64,000 nt of DNA from Myxococcus stipitatus (GTDB lineage: Bacteria > Myxococcota > Myxococcia > Myxococcales > Myxococcaceae). A model generated the notes under the pieces. That model worked only from the letters and a program-made list of their open reading frames with translations. It ran no database searches and was not told the origin of the DNA. The position numbers and the translations under genes were made by a program. Where the stretch lies: assembly GCF_037414475.1 (NCBI RefSeq), contig NZ_CP147913.1, forward strand, positions 9,558,501 to 9,622,500. Reading direction: 5' to 3'. Numbering within the stretch: position 1 is the first letter of the stretch; the number at the start of each line of letters is the position of its first letter. Below are positions 1-64,000 of this stretch, piece after piece.

Positions 1-2
1 CC

Positions 3-3000
3 GCGGCGGTGGTGACGAAGCTGCACGCCCTGGGGCGGCGTGAAGGTGTCACGCCCTTCGTCAGCGTGCTCACCGCGCTGTCCACCGTGCTGCACCGCTG
101 GAGCGGCCAGGTGGACTTCGTCCTGGGCTCCGCCGTCTCGGGTCGTGATGTCCCGGGCATTCGTGGGCTGATGGGCGACTGCACCAACTTCGTCCCGCTG
201 CGTGTCCGCCTGCCGGCCGAAGCCTCCGTGACGAAGCTGCTCGCCTCGGTCAAACAGACCACGCTGGGGGCGCTGACCCACAGCCATTGCCCGTTCGACC
301 ACATCCTCGCGGCCGCGCAGCCCGGCTCGCAGCGGCGCGAGCTGTACAACGTCGCCTTCGTCCTCGACGACTACGACATCCCGCACGACGTGCCCATGGG
401 CAACGGGGTGACGCTCGATGTGGTGCTCCTGGACAACCGCACCACGGAGCTGGACCTGACCTTCGAGGCGACCCATCGCCCCGAAGGACTCCTCATCGGC
501 TGCAAGTACGCGTCGGACCTCTTCGACGCGGAGACCATCGACCGGCTGCTGGGCCACCTGGAAGTGGTGATGGCCGCCATGGCCGAATCCCCCGACCAGC
601 GCATCGCCGAACTCCCGCTCATGACGGAGGCCGAGCGTCAGCACGTCCTCCATGCCTGGAACCCGCGCGACGATGCGCCGAGCGATGGCACGTTGGTGGA
701 GCGCTTCGAGTCCCAGGTGGACCGTTCGCCGGACGCCATCGCCGTCACGTTCGAGTCGCGGCACCTCACATATCGGGAGCTGGATGCGCGGGCCAATCAG
801 GTGGCCCAGGCGCTGCTGCGCCACGGTGTGGGGCCGGATGTCCTGGTGGGCGTGTGCCTGGAGCGTGGGCCCGAGTTGGTGGTGGCCCTGCTGGGAATCC
901 TCAAGGCGGGTGGCGCCTACTTGCCGTTGGACCCGTCCTATCCCCGCGAGAACCTCGCGTTCATGCTGGAGGACGCGCAGGCCCCTGTCCTCATCACACA
1001 GACCTCGCTCGAGGACCGTGTTCCCGCGTCCAGTGCCGCCGTGGTGCGCATGGACGTGGACCTGCCGTCCACCGCCGCGCCCTCGCCACGCCCTCCGCGC
1101 TGCAACGCGCCGGGGGACCTCGCGTACGTCATCTACACCTCGGGCTCCACGGGGCGTCCCAAGGGCGTGATGGTCCGCCACGACAACGTCGTGCGCCTCT
1201 TCACGGCCACGGACCCGTGGTTCCACTTCAGCCCCGAGGATGTGTGGACGCTGTTCCACTCCTACGCGTTCGACTTCTCCGTCTGGGAACTCTGGGGCGC
1301 GCTGTTGTACGGCGGCCGCCTGGTGGTGGTGCCGTACTGGGTGAGCCGTTCACCCGAGGCGTTCCATCGGCTCCTCGCGGATGAGCGCGTCACCGTCCTC
1401 AACCAGACGCCCACCGCGTTCCGTCAGCTCATCCACGCCGAGCAGCAAGCCGCGCTGAGGGGGCCGGTCCCCACGCTGGCCCTGCGCTACGTCATCTTCG
1501 GCGGCGAAGCGCTCGACATGGCCGCGTTGCGTCCCTGGTTCGAGCGGCACGGCGATGAGAAGCCCACGCTCGTCAACATGTACGGCATCACCGAGACCAC
1601 GGTCCACGTCACCTACCGCCCCGTGCGGATGGCCGATGTGGATCGCCCCTGGTCCAGTGTGATTGGCCAGCCGATTCCGGACCTGCGGATCTACCTGCTG
1701 GACTCCGCGGGACAGCCTGTTCCCGTGGGTGTCCCCGGAGAGATTCACGTCGGTGGCGCGGGTGTCGCGCGCGGCTACCTGCGACGGCCCGAGCTCACCG
1801 CCGCCCGTTTCGTGGAGGACACCTTCGGCCCCGTGCGGGGGCGGAAGCTGTACCGCGCGGGTGACCTGGCTCGGCGCCTGGCCAATGGCGACCTGGAGTA
1901 CCTGGGCCGCATCGACAACCAGGTGAAGATTCGCGGCTTCCGTATCGAGCTGGGGGAAATCGAGTCGGCGCTGAGCACGCATCCCTCCGTGCGCGAGGCG
2001 GTGGTGATGGCTCGCGAGGACTCACCCGGCGACAAGCGGCTGGCGGCGTACGTCGTCCTGGGCGAACTGGACACCACCAGCACCGTCGAGCAGACGGCCC
2101 AGTGGAAGGCCGTCTACGACGAGACCTACGCCCAGGGCGAGCGCAGCGAAGACCCGACCTTCGACATCTCCGGTTGGAATGACAGCTACACCAGCGGCCC
2201 GCTGCCGTCCGAGCAGATGCGCGAGTGGGTGGACACCACGGTCCGGCAGATCCTCGCCCTGCGTCCGCGACGGATTCTGGAGCTCGGGTGCGGCACCGGC
2301 CTTCTGCTGTACCGCCTGGCTCCTCGGTGTGAGGCGTACTGGGGTGTGGACTTCGCCCGGCCGGCGCTGGACCGCATCGAGCGGCAGAAGGAGCGACTGG
2401 GCGAATCCCTCCGCTCCGTCCACCTGCTCCACCGGAGCGTCGATGACCTGTCGGGCATCGAGCCCGGCTCGTTCGACACCGTCATCCTGAACTCCGTCAT
2501 CCAGTACTTCCCGAGCGGCGACTACCTGCTCCAAGTGCTGCGTGGCGCGGTGTCCGTGCTGAAGCCTGGTGGCCGCATCTTCCTGGGCGACGTGCGCAAC
2601 CTGGAGCTGTTGGAGGCCTTCCGCGCCTCGGTTCGCCTGCACCGCGCGCCTCCGAACCTCCCGACGTCGCAGCTCCAATACCGCGTGCAACGCGACGTGC
2701 TGGCCGAGGAGGAGCTGGTCCTCTCGCCCACGTTCTTCACCTCGCTGACCGCGTGTCTGCCCGGAATCGCCCGGGTGGAGGTGCTGCCCAAGCACGGCCG
2801 TTATGACAACGAGCTGAGCCGCTTCCGCTACGAGGTCATCCTCCACGTGGGCGAGCCCACCGCGTCCGAGCGCCCCGAGTGGGTGGACGGGAGAGACCTG
2901 TCGTTGGAGTCGCTGCGCCAGCGGTTGGGGTCACAGCCGGAGCTGTTGGCCGTGCGTGGGTTGCCCAATGCGCGCGTCCTGGATGACACGCGCCTCGTCG

Positions 3001-3680
3001 AGCTGCTGTCGGGTTCCGGCAGGCCGCCCCATGTCGCCGCCGTGCGCGAAGTGCTCCGGGATTGGCCGGGGCGCGGCGTGGAACCCGAGGACCTCCATGC
3101 CCTCGGGGGCGCGCTGGGCTATCAGACGCAGGTGAGCTGGGCGGGCGCCCATGCCGATGGTGCTCTCGACGTGGTGTTCACTCGCGCCGGGACGACGGCG
3201 CGGCTCGACCTGACGCCCGCAGAGGCCGTGCTTTCCACGCGGCTCGCCAATGACCCGCTGCGTGGGGCCCGGAGCGCTCGCGAAGTGGCGCGCATCCGCC
3301 AGACCCTGACGGAGCGGCTGCCTTCGCACATGGTGCCGTCCGCCTTCGTGGTGTTGCCGTCCCTGCCGCTGACGCCTAGCGGCAAGGTGAATCGCGCCGC
3401 GCTGCCCATGCCCGAGGCGGACCGCTCCGTCATCGAGGATGAGTACGTCGCGCCGCGGAACCCGATGGAAGAGACCGTGGCCCGAATCTTCTCGGAGGTG
3501 CTCGGCCACTCCCGCGTGGGCGCGCGCGATGACTTCTTCGCGCTGGGGGGCCACTCGCTGTTGGCCACCCAGGTGGTGACCCGGCTGCGTGCACAGCACG
3601 GCGTCTCGTTGTCGCTGCGCGTGCTCTTCGAGGCTCCCACCGTGGAGCGCCTCGCCGAGCGCATCGCCTCCATGCAGGGG
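3..3680 (+). other. NRPS module 1: partial C - A(Thr) with N-methyltransferase - PCP
   Basis: C-domain C-terminal half (3 to about 620), then A (about 630-3410), then PCP (about 3440-3665, GGHSL at 3547-3561). The ten specificity-code residues, read by aligning to GrsA-Phe (motifs near 1268, 1395, 1500 and 1576-1606), are DFWNIGMVHK, the classical threonine code. Between A8 and A9 sits an N-methyltransferase (about 2080-2860) with SAM motif ELGCGTG at 2278-2300, so the unit should be N-methyl-threonine. This C remnant lacks the GFFVNT-type block seen in most of the other C domains and has GDCTNF instead, so it may belong to a different C subclass. Thr assignment strong; methylation well supported. 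Confidence 0.9.
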
Positions 3681-6600
3681 ACGTCCGCCGCGAACGCGAG
3701 CGACGTGCTCCCGCTGGAGCGCTTGCCTCGCGGCGAAGCGATGGAGCCGCTCGCGGTGTCGTTCGCGCAACAGCGGCTCTGGTTCCTGGAGCAGCTCCAG
3801 CCCGGAGCGGCGGCCTACAACATCCCCATCGCCTTGCGGCTGACGGGACGTCTCCACGTGGAGTCTCTGCGCCGGACCTTCGCGGAGATTGTTCGCCGGC
3901 ACGAGCCGCTGCGCACCACCTTCGCGCCTCGCGACGGGCAGCCCGTGCAGCTCGTTCATCCCGCGCCCGAGTCGTGGCTCCTGTCGGTCGAAGACCTCTC
4001 GGCGCTGGAGCCCTCGGCACGCGAGGAGGCCGTGCGGCGCCGGGTCTCCGAGGAGGCACACCAGCCGTTCGACCTGGAGCGCGGACCGCTACTGCGGACC
4101 GCCCTCCTCCGCCTTGGCGACGAGGAGCACCGGTTGCTCTTGTGCATGCACCACATCGTCTCCGACGGTTGGTCCATGGGCGTGCTGGTGCGCGAGGTGG
4201 CCACGCTCTATGCAGCCATGTCGAGTGGCAAGGAGTCCTCCCTCCCATCGCTCCCCGTTCAGTACGCCGACTACGCGGCCTGGCAGCGGAAGTCGCTGGT
4301 GAGCGACGCCGCGGGCTCGCAGCTCGAGTGGTGGCGGGCGCGTGTCCAGGGGACTCCCGTGCTGGACCTGCCCACGGACTTCCCTCGCCCCGCGATGCGG
4401 AGCACTCGAGGCGCCACGAAGTTCTTCACGCTGCCGGCTTCGCTGGTCGCCGGACTCGAGAAGCTGGGACAGTCGGAGGGCGCCACGCTCTTCATGGTCC
4501 TGCTGGCCGGCTGGCAGACCCTGCTCTCCCGCTACTCGGGGCAGACGGAATTCTGCGTGGGCACACCGGTGGCCCATCGCACGCGGCCTGAGCTCGAGAG
4601 CCTGATTGGCTTCTTCGTCAACACGCTTGCGCTGCGCTCGCGGACCGACGGCGATCCGACGTTCGTGGAGCTGGTGGGCCGGGTCCGGGAGGAGTCGCTG
4701 GCCGCGTTCGCACACCAGGACGTGCCCTTCGACCGGCTCGTCGAGGCGCTCGGAGGCGAGCGTGACCTGGCGCGGACCCCGGTCTTCCAATCCGCGTTCG
4801 TCCTCCAGAACGCGCCGATTCCTCCGCCCGCGTTGCCGGGGCTGAGCGTGGAAGTCCTTTCGACGGTGACGGATACGTCCAAGTTCGACGTCACCGTGTC
4901 GCTGCTCGAGCGCCAGGGGGCTCTGGAGGGCCAGCTTGAGTACAGCCTGGACCTCTTCACGCCGGACACCGCGCAGCGCATGGCCGACCACTTCCTGCGC
5001 CTGCTCGCGGGAGTCGTCGAGAATGCCCAGCGCAGGCTCTCCGCCCTCCCGCTGATGTCCGATGCCGATCGGCACCAGGTGCTCGTCGCCTGGAATGACA
5101 CCCGCGTCGAGTACCCCTCCAACACCACGCTTCACGCGAGCTTCACCTCTCGACTCCTCGCGACGCCTGAAGCCGTGGCGGTGGTGGACCAGGGCCGGAC
5201 GCTCACCTATCGCGAACTGGAGGCTCGCTCCAACCAACTCGCCCGGCACCTCGTGTCCCTGGGGCTTGGGACCGAGCCTCGCGTGGGTCTGGCTCTGTCC
5301 CGGAGCCTGGAGCTCGTGGTGGGAATGCTCGCGGTCGTCAAGGCGGGGGGCGGCTACGTGCCCCTGGACCTGGCGTGGCCCGAGAAGCGGCTGGCCCATG
5401 TCATCGCGGACGCGGGCCTCTCGGCCGTGTTGACCCTGGCGGCCACCGCCTCCTCGCTGGAGAACCGTGGCCTCGCGTTGGTGCGCGTGGATTCCGACGC
5501 GGAGCGTGTCTCGCGTCAGCCGATGGAGCCGTGCGCCGTGCCCGTGAGCCCGGACCAGCTCGCGTACATCGCGTACACGTCTGGTTCGACGGGCATGCCC
5601 AAGGGCGTGGCCATCTCGCATCGCGCGGTGCTGCGGCTGGTGTCCGGCATGGGCTTCACCCGGGGACCCGAGGACGTGGTCCTCCAGGTGTCGACGCCGA
5701 CGTTCGATCCCCTCGCGCTCGAGGTGTGGGGTGCGCTGGTGTTTGGCGCGCGGATCGTCGTGTACCCGCCGGGGCCTCCCGAGCCGGCGGAGCTCGCGCG
5801 CATCGTCGTCGAGCAAGGCGTGAACACCTCCGTCATGGTCACGGCGCTGTTCGATGTCCTGCAGCAGCAGCAGCCGGAGGCCCTCTCCCGGATTCATCAC
5901 CTCTTCGTGGGTGGCGAGGTCATGCCCATCCCGCGCGCGCGTGAGCGTCTGGCCCAGGGCAGGTCGCTCTTCAACGTCTACGGCCCCACGGAAGTCTCGG
6001 TCCTTTCGTCGCAACAGCACGTGAAGCCGGGCGATGAGCTGGGCGATTCCATCTCCATCGGCCGGCCCCTGCCCAACACGCAGCTCTACGTGCTGGACGC
6101 GAGCCTCCAGCCCGTGCCCGTGGGTGTCCCGGGTGAGCTGTTCATCGGTGGACCGGGACTCGCTCGGGGCTATCAGAATCAGCCCGGGCACACCGCCGAG
6201 CGCTTCGTTCCGCACCCCTTCGCCTCCGCGCCGGGCGAGCGCCTCTACCGCTCGGGTGACCGCGTGCGGTGGCGCAAGGACGGCACGCTCGAGTTCCTCG
6301 GGCGCATCGACTTCCAGGTGAAGGTGCGCGGCTTCCGCATCGAGCTGGGAGAAATCGAAGCGGCCGTGCGTGCCCATCCGGGCATCGGTGAAGCCATCGT
6401 GGTGGTGCGCGAGGTCGCGCCCCGAGACAAGCGCCTGGTGGCGTACGTCACCCCCGCGACCGCGGACGTGGAGGCCTTGCGCTCCCACCTGCGCCAGAGT
6501 CTGCCCGAGTACATGGTGCCGACCGCGTTCGTGACGCTGTCCGCGCTGCCGCAGACTTCGCATGGCAAGGTGGACCGGAAGGCCCTGCCGGCACCGACCT

Positions 6601-9600
6601 TCACCGGGGGAGACTCGACCTTCGAGGCGCCCCAGACGGAGCTCCAGCAACAGCTCGCGGAGGTGTTCCGCGAGGTGCTGCACGTCGAGTGCATCGGCCT
6701 GCACGACGACTTCTTCGTCCTGGGTGGCCACTCGCTGCTGGCCACGCAGGTGGTGACGCGAGTCCGAGATCGCCTGGGAGGCGCGCTGTCCCTCCGGACC
6801 TTCTTCGAGGCGCCCACCGTGGCGCGGCTCGCGGAGCGGCTCGAGGCGGCACGTGCCACGGCTTCCTCGGCCACCGTGTTGCCTCCCTTGGTCTCGATTC
6901 CGAGGCTCCCGCAGGGGATGGGGTTGTCGTACGCCCAGCAGCGGCTCTGGTTCATGAACCAGCTCCAACCGGGGCTCGTCGCCTTCAACATGCCGGCTGC
7001 GCTGCGGCTGCGGGGCCCGCTCCACGCGGACGTGCTGAGCCGTGCCTTCCTGGAGGTCGTCCGCCGTCACGAGGTGCTGCGCACCACCTTCACGACCCAT
7101 GAGGGGCAGCCGGTTCAGCGCATCCAGCCGGTCCCCTCGCAGTGGCCGTTGGAGGTCGAGGACCTGCGCGTGCTGTCTCCATCCGAGCGCGAGGCCGTTG
7201 CCGCCCGGAGAATCAGCGAGGAGGCCCACCACGCCTTCGACCTGGAGCATGGCCCGCTGCTGCGCACCCGCCTGTTGCGGCTTGGGGAGCAGGAGCACGT
7301 GCTCCTGCTGTGCATCCACCACATCATCGCGGATGGCTGGTCCGTGGATGTGCTCGTGCGCGAGGTGGCGGAGGCCCACTCGGCGCTGCTGGAGAACAGG
7401 GCTCCCGCGTTGCCCGAGCTGACCGTTCAGTACGCCGACTTCGCGGCGTGGGAGCGGCGGGTCCTGGATGCGGGCGCGGCGAACACTCACCTCGAATGGT
7501 GGCGCTCACGACTCCAGGGGGCTCCCGTGCTGGAGCTGCCCACGGACCACCCGCGCCCGGCATCGCGCACCTTCGACGGCGCGCTGTACTCCTTCACGTT
7601 GCCCGCGAGGTTGGTCTCGCGATTGGAGTCGCTGGCACGTGAGCAGGGCGTGACGCTCTACATGGTCCTGATGACCGGCTGGCAGGCGCTGCTCTCTCGG
7701 TACTCGGGACAGCGGGACCTGACCACGGGAACCACCGTGGGCCACCGCGAGCGTCCGGAGCTCGAAGGGCTGATCGGCTTCTTCGTCAACACCGTGCCGC
7801 TGCGTTTCCAGTGGGACGAGGACCCCACGGTCGCCACGATGCTGGGACAGGTGAAGGACGTGGCCTTGTCCGCATTCGCGCACCAGGACGTGTCCTTCGA
7901 CCGGATGGTGGAGGCGCTGGGCGGAGAGCGGGACCTCTCCCGCACGCCTCTGTTCCAGACCCTGTTCGTCCTCCAGAACACGCCCATGCGCGCGCCGTCG
8001 CTCACGGGCATGCAGGTGGAGCTGCTGCCGAGCTTCACCCGGACCTCGCGCTACGACCTCACCCTCTCCCTCGTGGAGAAGGACGGCGCGTTGGAGGGGC
8101 AGTTCGAGTACAGCACCGACCTCTTCACGGAAGCGACCATCCGCCGCATGGTCGAGCACTTCGGTGTGCTGCTCGACGCGGTGGCGTATGGCGGCCTGGA
8201 GCAACACCTCAGCCAGCTTCCGCTGATGACCGAGGCGGAGCGGCGGCGCGTCCTGACCACGTGGAATGAGACCCGCGTGGAGCTGCCCGCCCAGGCGACG
8301 ATTCCGGCGCTGTTCTCGGTCCAGGTCACGCGGACTCCCTCCGCCGTGGCCGTGGAGCATGAGGGCCGGACCCTCACTTACGCGCAGCTCGATGCGCGCT
8401 CGAACCAGCTCGCGCACCACCTGCGCGGCCTGGGGCTGGGTGTGGAGTCGCGCGTGGGCGTGTGCCTCCACCGCGGACTGGACCAGATCGTCGCCGTGCT
8501 GGGCATCCTGAAGGCCGGTGGCTGCTACGTGCCGCTGGACCCGTCTTACCCCGCGCAGCGGCTCGCGTTCCTGTTCGAGGACTCCGGCGTGGCCGCGGTG
8601 CTCACGCAGCAGTCGCTGGAGGACGAACTCCCCGCGGGCTCGCAGCCCCTGGTGTCCCTGGACTCCGAATGGAGCGTCATCGCGCGCCAGCCCACGAGCC
8701 CGGTGCGCGCGGATGTGGGGCCGGACAACCTGGCGTATGTCACCTACACGTCCGGCTCGACGGGCAAGCCCAAGGGCGTGGCGGTTCCCCATCGCGGCGT
8801 CGTGCGCTTGCTCACGAACGCGCGCTTCGTGGACCTGGGGCCCAAGGAAGTGGTCCTCCAACTCGCGCCCCTGGCCTTCGATGCCTCGACGCTCGAGGTC
8901 TGGGGGGCGCTGCTGCATGGTGGCCGCCTGGTTGTCTATCCACACGCGACGCCGGACCTGAAGGAGCTGGGTGAGGCCCTGGTCCGGCATCAGGTCTCGC
9001 TGCTGTGGCTGACCGCCGCGCTGTTCGACCAGATGCAGCAGCATCAGCCGGAAGCACTCGCCCGTGTCCCGCAGCTCCTCGCGGGTGGTGATGTGCTCCC
9101 GGTCCCCCGTGTTCGTGAACGCCTGGCGAGTGGCCAGGGCCTCGTGAACGGCTATGGCCCCACGGAGGGCACCACCTTCACGGCATGCCATCGGCTGTCG
9201 CCCGGTGACGAGGTTGGGAACACCGTCTCCATCGGCCGCCCCATCGGGAACACCCAGGTCTTCGTCCTGGACGAGAACCTGCACCCGGTCCCCGTGGGGG
9301 TCCCGGGTGAGCTGTTCATCGGGGGCGAGGGCCTGGCCCGAGGCTATCTGGGACAGCCCGCCCTCACGGCCGAGCGCTTCGTCCCCCACCCCTTCGCCAC
9401 GACGCCAGGGGCTCGGCTCTACCGCTCCGGTGACCGGGTGCGCTGGGCCGAGGACGGCACGCTGACGTTCCTGGGCCGCGTCGACTTCCAGGTGAAGGTG
9501 CGGGGCTTCCGTATCGAGCCCGGCGAAATCGAGGCCGTGTTGCGAGGCCATCCCGGCGTCGTCGAGGCATCGGTGCTGGTCCGCGAGGACACCCCGGGTG

Positions 9601-12600
9601 ACAAGCGCCTGGTGGCGTACGTCGTACCCTCGACGTTGGAGCACGGCGCCCTGCGCGAGCATCTGCGCCGTCAGCTTCCCGAGTACATGGTGCCGGCCGC
9701 GTGGGTCGCGCTCGATGCGCTGCCCCTGTCCGCGAACGGAAAGGTCGACCGCAAGGCGTTGCCCCCGCCGGAGGTCTCCTCGGGGTTGGCTGTCTCGGAA
9801 GAGTCCCTCACGCTCCTCCAGCAGCAGCTCGCGGCACTGTTCCGCGAGGTGTTGAAGGTGGACCGGGTGGGCCCGAACGACGACTTCTTCGAACTGGGCG
9901 GCCACTCCTTGCTGGCCACGCAGCTCGTGACGCGAGTACGCGCGCGGTTCGACGTGGACCTGCCCCTGCGCATGTTGTTCGAGACCCCGACCCTGGCCGG
10001 GCTCGCACAGCGAATCGAGTCGCTCATGCTCGGCGCCTCGCGCTCCACCATGCCTCCATTGGTCGCGGTGGCGCGAAGCGAGTCCTTGCCGCTGTCATTC
10101 GCTCAGCAGCGACTGTGGCTCCTGGAGCAGCTCCAGCCAGGGCAGGCGGTCTACAACGTTCCCGTGGCGCTGCGGCTGTCGGGCACGCTCGACGTGGACG
10201 TGCTGCGAGAGACGTTCGCCACGCTGGTGCTGCGGCACGAGGTGCTCCGGACCACGTTCGGTGCGCATGAGGGACTGCCGTTCCAGCGCATCCAACCCGC
10301 CCCGACGCGCTGGTCGCTGCCTGTCGAGGACTTGAGCGCGCTGGAGCCGTCGATGCGCGAGGCGGCGCTCCGCGTCCGGATGAACGACGAGGCGCATCAC
10401 CGGTTCGACCTCCAGACGGGCCCGCTGCTGCGCACCGTGCTCGTCCGCCTGTCGGCCACCGAGCACGTGCTGCTCTTGTGCATGCACCACATCGTCTCGG
10501 ACGGCTGGTCCATGGGCGTGCTGGTGAACGAGGTGGCCTCCATCTACGAGGCCATCTCCGCGGGCCGCGAGGTCCCCCTGCCCGAGCTGCCCGTGCAGTA
10601 CGCGGACTTCGCCGCGTGGCAGCGGCAATGGGTCCAGACGGAGGGAATCCAGAAGCAGCTCGAAGCGCAGCGCGCCCGCTTCACTGGGGCGCCGGCGTTG
10701 GAGCTGCCCGCGGACACCGTCCGGCCCACGACTCGGACGATTCGAGGCGCCAGCCACTTCTTCTCCCTGCCCCCGGAGTTGGTGGCGGGGCTGGAGAAGC
10801 TCGCCCGCGACGAAGGGGCCACGCTGTACATGGTCCTGCTCGCCGCGTTCGAGGTGGTGCTGTCGCGCTACTCGCGGCAGGACGATTTCTGCGTGGGAAG
10901 TCCGGTCGCCCAGCGCACCCGGTCCGAGCTCGAGCCGCTCATCGGCTTCTTCGTCAACACGCTGGTGCTGCGCGCTCGCGTGGATGGAAACCCGACGTTC
11001 CGTGAGCTGGTGGCACGGGTCCGCGAGGAGTCGCTGGCCGCGTATGTCCACCAGGACGTGCCGTTCGACCAGCTCGTGGAGTCCCTGGGGGGTGAGCGCG
11101 AGGGCCGCAAGTCTCCGCTCATCCAGGTGATGTTCGCGCTCCAGAACGCGCCCATGCGGCCTCCCGCGTTGCCGGGTGTGCAGGTGGACGTCCTGAAGAC
11201 CGCGACGAACACGGCGCGTCTCGACCTCACGATGTCGCTGATGGAGCAGACGGGGGGCGGGCTCGACGGCGCGCTGGAGTACAGCCTCGACCTGTTCTCA
11301 TCCGCGTCCGCCGAGCGGCTGAGCCGCCACTTCCGCGTCCTGTTGGAGGCGGTGGTGCGCGACGCCGCCATGCCCATCGGGCTCCTGCCGCTGATGGATG
11401 AGGCGGAGCAGCGGAAGGTGTTGGTGGAGTTCCAGGGCCGCACGGAGGCGTACCCGAGGGACGTGACGCTGCACGGGCTCATCGAGGAGCAGGTCCGGCG
11501 CACTCCGGCCGCCGAGGCCGTGCGCTTCGAGGACAGCACGCTCAGCTACGCGCAGCTGGACGCGAGGGCGAACCAGCTCGCGCACCACCTGCGCACGTTG
11601 GGCGCACGCCCTGGAGTCCTGGTGGGCGTGTGTCTGGAGCGCTCGCTGGACCTGGTGGTGGCGCTGCTCGGCGTCATGAAGTCGGGCGCGGCCTACGTGC
11701 CGTTGGACCCGGGCTACCCGCGCGAGCGGTTGGCGGGAATGGTGGAGGACGCGGATGCCCCCGTGGTCCTCACGCATGAGCGCCTGAAGTCCATGCTGTC
11801 GCAGAACACCTCCCGAGTGGTGTGCCTGGACACGGAGTGGGCGAGCATCTCGCGCCACCCAGCCTCCGTCCCCACGCCGCTCGCGGGTCCCCAGTCGCTG
11901 GCCTACGTCATCTTCACCTCGGGTTCGACGGGAAGGCCCAAGGGGGCGATGAACCGCCATGAGGCCATCATCAACCGGCTGAAGTGGCTCCAGCAGGAGG
12001 ACGCGCTGACGAGCGCGGACACCGTGCTGCAGAAGACGCCGTTCAGCTTCGACGTGTCCGTGTGGGAGTTCTTCTGGCCGTTGATGACGGGCGCGCGGTT
12101 GCTCGTATCTCGGCCTGGAGGCCATCAGGATTCGGCCTACCTGGTGAAGCTGTTGCTCGAGCAGCGCGTCACCACGGTGCACTTCGTGCCGTCGATGATG
12201 CGGGCCTTCCTGGAGGAGCCAGGGCTGGAGACGTTGACGCACCTCAAGCGCGTGGTGTGCAGCGGCGAAGCGCTCACGGTGGACCTCGTGACGAAGGCCC
12301 ACGCGAGGCTGCCGGCCAGCGTGGAGGTGCTCAACCTCTACGGCCCGACGGAGGCCGCGGTGGAGGTGAGTTACTTCCACTGCAAGCGAGGCGACTCGAG
12401 GACCAGCATCCCCATTGGACGGCCGGTGGCGAACACCCGGCTCTACGTCCTGGATGGACACGGACAGCCGACCCCGCTGGGGGTGCCCGGTGAACTCTTC
12501 ATCGGCGGCATCCAGGTGGGCCAGGGCTACTGGCGCAAGCCGCAGCTCACCGCGGAGCGTTTCATCCCGGACGCGTTCTCTTCCGAGAAGGACGCGCGGT

Positions 12601-15600
12601 TGTACCGCACGGGAGACGTGGCCCGGTGGATGCCGGACGGCACGCTGGAGTACCAGGGCCGCGCGGACTTCCAGGTGAAGCTGCGTGGCTACCGCATCGA
12701 ACTGGGAGAGATTGAAACCGCCCTGCTCTCTCATTCCTCTGTACGCGAGGCCGTCGTCCTCGTGCGCGAGGACTCTCCGGGCGACCAGCGCCTCGTCGCC
12801 TACGTCGTCCAGTCGTCGGCATCGGCCGACACCGCGGGACTGAAGGAGTTCCTGGGGACTCGGCTGCCCACGTTCATGGTGCCGTCGGCCTTCGTGGTCC
12901 TTCCGGCGCTTCCGCTGACCCCGAGTGGCAAGCTGGACCGCAAGGCGCTCCCCGTGCCCCCGGCTCCCGCCGCGGCGGTGGGACTGTCCACCCCGAAGGC
13001 GCCCGAACGCCTCACGCCGTTCCAGCAGCGGGTCGCGACGACGTTCCGCGAGCTGCTCCGCGTCGACCACGTGGGCTTGCATGACGACTTCTTCGCCCTG
13101 GGGGGGCACTCACTCCTCGCGACCCAACTCGTCTCCAGGCTGCGCAGCACGTTCGGCGTCGAGTTCCCCGTCCATGCCGTGTTCGACGCGCCCACCGTGG
13201 CGCGAGTCACCGAGCTCGTCGAGGAGGGAATGCTCTTCCGCTCGACGCCGTCGCAGGTGCCTCCGCTGCGGGCCATTCCTCGCGATGGGGAGTTGCCGCT
13301 GTCGTTCGCGCAACAGCGGCTGTGGCTGCTGGACCAGGTCCAGCCGGGAGGCACTCAGTACAACGTGTCTGGCGCCATCCGCCTGGAAGGCGCCTTGAAC
13401 ACCGAGGCCCTGCGTCAGGCGCTGGATCTCCTCGTCTCGCGTCACGAGCCGCTGCGCGCGTCCTTCGCGCTGAAGGACGGCCAGCCCACCCAGACCATCC
13501 ATCCGCACAAGCCCTGGACGCTTCCGTTGATGGACCTCGCGGACGTGGCGCCCGAGGAGCGCGAGGCCGCGGCACGCAAGAGCGCCGCCGAGGAGGCGAG
13601 CCAACCGTTCGACCTGAGCACGGGTCCGTTGCTTCGCACCGTGCTGCTCCGGCTCGACGCGGAGCTGCATGTGCTGGTGCTCGTCATGCACCACATCATC
13701 TCGGATGGTTGGTCCCTGGGCGTGATGGTGCGCGAGGTTGCGCTGGCCTACGAGGCCTTCTCCACGCAGAAGGCCCCCGCGTTGTCCCCGCTCCCGGTGC
13801 AGTACGTCGACTTCGCGGCCTGGCAGCGCCAGTGGCTCCAGGGCGACACCCTCGCCCGCGAGGTGGACTGGTGGAAGAAGCGCCTCGAGGGCGCGCCCCA
13901 CATCCTCGACCTGCCCACGGACCTGCCCCGTCCGGTGTTGAGCACCTCGCGGGGCGCGGCGCACCCCATCCAGCTCCCTCGTGAGCTGGTGACTCGCCTC
14001 GTCTCGCTCGGCAGACAGGCCGGGGCCACGCCCTTCATGACCCTGCTGGCCGCGTGGCAGACCCTGCTCTCGCGCTACAGCCGTCAGGAAGAGGTCCTCG
14101 TGGGTTCGCCCATCGCGGGCCGCCGCCATGGCGAGCTCGAGGGACTGGTCGGGTTCTTCGTCAACACGCTCGTGCTCCGCGCCCGGGTGCGTCCGAAGGA
14201 CTCCTTCCGCGCGTTGCTGACGCAGGTCCGGGAGACGACCCTCGCGGCCTATGAGCACCAGGACCTCCCCTTCGAGAAGATTGTCGAGGAGCTCCAGCCC
14301 CAGCGCGACCTGGGACGCAACCCGCTGGTCCAGGCCATCTTCGCGCTCCAGAACACGCCCACCGAGGCGATGCGCGTCCCTGGCCTCACCTTGCGTCAGC
14401 TCGACGTGGAGAACGACACCGCGCGCTTCGACCTGGGCCTCATCCTCGTCGAGAACGCGGAGGGGATGCGGGGCGTCATCGAGTACAGCACGGAGCTGTT
14501 CACCGCTCCCACGGTGGCGCGGATCGCGGGCCACCTGCGCATGCTGCTCGAAGCCGTCGTCGCTCATCCGGACCTGCCGGTCGGCTCGCTGGAGTGGCTG
14601 ACGCCGGAGGAGCGGCACACGCTCCTCGTCGACTGGAACAACACGGCGCGCCCCTACTCCGCGGAGGCTTCGTTCGCGGATGCGTTCTCGCGGCAGGCGA
14701 ACCTGCGGCCTGACGCCATCGCGCTCGAGTCCGGCGAGGAGCGGATGACCTACGGCGAGTTGGAGGCTCGGGCCAACCGCTTCGCACATCTCCTGCGTGC
14801 TCGTGGCGTCGGCCCTGATGTCCCGGTGGCCGTGTGCATGGAGCGCGGACTCGACCTGGTCGTGGGCATCCTCGCCATCTTGAAGGCGGGCGGAGCCTAC
14901 GTGCCCATGGACGTGGCGTACCCGCTCCAGCGGCTCGTCTACATGCTGGAGGACGCACGTCCCAAGGTCCTGCTCACGACCCGCGAGCTGCGGGAGCGGT
15001 TGTCGCTGCCTGAGTCGGGCATGGAGATCCTCCAGGTGCCGGAGCTGGACCTGGCGCAGTGGCCCACCACTCCGCCGGTCCACGGCGCGAGCCCCCGCAA
15101 CCTGGCCTACGTCATCTTCACGTCGGGCAGCACGGGTCGTCCCAAGGGCGCGGCCATCGAGAACCGCGGCCTCCTGCGGCTCTGCCACGCGGAGCCGTAC
15201 GCCCGCTACGGCTCGCGAGAGACCAGCCTGATGATGGCGCCGCTCTCCTTCGATGGCTCGCTGCTGGAGTACTGCCCCGCGCTGCTCCACGGTGGCAGGG
15301 TCGTCATCTTCCCCGCCGACGCGCTGCCCAGCGACCTGGATCGGCTGGGCGAGGTGATTGAGCGGCACGGCGTCACGTACACCCAGTTGCCCTCGGGCCT
15401 CTTCTCACAGCTCGTGGAGCATCGCCCCGACGTCCTCCGCCGCCTCAAGGAGATCCACGTCGCGGGGGATGTGCTCTCCGTGACGCATACCCAGCGGGCG
15501 CAGTCGTCCGTGCGTGTCCCCATCACCAACGGGTACGGGCCCACGGAGGTCTCCGTCATCTCCACGGCCTACCTCGTCCCGGGGCCGATGCTGCCGGGGA

Positions 15601-18600
15601 GCTCCATCCCCATCGGCGCCCCCATCGCGAACACCACGGCGTACGTGCTGGATGCGCAGTTGCAGCTCGTTCCCGTGGGTGTCCCGGGTGAGCTGTACCT
15701 GGGAGGCGTGGGCGTCGCGCGAGGCTACGCGGGCCGTCCGGACCTCACCGCCGAGCGCTTCGTCCCGAACCTCTTCAGCAACGTCCCCGGCGAGCGCCTC
15801 TACCGGACGGGTGACCTGGTGCGCTGGCGCCCCGAGGGAGTGCTGGAGTTCATCGGCCGCACGGACCACCAGGTGAAGATCCGCGGCTTCCGCATCGAAC
15901 TCGCGGAGGTGGATGCCGCGCTGGCCTCGCAGCCGGGGGTCCATGAGGCGGTCTCCATCGTCCGCGAGGACGTCCCCGGAGACCGGCGGTTGGTGGCGTA
16001 TGTGTCGCCGCGCGAGGGCCAGACGCTGGAGACGGCCGAGCTTCGCGCGGGGCTGCGCCAGCGGCTCCCTGAGTACATGGTGCCCTCGGTCATCGTCATG
16101 TTGGCGGAGCTGCCGTTGGGCTCCTCGGGCAAGGTGGACCGCAAGGCCCTGCCCAAGCCGGATGCCGCGTCCACCGGCCGGCTGGGCCGCTTCGTCGAGC
16201 CCGCGAATCCCCTGGAGGAGCGCATCTGCGCCATCTGGGCTCGCGAGCTGGGCACCGAGCGCGTCGGCGTGAACGACCACCTCTTCGAGGAGCTGGGAGG
16301 TTCGTCGCTCTCCGTCGTGCGCATCGCCGCGCGGATGCGTGAGGAGCTGGGCCAGCCGCTGCCCGTCGTGTGGCTGTTCGAACACCCCACGGTCCAGGAC
16401 ATCGCCCGCGTGTTGGAGAAGCAAGGCGCGGAGGCCGCCGCGAGCAAGGCGCCACAAGCCGAGCCCGAGCCTCAACGTCCCGTGTCCACGCCTTCCACGA
16501 CTGGCGCCATCGCCATCGTTGGCATGGCCGGCCGCTTCCCTGGCGCGGGCTCCCTGGACGCCTTCTGGCGCAACCTGCGCGAAGGCGTCGAGTCCATCTC
16601 CCGGTTCAAGCCCGAGGAGCTGGAGCGCATGCCCGGACTCCCCGAGGGGCTCGAGCTGAACCAGCACCCGGCGTTCGTCCCGGCGGGAGGCGTGCTGGAT
16701 GGCGCGGACCAGTTCGACCACGCGTTCTTCGACATGTCCCTGCGCGAGGCGCAGTGGGTGGACCCCCAGCAGCGCCTGTTCCTCCAGACCGCGTGGACGG
16801 CGTTGGAGGACGCGGGCATCGACCCGGAGCGTCACCCGGGAGCCATCTCGCTGTACGCGGGGGCCGTCGACTCCGGCTACACGGAGGCCGTGCGCGCCAC
16901 GATGCCGCTGGATGGCGCGGCGTTCTTCGAGCTCTACGGCACGGCGACCCACGAGAGCCTGGCCACGAAGACGTCCTTCAAGCTGGGCCTCACGGGTGAG
17001 AGCGTCCTGCTCTACACCGCGTGCTCCACGGGGCTCGTGGCGGTCCACATGGCGTGCCAGAACCTCTTGGCCGGCATGTCCGACGTCGCCATGGCTGGAG
17101 CCACGCGGCTGACGGTGCCGCAGCGCACCGGCTATGTGTACCAGGAGGGGATGATTCTCTCGCCGGACGGGCACTGCCGCTCGTTCGACGCGTCCGCGCA
17201 AGGCACCGTCTCCGGAAACGGCGTCGCGTGTGTGGTGCTCAAGCGCCTGGAAGACGCCGAGCGGGATGGAGACTCCATCCACGCGGTGATTCGCGCGACG
17301 GCCACCAACAACGACGGCCGCGACAAGTCGGGCTTCACCGCGCCGAGTGTCCAGGGACAGACGGCCGTCATCCGGCAGGCGCTCGCGCGCTCCGGCGTGC
17401 GGCCCGAGGACATCGGCTACGTGGAGGCGCACGGCACGGCCACTCCGTTGGGAGACCCCATCGAGGTGACCGCGCTCCAGCGCGCCTACGGCCTGGGGGC
17501 CGAGCACCGCGGCACCATCGCCCTGGCCTCGTTGAAGTCCAACGTCGGCCACCTGGACACGGTGGCGGGCCTCGCGGGCCTCATCAAGGTCGCGCTCTCA
17601 CTGCGCCACGGAGAGATTCCTCCGAGCCTGCACTTCGAGCGCCCCAATCCTCAAATCGACTTCGACGCCACCCCCTTCTTCGTCAACACCACCCTTCGGC
17701 CGTGGCCGAGGAGCGAGACCCCGCGGCGCGCCGCGGTCAGCTCCTTCGGCATTGGCGGAACCAACGCCCACGCCGTGCTCGAGGAATCTCCGATGTCTCC
17801 GAGTGGCTCCAGCTCCAGGACCCATCACCTGTTCGTCGTATCGGCGCGGACGCCCGAGGCGCTGGATGCGGCCTCGAAGCAGCTCGCGTCGCATGCGGAG
17901 GCGCATGCCGGGTTGTCCTTCGCGGATGCCTCCTTCACGCTCGCGCAGGGCCGCAAGGCCTTCGAGTTCCGCCGCGCGGTGGTGGCTCGCGACGCGGCGG
18001 AATTGACGCGTCAGCTCCAGAAGCCCTTCGCGCCGTCCAAGCTGAAGGACGTGGAGGCCACGCGCAGGCGCCGTGTGGCGTTCATCTTCCCCGGCCAGGG
18101 CGCGCAGCAGCTCGGCATGGGGCGCGAGATCCTGGAGTCCGAGCCTGGGTTCAAGACGCACCTCGAGGCGTGCCTGGCGCTGCTGGAGCCGTCGCTGCGC
18201 GCGCGGGTCCGCACGCTGTTGACCTCCGCGCCTGGACACGAAGCGGAGCACGCGGTGTTGCTCGCGGATACCCGCGTGGCGCTGCCCGCGCTGTTCTCCG
18301 TCGAGTACTCACTCGCGCGGATGTGGATGGACTGGGGCCTCGAGCCCTACGCCGTGCTGGGCCACAGCTTCGGTGAGTACGCCGCCGCCTGCATCGCGGG
18401 GGCGCTGCCGTTGGAGGACGCGATCCGGCTGGCCGTGGTCCGAGGCGAGCTGATGCACCGCATGCCTCCCGGCGCCATGCTCGCCGTGGCGCTCCCCGAG
18501 TCGCAGGTGCTGCCGCTGCTGTCGAGCCGCATGTCCCTGGCCGCGGTCAACGCCGCGGACCGCTGCGTCGTCGCGGGTCCCATCGCGGAGGTGGAGCAGC

Positions 18601-21600
18601 TCCAGGAGACGCTGAAGCGGCGGGACGTCGGCGTGGTGCGGATGCCCGCGCCGCATGCGTTCCACTCCGCGGACGTGGAGCCGTTGATGCCGGAGCTGGC
18701 GCGGCTGGTGTCCTCGCTGCGCCGCTCCGAGCCCACCTTGCGCTATGCCTCCAGCGTGACGGGCACCTGGGCCCAGCGCGGAACGCTGGCTGAACCGCGC
18801 TACTGGGCCGACCAGATGCGCCAGCCCGTTCTCTTCTCCGACGCCGTGGGCGCGCTGCTGGAGGATGGATGCAGCGTGCTGCTGGAGGTGGGCCCGGGAC
18901 AGGACCTGACCCCGCTGGTGCGTGCATCGCTGGGGCAGGACAAGGACCGGGTGAAGGCGCTGGCCACGCTGCGACGTGGCGGCTCGATGACGGAGCACGC
19001 GAGCCTGCTCACCTCCGTGGGAGAGCTATGGACCCAGGGCATCGAGGTGGAGTGGTCCGCCTTCTTCGCCCACGAGCAGCGGCGCCGCCTGCACCTGCCC
19101 ACGTATCCGTTCCAGGAGAAGCGGGTCTGGGTGGATGCGAAGCCGGTGGCCGCGCCTGTGCCCGCAGTGGTGGCGGAGTCCGCTCCCCTCCTGCGCGCCG
19201 CCTCCGGTGCGCCCCTCCCTGTGGCGGACACACATGTGGCGTCCGCCATGGCGTCGAACATGGAGCCGCGTCGTCCCTCGACGACGGGGTTCATGCCGCC
19301 CATGCCTCCGCCCTCGCTGGTGACATCGTCCGAGTCGGCCAGCGTCCGGCCCGTGGCGCTCGCGCCTGTTGCTCCGCCTCGGCCGCCGGAGCCGGCCCCC
19401 GCGCCCGAGCCTGTCCCCGCTGTCGCGCAGACACGAGAGGACGCACCCCGAGGCCCCATCGAGGAGCGCCTCGCGGGACTCTGGCGTGAGCGATTGGGCC
19501 TGGAGTTCGTCGGACGTGACGACGACTTCCTGGAGATTGGCGGCAACTCGCTGATGGCCGCGCAGCTCCTCAATCAGGTGCGCGAGGCGTTTGGTGTCCA
19601 GCTCCCCCTGGCTGCGCTGTTCGAGGCTCCCACGGTTGCGGGCATCGCCCAGCGCATCGAGCCCTTGCTGAAGCAGGCGCCCTCCACGGAGCCGACCCGC
19701 GAGCTGCCGCTGGTCGCCCTCCCCCGCACGGGTGAGCTTCCCCTCTCATTCGTCCAGGAGCGCGTCTGGCGGCTGGAGCAGCACCTGCCCGGGCTCTCCG
19801 CGTACAACATCCCCTTCGTCCTGCGGCTCGAAGGCGACATCGACGCGGTGACGCTGGAGCGCGCGGTCCAGGAGATCATCCGGAGGCACGAGGCCCTTCG
19901 CACGACCTACGACGTGGTGGATGGACGCCCCGTCCAGCACTTCCACGAGAACGTGCGCATCCCGTTGCCCATCGTCGAGGTGGAGGGCGCGACTCCAGAA
20001 GCGCGCGAGGCCGAGGCCATGCGACTGGCTCGCGAGGAGGCCGTCGTCCCCTTCAACCTGGTGACGGGCCCCGTCGTCCGGACCACCCTGCTCCGACTGG
20101 AGCCGCGCCACTACATCTTCCTGGGCGGCATCCACCACGTCGTGTCCGACACGCTGTCCACGGCCATCTTCATCAACGAGTTGATGCAGATCTACGCCGC
20201 CTACAAGCAGGGCCGTCCGTCCCCACTCCCGCCGCTGCCCATCCAGTACGCGGACTTCGGCGCATGGCAGCGCAACAGCATCCGCGACGGACTCTTCCCC
20301 GAGCAGGAGCAGTGGTGGCAGCAGCGCTTGTCGGGGATGCCTCGGCAGCTCGACATGCCCACGGACCGCGAGCGCACGGCGACCAGCACGCTCAACTCGG
20401 TGCGCATGCCCGTGGAGTTCCCCCGGGCCCTGTCGAGAGAGCTGGCGGCGTTCGGCAAGCGCGAGGGCTTCACGCCCTACCTGTTGATCCTCGCCACCTG
20501 GCAGACGCTGCTGCACCGCTACAGCGGCCAGACGGACATCATCGTCGGCACGCCCATCGGCAACCGGACCCGGCCGGAGCTGTTGACCCTCATCGGCTAC
20601 GTGGCCCACTCGGCGGTGTTCCGCACGAGCTTCTCGGACGACCCCACGTTCCGTGAGCTGCTCAACCGCGTGCGCCAGGAGCTCAACGAGGTCCAGGCCC
20701 GTCCGGATGTGCCCTTCGAGTACCTGGTCGAAGCGCTGGTCCCTGGCAAGGACATTGGCCGCGGCCGCATGACGGACTCGGTCTTCGTGTTCCACAACGC
20801 CATCAGCACGGGCGCGGCGGCCATGGAGATGACCGGGGTGCGAGGCTCCATCGTCGAGGTCCCGGATGGCCCCGTGCAGTGGGGCACCACGCTGTCCGAC
20901 CTGTCGCTCATCCTGGGTGATGAGTCCGGCCGCGTGATTGGTGCCCTCGAGTACGCCACCGAGTTGTTCGACGCGGACACGGCCCGCCGGATGGTCGAGC
21001 ACCTCCAGGTGCTCCTCTCGTCCGCGATGGCCCAGCCCGATGAGCGAGTCTCACGGCTGCGCATGGCGACCGAGGCCGAGCGCGCCTCATGGCCCGCGCC
21101 TCGCGCCGTTCAGGTCTCCACGTCGATTCCCACCCAGCTCGCCGAGCGGGCAAAGAAGAACCCCGGTGCCGTCGCCGCGAGCGTCGGTGACCAGTCCTCG
21201 ACATGGTCGGAGCTGGCACGTCACGCGGAGGTTGTCGCCGCGCGGCTGCGGTCCGCGGGTGTGACCTCCGGTGTCCCCGTCGCGGTCTGCCTGCCTCCGT
21301 CTCCCTCGAAGCTCGCGGTGCTGTGGGGCGTGCTCGAGGCCGGTGGCGCGGTGGTGGCGCTGGGCGCGACGGACCTGGGCGGTCTCCCTGCCTACGCACC
21401 TCAGGGCGCGGGAACACCTCTGCTCATCACCTGGCGTGGGCTCGTGACCGCGTCCAAGCTCGATGCCGCGAGGGTCTTGTACGTCGAGGACTTGATGCAG
21501 GGCACGCCGTCCGCGTCGGCGGTGGCCTTGCGCGCGAATGCTCCGGCGTGGTTGTTGCCCGTGGGACCGGGGCAACCGGCCTGGACCCTGGACCACCACG

Positions 21601-24600
21601 CGCTCGCGGAGTTGTTCACCGCGATGGATGCGCGGCTGCGTCCCACGGAGGGCGGCACCTGGCTCGCGGTGGCCGATACGTCGGCCGAGCGGCCGGAGCT
21701 GGAGATGCTGTGGGCCCTCTCGCGGGGACTGCGAGTGGCCTTCCCGTCCGAGGCGCTCTCCGCGCGGTTGATTCGTCTCCAGGGGGGCGGACCGCGCACC
21801 CAGGCGATGGACATGAGCCTCATCTACTTCGCGAACGATGAGGACTCGCTCACGGGTCCGAAGTACGAGCTGCTCCTCGAAGGCTCGAAGTTCGCGGATG
21901 CACATGGCTTCTCCGCCATCTGGACACCGGAGCGTCACTTCCACTCGTTCGGTGGTCTCTATCCGCAGCCCGCCGTCGTGGCGGCGGCGGTGGCCACCAT
22001 CACGAAGAATTTGAAGCTGCGCTCGGGAAGCGTGGTGCTCCCGCTGCATGACCCCATGCAGGTCGCCGAGCAGTGGTCCGTGGTGGACAACCTCTCGGGC
22101 GGTCGCGTGGGGCTCTCCGTGGCGACCGGCTGGCACGTGGCGGACTTCTCCTTCGCCCCGGCCAACTTCGAGGACCGTCGCAACATCCTGATGAAGAACC
22201 TGGCCACGCTGCGTGCGCTGTGGCGAGGCGAGAAGATGAAGCGCCTAGGCGGCGGTGGCGTGACGCTGGAGTTGGCCCTGCGTCCGAAGCCCGTGCAGAA
22301 GGAGCTGCCCGTATGGCTCACGGCCGTGGGCAATCCCGAGACATTCCGCCTGGCGGGTGAGGTTGGCGCGGGCGTGCTCACGGGCCTGCTCACGCAGTCC
22401 CTCGAGGAGCTGAAGCAGAAGGTCGCGCTGTACCGCGAGGCGTGGCGCCGCAACGGGCACCCCGGGCGTGGCCACATCACGTTGATGCTCCACGCCTTCA
22501 TCGGCGACGACGAGCGGGAGGTGCTGAACCAGGTCCGCAAGCCGCTGATGGGGTACTTCCGCAGCTCGGCCGAAATCACCGCGTCCCTGCTGGCGGCCCA
22601 GGGCCACCAGGGGGAGATCGACAAGGTCTCCGAGGAGGACATCAATGCCCTCCTGGAGCGCACCTTCGAGCACCACGCGAAGGGCACCGGCCTCATCGGC
22701 ACCATCGAGAGCGGCTACAAGCGCCTGCTCGACGTGCGTGAGGCGGATGTCGACGAGGTCGCCGCGCTCATCGACTTCGGAATGGAGACGCCCCTGGTGA
22801 TGCAGGGGCTCCAGCGACTGTCGGTCATTCAAGAGCGGCTGGTCCGCGAGGCCACCGCGCGTCAGGAGCAGGTCCTCGTCGAAGGCGACCAGGGCGTGGG
22901 CGAGGTGCTGGAGCTGGCACGTCGCGCGGGCTCGGTCCTCCTCCATACGTCCGCGCGGCTCGCGCGCACGTTGACGGAAGTCCCTGGTGCCCGAGAGGCG
23001 CTGAGCCCCGTGGGGGCGTTGGTCCTCGACGGCTCTTCGGCCGAGCTGGCCACGGCGCTGGAGCAGAGCTCCGGGCTGCGCGTGCTGCTCGCGGGAGGAA
23101 GCCGCGAGGGGGCGTTGTTGCCTCGGGCTCCCGCCGAACGGGTTCCGGAAGGAATCCGTCCGTGGATCCTCGACGGCGCGGGCCAGCCCGTTCCTGCCGG
23201 AGTCGTGGGCGAGCTGGCCCTGGAAGGCGCCGGTTTGCCTTCGGGCCTGTGGAAGTCCGAGGACGAGGAGCGTCGACGGCTGGTGGCGCACCCGATGTCC
23301 CCCACCTCCCGGGTGTACCGCACCGGACGCCATGCGCGCCTGCGTGTGGATGGACGCGTGGAGCCCGTCAAGGTCCCGATGCCCAAGGCGCAGGCCCCCG
23401 CGGCCAAGGCACCGCCGTCCGCGCGGACCGAGGCCCCTGCCCCACGTCCAGCCGCCGCCCCCACGGGGATTCCTCGCGCGAGGCGGGACCGCCCGCTGCC
23501 GCTGTCCTTCGCGCAGCAGCGGCTCTGGTACTTGCAGCAGCTCGACCCGTCGAGCACGGCCTACAACAACAGCTCCAGCTTCCGGCTGGTCGGGCCGCTG
23601 GACATCACCGCGCTTCAGGCCGCGCTCGATGAGCTGGTGCGCCGCCACGAGGTGATGCGGACCACGTACCAGCTGACCGAGAACGGCGCCGCGCAGCTCA
23701 TCCACCCCAAGGGTGGATTGCCGATGCCGCTCGAGGTGGTCCACGGCGCGACGCCCGAGGAGCGCGAGGCCGCGATGACGCGCCGCTGCCGCGAGGAGAG
23801 CGCGCTGCCGTTCGACCTCGAGAAGGGCCCCGTCGTTCGCGCGGTGTTGCTGCGCCTGGGGGAGCAGGAGCACGTGCTCAACCTGGTCATGCACCACGTC
23901 ATCTCCGACGCGTGGTGCACGCTGGTGCTCGCGCGGGAGATGTCCATCCTCTACGCCTGCTTCAACGCGGGCATCGAATCCCCGTTGCCCGAGCTGCCCG
24001 TGCAGTACGCGGACTTCGCTGTCTGGCAGCGCGAGTGGCTGGAGGGGGCCATCCTCGACGGGCAGCTCCGTTGGTGGAAGGAGCAGCTGACGGGAGTCGC
24101 CGCGCTGGAGCTGCCCACGGACCGGCCGCGTCCGGCGGTGCAGTCCTACGACGGCGGGAGCCTGCGCTTCGTGATGGGCCGTGACGTGACCGAGCCGTTG
24201 CTGGCCCTCGGTCGCAAGGAAGGCGCCACGTCCTTCATGGTGCTGATGTCGCTCTTCCAGGTGTTGCTGGGGCGCCACGCTGGCCAGGATGACTTCGCCA
24301 TCGGCATCCCCATCGCGGGCCGCACGCAGCCCGAGACGGAGGGGCTGATTGGCTGCTTCGTCAACACGCTGGCGATGCGGACCCAGCTCACGGGGGCGCC
24401 GTCCTTCCGCGAGCTGCTGGGCCGGGTGAAGCAGCAGTCCCTGGGCGCGTTCTCGCGTCAGGATGCGCCGTTCGAGCGGCTGATCGAGCTGCTCAACACG
24501 CCGCGAGACCAGAGCCGGACCCCGGTCTTCCAGGTCGTCCTCAACGTCATCAACACGCCCTCCGCGGACGCGACCCACCAGTCGCTCAAGCTGAGCCAGG

Positions 24601-27600
24601 TCGATGTCGCCACGGGCACGTCGAAGTTCGACATCAGCCTGGAGGTCGTCGAGACCCAGGGCGAGCTCCACTGCCGCTTCGAGTACGCGGCGAAGCTGTT
24701 CGACGAGAGCACCATGAAGCGACTCGTCGAGCGCCTCTCCGCGCTCGCTCGCGCGGTGGTGGCCACTCCGGACCTGTCAGTGCAGCGCCTGCCGTTGATG
24801 GATGAAGCGGAGCGCCGCAAGGTGCTGGTGGAGTTCCAGGGGCGCACGGAGGAATACCCGAGGGACACCACGCTGCACGCGCTCATCGAGGAGCAGGTGC
24901 GCCGCACGCCCACGGCGGAGGCCGTGCGCTTCGAGGACAGCGCCCTCACCTTCGCGCAACTGGACGCGAAGGCGAACCAGCTCGCGCACCACCTGCGCAC
25001 GCTGGGGGCTCGGCCTGGAGTCCTGGTCGGCGTGTGCCTGGAGCGCTCGCTGGACCTGGTCGTGGCGCTGCTGGGGGTCATGAAGTCCGGCGCGGCCTAC
25101 GTGCCGCTGGACCCGGGCTATCCGCGTGAGCGACTGGCCGGGATGCTGGAGGACGCGGACGCTCCGGTGCTTCTCACCCACGAGCGCCTCAAGTCCGTGT
25201 TGCCGCGGCACTCCTCGCGAGAGGTGTGCCTCGACAGCGAATGGACGACCATCTCCCGCCAGCCCACCACGGCGCCTGCTTCCCAGGCCGGGGCGGAGTC
25301 GCTGGCCTACGTCATCTTCACCTCCGGCTCCACGGGCAGGCCGAAGGGCGCGATGAACGGGCACTCGGGCATCGTCAATCGCCTGAAGTGGATGCAGCAG
25401 GAGTACGCACTGACGGGTGCGGACACGGTGTTGCAGAAGACGCCGTTCAGCTTCGACGTGTCCGTGTGGGAGTTCTTCTGGCCGCTGCTGACGGGCGCGA
25501 GGCTCGTGATGGCCCGGCCCGGAGGACACCAGGACCCGGCGTACCTGGCTCGACTGATGGAAGAGCAGCGAGTGACCACGGTGCACTTCGTGCCGTCGAT
25601 GCTGCGGGCCTTCCTGGAGGAGCCGGGGCTGGAGAAGCTGGCGCACCTGAAGCGCGTGGTGTGCAGCGGTGAAGCGTTGACGGTGGACCTGGTGAACAAG
25701 GCCCACGCGAAGCTGCCGGCGAGCACGGAGCTCCACAACCTCTATGGCCCGACGGAAGCGGCGGTGGACGTCTCGTACTTCCACTGCGCACGAGGCATGA
25801 ACCGCGCGTCCATTCCCATCGGGCGGCCGGTGGCGAACACGCGGCTCTATGTCCTGGATGGACAGGGGCAGCCGACGCCCGTAGGCGTGCCTGGAGAGCT
25901 CTTCATCGGCGGTGTGCAGGTGGGCCAGGGCTACTGGCGCAAGCCGCAGCTCACGTCGGAGCGCTTCCTCGCGGACGAAGTCTCGGGTGATACACGAGGG
26001 AGGCTGTACCGCACGGGAGACGTGGCCCGGTGGATGCCGGACGGCACGCTCGAGTACCTGGGCCGCGCGGACTTCCAGGTGAAGCTGCGAGGCTTCCGCA
26101 TCGAACTGGGCGACATCGAAGCCGCGCTGCTGTCTCATCCCTCCGTGCGCGAGGCGGCCGTCCTCCTGCGCGAGGACACGCCGGGTGACCAGCGGCTGGT
26201 CGCATACGTGACCGGTGACTCGGAGCCGCTGAACGCGGCCCTGCTCCGGGGTCATCTCCAGTCGCGGCTGCCGGAGTACATGGTGCCCTCGGCGTTCACG
26301 CACCTGGGCGTCCTGCCGCTGTCGCCCAGTGGCAAGGTGGACCGAAAGGCGCTCCCTGTCCCCGAGGCCCCCGTGGTCCAGGCCGGCCGGTACGTCGCGC
26401 CTCGGACCCCGATGGAAGAGTCGCTGGCCACCCTCTTCGCCCAGGTCCTCGGCGTCGAACGCGTCGGAATCCATGATGGCTTCTTCGAACTGGGCGGCCA
26501 CTCGCTGCTCGCCACGCAGGTGATGGTCCGCGTCCGGTCCTCGCTCGGCGTGGAGCTGCCACTCCGCACGCTGTTCGAGTCCCCCTCCGTGGCGGCGCTC
26601 GCGGAGCGGCTCGAGGCCAAGGGCCAGGCGCATCGTCCGGCGGCGAAGCTCCCGCCCCTGGTCCGAGTGGACCGCACCGGGCAGCTGCCCCTCTCCTTCG
26701 CGCAACAGCGCTTGTGGCTCATCAGCCAGTTCACCGGGGCCACGAGTGCCTACAACATCCCGCTCGCGCTGAAGCTGGAGGGCACGCTCGACCTGTCCGC
26801 GCTCCAGCGAGGCTTCGACGTGTTGATGGAGCGTCACGAAGCATTGCGGACCACCTTCCGCATGGAAGGTGACGTCCCCGTGCAGGTCATCCACCCGGCC
26901 TTCCCCCTGCCCTTCCAGTTCGTCGACCTCACGTCGTTCGGGAGCACCGAGGTCCGAGAGGCGGAGTGCCTCCGCCTGGCGCTGGAAGAGTCGAGGCGTC
27001 CATTCGACCTCGTGAGTGGCCCGCTGGCGCGCGCGCTCCTCGTGAAGCTTGGAGAGCAGGAGCACGCGCTGGTGCTCAACATGCACCACATCGTCTCGGA
27101 TGGTTGGTCCACGGGTGTGCTGGTCCGCGAGATGGCCGCGCTCTACGCCGCCTTCCGTGAAGGCCGTGCTTCTCCGCTGCCGGAGCTTCAGGTGCAGTAC
27201 GCGGACTACGCCGCCTGGCAGCGCGACTGGCTCAAGGGCGAGGTGCTGGCGACGCAGGCGGGCTATTGGCGGAAGAAGCTCGAGGGAGCGCCGCACTACC
27301 TGGAGCTCACGACGGACAAGCCACGTCCTCCGCAGCAGACCTTCCAGGGCTCGGCGGCGATGCTCCATCTGCCCCTGGCCGTCACCCAAGCGCTGGAGTC
27401 CCTCGCGAAGAAGGAAGGCGCCACGCCGTTCATGGTGTTGCTGGCGGCGTACCAGTTCGTCCTGCATCGCCACTCGGGTCAGGCCGACATCCTGGTGGGC
27501 TCCCCCATCGCCGGCCGCCGGTTGGCGGAGTCCGAGGCCCTCATCGGCTACTTCGCGAACACGCTGGTCCTGCGCACGCGGCTCCAGGGTGAGTCCACGT

Positions 27601-30600
27601 TCCGCGAGCTGTTGACGCAGGTCCGCGACACGACGCTGGAGGCCTACGAGCACCAGGACGTGCCCTTCGAGAAGCTGGTGGAGGACCTTCGCCCGGCGCG
27701 GGACGCGAGCCGCACGCCGCTGTTCCAGGTCTCCTTCACCCTGCACAACGCGCCGCTGCCGACGCTGGCCCTGCCCGGCTTGTCGCTGCGGCCCATGGAT
27801 CATCACCACGGGGGCATCCGCTTCGACCTGGAGCTTCAGCTCCATCGGACCGAGGACGGCTTCCGAGGCGGAATCAATTACGCCACCGCGCTCTTCGAGC
27901 ACGACACCGTGGCCGCGATGGCGAGCCACCTGTGCAGCGTGCTGGAGGTCGCCGTCGCCACGCCGGACGTGCCGCTCTCCCAGCTCTCGATGCTCACCCC
28001 TGCGGAGCGGCACCGCATGCTGGTGGAGTGGAACGACACGACCCCGAGCACGCCTCGCGATGAGTCGATTCACGAGGCCTTCGCCCGACAGGTAGCGCGT
28101 GCACCGAACGCCATCGCCCTGTCGTTCGCTGACGGCCAGCTCACCTACGCCGAGCTGCAATCGCGAGCGCATCAGGTCGCGCACCACCTTCACGCGATGG
28201 GCGTCCGGCCGGGAACTCGCGTGGGCCTGTGCATGGAGCGATCGCCGGAGCTCATCGTCGGCCTGCTCGGCATCCTCCAAGCGGGCGCGGCCTACGTGCC
28301 ACTGGAGCCGGGCTACCCCGCGGAGCGCCTCTCGTGGATCGTCCGTGAGTCCGGCGTCACCGTCCTGCTGACCCAGGAGCATCTGGCCGACGAGTTGCCT
28401 GAGCTGGGCATCCTGCCGGTGTTGATCGACGCCGAATGGAGCCACATCGCGAAGAGGCCCACGTCCGCGCCCACGGTCTCCGTGAGCGAGGAGGCACTGG
28501 CCTACGTGATGTTCACCTCGGGAAGCACGGGGCATCCCAAGGGCGTCTGCGTTCCGCACCGGGGCGTGATGCGGCTCGTCCAGGGCAACTCGTTCATGCG
28601 CTTCGGGCCGGAAGAGGTCTTCCTTCAGAACGCGCCCGTGGCGTTCGATGCCTCCACCCTGGAGATCTGGGGCGCGCTGCTCAACGGAGGCCGGTTGGTG
28701 CTCGCGCCGGCCAAGGCGCAGTCGCTCGAGGAGCTGGCCTCACTGGTGACCAGCTCCGGTGTCACCTCGCTGTGGCTGACGGCGGCCTTGTTCGACCAGG
28801 TGGTCCAGCATCAGGGCGAGGCGCTGGCGCAGGTGCGTCAGGTGCTCGCGGGGGGTGATGTGCTGCCGGTGCAGCGTGTGGCCGAGCACCTCGCGAGGCT
28901 GTCGCCAGAGGCCGTGCTCATCAACGGCTATGGTCCCACGGAGAACACCACGTTCTCCACGACGCACACGCTGCGCGCCGGAGACGAAGTGGGCCGGTCG
29001 GTGCCCATTGGCCGGCCACTGTCGAGCTCGACGGCCTACGTGCTCGACGCCTCGTTCCAGCCCGTGCCGCCGGGAATCCCCGGGGAGCTGTTCGTGGGCG
29101 GCGATGGCCTCGCGTGGGGGTATCTCAACCGTCCGGACCTCACGGCCGAGCGCTTCGTCCCCCACCCCTTCGCCACGAAGCCGGGCGCCCGCCTGTACCG
29201 CACGGGCGACAAGGTGCGCTGGCGCTTGGATGGGACGCTGGAGTTCATGGGCCGCGTCGACTTCCAGGTGAAGATCCGCGGCTTCCGCATCGAGCCCGGC
29301 GAGGTGGAAGAGACGCTGCGGGGCTTCGCGGGGCTGCGTGATGTCGTCGTGGTGGCGCGAGAGGACGTCCCTGGCGACAAGCGGCTCGTCGCCTACGTCG
29401 TCGCCGAGAGCGAGCACCTGGATGTCGCGGGGCTGAAGACCTACGCCCAGCGGCAGTTGCCCGAGTACATGGTGCCGTCCGCCTTCGTGGTGCTGCCCGC
29501 CCTGCCGTTGTCTTCCAACGGCAAGGTGGACCGGAAGGTGCTCCCGGCGCCGGAGCTTCCCTCCGCGACGACGTCGGCCGAAGCTGCGCCCCGCAATCAG
29601 CTCGAGGAGCAGCTCGCGAGCATCTGGGCGGAGGTCCTGCACCGCGACAGCGTGGGCATCCACGACGACTTCTTCGAGCTGGGAGGCCACTCGCTCCTCG
29701 CGACGCAGGTCGTCTCGCGCATCCGCGCCACGTTGGGTGTGGAGCTCCCGCTCGGAGACTTGTTCGGTGCACCCACGGTGGCCGAGCTCGCGGCCCGCCT
29801 GGGCGCCGCTATTGGCAACCAGGCCCCGGCCATCACCCGCGTCTCGAGGACGGGGGACCTGCCCCTGTCGTTCGCGCAGCAGCGCTTGTGGTTCGAGGAC
29901 CAGCTCAAGCCCGGGTCCACGCTCTACAACAACCCGTTCCCCCTTCGCCTCGAGGGAAGGTTGGATGAGCGCGCGCTCCGTCGCACCTTCGATGAGCTGG
30001 TGCGTCGTCACGAATCGCTGCGCACCGTCTTCCGCGCGGAGGCGGGCCGGCCCGTGCAGAAGATCCTCCCGGCCACCTTCGTCCCCGTGCGGAAGGTGGA
30101 CCTCTCGCGCATCGACGAGGAGGACCTGCGCAAGTCGGAGGCCCTGCGTCTGGTCAACGAGGAGGCACGCACCCCCTTCGACCTGGCCCGAGGCCCCTTG
30201 TTGCGGACCCTGCTGGTGAAGCTCCAGCCGGAGGACCACATCCTCGTGCTGCACGTGCACCACATCGTCTCGGACGGATGGTCGTTGGGCGTGTTCGTGC
30301 GTGAGCTGACGTCGCTCTACGAGGCCTTCCGCCGGGGCCTGCCTTCACCGTTGCCGGAGCTGGCCATCCAGTACGCGGACTACGCGGTCTGGCAGCGCAA
30401 CTGGTTGCAGGGAAGCAACCTCAAGGCGCAGCTGGGCTGGTGGAAGCAACACCTGGAGGGAGCGCCGCAGGCGTTGGAGCTGCCCACGGACAAGCCGCGT
30501 CCGGCGGTGTTCGCCCACCGAGGCGCCGTCACGAAACTGCGCATCCCCCTGAAGCTGACCCAGGCCCTGGAGTCCCTGGCCCAGAAGGAAGGCAGCACCC

Positions 30601-33600
30601 CGTACATGGTGCTGCTGGCCGCGTACCAGACGCTGCTGCACCGGTACTCGGGCCAGGACGACATCCTGGTGGGCTCGCCCATCGCCAACCGGAACCTGGC
30701 GGACACGGAGGGTTTGATTGGCTTCTTCGTGAACACCATCATCCTCCGCGCGCGCTTCCAGCCTGGAATGTCCTTCCGGACGCTGCTCGCCCAGGTGCGC
30801 GACGGAACCTTGGGGGCGTTCGAGCACCAGGGTGTTCCGTTCGAGAAGATCGTCGAGGAGATGTCGACCCAGCGTGACTCGAGCCGCACGCCGTTGTTCC
30901 AGGCGAGCTTCACGCTCCAGAACGCGCCGAGGTCGGAGATCCTGCTGCCTGAGCTGTCCGTCTCGCAGGCGGAGATCGACGAAATCGACCTCGCGATGTT
31001 CGACCTGGCCCTGGACATCACTCGGGCTCCGGAGGGCTTCGTTGGAGGCATCGTCTACAACACGGACCTCTTCGTGCCCGAGACGATGCAGCGCTTCGTC
31101 CAGCACCTCCTGGTCCTGCTGCATGCCATCGTGACGGGACCGGACACCCCGTTGGAGGCGTTGCCGCTGATTCCCCTGGATGAGCGCCAGCGCGTCCTGG
31201 AGGAGTGGAACAACACGGAGGCTGACTATCCCGGGGATGCCACCATCCCCGCGCTGTTCTCCGAGCAGGCCCGGCGTACACCCGAGGCGGTGGCACTCCA
31301 GTCCGAGGGACAACAGCTCACCTATGCGGAGCTGGACGAGCGCTCGAACCGGCTGGCCCGGCACCTGGTGTCGCTGGGGATGGGGCCAGAGTCACGCCTC
31401 GCCGTATGCATCCCCCGGAGCCTGGAGCTCTATGTCGCGCTGCTGGGCATCCTGAAGGCGGGCGGCTGCTATGTCCCGCTCGATACGACCCTCCCCGCCC
31501 AGCGCCTGGCTTTCATGCTCGAGGACGCCAGCGTCTCGGGAGTCCTCACGGTGAGCTCCGCCGAGGGCGTATTGCCTCGGGGAAGCTGGCCCGTGGTGGT
31601 GCTCGATACTGGATGGGAGTTCATCTCGCGCGAGTCCCCGGAGGCACCGCGCGTGGCGCAGCACTCGGAGCAGCTCGCCTACGTCACGTACACGTCGGGC
31701 TCGACGGGAACGCCCAAGGGCGTCGCCATCAGCCACCGGAGCGTGATGCGGCTCGTGGCGGGCATGGGCTTCGCTTCGCGTGAGCCAGGTGATGTCATCC
31801 TCCAGGTGGCGCCGATGACGTTCGACCCGTCGGTCCTGGAGATCTGGAGCGCCCTGCTCACCGGAGCCCGGCTCGTCGCGTATCCGCCGCGCACACCCGA
31901 GGTCGCGGAGCTGGCCCGAGTCCTTGACGAGAACCACGTCACGACCACGCTGTTGGCCACCGCGCTCTTCGATGTGATGCAGCAGTATCAACCGGAGGCA
32001 TTGGCCCGCGTGCCCCGGCTCTGGGTGGGGGGCGAAGCGCTCCCCGCGCCGCGGGCTCGAGAGCGCCTGGCGCAAGGGGGCCTGCTCATCAATGCGTATG
32101 GCCCCACCGAGGCCACGGTCGTCGCGACCCAGCAACACCTGTCGCCCGGCGACTCCGTGGGTGACTCGGTTCCTATCGGACGGCCGCTGCCCAACACCCA
32201 GGTCTATGTCCTGGATGCGTCGTGGCAACCGGTGCCGGTGGGGGTACCAGGCGAGCTGTTCATCGGTGGACCGGGTCTGGCCCGTGGCTATCACGGACGA
32301 CCGGGCCTCACCGCCGAGCGCTTCATCCCACATCCCTTCGCCACCACACCCGGCGAGCGCCTCTACCGCACGGGTGACCGCGTGTGCTGGACGCAGGCGG
32401 GGACGCTGCGATTCCTGGGCCGCATCGACTTCCAGGTGAAGGTGCGGGGCTTCCGCATCGAGCTGGGAGAAGTCGAGTCCGCCCTGCGCTCGCATCCCGA
32501 GGTCCGCGAAGTCGCCGTGGTCGTCCGTGAGGACGTGCCCGGAGACAAGCGACTGGTGGCCTACGTCGCCACGGCGGAGGGACGCCCCATCGAGGGTGAG
32601 GAGCCCAAGGCGTGGCTGCGCCAGCGCCTGCCCGAGTACATGGTCCCCGCCGCGCTCGTGTATCTGCCCGAGCTGCCGCAGACGTCACACGGCAAGGTGG
32701 ACCGCCGTGCCCTGCCGTCTCCAGAGGGACTGGCCGTCGAGTCCAACCGCCCCTACGAGGAGCCCGCGACGCCGCTGGAGGCGAAGCTGGCGGAGTGCTG
32801 GATGACGTTGCTCCAGGTGTCCCGAGTGGGACGCCACGACAACTTCTTCGAGTTGGGAGGCCATTCGTTGCTGGCCACGCGGCTGACGGCGGTCCTGAGA
32901 GACGCGCTGGGTGTCGAGCTGGAGGTCCGGGTCCTCTTCGAGTTCCCCACCCTGGCCGCGCTCGCCCGGCGCCTGCAAACGGAACTGTCGGACGAGCGCG
33001 GCACCGCGTTGGCCTTGCCACCCCTGACGCTGGCGAAGCGAGGCGGTTCCTTCCCGGTGTCCTTCGCGCAACAGCGGCTGTGGTTCCTGGAGCAGCTCCG
33101 TCCGGGACACTCGCTGTACAACATCCCCTCGGCGTTGAAGCTGGTGGGCCATGTCAACCTGCCGTCGTTCCAGCGCGCCTTCGATGCGTTGATCGAACGT
33201 CACGAGGCACTGCGCACGACGTTCCGGATGGAGAACGGAGAGCCTCGCCAGGTCATCCACGCTCCGGCGAGCCTGCCGATCAAGCTCGTGGAGCTGGGGA
33301 CGATGCCGCCCGCGCAGCACGAGGCGGAGGTGCTCCGCATCGCCACCGAGGATGCACAGGCGTCGTTCAACCTCGACACGGGTCCCCTCCTCCGAGTCAC
33401 GGTGGTTCGTGTCACCCCCACCGAGCACGTGCTGCTGGTCTGCATGCACCACATCATCTCGGACGGCTGGTCCATGAGTGTGTTGGTGCGCGAGCTGACG
33501 CAGCTCTATGTGGCCTTCCAGCGAGGTGCCCCGTCGCCGCTTCCGGCGGTGGCGGCGCAGTACGTGGACTACGCGACGTGGCAGCGGAACTGGCTCCAGG

Positions 33601-36600
33601 GCGAGCCGCTGCAAGCGCAGCTCTCGTGGTGGAAGAAGCACCTCGACGGCGCGCCACCGGCGTTGGACCTCCCCACGGACAAACCGCGTCCGGCTGCGTT
33701 GTCCTCGAGTGGAGCCCTGCTCCCGGTGCAGCTCTCTCCGGCGCTGAGCGAGGCCGTGGACGCGATGACCCGGCGTGAGAAGGTCACCCCGTTCATGCTG
33801 TTCCTGGCCGCGTTCCAGTCCCTCCTCCAGCGTTACTCCGGACAGGACGATGTGGTGGTCGGTTCGCCCATCGCGGGCCGGCGCCACGCGCAGACCGAGG
33901 GCATGCTGGGCGTGTTCATCAACACCCTGGCGCTGAGAGCCCGCTTCACCCCGGAGCTGACGTTCCGAGGCCTGCTCGCGCAGGTCCGCGACGCGACGCT
34001 CGGGGCCTACGAGCACCAGGACCTCCCCTTCGAGCGGCTGGTCGAAGAGCTCCAACCCGCGCGAGACCTGGGCCGCACGCCCTTGTTCCAGGCGATGTTC
34101 GTGCTCCAGAACGCCCCCATGGCGGACGTGACGTTCCCCGGGCTGACGCTCAAGAGCGTGGAGGTCGAACACGTCTCGACGAAGTTCGAACTCAACCTCC
34201 ACCTGATGCGCGTCGCGGAGAACTACCAGGGCGGGCTCTTCTTCAGCACGGACCTGTTCGAGTCCTCCTCGGCCGAGCGGCTGATGCGTCACTTCCATCA
34301 GCTCCTCGAGCGTGTGTTGGCTTCGCCGGACGCTCCGCTGTCTACCTTGTCCCTGCTCACGGACGATGAGCAGAAGCGGCTGCTCGAGGACACCCACCCC
34401 ACCAGTTCGGTGGTGCCCTCGGCGCTCCCGTTCCATCGCCTCTTCGAGCAGCAGGTGGCGAGAACTCCCGATGCCCCCGCGGTCCGTTGCGAGGAGCAGG
34501 TCTGGACCTACCGTCAGCTCGATGCGCGGGCCAATCAACTCGCTCATCACCTGGTCAAGGCGGGAGTGAAGCGGGATGTGCCCGTGGCCCTGTGCCTGGA
34601 GCGCGGCGCGGAGATGGTTGCCGCGCTGCTGGGTGTCCTCAAGGCGGGAGGCGCCTATGTTCCGCTGGAGCCATCGCAGCCCGCGGCGCGTCTGCGTGGA
34701 TTGGTGGAAGAGGTGTCCGCGCCCATCGTGGTGACGGAGTCTCGTCACGCGGGGGCCTTCGAGGGCCTGTCCATCCCGTGTCTGCTCATGGACGCCGATG
34801 GCGCGCTGCTCGCGGCCCAGCCCGTTGACGCTCCTCGCGTCGAGGTCCAACCCGACCAACTGGCGTACATCCTCTTCACGTCGGGCAGCACAGGCCGGCC
34901 CAAGGGCGTGGCGATTCCCCACGGCCAGCTCATGAGCTACGTCCACGCGGCCATCGACCGCTTGCGGCTGACGGAGTGCGAGAGCTTCGCCCTGGTCTCC
35001 ACGTTCGCCGCGGACCTGGGCAACACGGTGCTCTTCCCCGCGCTCGTCACCGGTGGCCTCTTGCACGTGGTGACGCAGGAGCGGGCGCGCAGCCCCGAAG
35101 GCCTGGCGGAGTACGTCCATCGCCACGCGGTGGACTGCGTGAAGATTGTCCCGTCGCACCTGGCCGCGATGCTGTCGGTGCCGGAACCCCAGCGAGTCCT
35201 GCCTCGCAAGCGGCTGGTGCTGGGCGGCGAGTCCTCTTCGTGGGCGCTGCTGGAGCGAGTCCACGCGCTCATGCCGGGGTGCGAGGTCTTCAACCACTAC
35301 GGCCCGACCGAGACGACGGTGGGTGTGCTCGCGGGTCGGGTGGAGTTGCCGCCCGGCGACAAGGCTCCGGCGCAGGTCCCGCTGGGCCGGGCGCTGGGCC
35401 AGACGCGGCTCTACGTGTTGGACACGGCTCGGCAGCTCGTGCCCATGGGTGTGCCCGGTGAGCTCTACGTGGGGGGGCCCCAGGTGGCTCGCGGCTACTT
35501 CGGCCGCCCGGAGCTGACCGAGGAGCGCTTCCTGCGAGACCCCTTCAGCCCTGTGCCCGGTGCACGCATGTACCGCACGGGAGACCGGGTGCGTTGGCTC
35601 GAGGATGGCCGGGTCGAGTTCATCGGCCGCGTGGACCTCCAGGTGAAGGTGCGTGGCTTCCGCGTCGAGCCCGGCGAAGTCGCCGCGGCGCTGCGCGAGC
35701 ACTCGGGGCTGCGGGATGCCATCGTCGTGGCCCGAGGCGATGGCCATGGAGACCGGAGACTGGTGGCCTACGTCGTGGCGGCCAGTGAGTCCGCGCCGGA
35801 GGCGGCGACGCTGAAGACCTGGCTCCAGCAGCGCTTGCCCGAGTACATGGTGCCGTCCGCCATCATGGTCCTCCCCGCCCTGCCCCTGACGCTCAACGGC
35901 AAGGTGGACACCCGGGCGCTTCCTGAGCCGACGCTGGACGCCTCTGGCGCCGAGGCCCTGGTCGCACCGAGGACGCCGCTGGAGTTGAAGCTGGCGCGAA
36001 TCTGGGAGGACGTACTCGCCGTCAGACCGGTGGGTGTCCGCTCCAACTTCTTCGAGCTGGGTGGTCACTCCCTGTTGGCCGTGCGCTTGATGACGGCCGT
36101 GAGCGAGGCCGTGGGCCGCCCCGTTCCCCTGGCCGCGCTCTTCCAGGCGCCCACGGTGGAGCAGCTCGCCGTGCTCTTGAAGGGCGAAGCCGGAGGCAAG
36201 CCGTCGTCACTCGTGCCCTTCGGGACCGTGACCACCGGGGGGAAGACACCGTTCTTCTGCGTGCATCCGGTGGGCGGCAGTGTCTTCTGCTACGCGGAGC
36301 TGGCTCGTCGGCTCGGCACGGACAGGCCCTTCGTCGGCCTCCAGGCCCGTGGCGTGGACGGCGATGGCGCGCCTCGCGAATCCGTCGAGGAGATGGCTCG
36401 GGCATACGTCACCGAGATGCGTGAGGTTCAACCGAATGGACCCTACCTCCTGGGTGGATGGTCGCTCGGCGGGGTCATCGCCTACGAGATGGCTCGGCAG
36501 CTTCGTGAACAGGGCGAGCAGGTGGCGATGCTCGCGCTCATGGACGCCTACGCGCCGGGAGCGGTGAAGGCGCCGGCGCCCTCGGAGATGGACCGCCTCC

Positions 36601-37025
36601 AGGTCGTGGCCATGTTCGCGAGGGACCTGCTTGGGGCCTCCCTGCCGAACCTGGAACTCGACCTGGGCGCCCTCTCCGCGATGGACCCGGACGCGGTGCT
36701 GGATGCGCTCCTGGCCACCGGTGCCCGCGCGGGCGTGCTGCCTCCCGGAACGGACCCGGAGCGGCTGAAGTCACTCCTGCGAGTCTTCGAGGCCCACATG
36801 GGTGCCGCGCGCCGCTACGTGGCCTCGCCCACGACGGGACGCGTGCTGCTGCTCAAGGCCGCCGAGCACGACGAGGGCCTGCCCTCGGATGGAGGCTGGT
36901 CTTCGCTCGTGGGGGCGGGCTTGGAGCGGCACGCGGTGGCGGGAGACCACTACGGCCTCCTGCGTGCGCCAGGTGTCAGCGACGTGGCGGAGCGGCTCCG
37001 TGAGGCGCTGAAGAACCTGTCGTGA
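3..37025 (+). CDS. Giant hybrid NRPS-PKS megasynthase, 5'-truncated by the window edge
   Basis: The reading frame is open from the first bases (GCG GCG precede the first GTG at 9), so the gene starts upstream; the N-terminus is the middle of a condensation domain. At least 12,338 residues follow. They comprise ten C domains (one partial), nine complete A domains plus one degenerate A, an embedded N-methyltransferase, one KS-AT-ACP extension module, an embedded luciferase-like monooxygenase, ten carrier domains and a terminal thioesterase. Carriers show the GG(H/N/S)SL phosphopantetheine motif. There are no E, KR, DH or ER domains. It assembles a peptide-polyketide on enzyme-bound thioesters in the cytoplasm. 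From recall, the architecture with N-MT, internal PKS and monooxygenase resembles the myxoprincomide synthetase of Myxococcus xanthus; this is unverified. The TGA stop is at 37023-37025. Modules are listed separately, numbered from the window start. Confidence 0.97.
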   Translation, partial: AAVVTKLHALGRREGVTPFVSVLTALSTVLHRWSGQVDFVLGSAVSGRDVPGIRGLMGDCTNFVPLRVRLPAEASVTKLLASVKQTTLGALTHSHCPFDHILAAAQPGSQRRELYNVAFVLDDYDIPHDVPMGNGVTLDVVLLDNRTTELDLTFEATHRPEGLLIGCKYASDLFDAETIDRLLGHLEVVMAAMAESPDQRIAELPLMTEAERQHVLHAWNPRDDAPSDGTLVERFESQVDRSPDAIAVTFESRHLTYRELDARANQVAQALLRHGVGPDVLVGVCLERGPELVVALLGILKAGGAYLPLDPSYPRENLAFMLEDAQAPVLITQTSLEDRVPASSAAVVRMDVDLPSTAAPSPRPPRCNAPGDLAYVIYTSGSTGRPKGVMVRHDNVVRLFTATDPWFHFSPEDVWTLFHSYAFDFSVWELWGALLYGGRLVVVPYWVSRSPEAFHRLLADERVTVLNQTPTAFRQLIHAEQQAALRGPVPTLALRYVIFGGEALDMAALRPWFERHGDEKPTLVNMYGITETTVHVTYRPVRMADVDRPWSSVIGQPIPDLRIYLLDSAGQPVPVGVPGEIHVGGAGVARGYLRRPELTAARFVEDTFGPVRGRKLYRAGDLARRLANGDLEYLGRIDNQVKIRGFRIELGEIESALSTHPSVREAVVMAREDSPGDKRLAAYVVLGELDTTSTVEQTAQWKAVYDETYAQGERSEDPTFDISGWNDSYTSGPLPSEQMREWVDTTVRQILALRPRRILELGCGTGLLLYRLAPRCEAYWGVDFARPALDRIERQKERLGESLRSVHLLHRSVDDLSGIEPGSFDTVILNSVIQYFPSGDYLLQVLRGAVSVLKPGGRIFLGDVRNLELLEAFRASVRLHRAPPNLPTSQLQYRVQRDVLAEEELVLSPTFFTSLTACLPGIARVEVLPKHGRYDNELSRFRYEVILHVGEPTASERPEWVDGRDLSLESLRQRLGSQPELLAVRGLPNARVLDDTRLVELLSGSGRPPHVAAVREVLRDWPGRGVEPEDLHALGGALGYQTQVSWAGAHADGALDVVFTRAGTTARLDLTPAEAVLSTRLANDPLRGARSAREVARIRQTLTERLPSHMVPSAFVVLPSLPLTPSGKVNRAALPMPEADRSVIEDEYVAPRNPMEETVARIFSEVLGHSRVGARDDFFALGGHSLLATQVVTRLRAQHGVSLSLRVLFEAPTVERLAERIASMQGTSAANASDVLPLERLPRGEAMEPLAVSFAQQRLWFLEQLQPGAAAYNIPIALRLTGRLHVESLRRTFAEIVRRHEPLRTTFAPRDGQPVQLVHPAPESWLLSVEDLSALEPSAREEAVRRRVSEEAHQPFDLERGPLLRTALLRLGDEEHRLLLCMHHIVSDGWSMGVLVREVATLYAAMSSGKESSLPSLPVQYADYAAWQRKSLVSDAAGSQLEWWRARVQGTPVLDLPTDFPRPAMRSTRGATKFFTLPASLVAGLEKLGQSEGATLFMVLLAGWQTLLSRYSGQTEFCVGTPVAHRTRPELESLIGFFVNTLALRSRTDGDPTFVELVGRVREESLAAFAHQDVPFDRLVEALGGERDLARTPVFQSAFVLQNAPIPPPALPGLSVEVLSTVTDTSKFDVTVSLLERQGALEGQLEYSLDLFTPDTAQRMADHFLRLLAGVVENAQRRLSALPLMSDADRHQVLVAWNDTRVEYPSNTTLHASFTSRLLATPEAVAVVDQGRTLTYRELEARSNQLARHLVSLGLGTEPRVGLALSRSLELVVGMLAVVKAGGGYVPLDLAWPEKRLAHVIADAGLSAVLTLAATASSLENRGLALVRVDSDAERVSRQPMEPCAVPVSPDQLAYIAYTSGSTGMPKGVAISHRAVLRLVSGMGFTRGPEDVVLQVSTPTFDPLALEVWGALVFGARIVVYPPGPPEPAELARIVVEQGVNTSVMVTALFDVLQQQQPEALSRIHHLFVGGEVMPIPRARERLAQGRSLFNVYGPTEVSVLSSQQHVKPGDELGDSISIGRPLPNTQLYVLDASLQPVPVGVPGELFIGGPGLARGYQNQPGHTAERFVPHPFASAPGERLYRSGDRVRWRKDGTLEFLGRIDFQVKVRGFRIELGEIEAAVRAHPGIGEAIVVVREVAPRDKRLVAYVTPATADVEALRSHLRQSLPEYMVPTAFVTLSALPQTSHGKVDRKALPAPTFTGGDSTFEAPQTELQQQLAEVFREVLHVECIGLHDDFFVLGGHSLLATQVVTRVRDRLGGALSLRTFFEAPTVARLAERLEAARATASSATVLPPLVSIPRLPQGMGLSYAQQRLWFMNQLQPGLVAFNMPAALRLRGPLHADVLSRAFLEVVRRHEVLRTTFTTHEGQPVQRIQPVPSQWPLEVEDLRVLSPSEREAVAARRISEEAHHAFDLEHGPLLRTRLLRLGEQEHVLLLCIHHIIADGWSVDVLVREVAEAHSALLENRAPALPELTVQYADFAAWERRVLDAGAANTHLEWWRSRLQGAPVLELPTDHPRPASRTFDGALYSFTLPARLVSRLESLAREQGVTLYMVLMTGWQALLSRYSGQRDLTTGTTVGHRERPELEGLIGFFVNTVPLRFQWDEDPTVATMLGQVKDVALSAFAHQDVSFDRMVEALGGERDLSRTPLFQTLFVLQNTPMRAPSLTGMQVELLPSFTRTSRYDLTLSLVEKDGALEGQFEYSTDLFTEATIRRMVEHFGVLLDAVAYGGLEQHLSQLPLMTEAERRRVLTTWNETRVELPAQATIPALFSVQVTRTPSAVAVEHEGRTLTYAQLDARSNQLAHHLRGLGLGVESRVGVCLHRGLDQIVAVLGILKAGGCYVPLDPSYPAQRLAFLFEDSGVAAVLTQQSLEDELPAGSQPLVSLDSEWSVIARQPTSPVRADVGPDNLAYVTYTSGSTGKPKGVAVPHRGVVRLLTNARFVDLGPKEVVLQLAPLAFDASTLEVWGALLHGGRLVVYPHATPDLKELGEALVRHQVSLLWLTAALFDQMQQHQPEALARVPQLLAGGDVLPVPRVRERLASGQGLVNGYGPTEGTTFTACHRLSPGDEVGNTVSIGRPIGNTQVFVLDENLHPVPVGVPGELFIGGEGLARGYLGQPALTAERFVPHPFATTPGARLYRSGDRVRWAEDGTLTFLGRVDFQVKVRGFRIEPGEIEAVLRGHPGVVEASVLVREDTPGDKRLVAYVVPSTLEHGALREHLRRQLPEYMVPAAWVALDALPLSANGKVDRKALPPPEVSSGLAVSEESLTLLQQQLAALFREVLKVDRVGPNDDFFELGGHSLLATQLVTRVRARFDVDLPLRMLFETPTLAGLAQRIESLMLGASRSTMPPLVAVARSESLPLSFAQQRLWLLEQLQPGQAVYNVPVALRLSGTLDVDVLRETFATLVLRHEVLRTTFGAHEGLPFQRIQPAPTRWSLPVEDLSALEPSMREAALRVRMNDEAHHRFDLQTGPLLRTVLVRLSATEHVLLLCMHHIVSDGWSMGVLVNEVASIYEAISAGREVPLPELPVQYADFAAWQRQWVQTEGIQKQLEAQRARFTGAPALELPADTVRPTTRTIRGASHFFSLPPELVAGLEKLARDEGATLYMVLLAAFEVVLSRYSRQDDFCVGSPVAQRTRSELEPLIGFFVNTLVLRARVDGNPTFRELVARVREESLAAYVHQDVPFDQLVESLGGEREGRKSPLIQVMFALQNAPMRPPALPGVQVDVLKTATNTARLDLTMSLMEQTGGGLDGALEYSLDLFSSASAERLSRHFRVLLEAVVRDAAMPIGLLPLMDEAEQRKVLVEFQGRTEAYPRDVTLHGLIEEQVRRTPAAEAVRFEDSTLSYAQLDARANQLAHHLRTLGARPGVLVGVCLERSLDLVVALLGVMKSGAAYVPLDPGYPRERLAGMVEDADAPVVLTHERLKSMLSQNTSRVVCLDTEWASISRHPASVPTPLAGPQSLAYVIFTSGSTGRPKGAMNRHEAIINRLKWLQQEDALTSADTVLQKTPFSFDVSVWEFFWPLMTGARLLVSRPGGHQDSAYLVKLLLEQRVTTVHFVPSMMRAFLEEPGLETLTHLKRVVCSGEALTVDLVTKAHARLPASVEVLNLYGPTEAAVEVSYFHCKRGDSRTSIPIGRPVANTRLYVLDGHGQPTPLGVPGELFIGGIQVGQGYWRKPQLTAERFIPDAFSSEKDARLYRTGDVARWMPDGTLEYQGRADFQVKLRGYRIELGEIETALLSHSSVREAVVLVREDSPGDQRLVAYVVQSSASADTAGLKEFLGTRLPTFMVPSAFVVLPALPLTPSGKLDRKALPVPPAPAAAVGLSTPKAPERLTPFQQRVATTFRELLRVDHVGLHDDFFALGGHSLLATQLVSRLRSTFGVEFPVHAVFDAPTVARVTELVEEGMLFRSTPSQVPPLRAIPRDGELPLSFAQQRLWLLDQVQPGGTQYNVSGAIRLEGALNTEALRQALDLLVSRHEPLRASFALKDGQPTQTIHPHKPWTLPLMDLADVAPEEREAAARKSAAEEASQPFDLSTGPLLRTVLLRLDAELHVLVLVMHHIISDGWSLGVMVREVALAYEAFSTQKAPALSPLPVQYVDFAAWQRQWLQGDTLAREVDWWKKRLEGAPHILDLPTDLPRPVLSTSRGAAHPIQLPRELVTRLVSLGRQAGATPFMTLLAAWQTLLSRYSRQEEVLVGSPIAGRRHGELEGLVGFFVNTLVLRARVRPKDSFRALLTQVRETTLAAYEHQDLPFEKIVEELQPQRDLGRNPLVQAIFALQNTPTEAMRVPGLTLRQLDVENDTARFDLGLILVENAEGMRGVIEYSTELFTAPTVARIAGHLRMLLEAVVAHPDLPVGSLEWLTPEERHTLLVDWNNTARPYSAEASFADAFSRQANLRPDAIALESGEERMTYGELEARANRFAHLLRARGVGPDVPVAVCMERGLDLVVGILAILKAGGAYVPMDVAYPLQRLVYMLEDARPKVLLTTRELRERLSLPESGMEILQVPELDLAQWPTTPPVHGASPRNLAYVIFTSGSTGRPKGAAIENRGLLRLCHAEPYARYGSRETSLMMAPLSFDGSLLEYCPALLHGGRVVIFPADALPSDLDRLGEVIERHGVTYTQLPSGLFSQLVEHRPDVLRRLKEIHVAGDVLSVTHTQRAQSSVRVPITNGYGPTEVSVISTAYLVPGPMLPGSSIPIGAPIANTTAYVLDAQLQLVPVGVPGELYLGGVGVARGYAGRPDLTAERFVPNLFSNVPGERLYRTGDLVRWRPEGVLEFIGRTDHQVKIRGFRIELAEVDAALASQPGVHEAVSIVREDVPGDRRLVAYVSPREGQTLETAELRAGLRQRLPEYMVPSVIVMLAELPLGSSGKVDRKALPKPDAASTGRLGRFVEPANPLEERICAIWARELGTERVGVNDHLFEELGGSSLSVVRIAARMREELGQPLPVVWLFEHPTVQDIARVLEKQGAEAAASKAPQAEPEPQRPVSTPSTTGAIAIVGMAGRFPGAGSLDAFWRNLREGVESISRFKPEELERMPGLPEGLELNQHPAFVPAGGVLDGADQFDHAFFDMSLREAQWVDPQQRLFLQTAWTALEDAGIDPERHPGAISLYAGAVDSGYTEAVRATMPLDGAAFFELYGTATHESLATKTSFKLGLTGESVLLYTACSTGLVAVHMACQNLLAGMSDVAMAGATRLTVPQRTGYVYQEGMILSPDGHCRSFDASAQGTVSGNGVACVVLKRLEDAERDGDSIHAVIRATATNNDGRDKSGFTAPSVQGQTAVIRQALARSGVRPEDIGYVEAHGTATPLGDPIEVTALQRAYGLGAEHRGTIALASLKSNVGHLDTVAGLAGLIKVALSLRHGEIPPSLHFERPNPQIDFDATPFFVNTTLRPWPRSETPRRAAVSSFGIGGTNAHAVLEESPMSPSGSSSRTHHLFVVSARTPEALDAASKQLASHAEAHAGLSFADASFTLAQGRKAFEFRRAVVARDAAELTRQLQKPFAPSKLKDVEATRRRRVAFIFPGQGAQQLGMGREILESEPGFKTHLEACLALLEPSLRARVRTLLTSAPGHEAEHAVLLADTRVALPALFSVEYSLARMWMDWGLEPYAVLGHSFGEYAAACIAGALPLEDAIRLAVVRGELMHRMPPGAMLAVALPESQVLPLLSSRMSLAAVNAADRCVVAGPIAEVEQLQETLKRRDVGVVRMPAPHAFHSADVEPLMPELARLVSSLRRSEPTLRYASSVTGTWAQRGTLAEPRYWADQMRQPVLFSDAVGALLEDGCSVLLEVGPGQDLTPLVRASLGQDKDRVKALATLRRGGSMTEHASLLTSVGELWTQGIEVEWSAFFAHEQRRRLHLPTYPFQEKRVWVDAKPVAAPVPAVVAESAPLLRAASGAPLPVADTHVASAMASNMEPRRPSTTGFMPPMPPPSLVTSSESASVRPVALAPVAPPRPPEPAPAPEPVPAVAQTREDAPRGPIEERLAGLWRERLGLEFVGRDDDFLEIGGNSLMAAQLLNQVREAFGVQLPLAALFEAPTVAGIAQRIEPLLKQAPSTEPTRELPLVALPRTGELPLSFVQERVWRLEQHLPGLSAYNIPFVLRLEGDIDAVTLERAVQEIIRRHEALRTTYDVVDGRPVQHFHENVRIPLPIVEVEGATPEAREAEAMRLAREEAVVPFNLVTGPVVRTTLLRLEPRHYIFLGGIHHVVSDTLSTAIFINELMQIYAAYKQGRPSPLPPLPIQYADFGAWQRNSIRDGLFPEQEQWWQQRLSGMPRQLDMPTDRERTATSTLNSVRMPVEFPRALSRELAAFGKREGFTPYLLILATWQTLLHRYSGQTDIIVGTPIGNRTRPELLTLIGYVAHSAVFRTSFSDDPTFRELLNRVRQELNEVQARPDVPFEYLVEALVPGKDIGRGRMTDSVFVFHNAISTGAAAMEMTGVRGSIVEVPDGPVQWGTTLSDLSLILGDESGRVIGALEYATELFDADTARRMVEHLQVLLSSAMAQPDERVSRLRMATEAERASWPAPRAVQVSTSIPTQLAERAKKNPGAVAASVGDQSSTWSELARHAEVVAARLRSAGVTSGVPVAVCLPPSPSKLAVLWGVLEAGGAVVALGATDLGGLPAYAPQGAGTPLLITWRGLVTASKLDAARVLYVEDLMQGTPSASAVALRANAPAWLLPVGPGQPAWTLDHHALAELFTAMDARLRPTEGGTWLAVADTSAERPELEMLWALSRGLRVAFPSEALSARLIRLQGGGPRTQAMDMSLIYFANDEDSLTGPKYELLLEGSKFADAHGFSAIWTPERHFHSFGGLYPQPAVVAAAVATITKNLKLRSGSVVLPLHDPMQVAEQWSVVDNLSGGRVGLSVATGWHVADFSFAPANFEDRRNILMKNLATLRALWRGEKMKRLGGGGVTLELALRPKPVQKELPVWLTAVGNPETFRLAGEVGAGVLTGLLTQSLEELKQKVALYREAWRRNGHPGRGHITLMLHAFIGDDEREVLNQVRKPLMGYFRSSAEITASLLAAQGHQGEIDKVSEEDINALLERTFEHHAKGTGLIGTIESGYKRLLDVREADVDEVAALIDFGMETPLVMQGLQRLSVIQERLVREATARQEQVLVEGDQGVGEVLELARRAGSVLLHTSARLARTLTEVPGAREALSPVGALVLDGSSAELATALEQSSGLRVLLAGGSREGALLPRAPAERVPEGIRPWILDGAGQPVPAGVVGELALEGAGLPSGLWKSEDEERRRLVAHPMSPTSRVYRTGRHARLRVDGRVEPVKVPMPKAQAPAAKAPPSARTEAPAPRPAAAPTGIPRARRDRPLPLSFAQQRLWYLQQLDPSSTAYNNSSSFRLVGPLDITALQAALDELVRRHEVMRTTYQLTENGAAQLIHPKGGLPMPLEVVHGATPEEREAAMTRRCREESALPFDLEKGPVVRAVLLRLGEQEHVLNLVMHHVISDAWCTLVLAREMSILYACFNAGIESPLPELPVQYADFAVWQREWLEGAILDGQLRWWKEQLTGVAALELPTDRPRPAVQSYDGGSLRFVMGRDVTEPLLALGRKEGATSFMVLMSLFQVLLGRHAGQDDFAIGIPIAGRTQPETEGLIGCFVNTLAMRTQLTGAPSFRELLGRVKQQSLGAFSRQDAPFERLIELLNTPRDQSRTPVFQVVLNVINTPSADATHQSLKLSQVDVATGTSKFDISLEVVETQGELHCRFEYAAKLFDESTMKRLVERLSALARAVVATPDLSVQRLPLMDEAERRKVLVEFQGRTEEYPRDTTLHALIEEQVRRTPTAEAVRFEDSALTFAQLDAKANQLAHHLRTLGARPGVLVGVCLERSLDLVVALLGVMKSGAAYVPLDPGYPRERLAGMLEDADAPVLLTHERLKSVLPRHSSREVCLDSEWTTISRQPTTAPASQAGAESLAYVIFTSGSTGRPKGAMNGHSGIVNRLKWMQQEYALTGADTVLQKTPFSFDVSVWEFFWPLLTGARLVMARPGGHQDPAYLARLMEEQRVTTVHFVPSMLRAFLEEPGLEKLAHLKRVVCSGEALTVDLVNKAHAKLPASTELHNLYGPTEAAVDVSYFHCARGMNRASIPIGRPVANTRLYVLDGQGQPTPVGVPGELFIGGVQVGQGYWRKPQLTSERFLADEVSGDTRGRLYRTGDVARWMPDGTLEYLGRADFQVKLRGFRIELGDIEAALLSHPSVREAAVLLREDTPGDQRLVAYVTGDSEPLNAALLRGHLQSRLPEYMVPSAFTHLGVLPLSPSGKVDRKALPVPEAPVVQAGRYVAPRTPMEESLATLFAQVLGVERVGIHDGFFELGGHSLLATQVMVRVRSSLGVELPLRTLFESPSVAALAERLEAKGQAHRPAAKLPPLVRVDRTGQLPLSFAQQRLWLISQFTGATSAYNIPLALKLEGTLDLSALQRGFDVLMERHEALRTTFRMEGDVPVQVIHPAFPLPFQFVDLTSFGSTEVREAECLRLALEESRRPFDLVSGPLARALLVKLGEQEHALVLNMHHIVSDGWSTGVLVREMAALYAAFREGRASPLPELQVQYADYAAWQRDWLKGEVLATQAGYWRKKLEGAPHYLELTTDKPRPPQQTFQGSAAMLHLPLAVTQALESLAKKEGATPFMVLLAAYQFVLHRHSGQADILVGSPIAGRRLAESEALIGYFANTLVLRTRLQGESTFRELLTQVRDTTLEAYEHQDVPFEKLVEDLRPARDASRTPLFQVSFTLHNAPLPTLALPGLSLRPMDHHHGGIRFDLELQLHRTEDGFRGGINYATALFEHDTVAAMASHLCSVLEVAVATPDVPLSQLSMLTPAERHRMLVEWNDTTPSTPRDESIHEAFARQVARAPNAIALSFADGQLTYAELQSRAHQVAHHLHAMGVRPGTRVGLCMERSPELIVGLLGILQAGAAYVPLEPGYPAERLSWIVRESGVTVLLTQEHLADELPELGILPVLIDAEWSHIAKRPTSAPTVSVSEEALAYVMFTSGSTGHPKGVCVPHRGVMRLVQGNSFMRFGPEEVFLQNAPVAFDASTLEIWGALLNGGRLVLAPAKAQSLEELASLVTSSGVTSLWLTAALFDQVVQHQGEALAQVRQVLAGGDVLPVQRVAEHLARLSPEAVLINGYGPTENTTFSTTHTLRAGDEVGRSVPIGRPLSSSTAYVLDASFQPVPPGIPGELFVGGDGLAWGYLNRPDLTAERFVPHPFATKPGARLYRTGDKVRWRLDGTLEFMGRVDFQVKIRGFRIEPGEVEETLRGFAGLRDVVVVAREDVPGDKRLVAYVVAESEHLDVAGLKTYAQRQLPEYMVPSAFVVLPALPLSSNGKVDRKVLPAPELPSATTSAEAAPRNQLEEQLASIWAEVLHRDSVGIHDDFFELGGHSLLATQVVSRIRATLGVELPLGDLFGAPTVAELAARLGAAIGNQAPAITRVSRTGDLPLSFAQQRLWFEDQLKPGSTLYNNPFPLRLEGRLDERALRRTFDELVRRHESLRTVFRAEAGRPVQKILPATFVPVRKVDLSRIDEEDLRKSEALRLVNEEARTPFDLARGPLLRTLLVKLQPEDHILVLHVHHIVSDGWSLGVFVRELTSLYEAFRRGLPSPLPELAIQYADYAVWQRNWLQGSNLKAQLGWWKQHLEGAPQALELPTDKPRPAVFAHRGAVTKLRIPLKLTQALESLAQKEGSTPYMVLLAAYQTLLHRYSGQDDILVGSPIANRNLADTEGLIGFFVNTIILRARFQPGMSFRTLLAQVRDGTLGAFEHQGVPFEKIVEEMSTQRDSSRTPLFQASFTLQNAPRSEILLPELSVSQAEIDEIDLAMFDLALDITRAPEGFVGGIVYNTDLFVPETMQRFVQHLLVLLHAIVTGPDTPLEALPLIPLDERQRVLEEWNNTEADYPGDATIPALFSEQARRTPEAVALQSEGQQLTYAELDERSNRLARHLVSLGMGPESRLAVCIPRSLELYVALLGILKAGGCYVPLDTTLPAQRLAFMLEDASVSGVLTVSSAEGVLPRGSWPVVVLDTGWEFISRESPEAPRVAQHSEQLAYVTYTSGSTGTPKGVAISHRSVMRLVAGMGFASREPGDVILQVAPMTFDPSVLEIWSALLTGARLVAYPPRTPEVAELARVLDENHVTTTLLATALFDVMQQYQPEALARVPRLWVGGEALPAPRARERLAQGGLLINAYGPTEATVVATQQHLSPGDSVGDSVPIGRPLPNTQVYVLDASWQPVPVGVPGELFIGGPGLARGYHGRPGLTAERFIPHPFATTPGERLYRTGDRVCWTQAGTLRFLGRIDFQVKVRGFRIELGEVESALRSHPEVREVAVVVREDVPGDKRLVAYVATAEGRPIEGEEPKAWLRQRLPEYMVPAALVYLPELPQTSHGKVDRRALPSPEGLAVESNRPYEEPATPLEAKLAECWMTLLQVSRVGRHDNFFELGGHSLLATRLTAVLRDALGVELEVRVLFEFPTLAALARRLQTELSDERGTALALPPLTLAKRGGSFPVSFAQQRLWFLEQLRPGHSLYNIPSALKLVGHVNLPSFQRAFDALIERHEALRTTFRMENGEPRQVIHAPASLPIKLVELGTMPPAQHEAEVLRIATEDAQASFNLDTGPLLRVTVVRVTPTEHVLLVCMHHIISDGWSMSVLVRELTQLYVAFQRGAPSPLPAVAAQYVDYATWQRNWLQGEPLQAQLSWWKKHLDGAPPALDLPTDKPRPAALSSSGALLPVQLSPALSEAVDAMTRREKVTPFMLFLAAFQSLLQRYSGQDDVVVGSPIAGRRHAQTEGMLGVFINTLALRARFTPELTFRGLLAQVRDATLGAYEHQDLPFERLVEELQPARDLGRTPLFQAMFVLQNAPMADVTFPGLTLKSVEVEHVSTKFELNLHLMRVAENYQGGLFFSTDLFESSSAERLMRHFHQLLERVLASPDAPLSTLSLLTDDEQKRLLEDTHPTSSVVPSALPFHRLFEQQVARTPDAPAVRCEEQVWTYRQLDARANQLAHHLVKAGVKRDVPVALCLERGAEMVAALLGVLKAGGAYVPLEPSQPAARLRGLVEEVSAPIVVTESRHAGAFEGLSIPCLLMDADGALLAAQPVDAPRVEVQPDQLAYILFTSGSTGRPKGVAIPHGQLMSYVHAAIDRLRLTECESFALVSTFAADLGNTVLFPALVTGGLLHVVTQERARSPEGLAEYVHRHAVDCVKIVPSHLAAMLSVPEPQRVLPRKRLVLGGESSSWALLERVHALMPGCEVFNHYGPTETTVGVLAGRVELPPGDKAPAQVPLGRALGQTRLYVLDTARQLVPMGVPGELYVGGPQVARGYFGRPELTEERFLRDPFSPVPGARMYRTGDRVRWLEDGRVEFIGRVDLQVKVRGFRVEPGEVAAALREHSGLRDAIVVARGDGHGDRRLVAYVVAASESAPEAATLKTWLQQRLPEYMVPSAIMVLPALPLTLNGKVDTRALPEPTLDASGAEALVAPRTPLELKLARIWEDVLAVRPVGVRSNFFELGGHSLLAVRLMTAVSEAVGRPVPLAALFQAPTVEQLAVLLKGEAGGKPSSLVPFGTVTTGGKTPFFCVHPVGGSVFCYAELARRLGTDRPFVGLQARGVDGDGAPRESVEEMARAYVTEMREVQPNGPYLLGGWSLGGVIAYEMARQLREQGEQVAMLALMDAYAPGAVKAPAPSEMDRLQVVAMFARDLLGASLPNLELDLGALSAMDPDAVLDALLATGARAGVLPPGTDPERLKSLLRVFEAHMGAARRYVASPTTGRVLLLKAAEHDEGLPSDGGWSSLVGAGLERHAVAGDHYGLLRAPGVSDVAERLREALKNLS
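3690..6860 (+). other. NRPS module 2: C - A (unassigned, code DPLVFGVVLK) - PCP
   Basis: C domain about 3690-5020 with an intact HHIVSDG motif (near 4150), A domain about 5060-6590 and PCP about 6610-6850 (GGHSL near 6722). Aligned to GrsA, the A-domain pocket reads D-P-L-V-F-G-V-V-L-K. I do not recognise this code. The pocket is hydrophobic, so a small or medium aliphatic residue is the natural guess. The same unusual Asp-Pro-Leu start recurs in module 10 (DPLLWGAVVK), so the two probably activate related substrates. A-domain core motifs (TSGSTG, YGPTE, GELGEIE, GKVDRKAL) are intact. The C domain looks like the LCL type, with no sign of epimerisation upstream. Confidence 0.85.
6870..10030 (+). 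other. NRPS module 3: C - A(Val-like) - PCP
   Basis: C about 6870-8190 (HHIIADG near 7320; Ala replaces the usual Ser but the catalytic His-His-x3-Asp is kept), A about 8230-9770, PCP about 9790-10020. Pocket residues read DALWLGGTFK. This differs from the classical valine code DAFWIGGTFK only at two conservative positions, so valine (or a similar branched aliphatic residue) is predicted. The identical ten-residue code appears again in module 9. Confidence 0.85.
10040..13235 (+). other. NRPS module 4: C - A(Ser-like) - PCP
   Basis: C about 10060-11360 (HHIVSDG near 10490), A about 11400-12950, PCP about 13010-13220. The pocket reads DVWHVSLVEK. DVWHxSLxDK is the serine code family; here position 331 is Glu rather than Asp, a conservative change, so serine remains most likely. 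The A domain is a close copy of that in module 8; 53 consecutive identical bases (12028-12080 and 25433-25485) point to an intragenic duplication or conversion event. Confidence 0.85.
13240..16440 (+). other. NRPS module 5: C - A (unassigned, code DGLQHAGVIK) - PCP, donor to the PKS
   Basis: C about 13250-14570 (HHIISDG near 13690), A about 14600-16160, PCP about 16180-16430 with an ELGGSSL carrier motif that differs from the GGHSL of the other NRPS carriers. The pocket reads D-G-L-Q-H-A-G-V-I-K, which I cannot assign. This aminoacyl unit is the one extended by malonate in the following PKS module, so its side chain decides the identity of the beta-amino/keto unit. If the myxoprincomide comparison holds, a valine-type residue would be expected here; that is inference only. 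Confidence 0.8.
16500..19680 (+). other. PKS module 6: KS - AT(malonyl) - ACP, no reductive domains
   Basis: KS (about 16500-17790) has its active-site Cys in TACSTG (codon 17022-17024) and the two catalytic His in EAHGTAT and KSNVGH. AT (about 18060-19010) has GHSFGEY and HAFH (18654-18665), the malonyl-CoA signature rather than the methylmalonyl YASH. No KR, DH, ER or MT lies between AT and carrier, so the added C2 unit stays as a beta-ketone unless modified elsewhere. A Pro/Ala-rich linker of about 300 bases (19140-19440) leads to a carrier with IGGNSL (about 19450-19670), more PCP-like than ACP-like. Confidence 0.92.
19700..23470 (+). other. Module 7: C - degenerate A interrupted by luciferase-like monooxygenase, no carrier
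   Basis: C domain (about 19700-21040) has HHVVSDT, keeping His-His and Asp but replacing the usual Gly. The following region aligns to an A domain only at its edges. An N-terminal A-like part (about 21090-21790) lacks the TSGSTG ATP-binding loop, and a C-terminal part (about 23150-23360) resembles the stretch around cores A5-A7 but reads YRTGRHARLR where YRTGDLARW is normal. Between them lies a complete flavin-dependent luciferase-like monooxygenase, about residues 7267-7615 of the window protein (21807-22855), beginning MDMSLIYFAND. There is no PCP; an Ala/Pro-rich linker runs directly into the next C domain. The module should not load an amino acid. It most likely oxidises the keto-acyl chain held on the preceding ACP. 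The exact chemistry is unknown. Confidence 0.88.
23480..26635 (+). other. NRPS module 8: C - A(Ser) - PCP
   Basis: C about 23490-24770, A about 24800-26360, PCP about 26390-26630. The pocket reads DVWHVSLVDK, a serine code. The C domain accepts the chain after the PKS and oxidation steps and has HHVISDA (Ala for Gly), a further departure from the HHxxxDG consensus in the two C domains that flank the monooxygenase. The A domain is the partner of the module 4 A domain. Confidence 0.87.
26640..29815 (+). other. NRPS module 9: C - A(Val-like) - PCP
   Basis: C about 26660-27970 (HHIVSDG near 27090), A about 28010-29550, PCP about 29575-29800. The pocket reads DALWLGGTFK, identical to module 3 and close to the valine code. 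All A-domain cores are present. Its C domain has a GYFANT block where most others read GFFVNT. Confidence 0.84.
29820..32985 (+). other. NRPS module 10: C - A (unassigned, code DPLLWGAVVK) - PCP
   Basis: C about 29840-31140 (HHIVSDG near 30260), A about 31180-32710, PCP about 32740-32980. The pocket reads D-P-L-L-W-G-A-V-V-K. It shares the Asp-Pro-Leu start and hydrophobic lining of module 2 and is not a code I can assign. Bulky Leu/Trp at positions 278 and 299 suggest a smaller cavity than in module 2, which favours a small residue. That is inference. Confidence 0.82.
32990..36195 (+). other. NRPS module 11: C - A(Asp) - PCP (terminal)
   Basis: C about 33010-34320 (HHIISDG near 33450), A about 34370-35920, PCP about 35950-36180. 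The pocket reads DLTKVGHVGK, one conservative change from the classical aspartate code DLTKVGHIGK. Lys at 278 and His at 322 are typical of acidic side-chain recognition. Aspartate as the last residue is therefore well supported. Confidence 0.88.
36200..37022 (+). other. Terminal thioesterase domain
   Basis: A type I thioesterase of about 270 residues follows the last PCP. The nucleophile is in GGWSLGG (Ser codon 36462-36464) and the catalytic His is in GDHYGLL near the C-terminus (about 36950). An oxyanion-forming HPVGGS block begins the domain. It releases the finished chain by hydrolysis or cyclisation; the sequence alone does not tell which. Confidence 0.93.
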
Positions 37026-37043
37026 GTTGAGGACCGGAAGGCT

Positions 37044-37089
37044 GCGGGCTTCGGCGGTGTCGGGTGACACTCACACCGTTCGAAGCCGC
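37044..37089. terminator. Hairpin between convergent megasynthase and MATE genes
   Basis: The left arm 37044-37060 (GCGGGCTTCGGCGGTGT) pairs with 37073-37089 (ACACCGTTCGAAGCCGC) apart from two small bulges, with a 12-base loop. It lies 18 bases past the megasynthase stop and 34 bases past the MATE stop read from the other strand. There is no T tract. It is a plausible bidirectional terminator. Confidence 0.6.
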
Positions 37090-37122
37090 GGCCTCCTCCG
37101 GGGTTCTGGCGGCGGGTGTCCT

Positions 37123-38508
37123 CTAACCGTGATGCGCCGCCACGACGGGGGCGTCCACGGGGTCCACCAGGGACTTCTGCTCCCAGGCGCGGCTTCGCCA
37201 CCGAACCCAGAAGGTGATGGCGCGCACCCACTCGTCGGCGGCGATGGCGAGCCACACCCCCGCGAGCCCGAGCTCCAGCTTGAAGACGAGGAAGTAGCCC
37301 AGCGGCAGGCTCATGCACACCATGGACAGGAACGCCATGTACACGGTGAAGGGCGCATCCCCCGCCGACCGCAGCGCGTTCACCAGGACCAGGTTGAACG
37401 AGCGTCCCGACTCCAGCAGGAGCCCCAGGACGATGACCTGGGACGTGAGCCGGATGATGTCCGCGTCATGCGTGAAGAGGCTCACCAGCGGCACGCGGAT
37501 GGCGATGACGGCCAGGTCCACGACGAGGGTGATGGCCACCGCCCACTGGAGGCTCTTCAATACGCGGCGATAGGCCTCGTCCTGTTGGCGCGCGCCCACC
37601 AGCCGGCCGACGATGATGGCCGTGCCCATGCCGACAGCGAAGCTGAACAGGTAGACGTACTGCGAGATGGCGTTGCCGTACTGCCGAGAGGCCAGCGACG
37701 TCGCGCCCAGGAACGTCACGTAATAGAGGAACACCGCCTGGCAGCACTGGTACGTGCCGTGCTCGACGGCGGAGGGAACCCCCACCCTGAGAATCTTCCG
37801 CAGGGTGTCCCAGCTGAAGTTCACGTAGTCCCGGGGCCGCATCCGCACGTCCATCACCCGGCGCAGCAGGACCACGAAGACGACGAGCGCCACGCCGCGG
37901 CTGATGACCGTGGACCACGCCGCGCCCGCCACCTCGAGCCGAGGCACGCCCCACAACCCGAAGATGAGCAGCGCGTTGCCACCCACGTGCAGCACGTTCA
38001 TCCCTAGCGCGACCAGCATGGACTCGCGCGTGAAGCCATAGGTGCGCACCAGGGCGGAGAACACGTTGATGAGCGCCTGGAGGAAGATGAGCCCTCCGGC
38101 GATGCCCATGTACGTCCGCGCCTGCTCCAGCACGATGCCGTGCAGGTTCATCCGCGACAGCAGCGCGTCGCCGAACAAGAGCAGCCCCGCGCTCACCGTC
38201 AGGCCCATCAGGAGATTCAGGGTGATGGCGACGGCGGCGATGCGCGCGGCCTCCTCCGAACGGCGAGCCCCCAGGTACTGCGACACGACGACGGACGCGC
38301 CGTGGCTCACCACCTCCATGATGAGGATGCAGATGAACAGGTACTGATTGACGACGCCCACCGCGGAGACCGCGTCGTCGGACACACCGCTGAGCATCAG
38401 CGTGTCCGCGGTCCCCATCATCATGAAGAGGAGGAGCTCCAGGAAGATCGGCCACGTCAGCCGGAACAACCCCATCCTGGTGGGGCCCTGCACAGAGGTG
38501 TCTGCCAT
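37123..38508 (-). CDS. MATE-family multidrug/metabolite efflux transporter
   Basis: A 461-residue polytopic protein with about twelve hydrophobic segments in two MATE halves, with PIFLELLLFMMMG near the N-terminus and a long internal pseudo-repeat. MATE proteins export cationic drugs, dyes or metabolites across the inner membrane by Na+ or H+ antiport. I chose the ATG at 38508 (MADTSVQG); an in-frame GTG at 38550 would add 14 Arg/Pro-rich residues with no homology value. The gene is convergent with the megasynthase, only 97 bases away, so it is a candidate exporter for its product. It is on the opposite strand and not co-transcribed, so the link is positional only. Confidence 0.9.
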   Translation of the reverse strand: MADTSVQGPTRMGLFRLTWPIFLELLLFMMMGTADTLMLSGVSDDAVSAVGVVNQYLFICILIMEVVSHGASVVVSQYLGARRSEEAARIAAVAITLNLLMGLTVSAGLLLFGDALLSRMNLHGIVLEQARTYMGIAGGLIFLQALINVFSALVRTYGFTRESMLVALGMNVLHVGGNALLIFGLWGVPRLEVAGAAWSTVISRGVALVVFVVLLRRVMDVRMRPRDYVNFSWDTLRKILRVGVPSAVEHGTYQCCQAVFLYYVTFLGATSLASRQYGNAISQYVYLFSFAVGMGTAIIVGRLVGARQQDEAYRRVLKSLQWAVAITLVVDLAVIAIRVPLVSLFTHDADIIRLTSQVIVLGLLLESGRSFNLVLVNALRSAGDAPFTVYMAFLSMVCMSLPLGYFLVFKLELGLAGVWLAIAADEWVRAITFWVRWRSRAWEQKSLVDPVDAPVVAAHHG

Positions 38509-38639
38509 GGTTCGCCGCGGAGACCGCGCCCGCGGCGGCGTAACAGGCACCGCCCGCCACCGCCAGCGTTCTCACGCTTGCTTGCCATGTTGGCACACAG
38601 GGACGACGCGGCCCCTATGTGCACCAAGGACCTGCGATG

Positions 38640-39437
38640 TCAGTGCTTCATCAGCTCGCGGGACGGGTCCGCGACGGGAGCCTTCTCGGGGGTGGCGGAG
38701 GCCACGGTGAACAGGGGCTCGGAGCCCCCCTTCACGGTGTTGCGAGCCCCAGGAGGAGCCGCGCTGGCATCGCTGCTGGGGAGCGCGGGAGCGGCCACGG
38801 CCGAGGCCTGCTTCGCCGCGGCGGTGCGGCGGCGCCGCCACACAAAGTAGCCGATGACGGCCACCAGGAGCACGCCCATGACGGCGTACTGGCCTTCCTT
38901 GAACTTGTTGATGAGCTGGTCCAGCTCGCTGCCGAAGTGGAAGCCGAGCCAGACGAACACGGGGGCGGACAGCAGCGCGGCCAGGCCGTCCCAGAAGATG
39001 AAGCGCCAGTAGGACATGCCCACCGAGCCCGCGGTGAAGTACGTCACCGCGCGCACGCCCGGCATGAAGCGGGCGATGCAGACAATCTTCTGGCCGTGGC
39101 GCTCGAACAGGCCTTCCACCCGGGCGCGTTTCTCCGGCGTGACGATGCGAGCGAAGAAGCCACCGCCCTTCCCTTCGCCATTGCGGCCCAGGTTGCCGCC
39201 CAGCCGGCGGCCGGCGAAGAAGATGAGGCTGTCACCGACGAGGATGCCGCCGAACCCCACCGCCATCATCATGGGCAGGTTCGCCGCGCCCTTGTGCGCC
39301 AGGAAGCCACCCAGGATGAGCGAGATGTCCTCGGGAAGAGGAACGCCCAGGCCGCAGGCCACGAGGATGCCGAAGATGGTCGCGTAGGCGATGAAGCCGT
39401 GTGCATCGCCAATCAGGGTGGTGAGAAGTTCTTGCAC
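38640..39437 (-). CDS. DedA/SNARE-associated family membrane protein
   Basis: A 265-residue protein of the DedA family (undecaprenyl-phosphate/phospholipid flippase-related). Several transmembrane helices flank the conserved glycine-rich and charged stretch GVPLPEDISLILGG and the F(M)PGVRA loop that marks the family. The C-terminal tail of about 60 residues after a WRRRR stop-transfer sequence is hydrophilic and Ala/Pro-rich, longer than in typical DedA proteins. The start is taken as the GTG at 39437 because GGGAC lies about eight bases upstream and because the extra 32 residues of the longer frame are basic and not family-like. Its role is probably envelope lipid carrier recycling. Confidence 0.87.
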   Translation of the reverse strand: MQELLTTLIGDAHGFIAYATIFGILVACGLGVPLPEDISLILGGFLAHKGAANLPMMMAVGFGGILVGDSLIFFAGRRLGGNLGRNGEGKGGGFFARIVTPEKRARVEGLFERHGQKIVCIARFMPGVRAVTYFTAGSVGMSYWRFIFWDGLAALLSAPVFVWLGFHFGSELDQLINKFKEGQYAVMGVLLVAVIGYFVWRRRRTAAAKQASAVAAPALPSSDASAAPPGARNTVKGGSEPLFTVASATPEKAPVADPSRELMKH

Positions 39438-39948
39438 GCGTTGTCCCGTCCGTTCACTTCCGAGGGGCTCGCCGGGTGACGGCCCGAGCCAGCCCATCCA
39501 GCGCCCAAGCATCAACCGGGCGCGCCTCCTCAAAACTCCGGGCCGGGGACTTCAAACCCAAGCAGCCTTGGCGTCTGGCGGCCTGATGCGCCCCCGCTGA
39601 GACCTGGGTTGCCGTGAGGAACAGCGCCCGGCCCGGCGGCGCCACCCCAGCGATATCGACCGCTTGCCCGCCCGCCCTATTCCCCTGCGCCCCCTCGTGG
39701 ACGAAGGGTGAGGCGATAGCCACCCACCCGCGCCCCATGCCCGCCGGTCGCATGCTTCCCTTGGCTTCGAGCAGATTAACCACCACCCAGGGCGTCGGCT
39801 CACCTTCCCGTAGGCCCCGAAGTCGGGGCACCTGTTGGAAGGGAGCGCCCGGCCCTCCGTCCGCGAGGGGCGACGCAAGGACCCCGGGCGGAGGGAGGAA
39901 GGCCAGGTGGGGGGCTCGCATACCGGGCCCCACGCTACCACGGGCCTC
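39438..39948. other. 511-base gap, no convincing gene
   Basis: The interval between the cyclic-nucleotide-binding gene and the DedA gene. An open frame on the minus strand (39454-39933, 159 codons) has moderately raised third-position G+C but no recognisable domain and no clear ribosome-binding site, so it is not called as a gene. The AT-rich pocket near 39775 could hold promoter elements for the DedA gene. Nothing else was seen. Confidence 0.4.
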
Positions 39949-40419
39949 TCAGGCGGCCGGAGCCTTTCCGATGAGCGTGCGAATCATGTCCCGGTTGTCG
40001 CGGGCCTTCTGGCCGAAGTAGCCGACGATTCCCATCAGCAGCTTCACGCACGCCTGGGGCTTGGTGGCCAACAGCTTCTGGAAGTCCGCCGCGCGAATCT
40101 CCAGCGCGGACACGTCCGTGACGGCGGTCGCCGTGCACAGCCGCTCGCCCTTCTGCACCAGGGCCAGCTCACCCAACGGCTCACCGGAGCCGACCTCGCC
40201 CAGGGACACGTCCTCGCCCGAAGGGCTGCGAGCGCTCAGTCTCACGGTGCCCTCGCCGACGATGAGGAGCGACTCGCCCGTCTTGCCCTCGGTGAACAGC
40301 GCGGTGCCCTTGGGGAAGGCCCGGGGCACGGCGACCCCCGCGAAAATCTGGATGCCAGTGTCGGTGAAGCCCTTGAAGAGCGGGCACGCCTTGAGGGTGG
40401 TCGCAGGCACGAGAGCCAT
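39949..40419 (-). CDS. Single-domain cyclic-nucleotide-binding protein
   Basis: A 156-residue protein consisting almost entirely of a cNMP-binding beta-roll (Crp/PKA-R fold). The phosphate-binding cassette is recognisable as GELAL followed by an Arg and TATA (residues about 80-95), so nucleotide binding is plausible. No helix-turn-helix follows, so it is not a transcription factor of the Crp type but a free-standing sensor or adaptor. The ATG at 40419 is used; the longer frame overlaps the upstream gene. It sits 38 bases downstream of the gamma-carbonic-anhydrase-like gene on the same strand and is probably co-transcribed with it and miaB. Confidence 0.88.
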   Translation of the reverse strand: MALVPATTLKACPLFKGFTDTGIQIFAGVAVPRAFPKGTALFTEGKTGESLLIVGEGTVRLSARSPSGEDVSLGEVGSGEPLGELALVQKGERLCTATAVTDVSALEIRAADFQKLLATKPQACVKLLMGIVGYFGQKARDNRDMIRTLIGKAPAA

Positions 40420-40457
40420 GGAGCGGGGTCCTAACACGGCGCGCGAGGGCCGGCGAG

Positions 40458-40973
40458 TCAGCGGCTGGCGCGGTACTCGGAGGCCATCTCGACGTAGTGG
40501 TGCGCGGACATCAACAGGAAGGCCCGCTCGTCGTCGGTGAGCGGGCGCTTCACCTTGCCGGGCGAGCCCAGCACCAGCGAGCCCGGGGGAATCTTCGTCC
40601 CGGGCGTCAGCAGTGTCCCCGCGCCGATGAGGCAGTCGTCCCCTACTTCCACGTCGTCCAGGAGGATGGAGCCCATGCCCACCAGCACCCGGTTGCCGAC
40701 GAGACATCCGTGTAGCACCACGTGGTGCCCCACCGTGACGTCGTCGCCGATGACGGTGTGGGAGCGGCCGCCAGTGACATGGACCAGCGAGAGGTCCTGG
40801 ATGTTGGTGCGCTTGCCCACGCGGATGGGATTCACGTCGCCGCGCATCACCGTGTTGAGCCAGATGGACGAGTCCTCGCCCAGCTCCACGTCGCCCACGA
40901 CCTGGGCGGAGTCATCCACGAAGCAGCTCGGATGGACGCGGGGGGAGACCCCGCGAAACGCTCTCAACGCCAT
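40458..40973 (-). CDS. Gamma-carbonic-anhydrase-like hexapeptide protein
   Basis: 171 residues of left-handed parallel beta-helix with imperfect hexapeptide repeats (VVGDVELGED, VIGDDVTVGH and similar). It contains three metal-ligand-type histidines, in LVHV and VGHHVVLHG, as in the YrdA/PaaY/gamma-CA family. Members bind Zn or Fe and form trimers; many show weak or no carbonic anhydrase activity. The ATG at 40973 is 24 bases from the miaB stop, suggesting a miaB-led operon. Confidence 0.9.
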   Translation of the reverse strand: MALRAFRGVSPRVHPSCFVDDSAQVVGDVELGEDSSIWLNTVMRGDVNPIRVGKRTNIQDLSLVHVTGGRSHTVIGDDVTVGHHVVLHGCLVGNRVLVGMGSILLDDVEVGDDCLIGAGTLLTPGTKIPPGSLVLGSPGKVKRPLTDDERAFLLMSAHHYVEMASEYRASR

Positions 40974-40997
40974 GGTGTCACCTCGAGCGCGGAGCGC

Positions 40998-42386
40998 TCA
41001 GGCCTCCGCGAGGACGTGGAACGGCGAGACGGGAGGCGCCACCGGCAGCGGCTCCACGGTGGGCAGCCGCAACACCGCCACCTGCTTGCCCGCGAGCTGG
41101 TTCGGGGTGGAGCGCTCCACCTTCACCGTCACCACGGAGCCCGTGGGCGCGTCGCCGTCGAAGTTGACGGTGCGGTTCTCCGGGGTGCGGCCGAAGCGCT
41201 TCGTCGCGTCGTAGCGCGAGTGCCCTTCCACCAGCACCTCCACCTCCGCGCCGACGAGGGCCGCGGTGGTCTCCGTGCTGATGCGGCGCTGGAGCTTCTG
41301 CAGGCGCTCCAGGCGAGCGATCTTCACCTCGTGAGGGATGGGGCCCCAGTCCTTCTCGCGCAGGGCCGCGCCCGTCTTGGGGCGGGGGCTGTAGATGAAG
41401 GAGAACTGGTTGTCGTAGCGCACCTGTTCGGTGAGCTTCATCGTCATCTCGAAGTCCTCCTCGGTCTCCCCGGGGAAGCCCACGATGATGTCGGTGGTGA
41501 CGGCGATGCCCGGCCGCGCGTCGCGCAGCTTCTGGAGCCGCTCCAGGTACTGCACCACGGTGTAGTCGCGGCGCATCATCTTCAGGATGCGGTCGCTCCC
41601 GCACTGCACGGGCAGGTGGAAGTGCGGAGCAATCTTGGGCTGCGTGCGGAACGCCTCGATGAGCTCGTCCGACAGGTCGTGCGGGTGGCTGGTGGTGAAG
41701 CGCACGCGCTCGATGCCGGGCACCTCGGCGGTGCGCAGGAGCAGTTGGGCGAAGGAGATGCCGCCCTGGTACGAGTTCACGTTCTGCCCGATGAGCGTCA
41801 CCTCGCGCACGCCCACCTTGGCCAGTGCGTCGACCTCCTGGAGCACGTCCGGGAACGCGCGGCTCACCTCTCGGCCGCGCGTGTGGGGCACGATGCAGAA
41901 CGAGCAGACGTTGTCGCAGCCCTTCATCACCGTGACGAACTCGGTGACCTTGCCCCGGGACGTCTCCGGGTCGGCGCGGGGGAAGACGTACTCCTCCGAG
42001 TCGACGAAGGCCGTCTCCACCACCCGCTCACGCTCCGCCTCGACGCGGCCGATGATGTCCGGCAGGCGGGCGATGTTGTCGGGGCCGAAGACGAAGTCCA
42101 GGTAGGGGACCTTCTTGATGAGCTTGTCCTTCTCCTGCTGCGCCACGCAGCCGCCCACGCCGATGAGCGCGCCGCGGCTGGCCTTCACGGGCTTGTAGCG
42201 GCCCAGGGCGGACAGCATCTTGTCCTCGGCCTTCTCGCGGATGGAGCAGGTGTTGAGGATGATGAGGTCGGCGTTCTCCGGCACCGGAGTCGGCTCGTAG
42301 GACATCTTCGCCAGCACCTCGCTCATGCGGAGCGAGTCGTTGACGTTCATCTGGCAGCCGAAGGTGTGGATGAAGTAGCGCTTCAT
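40998..42386 (-). CDS. miaB: tRNA-2-methylthio-N6-dimethylallyladenosine synthase MiaB
   Basis: A 462-residue radical-SAM methylthiotransferase. The N-terminal UPF0004 domain carries Cys11, Cys47 and Cys80 for the auxiliary [4Fe-4S] cluster. The radical-SAM CxxxCxxC is Cys157, Cys161, Cys164 (in GCDNVCSFC), followed by a C-terminal TRAM domain. It methylthiolates i6A37 in tRNAs reading UNN codons. Length and motifs are standard. It is followed on the same strand by the gamma-CA-like and cyclic-nucleotide-binding genes. Confidence 0.97.
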   Translation of the reverse strand: MKRYFIHTFGCQMNVNDSLRMSEVLAKMSYEPTPVPENADLIILNTCSIREKAEDKMLSALGRYKPVKASRGALIGVGGCVAQQEKDKLIKKVPYLDFVFGPDNIARLPDIIGRVEAERERVVETAFVDSEEYVFPRADPETSRGKVTEFVTVMKGCDNVCSFCIVPHTRGREVSRAFPDVLQEVDALAKVGVREVTLIGQNVNSYQGGISFAQLLLRTAEVPGIERVRFTTSHPHDLSDELIEAFRTQPKIAPHFHLPVQCGSDRILKMMRRDYTVVQYLERLQKLRDARPGIAVTTDIIVGFPGETEEDFEMTMKLTEQVRYDNQFSFIYSPRPKTGAALREKDWGPIPHEVKIARLERLQKLQRRISTETTAALVGAEVEVLVEGHSRYDATKRFGRTPENRTVNFDGDAPTGSVVTVKVERSTPNQLAGKQVAVLRLPTVEPLPVAPPVSPFHVLAEA

Positions 42387-42459
42387 GGAGATTCTCTGAG
42401 CAAGAACGTGCCCTTATGCGACGCCCGGGCGCGGAAATCAACCGAACCGGAGGGGAGCC

Positions 42460-42984
42460 TCAGCCCCGGCTGAGCAGGTGGGTCATCCGGGTGTGGAGGT
42501 CAACGAGCACGTCTTCGTGCTCGCGCAGCAGGGCCACCGTGGTGTCTCCGTACCGGCGACCCAGGGCGTCCGTCTCCCGCTCCTGGCTGGCCAGCTCCCC
42601 CCGGATTCGCGGTCGGAGCTCCTCCGCGCGGGCATCCGAGGCGCCTTCGAGCTGCCTCAGCTTGTCCTGGAGCTTGCGCACCGTCCAACGCCGGCCCCCG
42701 AAGGCGCGCAGCAGGGCGATGCCCCGCTCCGCCGTCAGGGGCTCCAGCTTGGAGGCCTCCAGGGCGCGGGTGTGTGCCTGGGCCACATCGATGGCGCCCG
42801 TCCCTGCTTCCGCGTCCGCCAGGAAGGCCCGCTGGTAGGACATCAACGCGTCCAGGAGCGCACGGTCCAGGACCAGCGAGGCCATCCGGAGGGTGCGGTC
42901 ATCCGCCGCGGACAGGTTCGAGCCCCGGGGCTCCACGTTCCGGACATCCTGGAAACCATTGTCGTCAAAGAAGTCAGAGGGCAT
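42460..42984 (-). CDS. Conserved hypothetical, helical
   Basis: A 174-residue acidic protein beginning MPSDFFDDNGF, rich in Ala, Leu, Arg and Glu, with long predicted helices and heptad-like spacing in its C-terminal half. There is no signal peptide and I recognise no domain. The ATG at 42984 is preceded by AGGACACGCG, a good ribosome-binding site, so the longer upstream open frame is not used. It lies 73 bases upstream of miaB on the same strand. Confidence 0.75.
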   Translation of the reverse strand: MPSDFFDDNGFQDVRNVEPRGSNLSAADDRTLRMASLVLDRALLDALMSYQRAFLADAEAGTGAIDVAQAHTRALEASKLEPLTAERGIALLRAFGGRRWTVRKLQDKLRQLEGASDARAEELRPRIRGELASQERETDALGRRYGDTTVALLREHEDVLVDLHTRMTHLLSRG

Positions 42985-43167
42985 CGCGTGTCCTGGTGTC
43001 GGGGCCCGCGTCTCTAACAGGCCCGGTCCGCGCAAGGTAGGCTTCACTGCGTGTCCAATCGGGCGGCGGACGGAACCCAGGAACGCTGGAGGCCCAGGAG
43101 GCGGTGGGAGGGCTGGAGCGGTTTCGCTCACGCCAGGCGAGCTTCCAGGCGGTAGCGTAGGCGTCGC

Positions 43168-44580
43168 ATGAGACGACCCGTGGGAATCGATCTGTTCGCG
43201 GGCGCGGGAGGCATGAGCCTGGGGTTTGAACAGGCCGGTTTCGACGTGCGCGCGGCGGTCGAGGTGGACCCCGTCCACGCCGCGGTCCACACCTTCAACT
43301 TTCCGGAATGGGCCGTCCTCCCTCGCTCGGCGGCGGAGGTGACGGCCGCCGACATTCGCGCGGCCGCGGGGCTGGGCAAAGGGCACGTGGACTGTGTCTT
43401 CGGGGGACCGCCGTGCCAGGGCTTCTCGCTGATGGGGCAGCGGGCTTTGGAGGACCCGCGCAACGGGCTCGTCCTGGAGTTCGTGCGGCTGGTGGCCGAA
43501 CTCGAGGCGCGCACCTTCGTCTTCGAGAACGTAAAGGGCCTGACGGTGGGGAACCATCGGAGGTTCCTCGACGAGCTCGTCCGAGCCTTCGACGACGTGG
43601 GGTACGAAACGCGGATGCCGTGGCAGGTGCTCGATGCCGCGTCGTACGGCGTGCCCCAGCACCGGGAACGCTTGATTCTGATGGGCGTGCGAAAGGGCGG
43701 CACCCTCCCCCGCTATCCCGCCCCCACGACGACGCCCGCCGACCAGGAGCGGGACTTGCTGGCTCCTCCTGGGGGCCCCACGTGCCAGGACGCGCTGGGA
43801 GACCTGCCGGACGCCGATGGGTTCGAGGCGTTGATGGAGGGTGACTCAGTGGAGGCCGCGCGCGCGCGGAAGCCGAGCCGCTACGCCGCCCAGCTCCGCT
43901 GTCTGTCCGAGGAGGACTGGCACCTGGGCTACATGCGGCGCTGGGATCCGAGCCTCCTCACGTCATCCTGGCGGACCACGCACACTCCCCTCTCGAGGCG
44001 GCGGTTCGCGGAGACAGCTCCAGGGGCCACGGAGCCCATCTCGCGCTTCTACAAGCTTTCACCCGAGGGCTTGTCGAACACGCTGCGGGCGGGGACGGAT
44101 GGGGCTCGAGGAGCCTTCACCTCCCCTCGCCCGATTCATTACGAATACGCGCGCTGCGTGACGGTGCGCGAGATGGCGCGCCTGCATGGCTTCCCCGACT
44201 GGTTCCGCTTCCAGGGGACCAAGTGGCATGGGGCCCGGCAGATTGGGAACGCGGTGCCCCCTCCGCTGGCCCGGGCCATCGCCACGGAAGTGGTCTCGGC
44301 GCTGCGGCTCAAGCCTTCGCGTCCCGAGCGCATCCTGGACCTGGGCGACACCGCCCTGCTCTCCATGGACGTCTCCGAGGCGGCCCGGCACTTCGGTGTC
44401 GAACCGCCCCGGGCCTCGAGAGACAGGAAGAGCGGCCAGCGCAAGCGCAGCCAGCATGAAACGGAGGCGGCCCGATTGGCCGCCATGGAGGAGGCCCATG
44501 GTCAAAGCCGCGACCGGAGCGAATCGCTACCAGTCCCTCATCGAGAGAATCTTCCTCGACCGGTTCAAGCGCGGGGATGA
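43168..44580 (+). CDS. DNA (cytosine-5)-methyltransferase (Dcm type), apparently intact
   Basis: A 470-residue C5-cytosine methyltransferase. The motifs appear in canonical order: SAM site DLFAGAGG (residues 8-15), catalytic GGPPCQGF with Cys83, ENV at 120-122, QHRER at 164-168, then a variable target-recognition region and motif X GNAVPPP. It modifies DNA in a sequence-dependent way; the specificity cannot be read. A C-terminal extension of about 80 residues, basic and helical, follows motif X. The last 83 bases overlap the endonuclease reading frame. The two plus-strand genes interrupt a run of minus-strand genes, consistent with acquisition of a restriction-modification cassette. Confidence 0.93.
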   Translation: MRRPVGIDLFAGAGGMSLGFEQAGFDVRAAVEVDPVHAAVHTFNFPEWAVLPRSAAEVTAADIRAAAGLGKGHVDCVFGGPPCQGFSLMGQRALEDPRNGLVLEFVRLVAELEARTFVFENVKGLTVGNHRRFLDELVRAFDDVGYETRMPWQVLDAASYGVPQHRERLILMGVRKGGTLPRYPAPTTTPADQERDLLAPPGGPTCQDALGDLPDADGFEALMEGDSVEAARARKPSRYAAQLRCLSEEDWHLGYMRRWDPSLLTSSWRTTHTPLSRRRFAETAPGATEPISRFYKLSPEGLSNTLRAGTDGARGAFTSPRPIHYEYARCVTVREMARLHGFPDWFRFQGTKWHGARQIGNAVPPPLARAIATEVVSALRLKPSRPERILDLGDTALLSMDVSEAARHFGVEPPRASRDRKSGQRKRSQHETEAARLAAMEEAHGQSRDRSESLPVPHRENLPRPVQARG

Positions 44581-45012
44581 CCAGGTCAACTTCGACCGGG
44601 AGGACCAGGTCTCCGCCGCCGAGCAGATGGGCGGCGACCTCCCCAAGAACCTGGGCGACGTCATCTACGCCCTCCGCTATCGCATTGGCATGCCTGACAG
44701 CATCCTGGAGACGCAGGCGCCAGGGCTCGAGTGGGTCATCGAGGGCGTGGGCCGAGCATTCCAGTGCAGGCCAAGGGCGGTTCCGACCAGAACAGCGTGG
44801 TCCAGGCGAAGCAGGACCTCACCTGGTGCGAACAGCGCTTCCCCGGCATGAAGGTCCGGGCAATCTCCGCGCAGTTCATGAGCGACGAACGGGTGGCCCT
44901 GTTCGAACCCGCCGTCGCGGACGACATGGTCAAGGTCGTCGAGGAGCACCACTACCGTCTGGCGCGCGCGGCGGACCTGAACCGGGAATCGGTCTTGAAG
45001 TACCGCCCGTGA
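44498..45012 (+). pseudogene. Restriction endonuclease remnant, internal deletion plus frameshift
   Basis: The frame from ATG 44498 encodes an N-terminal piece (MVKAATGANRYQSL to LEWVIEGVGRA, about 87 residues) that matches, from memory of the family, the start of the type II endonucleases paired with Dcm-type enzymes. It then goes out of frame near 44757 and stops at about 44852. The next frame, from about 44759 to 45012, encodes the family's C-terminal piece starting IPVQAKGGSDQ and ending at VLKYRP. The intervening segment, including the region normally holding the IDELY-type acidic catalytic residue, is missing. Intact relatives are, as I recall, close to 300 residues; only about 170 remain. 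The enzyme should be dead. Confidence 0.85.
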
Positions 45013-45019
45013 GCCCGCC

Positions 45020-46417
45020 TCAGGCCGGGACGAGCTGGTCTGCGATGCGGGCGAGGTCGGAGACGGAGGTCACCACCACGGCCTGGTGGCAGTGCTTCTC
45101 GTAGGTGAGCATCTCGCTGTCGCCAACGCCCCAGTTGCCCCGGTCCTCGGGGCAGATCCACAACACGCGCTTGGCCTTGCGGCGCAGGTCCTTCAGGGCC
45201 CAGACGTTGTTGGCGTTGTAGTTGTTGCGCCCGTCGCCAATGACCATGAGGGTGGTGCGGCGGGTGATGCTGCCCAGGTGGTCCCGGGTGAAGTCGGCCA
45301 GCGCTCGGCCATAGTTGGAGTTGGCGCTGAGCGACACCGTCTTGCCCGCCGTCGCCATGTCGATGGCCTCGTCCACGTCCAGGTCCTTGAAGTACTGCGT
45401 CACCTCGCCCACGTCGGACACGAAGACGAACGAGCGCACGCGCACGAACAGCGACTGCATCGTGTGCATGAACAGCAACATCATCCGCGACGCGTTGCGG
45501 ACCGAGTCGGACACATCGCACAGCACCACCAACTCCGGGCGCTCCGGGCGGCGGCTCTTGAACTGAGGCACCATGGGAACGCCGCCCCAGGTCATGTTCC
45601 GGCGCAGGGTGCGGCGCACGTTCAGCGCGCCCTTGCGGTGCGAGCGCTGACGGCGGATGAGCCGGCTGCGCAGCTTCTCCGCCAGGGTGCGAACAGCGGA
45701 CTCCATCTGGTCCACCTCCGCCTGGGAGAGCAGGTGCAGCGGCTTGTCCGCCACGGTGTCGGTGCGGCGACGGATGCGAGCCTCCGCCTGGCGCTTCACC
45801 TCCTGGCGCGCGGCGTCTTCAATCTTCCGCATGGCTGCGGCGACGTGGCGCGAGACAATCTCCACGCCCTCGGGAGCAATGCCCCGCGCGCGCAGCTCAT
45901 CCTCCAGGGACTTCATGTCGGAGCGAGCGCGCTCCATGCCCGCGCCCGCCAGAAGACGCCGAGCGAAGAAGCCGGCCTGAAGCGGGCTCTCCAGCCGCGA
46001 CATGTCCAACTGGAGTGACGCCATCCGGAAGATCTGCGCCAGCCGCGCCCGGTCGCCCTCGAGCACGGCCTGCGCCAAGGGGGACATCTCCGGCAGGAGC
46101 AGGTTCATCTGGAAGGTGACCATCTTGAGGATGTCCCCATCCAGATAGCCCTCTTCCTCGAGCTGCGCGGCCAGGGACTTGTCGATGGCCTCGAACGTCG
46201 CTGCCGCGCCGGAGAAGAAGAAGTTGAAGGCGCGGTTGAATGTGTCCACGTCCATCTCGCGCTTCACCAGCGTGGTGCGCAGCACCGCGCGGAACAGCTC
46301 GCGCTCGGTCAGCCCCACTTCGACGGTGGCCCGCAGGGCGTCCTGGACCTCGGACGTGCTCACGCGCACGCCGTTCTGTCGAAGCACCTCGGCGAACTCG
46401 ACGATGCGGGCGTCCAT
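45020..46417 (-). CDS. CoxE-like VWA domain protein
   Basis: 465 residues. The N-terminal two thirds are helical and charged. The C-terminal third is a von Willebrand factor A domain with a MIDAS motif DVSDS at residues 301-305. The layout matches the CoxE/YehP-like VWA family whose members commonly act with MoxR AAA+ ATPases as metal-insertion or complex-assembly chaperones; no MoxR gene is in the window. The stop lies seven bases from the end of the convergent endonuclease remnant. The start ATG is one base from the stop of the upstream RNA methyltransferase gene, so the two are translationally linked. Confidence 0.9.
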   Translation of the reverse strand: MDARIVEFAEVLRQNGVRVSTSEVQDALRATVEVGLTERELFRAVLRTTLVKREMDVDTFNRAFNFFFSGAAATFEAIDKSLAAQLEEEGYLDGDILKMVTFQMNLLLPEMSPLAQAVLEGDRARLAQIFRMASLQLDMSRLESPLQAGFFARRLLAGAGMERARSDMKSLEDELRARGIAPEGVEIVSRHVAAAMRKIEDAARQEVKRQAEARIRRRTDTVADKPLHLLSQAEVDQMESAVRTLAEKLRSRLIRRQRSHRKGALNVRRTLRRNMTWGGVPMVPQFKSRRPERPELVVLCDVSDSVRNASRMMLLFMHTMQSLFVRVRSFVFVSDVGEVTQYFKDLDVDEAIDMATAGKTVSLSANSNYGRALADFTRDHLGSITRRTTLMVIGDGRNNYNANNVWALKDLRRKAKRVLWICPEDRGNWGVGDSEMLTYEKHCHQAVVVTSVSDLARIADQLVPA

Positions 46418-46418
46418 C

Positions 46419-47717
46419 TCAGGCCTTCCCCTTCTCGAACGACATCACGGCTTCCACGTGGTGCGTCTGAGGGAACATGTCCACCACCTGGAGCGCCACG
46501 GGGCGGTAGCCCGCTTCAATCACCCCCGCGCCATCGCGAGCCAGCGAGGCCGGATCGCAAGCGACGTACACCACCCGCCGGATGCCCAGCGCCACCATCC
46601 ACTTCGCCAGCCCCGGAGCCCCCGCGCGAGGCGGGTCCGCCAGGCACACGTCGAACCGGCGCCCCTCGGAGACCAGGCCGTCACACACCTTGCGAGCATC
46701 CCCCTGCACGAAGCGGACATTGCCGACCCCGGCCTCCCGGGCACTCCGCTGCGCCAGCTCCACGCCCACCGGAGACGACTCCACGCCCAGCACCGATGCC
46801 GCACCGGCCGCCAGCGGGAAGGTGAAGTTTCCGTTCCCGGAGTACAGCTCCAGCACGGAGTCCGCCTCCCGCGCCGCCAGCTCGAAGATGGCCGAGGTGA
46901 CCAACCCCACGTTGGCCTCCGCATGGGCCTGCGCGAAGGCATCCGGCCGCAGATACAGCGGGACTTCCGGACGCAGCGGAGACAGCGAGCGCAACACGGG
47001 CTTGCCCAGGAGCCGAGGCGAACCCTCCTTCGGCACCAGCACCGCGCCTTCCAGCCGCAGCGCGCGCACCGCGGCCTCCGCTGCCTCCTGGTGCCGCGAG
47101 GTCACCGGCCCGCTGATCATCACCGCGAACGCGGCCTTGTCTCCCTCAGCCAGCAGGAGCACCTCCTCGGTGTCCTTCGCCAGGGGCTTGAGCAGCGGCG
47201 CCAGCTTCCCGGGCAACTCCGCGAGCGCGGGCGTGAGGGCGCCACACTCGGCCACCGCGAGGCGCTCGTGACTGCGCCGACTGAAGTAGCCCAGCGAGCC
47301 CTTGCCCACCGGATGCAGCACCGCGCGGCGGCGATAGCCCCAGTCCCGAGGCGCGACGAGCAGCGGACGGACCTCGAAGTCCTCCCGCTTCATGTGCCCC
47401 AGGTGCTCCAAGGTCGAGAGGACGATCTCCTGCTTGGCGCGGCGCTGGGCGGACTCGGCCAGGCCCAACCAGTCGCAGCCACCACAGTCGCTCGCCAGGG
47501 AGCACGGCGCCTGGCGGCGATCAGGTCCAGGCGTCACGACCTCGCGCAACAGACCGCGCAGCACGCGGCCCTGGGCCTCCAGGTGGACCCGCACGGTGTC
47601 GCCAGGGAAGGCGCCAGGGATGAAGACGGTGCGTCCCTGCCAGGACGCGACGCCCTCGCCGAGCTGCCCGAGGCGCTCGACGGTCAATGCGATGGGAGTT
47701 TCAGGGAGGGGCAGCAT
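46419..47717 (-). CDS. RlmD/RumA-family RNA m5U methyltransferase
   Basis: A 432-residue protein with an N-terminal TRAM domain and a four-Cys Fe-S site (Cys72, Cys78, Cys81 in CGGC, Cys158). The SAM-binding motif is ELYSGNGNF near 290. The catalytic motifs are DPPRAG (361-366) and the nucleophile Cys387 in VACDPASLARD; Ala replaces the usual Ser before the Cys. The last conserved block is DMFPQTHHVEAV. It methylates uridine at C5 in rRNA (E. coli RlmD: U1939 of 23S), with the exact target unproven here. It is 33 bases downstream of the PilZ-like gene. Confidence 0.93.
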   Translation of the reverse strand: MLPLPETPIALTVERLGQLGEGVASWQGRTVFIPGAFPGDTVRVHLEAQGRVLRGLLREVVTPGPDRRQAPCSLASDCGGCDWLGLAESAQRRAKQEIVLSTLEHLGHMKREDFEVRPLLVAPRDWGYRRRAVLHPVGKGSLGYFSRRSHERLAVAECGALTPALAELPGKLAPLLKPLAKDTEEVLLLAEGDKAAFAVMISGPVTSRHQEAAEAAVRALRLEGAVLVPKEGSPRLLGKPVLRSLSPLRPEVPLYLRPDAFAQAHAEANVGLVTSAIFELAAREADSVLELYSGNGNFTFPLAAGAASVLGVESSPVGVELAQRSAREAGVGNVRFVQGDARKVCDGLVSEGRRFDVCLADPPRAGAPGLAKWMVALGIRRVVYVACDPASLARDGAGVIEAGYRPVALQVVDMFPQTHHVEAVMSFEKGKA

Positions 47718-47750
47718 GCAGGCGCTCGTGGTGGCGCCTGGTGGGGCGCC

Positions 47751-48134
47751 CTACTTCCGGGTCGCTTCTTCCGGGAGCTCCGAGCGCAACCGCTCCACGA
47801 ACTCCCCGATACGCGACCGCTTGTCGTCGTCAACGTCCAGGAACTCCACCGCCATCCCCGGAGACTGCGAGGAAGGGGTGCCGAGTGCGTTGGTGCGCGT
47901 CACCCGGCCCTTCAGCTCCACCGGGAAGTGCGCGCCCGGCAGGGTCACCAACAGCCGCACCACCGTGTCCACCGGCAGCGGTTTGTCGGTGTTGATGTAG
48001 AGGCCGCCTCGAGACAGGTTGACGGCCCAGTCCGTCACGAAGCCCGCCACGCTGCGGTAGGCCACCGGGAGCTCGTACTCGACGCGCGGCGCGCGGTGGT
48101 CGATGGGGTTCAGCTTCTCCGAGGTGTCCGCCAT
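47751..48134 (-). CDS. PilZ-like protein with degenerate c-di-GMP site
   Basis: A 127-residue PilZ-fold protein. The NLSRGG motif matches (D/N)xSxxG, but the upstream arginine motif is only HRAPR, not the canonical RxxxR, so c-di-GMP binding is doubtful. Single-domain PilZ-like proteins with altered arginine motifs are common in Myxococcales, where some act in motility or signalling. It sits between scoB (70 bases upstream) and the RNA methyltransferase gene on the same strand. Confidence 0.85.
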   Translation of the reverse strand: MADTSEKLNPIDHRAPRVEYELPVAYRSVAGFVTDWAVNLSRGGLYINTDKPLPVDTVVRLLVTLPGAHFPVELKGRVTRTNALGTPSSQSPGMAVEFLDVDDDKRSRIGEFVERLRSELPEEATRK

Positions 48135-48204
48135 GGGAAGGGCTCCGCCGGGGAAGTTTCGTCCGTACCACCCTCCCCCAGCGGCGCACCTTAGCCCCGT
48201 GCGC

Positions 48205-48861
48205 TCAGACTTTCATCTCGCGCACGTCGGGGGCGATCTTCAGCTTGGGCTCGGTGAGCTTCTGCACCAGCTCCACCGTCACGCCCGGGGCCAGCTCGCG
48301 CAACACCAGGCCCTCCGGCGTCACGTCGATGTAGGCGTGGTCCGTGACGATGTGGTGCACGCACTTGAGGCCCGTCAGCGGCAGCGAACACTTCTTGAGG
48401 ATCTTCGGCTGCCCCTCCTTGTTCGCGTGCTCCATGGCCACGTAGATGCGCTTGGCGCCCACGGCCAGGTCCATGGCGCCACCCATTCCCTTGACCATCT
48501 TCCCGGGAATCATCCAGTTGGCCAGGTCGCCTTCCTCGCTGACCTCCATGGCGCCCAGCACGGCCATGTCGATGTGGCCGCCCCGAATCATCCCGAACGA
48601 CAGGGCCGAGTCGAAGAACGAGGCGCCCCGCACCGTCGTCACCGTCTCCTTGCCCGCGTTGATGAGGTCCGGGTCTTCCTTGCCCGCCTCGGGATAGGGC
48701 CCGATGCCCAGCAGGCCGTTCTCCGACTGGAGCACCACCTCCACGCCCTCGGGGATGTAGTTGGGGACCAGCGTGGGGATGCCGATGCCCAGGTTGACGT
48801 AGAAGCCGTCCCGCAGCTCCTGCGCGATGCGCTTCGCGAGTTGTTCACGAGTCAGTGGCAT
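48205..48861 (-). CDS. scoB: 3-oxoacid CoA-transferase subunit B
   Basis: 218 residues of the beta-type CoA-transferase family. The catalytic glutamate is Glu47 in SENGLLG, and the N-terminus LAKRIAQEL...NLGIGIPT is typical. With subunit A it transfers CoA from succinyl-CoA to acetoacetate (or the reverse), linking ketone-body or acetoacetate metabolism to the thiolase encoded upstream. The ATG at 48861 is chosen because GAGGACCCC precedes it directly; the longer frame runs into scoA. The gap to the scoA stop is seven bases. Confidence 0.94.
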
Positions 48862-48868
48862 GGGGTCC

Positions 48869-49567
48869 TCAGGCCGACTTGCGGACGGTGCGCCGCTCAA
48901 TCCACTTCTGGAGGTTCTTCGCCTGGACGATGCGCTTCACGAAGATGCTGGGGATGTGCACCTGGTCCGGGTCCAGCTCACCGGGCTGCACGATCTCCTC
49001 GGCCTCCACGATGGTGACCTTGGCCGCCATGCACATCATCGGGGAGAAGTTTCGCGCCGTCTTGTTGAACACCAGGTTGCCCCAGGTGTCCGCCTTCGCC
49101 GCGTGGATGATGGCGAAGTCCGCCTTCAGCGGCGTCTCCAGCACGTGGAGCCGCCCGTCGATGATGCGCGACTCCTTGCCCTCGGCGATCTGCGTGCCGG
49201 CGCCCGTCGGCGTGAAGAAGCCGCCAATGCCGCAGCCGCCCGCGCGGATGCGCTCGGCCAGGGTGCCCTGCGGGTTGAGCTCCACCTCCAGCTCGCCGGA
49301 GAGGTACTGGCGCTCGAACTCCTTGTTCTCTCCCACGTAGCTCGACACCATCTTCTTCACCTGCTTGTTCTGGAGCAGGATGCCCAGGCCAAGCTCGGTG
49401 GTGCCGCAGTTGTTGGAGATGATGGTGAGGTTCTTCACGCCCTTGCGGTGAAGCGCCTCGATGAGATTCTCAGGATTGCCGCACAGCCCGAAGCCGCCGC
49501 TCATCAGCGTGCAGCCATCCGGGATGTCGGCGACCGCCTCGTCCGCGCTCGCGTAGACCTTGTTCAT
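48869..49567 (-). CDS. scoA: 3-oxoacid CoA-transferase subunit A
   Basis: 232 residues of the alpha-type CoA-transferase family with the glycine-rich [13 protein letters not shown] CoA-binding loop near the N-terminus and the [11 protein letters not shown] motif. The start ATG at 49567 has GGAGGGCGA immediately upstream, which rules out the longer frame. It is placed between thiolase and scoB in the same direction, so thiolase-scoA-scoB reads as one acetoacetate/acetyl-CoA interconversion operon. Confidence 0.95.
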
Positions 49568-49623
49568 TCGCCCTCCGATAACGGAAACGGGGTGAAGGCC
49601 ACTTGGAGAGGCCCCCACCCCGC

Positions 49624-49643
49624 CCCTCTCCCTAGGGAGAGGG
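49624..49643. repeat. Perfect 20-bp palindrome in the thiolase-scoA spacer
   Basis: CCCTCTCCCTAGGGAGAGGG is an exact inverted repeat centred on CTAG. It is flanked by a C-rich GAGGCCCCCACCCCGCC stretch on the scoA side. This CCCTCTCCC/GGGAGAGGG design recurs as a dispersed extragenic palindrome in many bacterial genomes. It starts just after the thiolase stop, so in the transcript it forms a hairpin that could stabilise the thiolase message or attenuate read-through. Confidence 0.75.
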
Positions 49644-49648
49644 ATGAA

Positions 49649-50830
49649 CTACCGCTCCACCATCAGCGCGATGCCCTCGCCGCCGCCGATGCACAGCGAC
49701 GCGACGCCCCGCTTCTTGCCCTGGTCCTTCATCGTCTGCAGCAGCGTCACCAGCACGCGCGCACCCGACGCGCCGATGGGGTGACCCAGCACCACGCCGC
49801 CGCCGCGCACGTTCACCTTGGCCGGGTCCAACCCGAGGATGCGGTTGTTGGCGATGGACACCACCGCGAACGCCTCGTTGATCTCCCACAGGTCCACGTC
49901 GGAGGCCGCCACGCCCTTCTTCTTCAGGAGCGTGTTGATGGCGTCCGCCGGAGCGATGGTGAACTCCACGGGCTTGCGCGCCGCCTGCGCGTAGCCGGTG
50001 ATGCGGCCGAGGATGGTCTTCCCCTCCGCCTTCGCCCGCTCCTCGCTCATCAGCACCAGCGCCGCGGCGCCGTCGTTGATGGAGGACGCGTTGGCGGCCG
50101 TCACCGTGCCGTCCTTCTTGAACACGGGCTTCAGGCCCGGAATCTTGTCCGGCTTGGCGTTGCGAGGACCCTCGTCCTCGGACACCGTCGTCTCCTCACC
50201 CGGCTTCTTGCCCGGAATCACCACGGGGACGATCTCCGCGGCGAACAGGCCCTCCTTCTGGGACTGGATGGCGCGGCGGGTGGACTCCAGCGCGAACTCG
50301 TCCTGCTGCGCGCGGCTGATGTTCTGCGACGTGGCGCACTCCTCGGCGCAGTTGCCCATGTGGACGTTGCCGTACACGTCCCAGAGGCCGTCGTGGATCA
50401 TCGCGTCCTTGAACTCCACGTTGCCCATGCGCGCGCCGCCACGCATCGTGTGGCTGATGTAGGGCGCGTTGCTCATGGACTCCATGCCGCCCACGACGAC
50501 GACGTCCGCCTCGCCCAGGGCGATGGCCTGCGCGCCCGCGATGACGGCCTTGAGGCCGGAGCCACAGACCTTGTTGAGCGTGGTGGCGGGAACGCCCTCG
50601 GGCAGGCCGGCGAACAGCGTGGCCTGACGGGCAGGCGCCTGGCCGACACCCGCCTGGAGCACGTTGCCCATGATGACCTCTTGCACGGCCTCGGGCTTCA
50701 CGCCCGCGCGCTCCAACGCGGCCTTGATGGCCACCGCGCCCAGCTGCGGAGCCGTCAGCTTGGAGAGCGCCCCCTGGAAGGCGCCGATGGGAGTACGGGC
50801 CGCGCCCACGATGACGACGTCACGAGCCAT
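49649..50830 (-). CDS. Acetyl-CoA C-acetyltransferase (thiolase)
   Basis: A 393-residue thiolase II. The acyl-accepting Cys89 is in NKVCGSGLKA, His350 is in GHPIGASG, and the second catalytic Cys380 is in CIGGGEG at the C-terminus. The length is standard. The ATG at 50830 has a strong AGGAGG about ten bases upstream. It condenses or cleaves acetoacetyl-CoA; adjacent scoA and scoB indicate acetoacetate use or ketone-body turnover rather than polyhydroxybutyrate synthesis, for which no genes are nearby. Confidence 0.95.
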   Translation of the reverse strand: MARDVVIVGAARTPIGAFQGALSKLTAPQLGAVAIKAALERAGVKPEAVQEVIMGNVLQAGVGQAPARQATLFAGLPEGVPATTLNKVCGSGLKAVIAGAQAIALGEADVVVVGGMESMSNAPYISHTMRGGARMGNVEFKDAMIHDGLWDVYGNVHMGNCAEECATSQNISRAQQDEFALESTRRAIQSQKEGLFAAEIVPVVIPGKKPGEETTVSEDEGPRNAKPDKIPGLKPVFKKDGTVTAANASSINDGAAALVLMSEERAKAEGKTILGRITGYAQAARKPVEFTIAPADAINTLLKKKGVAASDVDLWEINEAFAVVSIANNRILGLDPAKVNVRGGGVVLGHPIGASGARVLVTLLQTMKDQGKKRGVASLCIGGGEGIALMVER

Positions 50831-50851
50831 GAAAACTGCCTCCTCTTGAGG

Positions 50852-51190
50852 GTGTGCGGATGTCCTTCGATAACAGCGGCGGGGGCACTTATCACCGGGC
50901 GTTCCCCGGAGTTCAAGCGTCCTCGCTCGGCCTTCCGACGGGAGCGTCCGCGGCTCGCGACGCACCGCGAAATCCAGCCCAACCCCTCGGACTTCCTCTC
51001 GCTTTCCGCAGCCCCACCACCCGACCGGTCGGACGCTCATGCCCTCGCGCCACCAGAATTTGACCCTCGGGTACAAAAATCCATCGCTCAGGTCGAGAAG
51101 CTGCTCGGCCACGTGCACGGACGCATCATCGTGCAGCACGCTCCGGGGGACCTTCGGACGCTGCCCACGTTCCCCGGCTACCTCGAGTAG
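50852..51190 (+). CDS. Possible small protein of unknown function
   Basis: An open frame divergent from thiolase and convergent with rpsA, ending in TAG at 51188-51190, 18 bases before the rpsA terminator hairpin. Most of its length shows the high third-position G+C of real genes here (about nine tenths over the last 36 codons). The C-terminal half, around QKSIAQVEKLLGHVHGRII, looks like a normal amphipathic helix. Against it, there is no ATG in frame; the GTG at 50852 is the best start and lies in the thiolase leader. A frameshift from the ATG at 51039 is an alternative. No family recognised. Confidence 0.3.
   Translation: MCGCPSITAAGALITGRSPEFKRPRSAFRRERPRLATHREIQPNPSDFLSLSAAPPPDRSDAHALAPPEFDPRVQKSIAQVEKLLGHVHGRIIVQHAPGDLRTLPTFPGYLE
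51021..51032. promoter_or_regulatory. Candidate TetR-type operator upstream of thiolase
   Basis: CCGACCGGTCGG is a perfect 12-bp palindrome in the only sizeable gap upstream of the thiolase-scoA-scoB genes, about 190 bases before the thiolase ATG. It resembles the (A)CCGACCGGTCGG(T) sites of TetR-family regulators of acyl-CoA metabolism. No regulator gene is in the window and the site also falls inside the uncertain small plus-strand frame. Confidence 0.4.
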
Positions 51191-51208
51191 TCGCCCCCGG
51201 AAACGGCA

Positions 51209-51240
51209 ACGGCCGGGCCCCCTCTCGGGAACCCGGCCGT
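51209..51240. terminator. rpsA terminator hairpin
   Basis: The arms ACGGCCGGG (51209-51217) and CCCGGCCGT (51232-51240) are perfectly complementary over nine G+C-rich pairs with a 14-base loop. The hairpin begins 25 bases beyond the rpsA stop and is followed, on the rpsA strand, by a weak GTTGCCGTTT tract. It could serve both converging frames. Confidence 0.65.
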
Positions 51241-51265
51241 CACGCCGTGAGGCGCCCGCCGACGA

Positions 51266-52978
<1,713 letters not shown>

Positions 52979-53063
52979 GGAGTTGGAAGTCCTTTGAAAC
53001 GGTACAGCTGCCCCCTGATTTGATGGACGTGCCTCCTGCGGGGCGCAACGGGAGTCCACGGAC

Positions 53064-53081
53064 GTCCCCACCACTGGGGAC
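53064..53081. promoter_or_regulatory. Hairpin in the rpsA leader
   Basis: GTCCCC (53064-53069) and GGGGAC (53076-53081) form a perfect six-pair stem with a six-base loop, within the untranslated leader between the rpsA promoter and start. On the plus strand it is followed by CTTTTG, so it also has the shape of a weak terminator for transcription running against rpsA. S1 genes are often autoregulated through their leaders, so either role is possible. Confidence 0.4.
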
Positions 53082-53099
53082 TTTTGAATGAAGCCGCGC

Positions 53100-53129
53100 A
53101 CCCTAGACACCGCTGATTCCGGTAGTCAA
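53100..53129 (-). promoter_or_regulatory. Candidate sigma-70 promoter of rpsA
   Basis: Read on the minus strand: TTGACT (53129-53124), 18-base spacer, TAGGGT (53105-53100). The -35 matches five of six consensus bases and the -10 keeps the key first T, second A and last T. It would give a leader of roughly 115 bases before the rpsA ATG at 52978. Confidence 0.5.
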
Positions 53130-53595
53130 GCGAGCTCGTGCCCCATGTGCTGATCGGTGGATGCGCTCCCCCGGGACTGTCAAGGCCCTGAGGTCAGTGC
53201 ATCCACGCGGTTGTTGCCTGGAACGCTCACCCTTCGAGCGCCCTGCCCGCTTCCTTGGAAGCGAGCGGCCGGGAACTTACTCGAAAAATCCACTCAAATG
53301 CGACCCACTTCGGCGGCCTTCGTTCCGTTCGCAGGGCGAGGCCCACGAGTCCGGTGCCCGGCGTGAGACATGGGGGAAGGTGCGCCCGGGGGGGTGGACT
53401 TTGTTCCCGCACGTCGGCGGCCGCGGGCCTCTCCCCTTCCTTCCTCCTTCAGACCCGTTGCTGACGTCCCTCCGCACGAGAGCGTGCTCCCTGGACACGG
53501 CGCCGTGTGTACTGGGAGTGAGAGAAGGGCCTAGAATGCTCAGTTCTCCACTCTATTCAGTTTTCCCCCTGCTCGCTGGCCCGCCCGGGAGCCCC
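53130..53595. other. 466-base divergent intergenic region
   Basis: The region lies between the rpsA promoter and the surface-protein start. An open frame continuous with the surface-protein gene extends back to 53161. It is Arg/Pro-rich, has no signal or domain and ignores the obvious signal peptide start, so it is not taken as coding. Promoter elements for the surface protein presumably lie near 53480-53580, where short A+T-rich patches occur, but none is clear. Confidence 0.4.
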
Positions 53596-56010
53596 ATGCG
53601 CCGTTGGAGCCCTTCAATCCTCGTCGTGGTGCTGTCGCTGCTGGGGGCAGATCCTGCCCTCGCGCAAGGGGCGGTGAACTCCGAGTCGCTCGTCCTGCGT
53701 AGAGCCCGGGAGCCGCAGGCGTTGGTGGCCCAGGGCACTCCGAGCAGTGGAATCGGGGTGTCCCACACCTTGGGTTGGTTCTATTACGACGCGTTGGTGG
53801 AGCGCGGTTATGTGGACCTGCGCAACCCCGACGACCCGACGGATGACGTCCTCGTCGACAGCGATGGGAACGGGCTGCCCGACTTCCACGAGGATTTGTA
53901 CAACCTCAATCCGGCCCGGGGTTACATCGGTCAGGGGCCACGGTGCACGCCCGAGCGGCTCTTCACGCATCAGCGCTCTGGCGGTGGGACGGTGCAGCTG
54001 CGTGAGCCGGAGCTGCTGACAGGTTCATGTACTTCGCCACGGAGCTACGAGGCTGGCGTGGGGCCTCGGCGGTGGCCGACGGGTGAGCCGGGCTATCCGG
54101 CGAGGCCGGGGGGCTCCGTCGTGGGGCAGCCGATGAACTCGGCCACCGACCTGGTGACTCCCGAAGGCTATCTGGTGGACAGCGCGATTCCAGATCGATT
54201 GGACGAGTACTTTGGTGACCGGGGCGTCTTCCCACACATCCCCAATCTGCTCGAGCCACGGGACCCGCTGAACCTCGGCATGGGATTCGGGCAGATCCTG
54301 ATGTTGAGCACGGATGATGATGGCAACCAGTGTCCGGACCTGGCGCTCGCCACCGAGTGCCTTGCACCGCGGATGGCGCAGTCCTCGTCAGGCGCCCCTC
54401 CCCTCGTGGGGCCGGTGTGGGATCTCACGACCGCGGACGATGGCATCCCGGACTACAAGGCCAGCGCGTTCGATCCCTGGGGTCGGCTCATCCCGGGCCA
54501 GGATCCGACTGTGCCCATCGACGAGTCGGATCGACGCGTGGAGATGGGGCTCGTGGATGGGCAACGGGAGATTGTCTTCTTCCTCGTCACCTACTCCGAC
54601 CAGAGCTATGGGACGTCCACGGATACCTGCTTCCTCCCAGCGCCAGCGGGTGGCGGCAGGCTTCAATGCGAGCTGTGGGGGCATGGCGACATCAACGTCT
54701 TCTTCTCGAAGACGGCGCTCAACCTAGACCTCTATCAACTGCCAGACAATGTGGTCGCCTCGGTGAACCCGTCCCAGAACTGGCTTCAGGGGGACGCGGC
54801 CTCGCGGATTACCTGGGAGTCGATGGGCCGGATCTTCATCACCGAGACGGAGCCCCTCGAAGCCGTGAGCTTGGGACAGAAGACCCCCCACGTGCTCATC
54901 CTCAAGCCGACCTTGGCCTCCGATGCCTGGGTGATGGGATGGGAGGACGTCAACTCGGGCGGCACCCGCGGCTTCAACAACACGGTCTTCATCATTCATG
55001 GCGTGGGGGAGCGCCCGACGCTCGCATCTATCGAGATCATGGATCCGAATCCGTCGGTCGAGTGGCAGCCGGTCAGGATCGAGGCGACTGTCTACGACCG
55101 CGAACCCGAGGGGCCGGTGCCCTCTGGAACCGTCGAGTTCCTCGTGGACGGAGTCGTCTCGACCACGGTGCCGTTGGACGCCACGGGGCGCGCAACAACC
55201 GAGATCAGCTTCGCCGCTGGCGAGTACGGCGTCTCCGCGAGGTTCACACCGGGCACTGACGTCCACGCGGCAAGCGAGACGGGTGTCTACGTCCAGACGG
55301 TCGAACCCGCGGTCGACGCCGGCGAGGATGCGGGATCTGAAGATGCTGGCGCAGTCGATGCGGGGAGCGTCGACAGTGGCTCGGATGCAGGACCGGTCGA
55401 CGCTGGCAGCGTCGACAGTGGCTCGGACGCGGGTCCGGTGGATGCGGGCTCGGATGCCGGAGAACCCGACGCGGGTCAGGTCGACGCCGGCTCTGATGCG
55501 GGCGAGCCAGACGCAGGCGAACCCGACGCCGGCCAGGTCGACGCTGGCCCCGATGCTGGCGAACCAGACGCAGGCGAAGCCGATGCCGGTGAGCCCGACG
55601 CCGGCTCTGATGCTGGCGAGCCCGACGCCGGTGAAGTCGACGCAGGCCTCGATGCTGGTGAGCCCGATGCTGGCGAGCCCGACGCCGGTGAAGTCGACGC
55701 GGGCTCCGATGCAGGTGAGTCCGACGCAGGCGAAGCCGATGCAGGCGGCGCGGCCGACGGTGGTTCGGACGCGGGTGAGGCTGACGCTGGCGACTCCGAT
55801 GCTGGAAGCACCGATGCAGGTAGCGGCGATGCAGGCTCTCCATCCGAAGACGGTGGAACAGACCCAGGTGAAGGTGTCACCGGTCCCCGCGATCTGAAGG
55901 TGACTGGCTGGGGCTGCAGTTCGACCGAAGCAGGCGGGTCATCGCTCATGCTCCTGTCGCTTTGGCTGAGCCTCTCGTTCATGCGCTCGCGGCGCCGCGC
56001 CAACCACTGA
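53596..56010 (+). CDS. Secreted surface protein: Ig-like domain, Asp-Ala-Gly repeats, MYXO-CTERM tag
   Basis: 804 residues. The N-terminal signal peptide (MRRWSPSILVVVLSLLG...ALAQG) is cut near residue 24. The middle region is unlike families I know, with a calcium-loop-like DSDGNGLPDFHED. A bacterial Ig-like domain spans about residues 475-570. Residues 574-755 are a low-complexity, highly acidic repeat of DAG units. The C-terminus has Gly-Cys (Cys774), a hydrophobic helix and RSRRR, the tripartite MYXO-CTERM sorting signal expected to be processed by a myxosortase, with Cys lipidation and outer-surface display. The start ATG at 53596 has GGGAG just upstream; another in-frame ATG at 53536 is possible. 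The substrate or partner is unknown. Confidence 0.88.
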   Translation: MRRWSPSILVVVLSLLGADPALAQGAVNSESLVLRRAREPQALVAQGTPSSGIGVSHTLGWFYYDALVERGYVDLRNPDDPTDDVLVDSDGNGLPDFHEDLYNLNPARGYIGQGPRCTPERLFTHQRSGGGTVQLREPELLTGSCTSPRSYEAGVGPRRWPTGEPGYPARPGGSVVGQPMNSATDLVTPEGYLVDSAIPDRLDEYFGDRGVFPHIPNLLEPRDPLNLGMGFGQILMLSTDDDGNQCPDLALATECLAPRMAQSSSGAPPLVGPVWDLTTADDGIPDYKASAFDPWGRLIPGQDPTVPIDESDRRVEMGLVDGQREIVFFLVTYSDQSYGTSTDTCFLPAPAGGGRLQCELWGHGDINVFFSKTALNLDLYQLPDNVVASVNPSQNWLQGDAASRITWESMGRIFITETEPLEAVSLGQKTPHVLILKPTLASDAWVMGWEDVNSGGTRGFNNTVFIIHGVGERPTLASIEIMDPNPSVEWQPVRIEATVYDREPEGPVPSGTVEFLVDGVVSTTVPLDATGRATTEISFAAGEYGVSARFTPGTDVHAASETGVYVQTVEPAVDAGEDAGSEDAGAVDAGSVDSGSDAGPVDAGSVDSGSDAGPVDAGSDAGEPDAGQVDAGSDAGEPDAGEPDAGQVDAGPDAGEPDAGEADAGEPDAGSDAGEPDAGEVDAGLDAGEPDAGEPDAGEVDAGSDAGESDAGEADAGGAADGGSDAGEADAGDSDAGSTDAGSGDAGSPSEDGGTDPGEGVTGPRDLKVTGWGCSSTEAGGSSLMLLSLWLSLSFMRSRRRANH
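55315..55860 (+). repeat. In-frame DNA repeat encoding (S/E/P)DAG units
   Basis: About 180 codons of tandem, slightly varied units built on GAYGCRGGY, grouped into higher-order blocks such as DAGEPDAGE and DSGSDAGPVDAG. The repeat encodes an extended Asp-rich stalk between the Ig-like domain and the surface anchor. Synonymous variation between copies suggests slippage or unequal exchange followed by drift, so copy number probably differs between strains. Confidence 0.9.
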
Positions 56011-56012
56011 CC

Positions 56013-56064
56013 GGAGGGTCTCTCGAAGTCACGGCCGGAACACACACGGCTTCGAGAGACCTCC
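56013..56064. terminator. Bidirectional terminator hairpin
   Basis: GGAGGGTCTCTCGAAG (56013-56028) pairs with CTTCGAGAGACCTCC (56050-56064), a 15-pair stem with one bulged base and a 21-base loop. It lies exactly between the stops of the convergent surface-protein and cysteine-rich-protein genes. Confidence 0.7.
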
Positions 56065-56072
56065 CCTCCCCG

Positions 56073-56480
56073 TCACGGGGTCTTCCAGTCTCCGTAGCAC
56101 CCCGTGACGCCACACGCGGGACAGCGGCACCCGAGGTAGTACCAGCGCACGTCCGAGCTGCCCGAGTAGAAGGCCACTCCCTCGACCACTTCGAACCCGG
56201 TGCCACCGCAGACACACGCGCTCTCTTCGAGCTCGGCGTCGTCGAGGAACTCCAGGCTGTCCGCCAGGGGAACCTGCTCCTCGCACCGGGTGCAGGTCTG
56301 GACGGCCGCGCCCGCCTCCTCGTCCATCAGCAGGCTCAGCACCTCCGTACCGCAAGGGCACCGGAGGTCTGTCATCCGCTCGACGGGGTAACCGTTCTCC
56401 TGGCTGTACCGCGCGAGGGACTCTCGGATGTCCTCACGAGAATCCCCGACGTAGTGCCGGCCCTTCCGCTTCAGCGCCAT
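56073..56480 (-). CDS. Small cysteine-rich (zinc-ribbon-like) protein
   Basis: 135 residues with paired cysteines in CPCG, CTRC, CVCGG and CRCPACGVTGC, consistent with two zinc-binding ribbons, and an N-terminal helical segment. There is no signal peptide, so it is cytoplasmic. The ATG at 56480 is chosen (MALKRKGRHYVG), with GAGAGGGAC upstream; the longer frame is the antisense shadow of the neighbouring dehydrogenase. Function unknown. It is the last gene of the minus-strand run that begins with the fatty-acid oxidation genes, 44 bases from its neighbour. Confidence 0.8.
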   Translation of the reverse strand: MALKRKGRHYVGDSREDIRESLARYSQENGYPVERMTDLRCPCGTEVLSLLMDEEAGAAVQTCTRCEEQVPLADSLEFLDDAELEESACVCGGTGFEVVEGVAFYSGSSDVRWYYLGCRCPACGVTGCYGDWKTP

Positions 56481-56524
56481 GCGAACGCAGTCCCTCTCGC
56501 CACCCGCCCGACCGCGAGGCCGAA

Positions 56525-57670
56525 TCAGCCCAACAACCGGAAGCTCTCGCGAGCAATCACCATCCGCTGCACCTCGCTGGTGCCCTCGTAGATGGTCTGC
56601 ACGCGGGCGTCGCGGAAGTACCGCTCCACCGGGAACTCGTCGATGTAGCCGTAGCCCCCGTGCAACTGCACGGCCTTGTCGCAGACGCGGTTGCTCGTCT
56701 CGCTGGCGAAGAGCTTCGCCATGGACGCCTCGCGGGTGAACGGCTGCTTCTGATCCTTCATGTAAGCCGCGCGCAGCGTCAGCAACTCCGCTGCGTCGAT
56801 CTGCGTCTTCATGTCCGCGAGCATGAACCGCGGCCCCTGGAACTCGCCGATCACCTGACCGAACGCCTTGCGGTCCTTCACGTAGGACACGCTGGCCTCG
56901 AGCGCCGCGCGAGCCACGCCACATGCCTGCGACGCGATGCCGATGCGTCCGCCATCCAGCGCGACCATCGCCAGCCGGAACCCCTGCCCTTCCGCACCCA
57001 GCAGGTTCTCCGCCGGAATCACGCAGTCCTCGAACGTCAGCGCCACCGTGTTCGAGGAGCGCAGCCCCATCTTGTCCTCATGCCGGCCGATGTGGAGACC
57101 CTTCGTGCCGCCCTCCACGATGAAACATGACAGGCCCTTGTTGCCCGTGGCGGCCGTCCGCGCCCACACCACGAGGACCCCCGCGTGTGCACCCGACGTA
57201 ATCCACTGCTTGCTGCCGTTGATGACCCAGGAGTCGCCACGGCGGACCGCCGACGTCAGCATCGCGCCCGGGTCCGAGCCCGCATGCGGCTCCGACAGCG
57301 CGAACGAGCCCGCCACCGCCTCACCGGACGCCAGGCGCGTCACATACTTCTCGCGCTGGGCCTCGGTGCCGAAGGCGTTGATGAGCTCCGCGCACATGTT
57401 CGTCACGGCCATGGCCACCGACGTGGACGCATCCGCCGCGGCCATCTCCATCATCGCCAGCGCGTAGGAGACAGCCCCCGCCTCCGAGCCGCCGTACTGG
57501 GCCGGGATGTTCACGCCCAGGAGCCCCAACTCCCCCAGCTCCTTGAAGATCTCCGTGGGGAAGCGCTCCTGGCGATCCAGCTCGCGGGCGAGCGGAGCCA
57601 CACGCTCCCGGGCGAACTTGCGGGCCGTCTCGCGAATCAGCTTCTGGGTCTCGGTCAGCTCGAGGTTCAC
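56525..57670 (-). CDS. Acyl-CoA dehydrogenase (first of two)
   Basis: 381 residues with the standard three-part acyl-CoA dehydrogenase fold. It has the FAD/substrate motif FALSEPHAGSD, the catalytic base Glu362 in IYEGTSEVQ, and the QLHGGYGY block. It introduces the alpha,beta double bond into acyl-CoA, passing electrons to ETF. It is ten bases downstream of the AgmX/PglI-like gene. It differs clearly from the second copy, so the two probably differ in chain-length preference. Confidence 0.93.
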   Translation of the reverse strand: MNLELTETQKLIRETARKFARERVAPLARELDRQERFPTEIFKELGELGLLGVNIPAQYGGSEAGAVSYALAMMEMAAADASTSVAMAVTNMCAELINAFGTEAQREKYVTRLASGEAVAGSFALSEPHAGSDPGAMLTSAVRRGDSWVINGSKQWITSGAHAGVLVVWARTAATGNKGLSCFIVEGGTKGLHIGRHEDKMGLRSSNTVALTFEDCVIPAENLLGAEGQGFRLAMVALDGGRIGIASQACGVARAALEASVSYVKDRKAFGQVIGEFQGPRFMLADMKTQIDAAELLTLRAAYMKDQKQPFTREASMAKLFASETSNRVCDKAVQLHGGYGYIDEFPVERYFRDARVQTIYEGTSEVQRMVIARESFRLLG

Positions 57671-57680
57671 GTCGGTTGTC

Positions 57681-58133
57681 CTACTCGATGGCCTTGAGGT
57701 TGAACGGATACTCGATGGGATGGTCGACGCCGTCCGGAGGCTTGGGGAACGTCATCGACGACAGCACGGCCACCACGCAGTCGTGGAGGTTCGGATCCTT
57801 CAGCGTGCTGGACTTCTTGACCACCTTCGCGCTCTTCACCAACCCGTTGGCGTCGATGGTGAAGGTCGTCGCCAGACGCCCCTCCACCTTCTTGTCCTTC
57901 TCCGCCATGTGGTCCTCGTAGCACTCCTGGATGCGCGCCTGGTTGTAGGCGACCACCTGGCGGATGGAGTCTGGGGTGAAGGGCATGCGAGCCACGTCCG
58001 GCGCGTCGCTCTTCGCGGGCGCCGACGTGGCGGAGGCACCGGACTTTCCGCCCGAGGGCTTCTTCGCCGGACCCCCTTGCGCGAGCGAGGCGGCCGAGGC
58101 CAGGACCAGGACGGATAGCAGTGCCTTCTTCAT
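57681..58133 (-). CDS. Periplasmic AgmX/PglI C-terminal domain-like protein
   Basis: 150 residues. A cleavable signal peptide (MKKALLSVLVLASAASLA) is followed by a Lys/Ser/Ala-rich linker (about 20-48). The C-terminal domain contains ARIQECYEDH, GRLATTFTI and CVVAVLSSMTFPKP, which I recognise as the AgmX/PglI C-terminal (TonB-C-like) domain common in myxobacteria. Two cysteines (in QECYE and HDCV) are in the usual disulfide positions. Its role in the envelope is unknown. It is squeezed between two acyl-CoA dehydrogenase genes with gaps of only 10 and 6 bases, so it is surely co-expressed with them. Confidence 0.85.
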   Translation of the reverse strand: MKKALLSVLVLASAASLAQGGPAKKPSGGKSGASATSAPAKSDAPDVARMPFTPDSIRQVVAYNQARIQECYEDHMAEKDKKVEGRLATTFTIDANGLVKSAKVVKKSSTLKDPNLHDCVVAVLSSMTFPKPPDGVDHPIEYPFNLKAIE

Positions 58134-58139
58134 GAATGC

Positions 58140-59282
<1,143 letters not shown>

Positions 59283-59359
59283 GAGGGCTCCATATTACGA
59301 GGGGTTCTCTCAGGGAATAGCGAAGACGCCCCGCCGGACTCCTGGCGAGGGTTCCAGCA

Positions 59360-60022
59360 TCAATCTGGCGGCGCCCGCCCGCCCGGCTTCCGGGGTTCCT
59401 GGGCCTTGAGGGGCGTCCCCAGGAACATGTTCAGAGGCACCGTCACATCGATGGAGACATCCATCCGAGCCCCCTGCCCCGTCCACGTCCGGCGCAGCAC
59501 GGCGGACACCGTCCAGGGGGTGGTGCTCGGATGTCGTTCAATCAGGTCGAAGCTCAGCCCCACGCCGGCCAAGCCCCCCGAGCCATCCTGGCCCCACAGG
59601 CCCGCGCCCTCGACGAGGGCTCCCAGGCGCGCGCTGTCCGGGAACACATACACCCGAGCCCCCGCGGCCAGCCGCCAGGCCGTGTTCTTCAGGCGCACCT
59701 GGGGTTCGATGAAGGGGGAAGCGATGAGGGTGGGACCGGGGATGTCCCAGGCGGGGAAGGCCCACGGGTGGACGGGCCAGGAGAGCACCCAGTGCTCCTT
59801 CGCGCCCTGCCCCCACTCGAAGCGGACATCGGGGATGAGCGGCTCGAGGAAGCAGCCCGTGTAGAGGCAGAACGAGCGCTTCCAGGAGACCAGCGCGGGG
59901 GCCCGTCCGGACTCGGTGTCCCCGGTTTCGGTGTCTCCGGTTTCGGAGACAGGCTCGGAGCGGGCCGGTGCCGCGGCCAGGAGAATCGTGAGGAGACTCC
60001 CAGCCGCGAGCGAGTGTGTCAC
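59360..60022 (-). CDS. Secreted hypothetical, probable outer-membrane beta-barrel-like protein
   Basis: 220 residues. The signal peptide ends near ARSEP. A short Thr/Glu/Gly tandem (ETGDTETGDTESG) follows, then alternating hydrophobic/aromatic strands consistent with a beta-structured envelope protein. Unknown family. The start is the GTG at 60022, overlapping the enoyl-CoA hydratase stop as GTGA, so translation is coupled to that gene. Confidence 0.75.
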   Translation of the reverse strand: MTHSLAAGSLLTILLAAAPARSEPVSETGDTETGDTESGRAPALVSWKRSFCLYTGCFLEPLIPDVRFEWGQGAKEHWVLSWPVHPWAFPAWDIPGPTLIASPFIEPQVRLKNTAWRLAAGARVYVFPDSARLGALVEGAGLWGQDGSGGLAGVGLSFDLIERHPSTTPWTVSAVLRRTWTGQGARMDVSIDVTVPLNMFLGTPLKAQEPRKPGGRAPPD

Positions 60023-60795
60023 TTGCCGGTGAACACCGCGGGACGCTTCTCGAGGAACGCCTTCATGCCCTCTCGCTGGTCCTCGGAGCCGAACAGCTCC
60101 GCGAAGCCCTGGCGCTCGAGCGTGTTGGCCTCGGTCAGGTCCTTGTCCGCGCCCTGCTCGATGACCCGCTTGGCCTTGCCGATGGCCAGGGGGCCGTTCT
60201 TGAGCATCTTCGCCGCGACAGCGCGGCAGTGCGCGAGCAGGCCATCGGCCGGCAGCACCTCGAGCACCAGGCCGATCTCCTTGGCCTTGGCCGCGTCGAT
60301 GCGCGCGCCGGTGAAGACGAGCTCCTTGGCGCGGGCACGGCCCACCGCGCGGGTCAGCCGCTGCGTGCCGCCGAAGCCCGGGATGACCCCCAGGCCCACT
60401 TCCGGCAGGCCGAGCTGGGCCTTCTCAGACGCGTAGATGAAGTCACACGCCAGGGCGAGTTCGCAGCCACCGCCCAGCGCGAAGCCATTCACCGCGGCGA
60501 TGGTGGGGATGGACAGCGACTCCAGCAGCGCGAAGGCGCGGTGGCCCAGGGCGGCGAACTCCTGCGCCTGGGACTCGGAGAGCGAGGCCATCTCGGCGAT
60601 GTCCGCGCCAGCGACGAAGGCCTTCTCGCCTCCGCCCGTGATGATGAGCACGCGCGTCTCGGAGCTCAGCGACCGCACCGCGGCCTCCAGCTCCTGGAGC
60701 GTCTTGTTGTTGAGGGCGTTGAGCGCCTTGGGGCGGTCGATGGTGAGGGTGGCGACCGCGCCGTCGTGCTCCAGACGGATGTTCTCGTAGGCCAT
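60019..60795 (-). CDS. Enoyl-CoA hydratase (crotonase)
   Basis: 258 residues, the normal crotonase length. Both catalytic glutamates are present: Glu112 (in GGGCELAL) and Glu132 (in GLPEVGLGVIPG). The oxyanion-hole stretch AFVAGADI is also present. It hydrates enoyl-CoA to 3-hydroxyacyl-CoA, acting between the acyl-CoA dehydrogenases downstream and the 3-hydroxyacyl-CoA dehydrogenase upstream. The ATG at 60795 (MAYENIRLE) is the family start; the longer frame overlaps the upstream gene. Confidence 0.95.
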   Translation of the reverse strand: MAYENIRLEHDGAVATLTIDRPKALNALNNKTLQELEAAVRSLSSETRVLIITGGGEKAFVAGADIAEMASLSESQAQEFAALGHRAFALLESLSIPTIAAVNGFALGGGCELALACDFIYASEKAQLGLPEVGLGVIPGFGGTQRLTRAVGRARAKELVFTGARIDAAKAKEIGLVLEVLPADGLLAHCRAVAAKMLKNGPLAIGKAKRVIEQGADKDLTEANTLERQGFAELFGSEDQREGMKAFLEKRPAVFTGK

Positions 60796-60815
60796 GTTCG
60801 AAGGTCCTCGCCAGG

Positions 60816-61664
60816 TCAGTACTTGTAGAAGCCGCGGCCGCTCTTCTTGCCGAACCAGCCGGCATCCACGTACTGGCGCAGGAGCGGGCACGGACGGTAC
60901 TTCGGGTCACCCAGGCCCTTGTGCAGCACCTCGGCGATGTAGAGCACGGTGTCCAGGCCGATGAAGTCGGCGAGCTGGAGCGGGCCCATGGGCTGGTTGG
61001 TGCCCAGCTTCATCGCGGTGTCGATGTCCTCCGCGGTGCCCAAGCCCTCCATCAGCGCGTAGCAGGCCTCGTTCAGCATCGGAATGAGGATGCGGTTGAC
61101 GATGAAGCCCGGGTAGTCCTTGGAGACGACCGTCGTCTTGCCCATGCGCTCGGAGAGCGCGCGCGTGGTGGTGTAGGTCTCCTCGGACGTCGCGGCGCCG
61201 CGGATGAGCTCCACCAGCTGCATCACCGGCACCGGGTTCATGAAGTGCATCCCGATGACGGCCTCGGGGCGCTTCGTGGACGCGGCGATGCGGGTGATGG
61301 GGATGGACGAGGTGTTGGTGGCGAGGATGCCGCCGGGCCGGACGACGGCGTCCAAGTCCTGGAAGATGCGGCGCTTGAGGTCCTCGTTCTCCGTCACGGC
61401 CTCGATGGCGAAGTCGACGTCCTTCGCCTCGGTGACGTTCGTCAGCGTGGAGAGGTTGGCCTCGGCGGCCTGCTGTTTGGCGGCATCGAGCTTGCCCTTC
61501 TCCACCAGCTTCTTCAGGCCGGCGCGGATGCGGTCAGCGCCCTTGGCGAGACCCTCCTTGGATACGTCCGCCAGCGTGACGCGAAGGCCGGCCTGCAGTG
61601 CCACCTGCGCGATTCCCGCGCCCATCTGCCCGGCGCCGACGACGACGATGTGCTCCGTTGCCAT
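60816..61664 (-). CDS. 3-hydroxybutyryl-CoA dehydrogenase
   Basis: 282 residues, a single-function Hbd/PaaH type enzyme. The N-terminal NAD site is GAGQMGAGIAQ (10-20). Catalytic residues lie in NTSS (117-120) and GMHFMNP (His140, Asn143), with NRILIPMLNEA in the C-terminal dimer domain. It oxidises 3-hydroxyacyl-CoA to 3-oxoacyl-CoA, the step before thiolase. It is 20 bases upstream of the enoyl-CoA hydratase. Confidence 0.95.
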   Translation of the reverse strand: MATEHIVVVGAGQMGAGIAQVALQAGLRVTLADVSKEGLAKGADRIRAGLKKLVEKGKLDAAKQQAAEANLSTLTNVTEAKDVDFAIEAVTENEDLKRRIFQDLDAVVRPGGILATNTSSIPITRIAASTKRPEAVIGMHFMNPVPVMQLVELIRGAATSEETYTTTRALSERMGKTTVVSKDYPGFIVNRILIPMLNEACYALMEGLGTAEDIDTAMKLGTNQPMGPLQLADFIGLDTVLYIAEVLHKGLGDPKYRPCPLLRQYVDAGWFGKKSGRGFYKY

Positions 61665-61733
61665 GGTGCTCTCGAACCCCTCGGTCGGAATGTGAATGAC
61701 GTGGTGCGCCCTTAGCCCACGCCCCCGAGGCGG

Positions 61734-62159
61734 TCAACGAGTCGCGGCGGGCAACTCCAGCTGCCGAACGATGTAGCGGTCCTCCCCCACCGTCAGTGGC
61801 TCCTCGACGCGCAGGCGCTCCTCCCGGCCCGCGAGCTTCACGAAGAGCACCGCGCGGAACGTGCCTTCCGGCAGGTCCGCCTTGAAGGTGAGCTCCGCGG
61901 GCGCGCCGGTGTCTCCGAAGAAGCGCTCCTCGCGCTTGAGGAGCGTTCCGTCCGAGTCCATGACCTGGAAGTCCAGCGCACGAACCTGGGTCCACTCCAT
62001 GCCCGTGGGCTGGATGACGAGCTCGCGCTCGGGGATGCCGGTGATCTGCCAGAGCCAGAGGCCCAGCGCGACGAGCAGCAGCAGGGGCAGCCGCTTCGCC
62101 ATGGGAGAAGAGCGCCAGCCCTTGCGTTCAGGGGTCGTGGGGAGAGGCGTGTCCGCCAC
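61734..62159 (-). CDS. Membrane-anchored hypothetical protein
   Basis: 141 residues: a short cytoplasmic N-terminus, one transmembrane segment (about 22-41, LPLLLLVALGLWLWQITGI), then a periplasmic beta-rich domain of about 100 residues. Family unknown. The GTG at 62159 is preceded by AAGGAA and overlaps closely with the upstream gene (stop at 62162), so it is preferred over Met20 at 62102, which has a pyrimidine-rich upstream sequence. Confidence 0.72.
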   Translation of the reverse strand: MADTPLPTTPERKGWRSSPMAKRLPLLLLVALGLWLWQITGIPERELVIQPTGMEWTQVRALDFQVMDSDGTLLKREERFFGDTGAPAELTFKADLPEGTFRAVLFVKLAGREERLRVEEPLTVGEDRYIVRQLELPAATR

Positions 62160-62161
62160 CG

Positions 62162-62683
62162 CTATTCCTTCTTGGAGCGCTTGGAGCCGGGGCGGCGGGC
62201 GTTGAGCTCGGAGATGACCACGCGCGTGGTGGGAGCGGCGCTCTTTCGCTCCTTGGGGCGGGGCTCGGCGCCCTCCTCGGAGGCATCGGCGCCGAGGTCC
62301 TCGGTCTTGTCGGGAGGCACGAGGCGGACCTGGGCTTTGATCTCCAGCGTCATGCCGGAGATGAGCTTGAGGAACTCGTCGCGGAGCTTCTCGGACTGGA
62401 GGAAGCGGCGGAGCTCCTCGGTGATGGCTCCGGTGACCTCGTCCTTGGTCTTCTCGGCCTGGGAGAGGATGAAGCCGAGGGCTTCCTTGGGGAGCTTGAG
62501 CTGGCCGGCGAGGTTGCGGATGCCCTCTTCAGTCATGAAGAGGGCACCCAGGCCGGCCACGGCCATGCGGCGGACGAACTCCGGGACGAAGCCGGCGGGA
62601 CCGGAGGCCCGGCCTTCGCGGCCGGGGCGGTCCTCGTCGATCAACGGGTCATCGGGGTAATCGTCGTTGCCGGCCGGGGGCAT
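62162..62683 (-). CDS. Conserved hypothetical, cytoplasmic helical
   Basis: 173 residues. The acidic, disordered N-terminus is followed by a helical core (EFVRRMAVAGLGALFMTEEGIR to about 120) that includes a phasin-like pattern of amphipathic helices, and a basic, lysine-rich C-terminus. I do not recognise the family. It lies 21 bases downstream of the Mrp gene and is nearly contiguous with the membrane-anchored hypothetical, so the three are probably co-transcribed. Confidence 0.72.
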   Translation of the reverse strand: MPPAGNDDYPDDPLIDEDRPGREGRASGPAGFVPEFVRRMAVAGLGALFMTEEGIRNLAGQLKLPKEALGFILSQAEKTKDEVTGAITEELRRFLQSEKLRDEFLKLISGMTLEIKAQVRLVPPDKTEDLGADASEEGAEPRPKERKSAAPTTRVVISELNARRPGSKRSKKE

Positions 62684-62704
62684 GTGATGCGTCTCCTTGG
62701 TGGA

Positions 62705-63790
<1,086 letters not shown>

Positions 63791-64000
63791 CGGGACACCT
63801 GAAACCTTTGGAAAACGGGCGCTTGGGGGAGCCCCCGGCGGGGCGCGGAACATGCCAGCCCGGGGGGGACTGGTTCAACGTCGTTTAACGCGGTGTGGGC
63901 GCGGACGCACCTGGGCGATGGCCTGGAGGGCCGGAGGGTGTCGGCGGGCTGAAGGTGTCCATCAGGGACACTGTGAGCGGGGGCGAGCGGGCTTACTCGA

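Follow-up and report, generated by a model that had tools for sequence, protein, structure and literature searches.

A 283-bp deletion in the endonuclease gene beside an intact methyltransferase gene at a type II restriction-modification locus of Myxococcus stipitatus

Introduction

Has a restriction-modification (R-M) locus of Myxococcus stipitatus lost its endonuclease while keeping its methyltransferase, and if so, how was this brought about? R-M decay is often invoked as the origin of solitary methylases. Loss of the endonuclease (R) is tolerated because the methyltransferase (M) still protects the DNA; if M were lost first the chromosome would be exposed to R. An extract of a pan-genome study (PMC4176335) presents in-situ R-M decay as a rare source of solitary methylase genes, and a second paper (PMC6471742), also in extract, cites work on orphan methyltransferases lying beside degraded endonuclease genes and calls the transition infrequent. 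Among the papers listed by searches of open-access full text, none was on the present R-M locus.

We have analyzed a stretch of 64,000 nucleotides of the M. stipitatus genome (the window). A preliminary description of the locus, made from its sequence, claimed that the R frame joins an N-terminal third directly to a C-terminal third, out of frame and without the central catalytic region, near position 44757, and that M keeps all its catalytic motifs. It went on to suggest that a selfish cassette had decayed to an orphan methyltransferase, which might mark the genome epigenetically or protect it against related elements. The features are collected in Table 1, and all positions are those of the window.

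Table 1. Features of the R-M locus and its flanks, with positions in the window.
Feature	Position	Strand	Basis
Flanking gene, begins MPSD, one side of the variable site	42460..42986	-	
M, C5-cytosine DNA methyltransferase, intact	43168..44580	+	Open frame, 470 aa
R N-terminal remnant, 86 codons, most of the predicted winged-helix part	44498..44755	+	PDLC03404 match
Deletion junction, 283 bp missing versus three sister genomes	44756..44758	+	DNA alignment
R C-terminal remnant, in a different frame from the N-terminal one	44758..45012	+	PDLC03404 match
VWA_CoxE gene (PF05762), second flank of the variable site	45020..46417	-	

Results

The intact pair occupies the same site in three sister genomes

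M was found in four of 96 genomes of the family at E ≤ 1e-60, the window's own included, and all four belong to one genus. In the three others (G061, G070 and G072) M has 92-93% amino-acid identity to that of the window and lies between the same flanking genes. Each has an open R of 265 codons that starts at GTG, where the window has ATG. Of the 96 genomes searched, 3/3 that carry M besides the window's own have an intact orthologous pair at the same locus. In the window there is no intact cognate endonuclease beside M, such as a complete type II R-M system has. Nor did a search of the whole genome with the R-family profile A1 (E ≤ 1e-10) find other copies of R, returning only the two fragments.

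The site itself (window 42987-45019; L041-L063) was compared in 27 genomes of the genus. The VWA_CoxE-like gene is present in 27/27, and the left side of the site is the MPSD gene, on the MiaB side. Four genomes have the R-M locus, nine have the two flanking genes adjacent without an insert, and nine have other inserts of 1.2-6.3 kb. In four of the remainder the left gene does not lie within 9 kb, and in one the contig is too short. With four R-M loci, nine empty sites and nine other inserts among 27, we conclude that the cassette sits in a variable intergenic site. For the nine other inserts only the frames were listed, and that the site is a defense hotspot we neither claim nor exclude.

The methyltransferase is intact and under constraint

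M matches PF00145 in a profile search (E 1.1e-62, residues 7-375, spanning the catalytic region) and the PADLOC cluster MTase_II PDLC03326 (E 4.1e-175). DLFAGAGG lies at residue 8, PPCQGFS at 81, ENVKGL at 120, QHRERL at 164 and GNAVPPPLA at 360, which we take to be the catalytic and cofactor motifs of the C5 methylase family. All of these strings are unbroken, and the M of the window retains 121/121 of the positions that are invariant among 28 other M sequences, a set from which L078 (a partial contig) and, by choice, L218 and L219 were left out. The earlier claim of an M with all its catalytic motifs thus holds. Leave-one-out controls gave no changes at the invariant positions for G061, G070, G072, L003 and L008, ten for L004, four for L084 and nine for L220. 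Over the first 442 codons of M the NG86 dN/dS is 0.079-0.098 between the window and its sisters and 0.080-0.102 among the sisters, so that the value for the window (0.08-0.10) is on a par with that among intact pairs. As judged by sequence and constraint, M is intact. A consensus scan of positions 42960-45100 revealed no promoters or terminators, a result of limited weight in an organism of this type.

The strong constraint on M across the four lineages and the retention of every invariant position tested might also be expected if M had been domesticated, that is, kept for a host function such as regulation or strand marking rather than being just a leftover. However, constraint of this degree is also to be expected as long as R is intact, and the break in R looks recent (see below). 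Most of the constraint measured may be older than the deletion, and it tells us little about later selection on M. Moreover, a gene present in only 4/96 family genomes at E ≤ 1e-60 is not one on which the family depends. We consider domestication of M unlikely.

The ends of the two genes share sequence. If R starts at 44498, M and R overlap by 83 bp (44498-44580) in different frames, and the tail of M seems to be overprinted on the start of R. An overlap of 8 bp is found in L003 and L004, the relatives on plasmids.

The endonuclease gene lacks 283 bp

On alignment with the three sister genomes, 283 bp of R are missing from the window. The junction lies at 44756/44757 or at 44757/44758, with a 1-bp ambiguity arising from a single C that fits both sides. 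DNA identity to the sisters is 243-244/258 to the left of the gap and 226-233/255 to its right. A loss of 283 bp exceeds 94 codons by one base and so puts the C-terminal tail out of frame. The N-terminal frame continues out of register until a stop that ends at 44851, for a total of 117 aa. The C-terminal remnant starts IPVQAKGG, in which the Q-x-K part of the predicted active site survives.

The same break is seen with the PADLOC cluster REase_II PDLC03404, to which the intact R of a sister (L005) aligns over positions 3-259 (E 5.4e-125). The N-terminal piece (44498-44755) corresponds to positions 3-81 of the 260 in the model (E 2.3e-28), and the C-terminal piece (44758-45009) to positions 177-259 (E 4.3e-30). 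Model positions 82-176 are absent from the R of the window. About 94 internal residues have been lost, and these include the predicted catalytic Asp. The preliminary description was accurate in its coordinates, in the two thirds that it recognized and in placing them out of frame, and the missing central region now corresponds to a frame-shifting loss of defined size. It had proposed that intact relatives be aligned to size the deletion and that an intact version be sought; the first gave 283 bp, and the second exists as the open R at the same site in three sister species (one genome per species compared). A ribosomal frameshift product would still lack the lost segment of R.

Among 26 R sequences, from which L009 (premature stop) was left out, the N-terminal piece retains 13/13 invariant positions and the C-terminal piece 20/21, the sole change being Leu to Pro. 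Going by these retained positions, the remnants look young. The dN/dS of the C-terminal piece is 0.085-0.117 between the window and its sisters, compared with 0.027-0.043 among the sisters. Where the N-terminal piece does not overlap M, the ratio is 0.144-0.405 between window and sister (on 3-6 synonymous differences), compared with 0-0.117 among the sisters. The direction of the change fits relaxed selection after a recent break. When the N- and C-terminal pieces are pooled and set against M, their surplus of nonsynonymous differences does not reach significance (Fisher P 0.17, 0.19 and 0.68).

Could the deletion be an artefact of assembly or sequencing, with R intact in the living strain? 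We have a single genome of the species, and a retention of 13/13 and 20/21 invariant positions is what would be seen with an artefact as well as with a very young break. On the other hand, the assembly is a single contig of 10,311,252 bases, and a gap of 283 bp is no homopolymer slip. There is no direct repeat in register with the ends of the gap in sister G061 that could have caused a collapse. The lost piece has not been misplaced in the assembly: with 282 bp from G061 as query the only match elsewhere in the genome was 30 bp at 90%. Finally, the C-terminal piece differs from the sisters by 7-8 nonsynonymous changes, compared with 1-2.5 among them. We regard an artefact as improbable, and a deletion in the living organism as the better reading of the gap.

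The deletion removes a predicted catalytic residue

Intact R has no match in Pfam or NCBIfam. We took the intact R of L008, an alphaproteobacterial relative, as the reference, and aligned to it 17 relatives encoded on viral contigs. The AF2 model of the L008 R has a mean pLDDT of 81.8 and a pTM of 0.74. With Foldseek it gave no match at E ≤ 0.001. With VIA-align, residues ~104-249 matched PD-(D/E)XK-type nucleases (EndoMS, Holliday-junction resolvases, SdaI and others) at Z 5-8 and residues 1-98 matched winged-helix proteins at Z 5.5-6.7; rows that score below 8 may reflect nothing beyond a common arrangement. The assignment of intact R as a winged helix joined to a PD-(D/E)XK nuclease is fair, not strong. 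We claim no specific fold family for R, given the Foldseek result and VIA Z scores below 8.

SdaI consists of a winged helix and a PD-(D/E)XK nuclease, and the model of intact R, with a winged-helix-like N-terminal part and a nuclease-like part, may share this architecture. The SdaI chain 2ixs_A matches the model with Z 6.0 over 109 residues at an rmsd of 4.0, although the match has 8% identity, covers the nuclease part only and has a Z no better than that of unrelated rows. SdaI was not one of the two hits of a PDB sequence search with R at E ≤ 1.

Within the L008 model, strands 159-163 and 165-170 flank the invariant D164, and the invariant Q182-A-K184 is part of strand 176-185. This is the layout of a D...Q-x-K active site, in which these residues would be catalytic. 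We infer the catalytic Asp from its conservation and from a predicted model with middling fold matches, rather than from a solved relative. The deletion spans approximately residues 85-178 of the L008 R, and so takes with it D164 as well as strand 85-92 and the beginning of the nuclease part. The Q-x-K strand survives, but out of frame.

The short form of R might be functional, either as the N-terminal winged-helix piece or as a two-piece R. In particular, an N-terminal fragment translated from the ATG overlapping M might regulate M or compete with it as a DNA-binding protein; if that were true the deletion would have turned an R-M pair into a methylase with a regulator, and not merely killed R. 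We find this very improbable: the ATG in place of the GTG of three sisters, the 13/13 invariant positions of the N-terminal piece and its winged-helix-like matches (model residues 1-98, Z 5.5-6.7) are set against the loss of the predicted catalytic Asp in any frame, the replacement of the strand at model residues 85-92 by 31 out-of-register residues, the sharing of the first 83 bp of the piece with the end of M, which would help to preserve them, and the long form of R in 26/26 sequences examined, a set not gathered by a search for short forms.

Relatives of the pair are found on plasmids and viral contigs

The PADLOC clusters matched by M and by both R pieces of the window, PDLC03326 and PDLC03404, also describe the type II R-M pairs of the three sisters, and homologous pairs lie on plasmids from Paracoccus (L003) and E. 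coli (L004). Gene order and the presence of a gene overlap are as in the window. The R of the window differs in lacking about 94 internal residues. The E. coli plasmid is mobilizable, with a name that includes KPC, and its R-M relative adjoins a gene annotated as a Tn4401-family resolvase.

A tblastn search with the C-terminal remnant found 65 plasmid records, 39 from Klebsiella and 17 from Salmonella, and 57 were typed mobilizable. Searching with M found 60 at E ≤ 1e-60. On viral contigs, 18/18 R loci also carry M, which in L078 is cut by the contig start; L086-L091 are second copies of viral contigs and were left uncounted. One viral contig (L073:18-884) carries, in addition to an M-R pair, another stretch that resembles R (30% identity) and, on the opposite strand, pieces that resemble M. 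Across 195 genomes of the phylum, profile A1 matched only the same four genomes.

In a small and biased set reached via M, each of L008, L220 and L221 has an undamaged R of the A1 family adjoining M. No R was detected in the flanks fetched around M in L010, L067 (from a Mycobacterium phage), L218 or L219. The more distant relatives of M, L011-L013 (26-31% identity), likewise had none detected beside them. R is lost or absent beside a retained M in other loci, and the case of the window is therefore not unique; no rate can be drawn from these loci.

Some of these loci have features of their own. An Albidovulum metagenome bin (L009:5319-5948) retains M, but its R is cut short by a stop codon right after IDEI, at the predicted catalytic strand; this may be another, independent loss of R or a sequence error. 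In a Rhodobacteraceae bin (L010:5264-6103, minus strand) a convergent gene faces M, with 22% identity to the L008 R and an EID...EAK pattern. It matches nothing in Pfam or PADLOC at E ≤ 0.1, and could perhaps be a swapped or very distant endonuclease. The M relative of the Mycobacterium phage Cueylyss (L067:2950-4269) has 56% identity, and might be a self-protection methylase of the phage. On the Bosea plasmid pBSY19_1 (L219:1992-3726) M adjoins a DUF262-annotated gene.

No recognition motif emerges from motif abundance and C-to-T changes

Motif abundance and C-to-T changes by motif were compared in about 400 kb around the locus. In the first round the carriers G000 (the window's genome), G061 and G070 were set against the non-carriers G058 and G059, and G072 was added in the second. 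Over 201 motif-positions in these ~400 kb, no motif had C-to-T changes raised in all carriers and clean in the non-carriers, and we name none. By abundance, CTGCAG, TGCA, CAGCTG and GATC were lowest in the three carriers relative to the non-carriers. A literature search for a characterized relative gave no specificity among the papers listed.

Individual motifs were rejected as follows. At position 4 of GATC 22 changes were observed where 4.3 were expected, but 14 of the 22 are in G061 and only five (1.8 expected) in the lineage of the window. Position 2 of CCGG is raised in carriers (79 vs 46.1) and also in the non-carriers G059 (19 vs 11.7) and G058 (16 vs 13.1). Position 4 of CAGCTG (10 vs 1.9) owes its excess mostly to G061 and G070. 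At position 1 of CCNGG (81 vs 52.1), 43 of the 81 changes are in G000 (23.3 expected), and non-carriers are raised too. GGNCC and GGWCC were tried as guesses based on methylase families; at position 4 (65 vs 45.7 and 45 vs 30.7, respectively) carriers are slightly raised, and the two non-carriers relatively more. GGNNCC showed no rise in the first round.

Separately, the C-to-T excess at the C of GATC in G061 (L097-L116) amounts to 14 observed where 1.5 were expected. This suggests a history of an m5C GATC methylase in the species of G061.

Discussion

Our observations support the description of the locus as one of dead R and intact M. The most probable explanation, to which we give a probability of about 0.9, is that a complete R-M pair decayed by a 283-bp deletion in R to a solitary, sequence-intact M. 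The ancestral state would have been a type II pair, M followed by an overlapping R that is a predicted winged-helix and PD-(D/E)XK (Q-x-K) nuclease. The pair, lying in the intergenic region that separates two conserved genes, was most likely already present in the common ancestor of the four sister species, an ancestry that we infer without a tree. In the lineage of the window, a single illegitimate deletion would then have occurred, recent relative to the split of the species and preceding any decay of M. By taking ~94 internal residues with the predicted catalytic Asp and putting the tail out of frame, it would have left R inactive. What remains is a solitary C5 methyltransferase, to judge from its sequence, that probably methylates its motif without accompanying restriction.

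In having an intact M beside a degraded R the locus resembles the solitary methyltransferases derived from decayed R-M systems in PMC4176335 and PMC6471742, as far as the extracts of these papers describe them. It differs from them in that the degraded and the intact states are both visible, at the same locus in sister species. It is a clear instance of a minority route, that from R-M decay to a solitary methylase. The decay with an intact M is real and well bounded, and as an event of a kind already known it is of modest interest. The R family has a PADLOC cluster and no match in Pfam or NCBIfam, and is therefore a candidate for ordinary biochemical characterization.

The locus is nevertheless of some value, because in-situ loss of R is reported, in those parts of the literature that we have cited, to give rise to solitary methylases only rarely. 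With the states before and after the event at one locus, and the break sized, the window and its sisters form a natural pair for methylome analysis and for following the evolution of M once restriction has gone.
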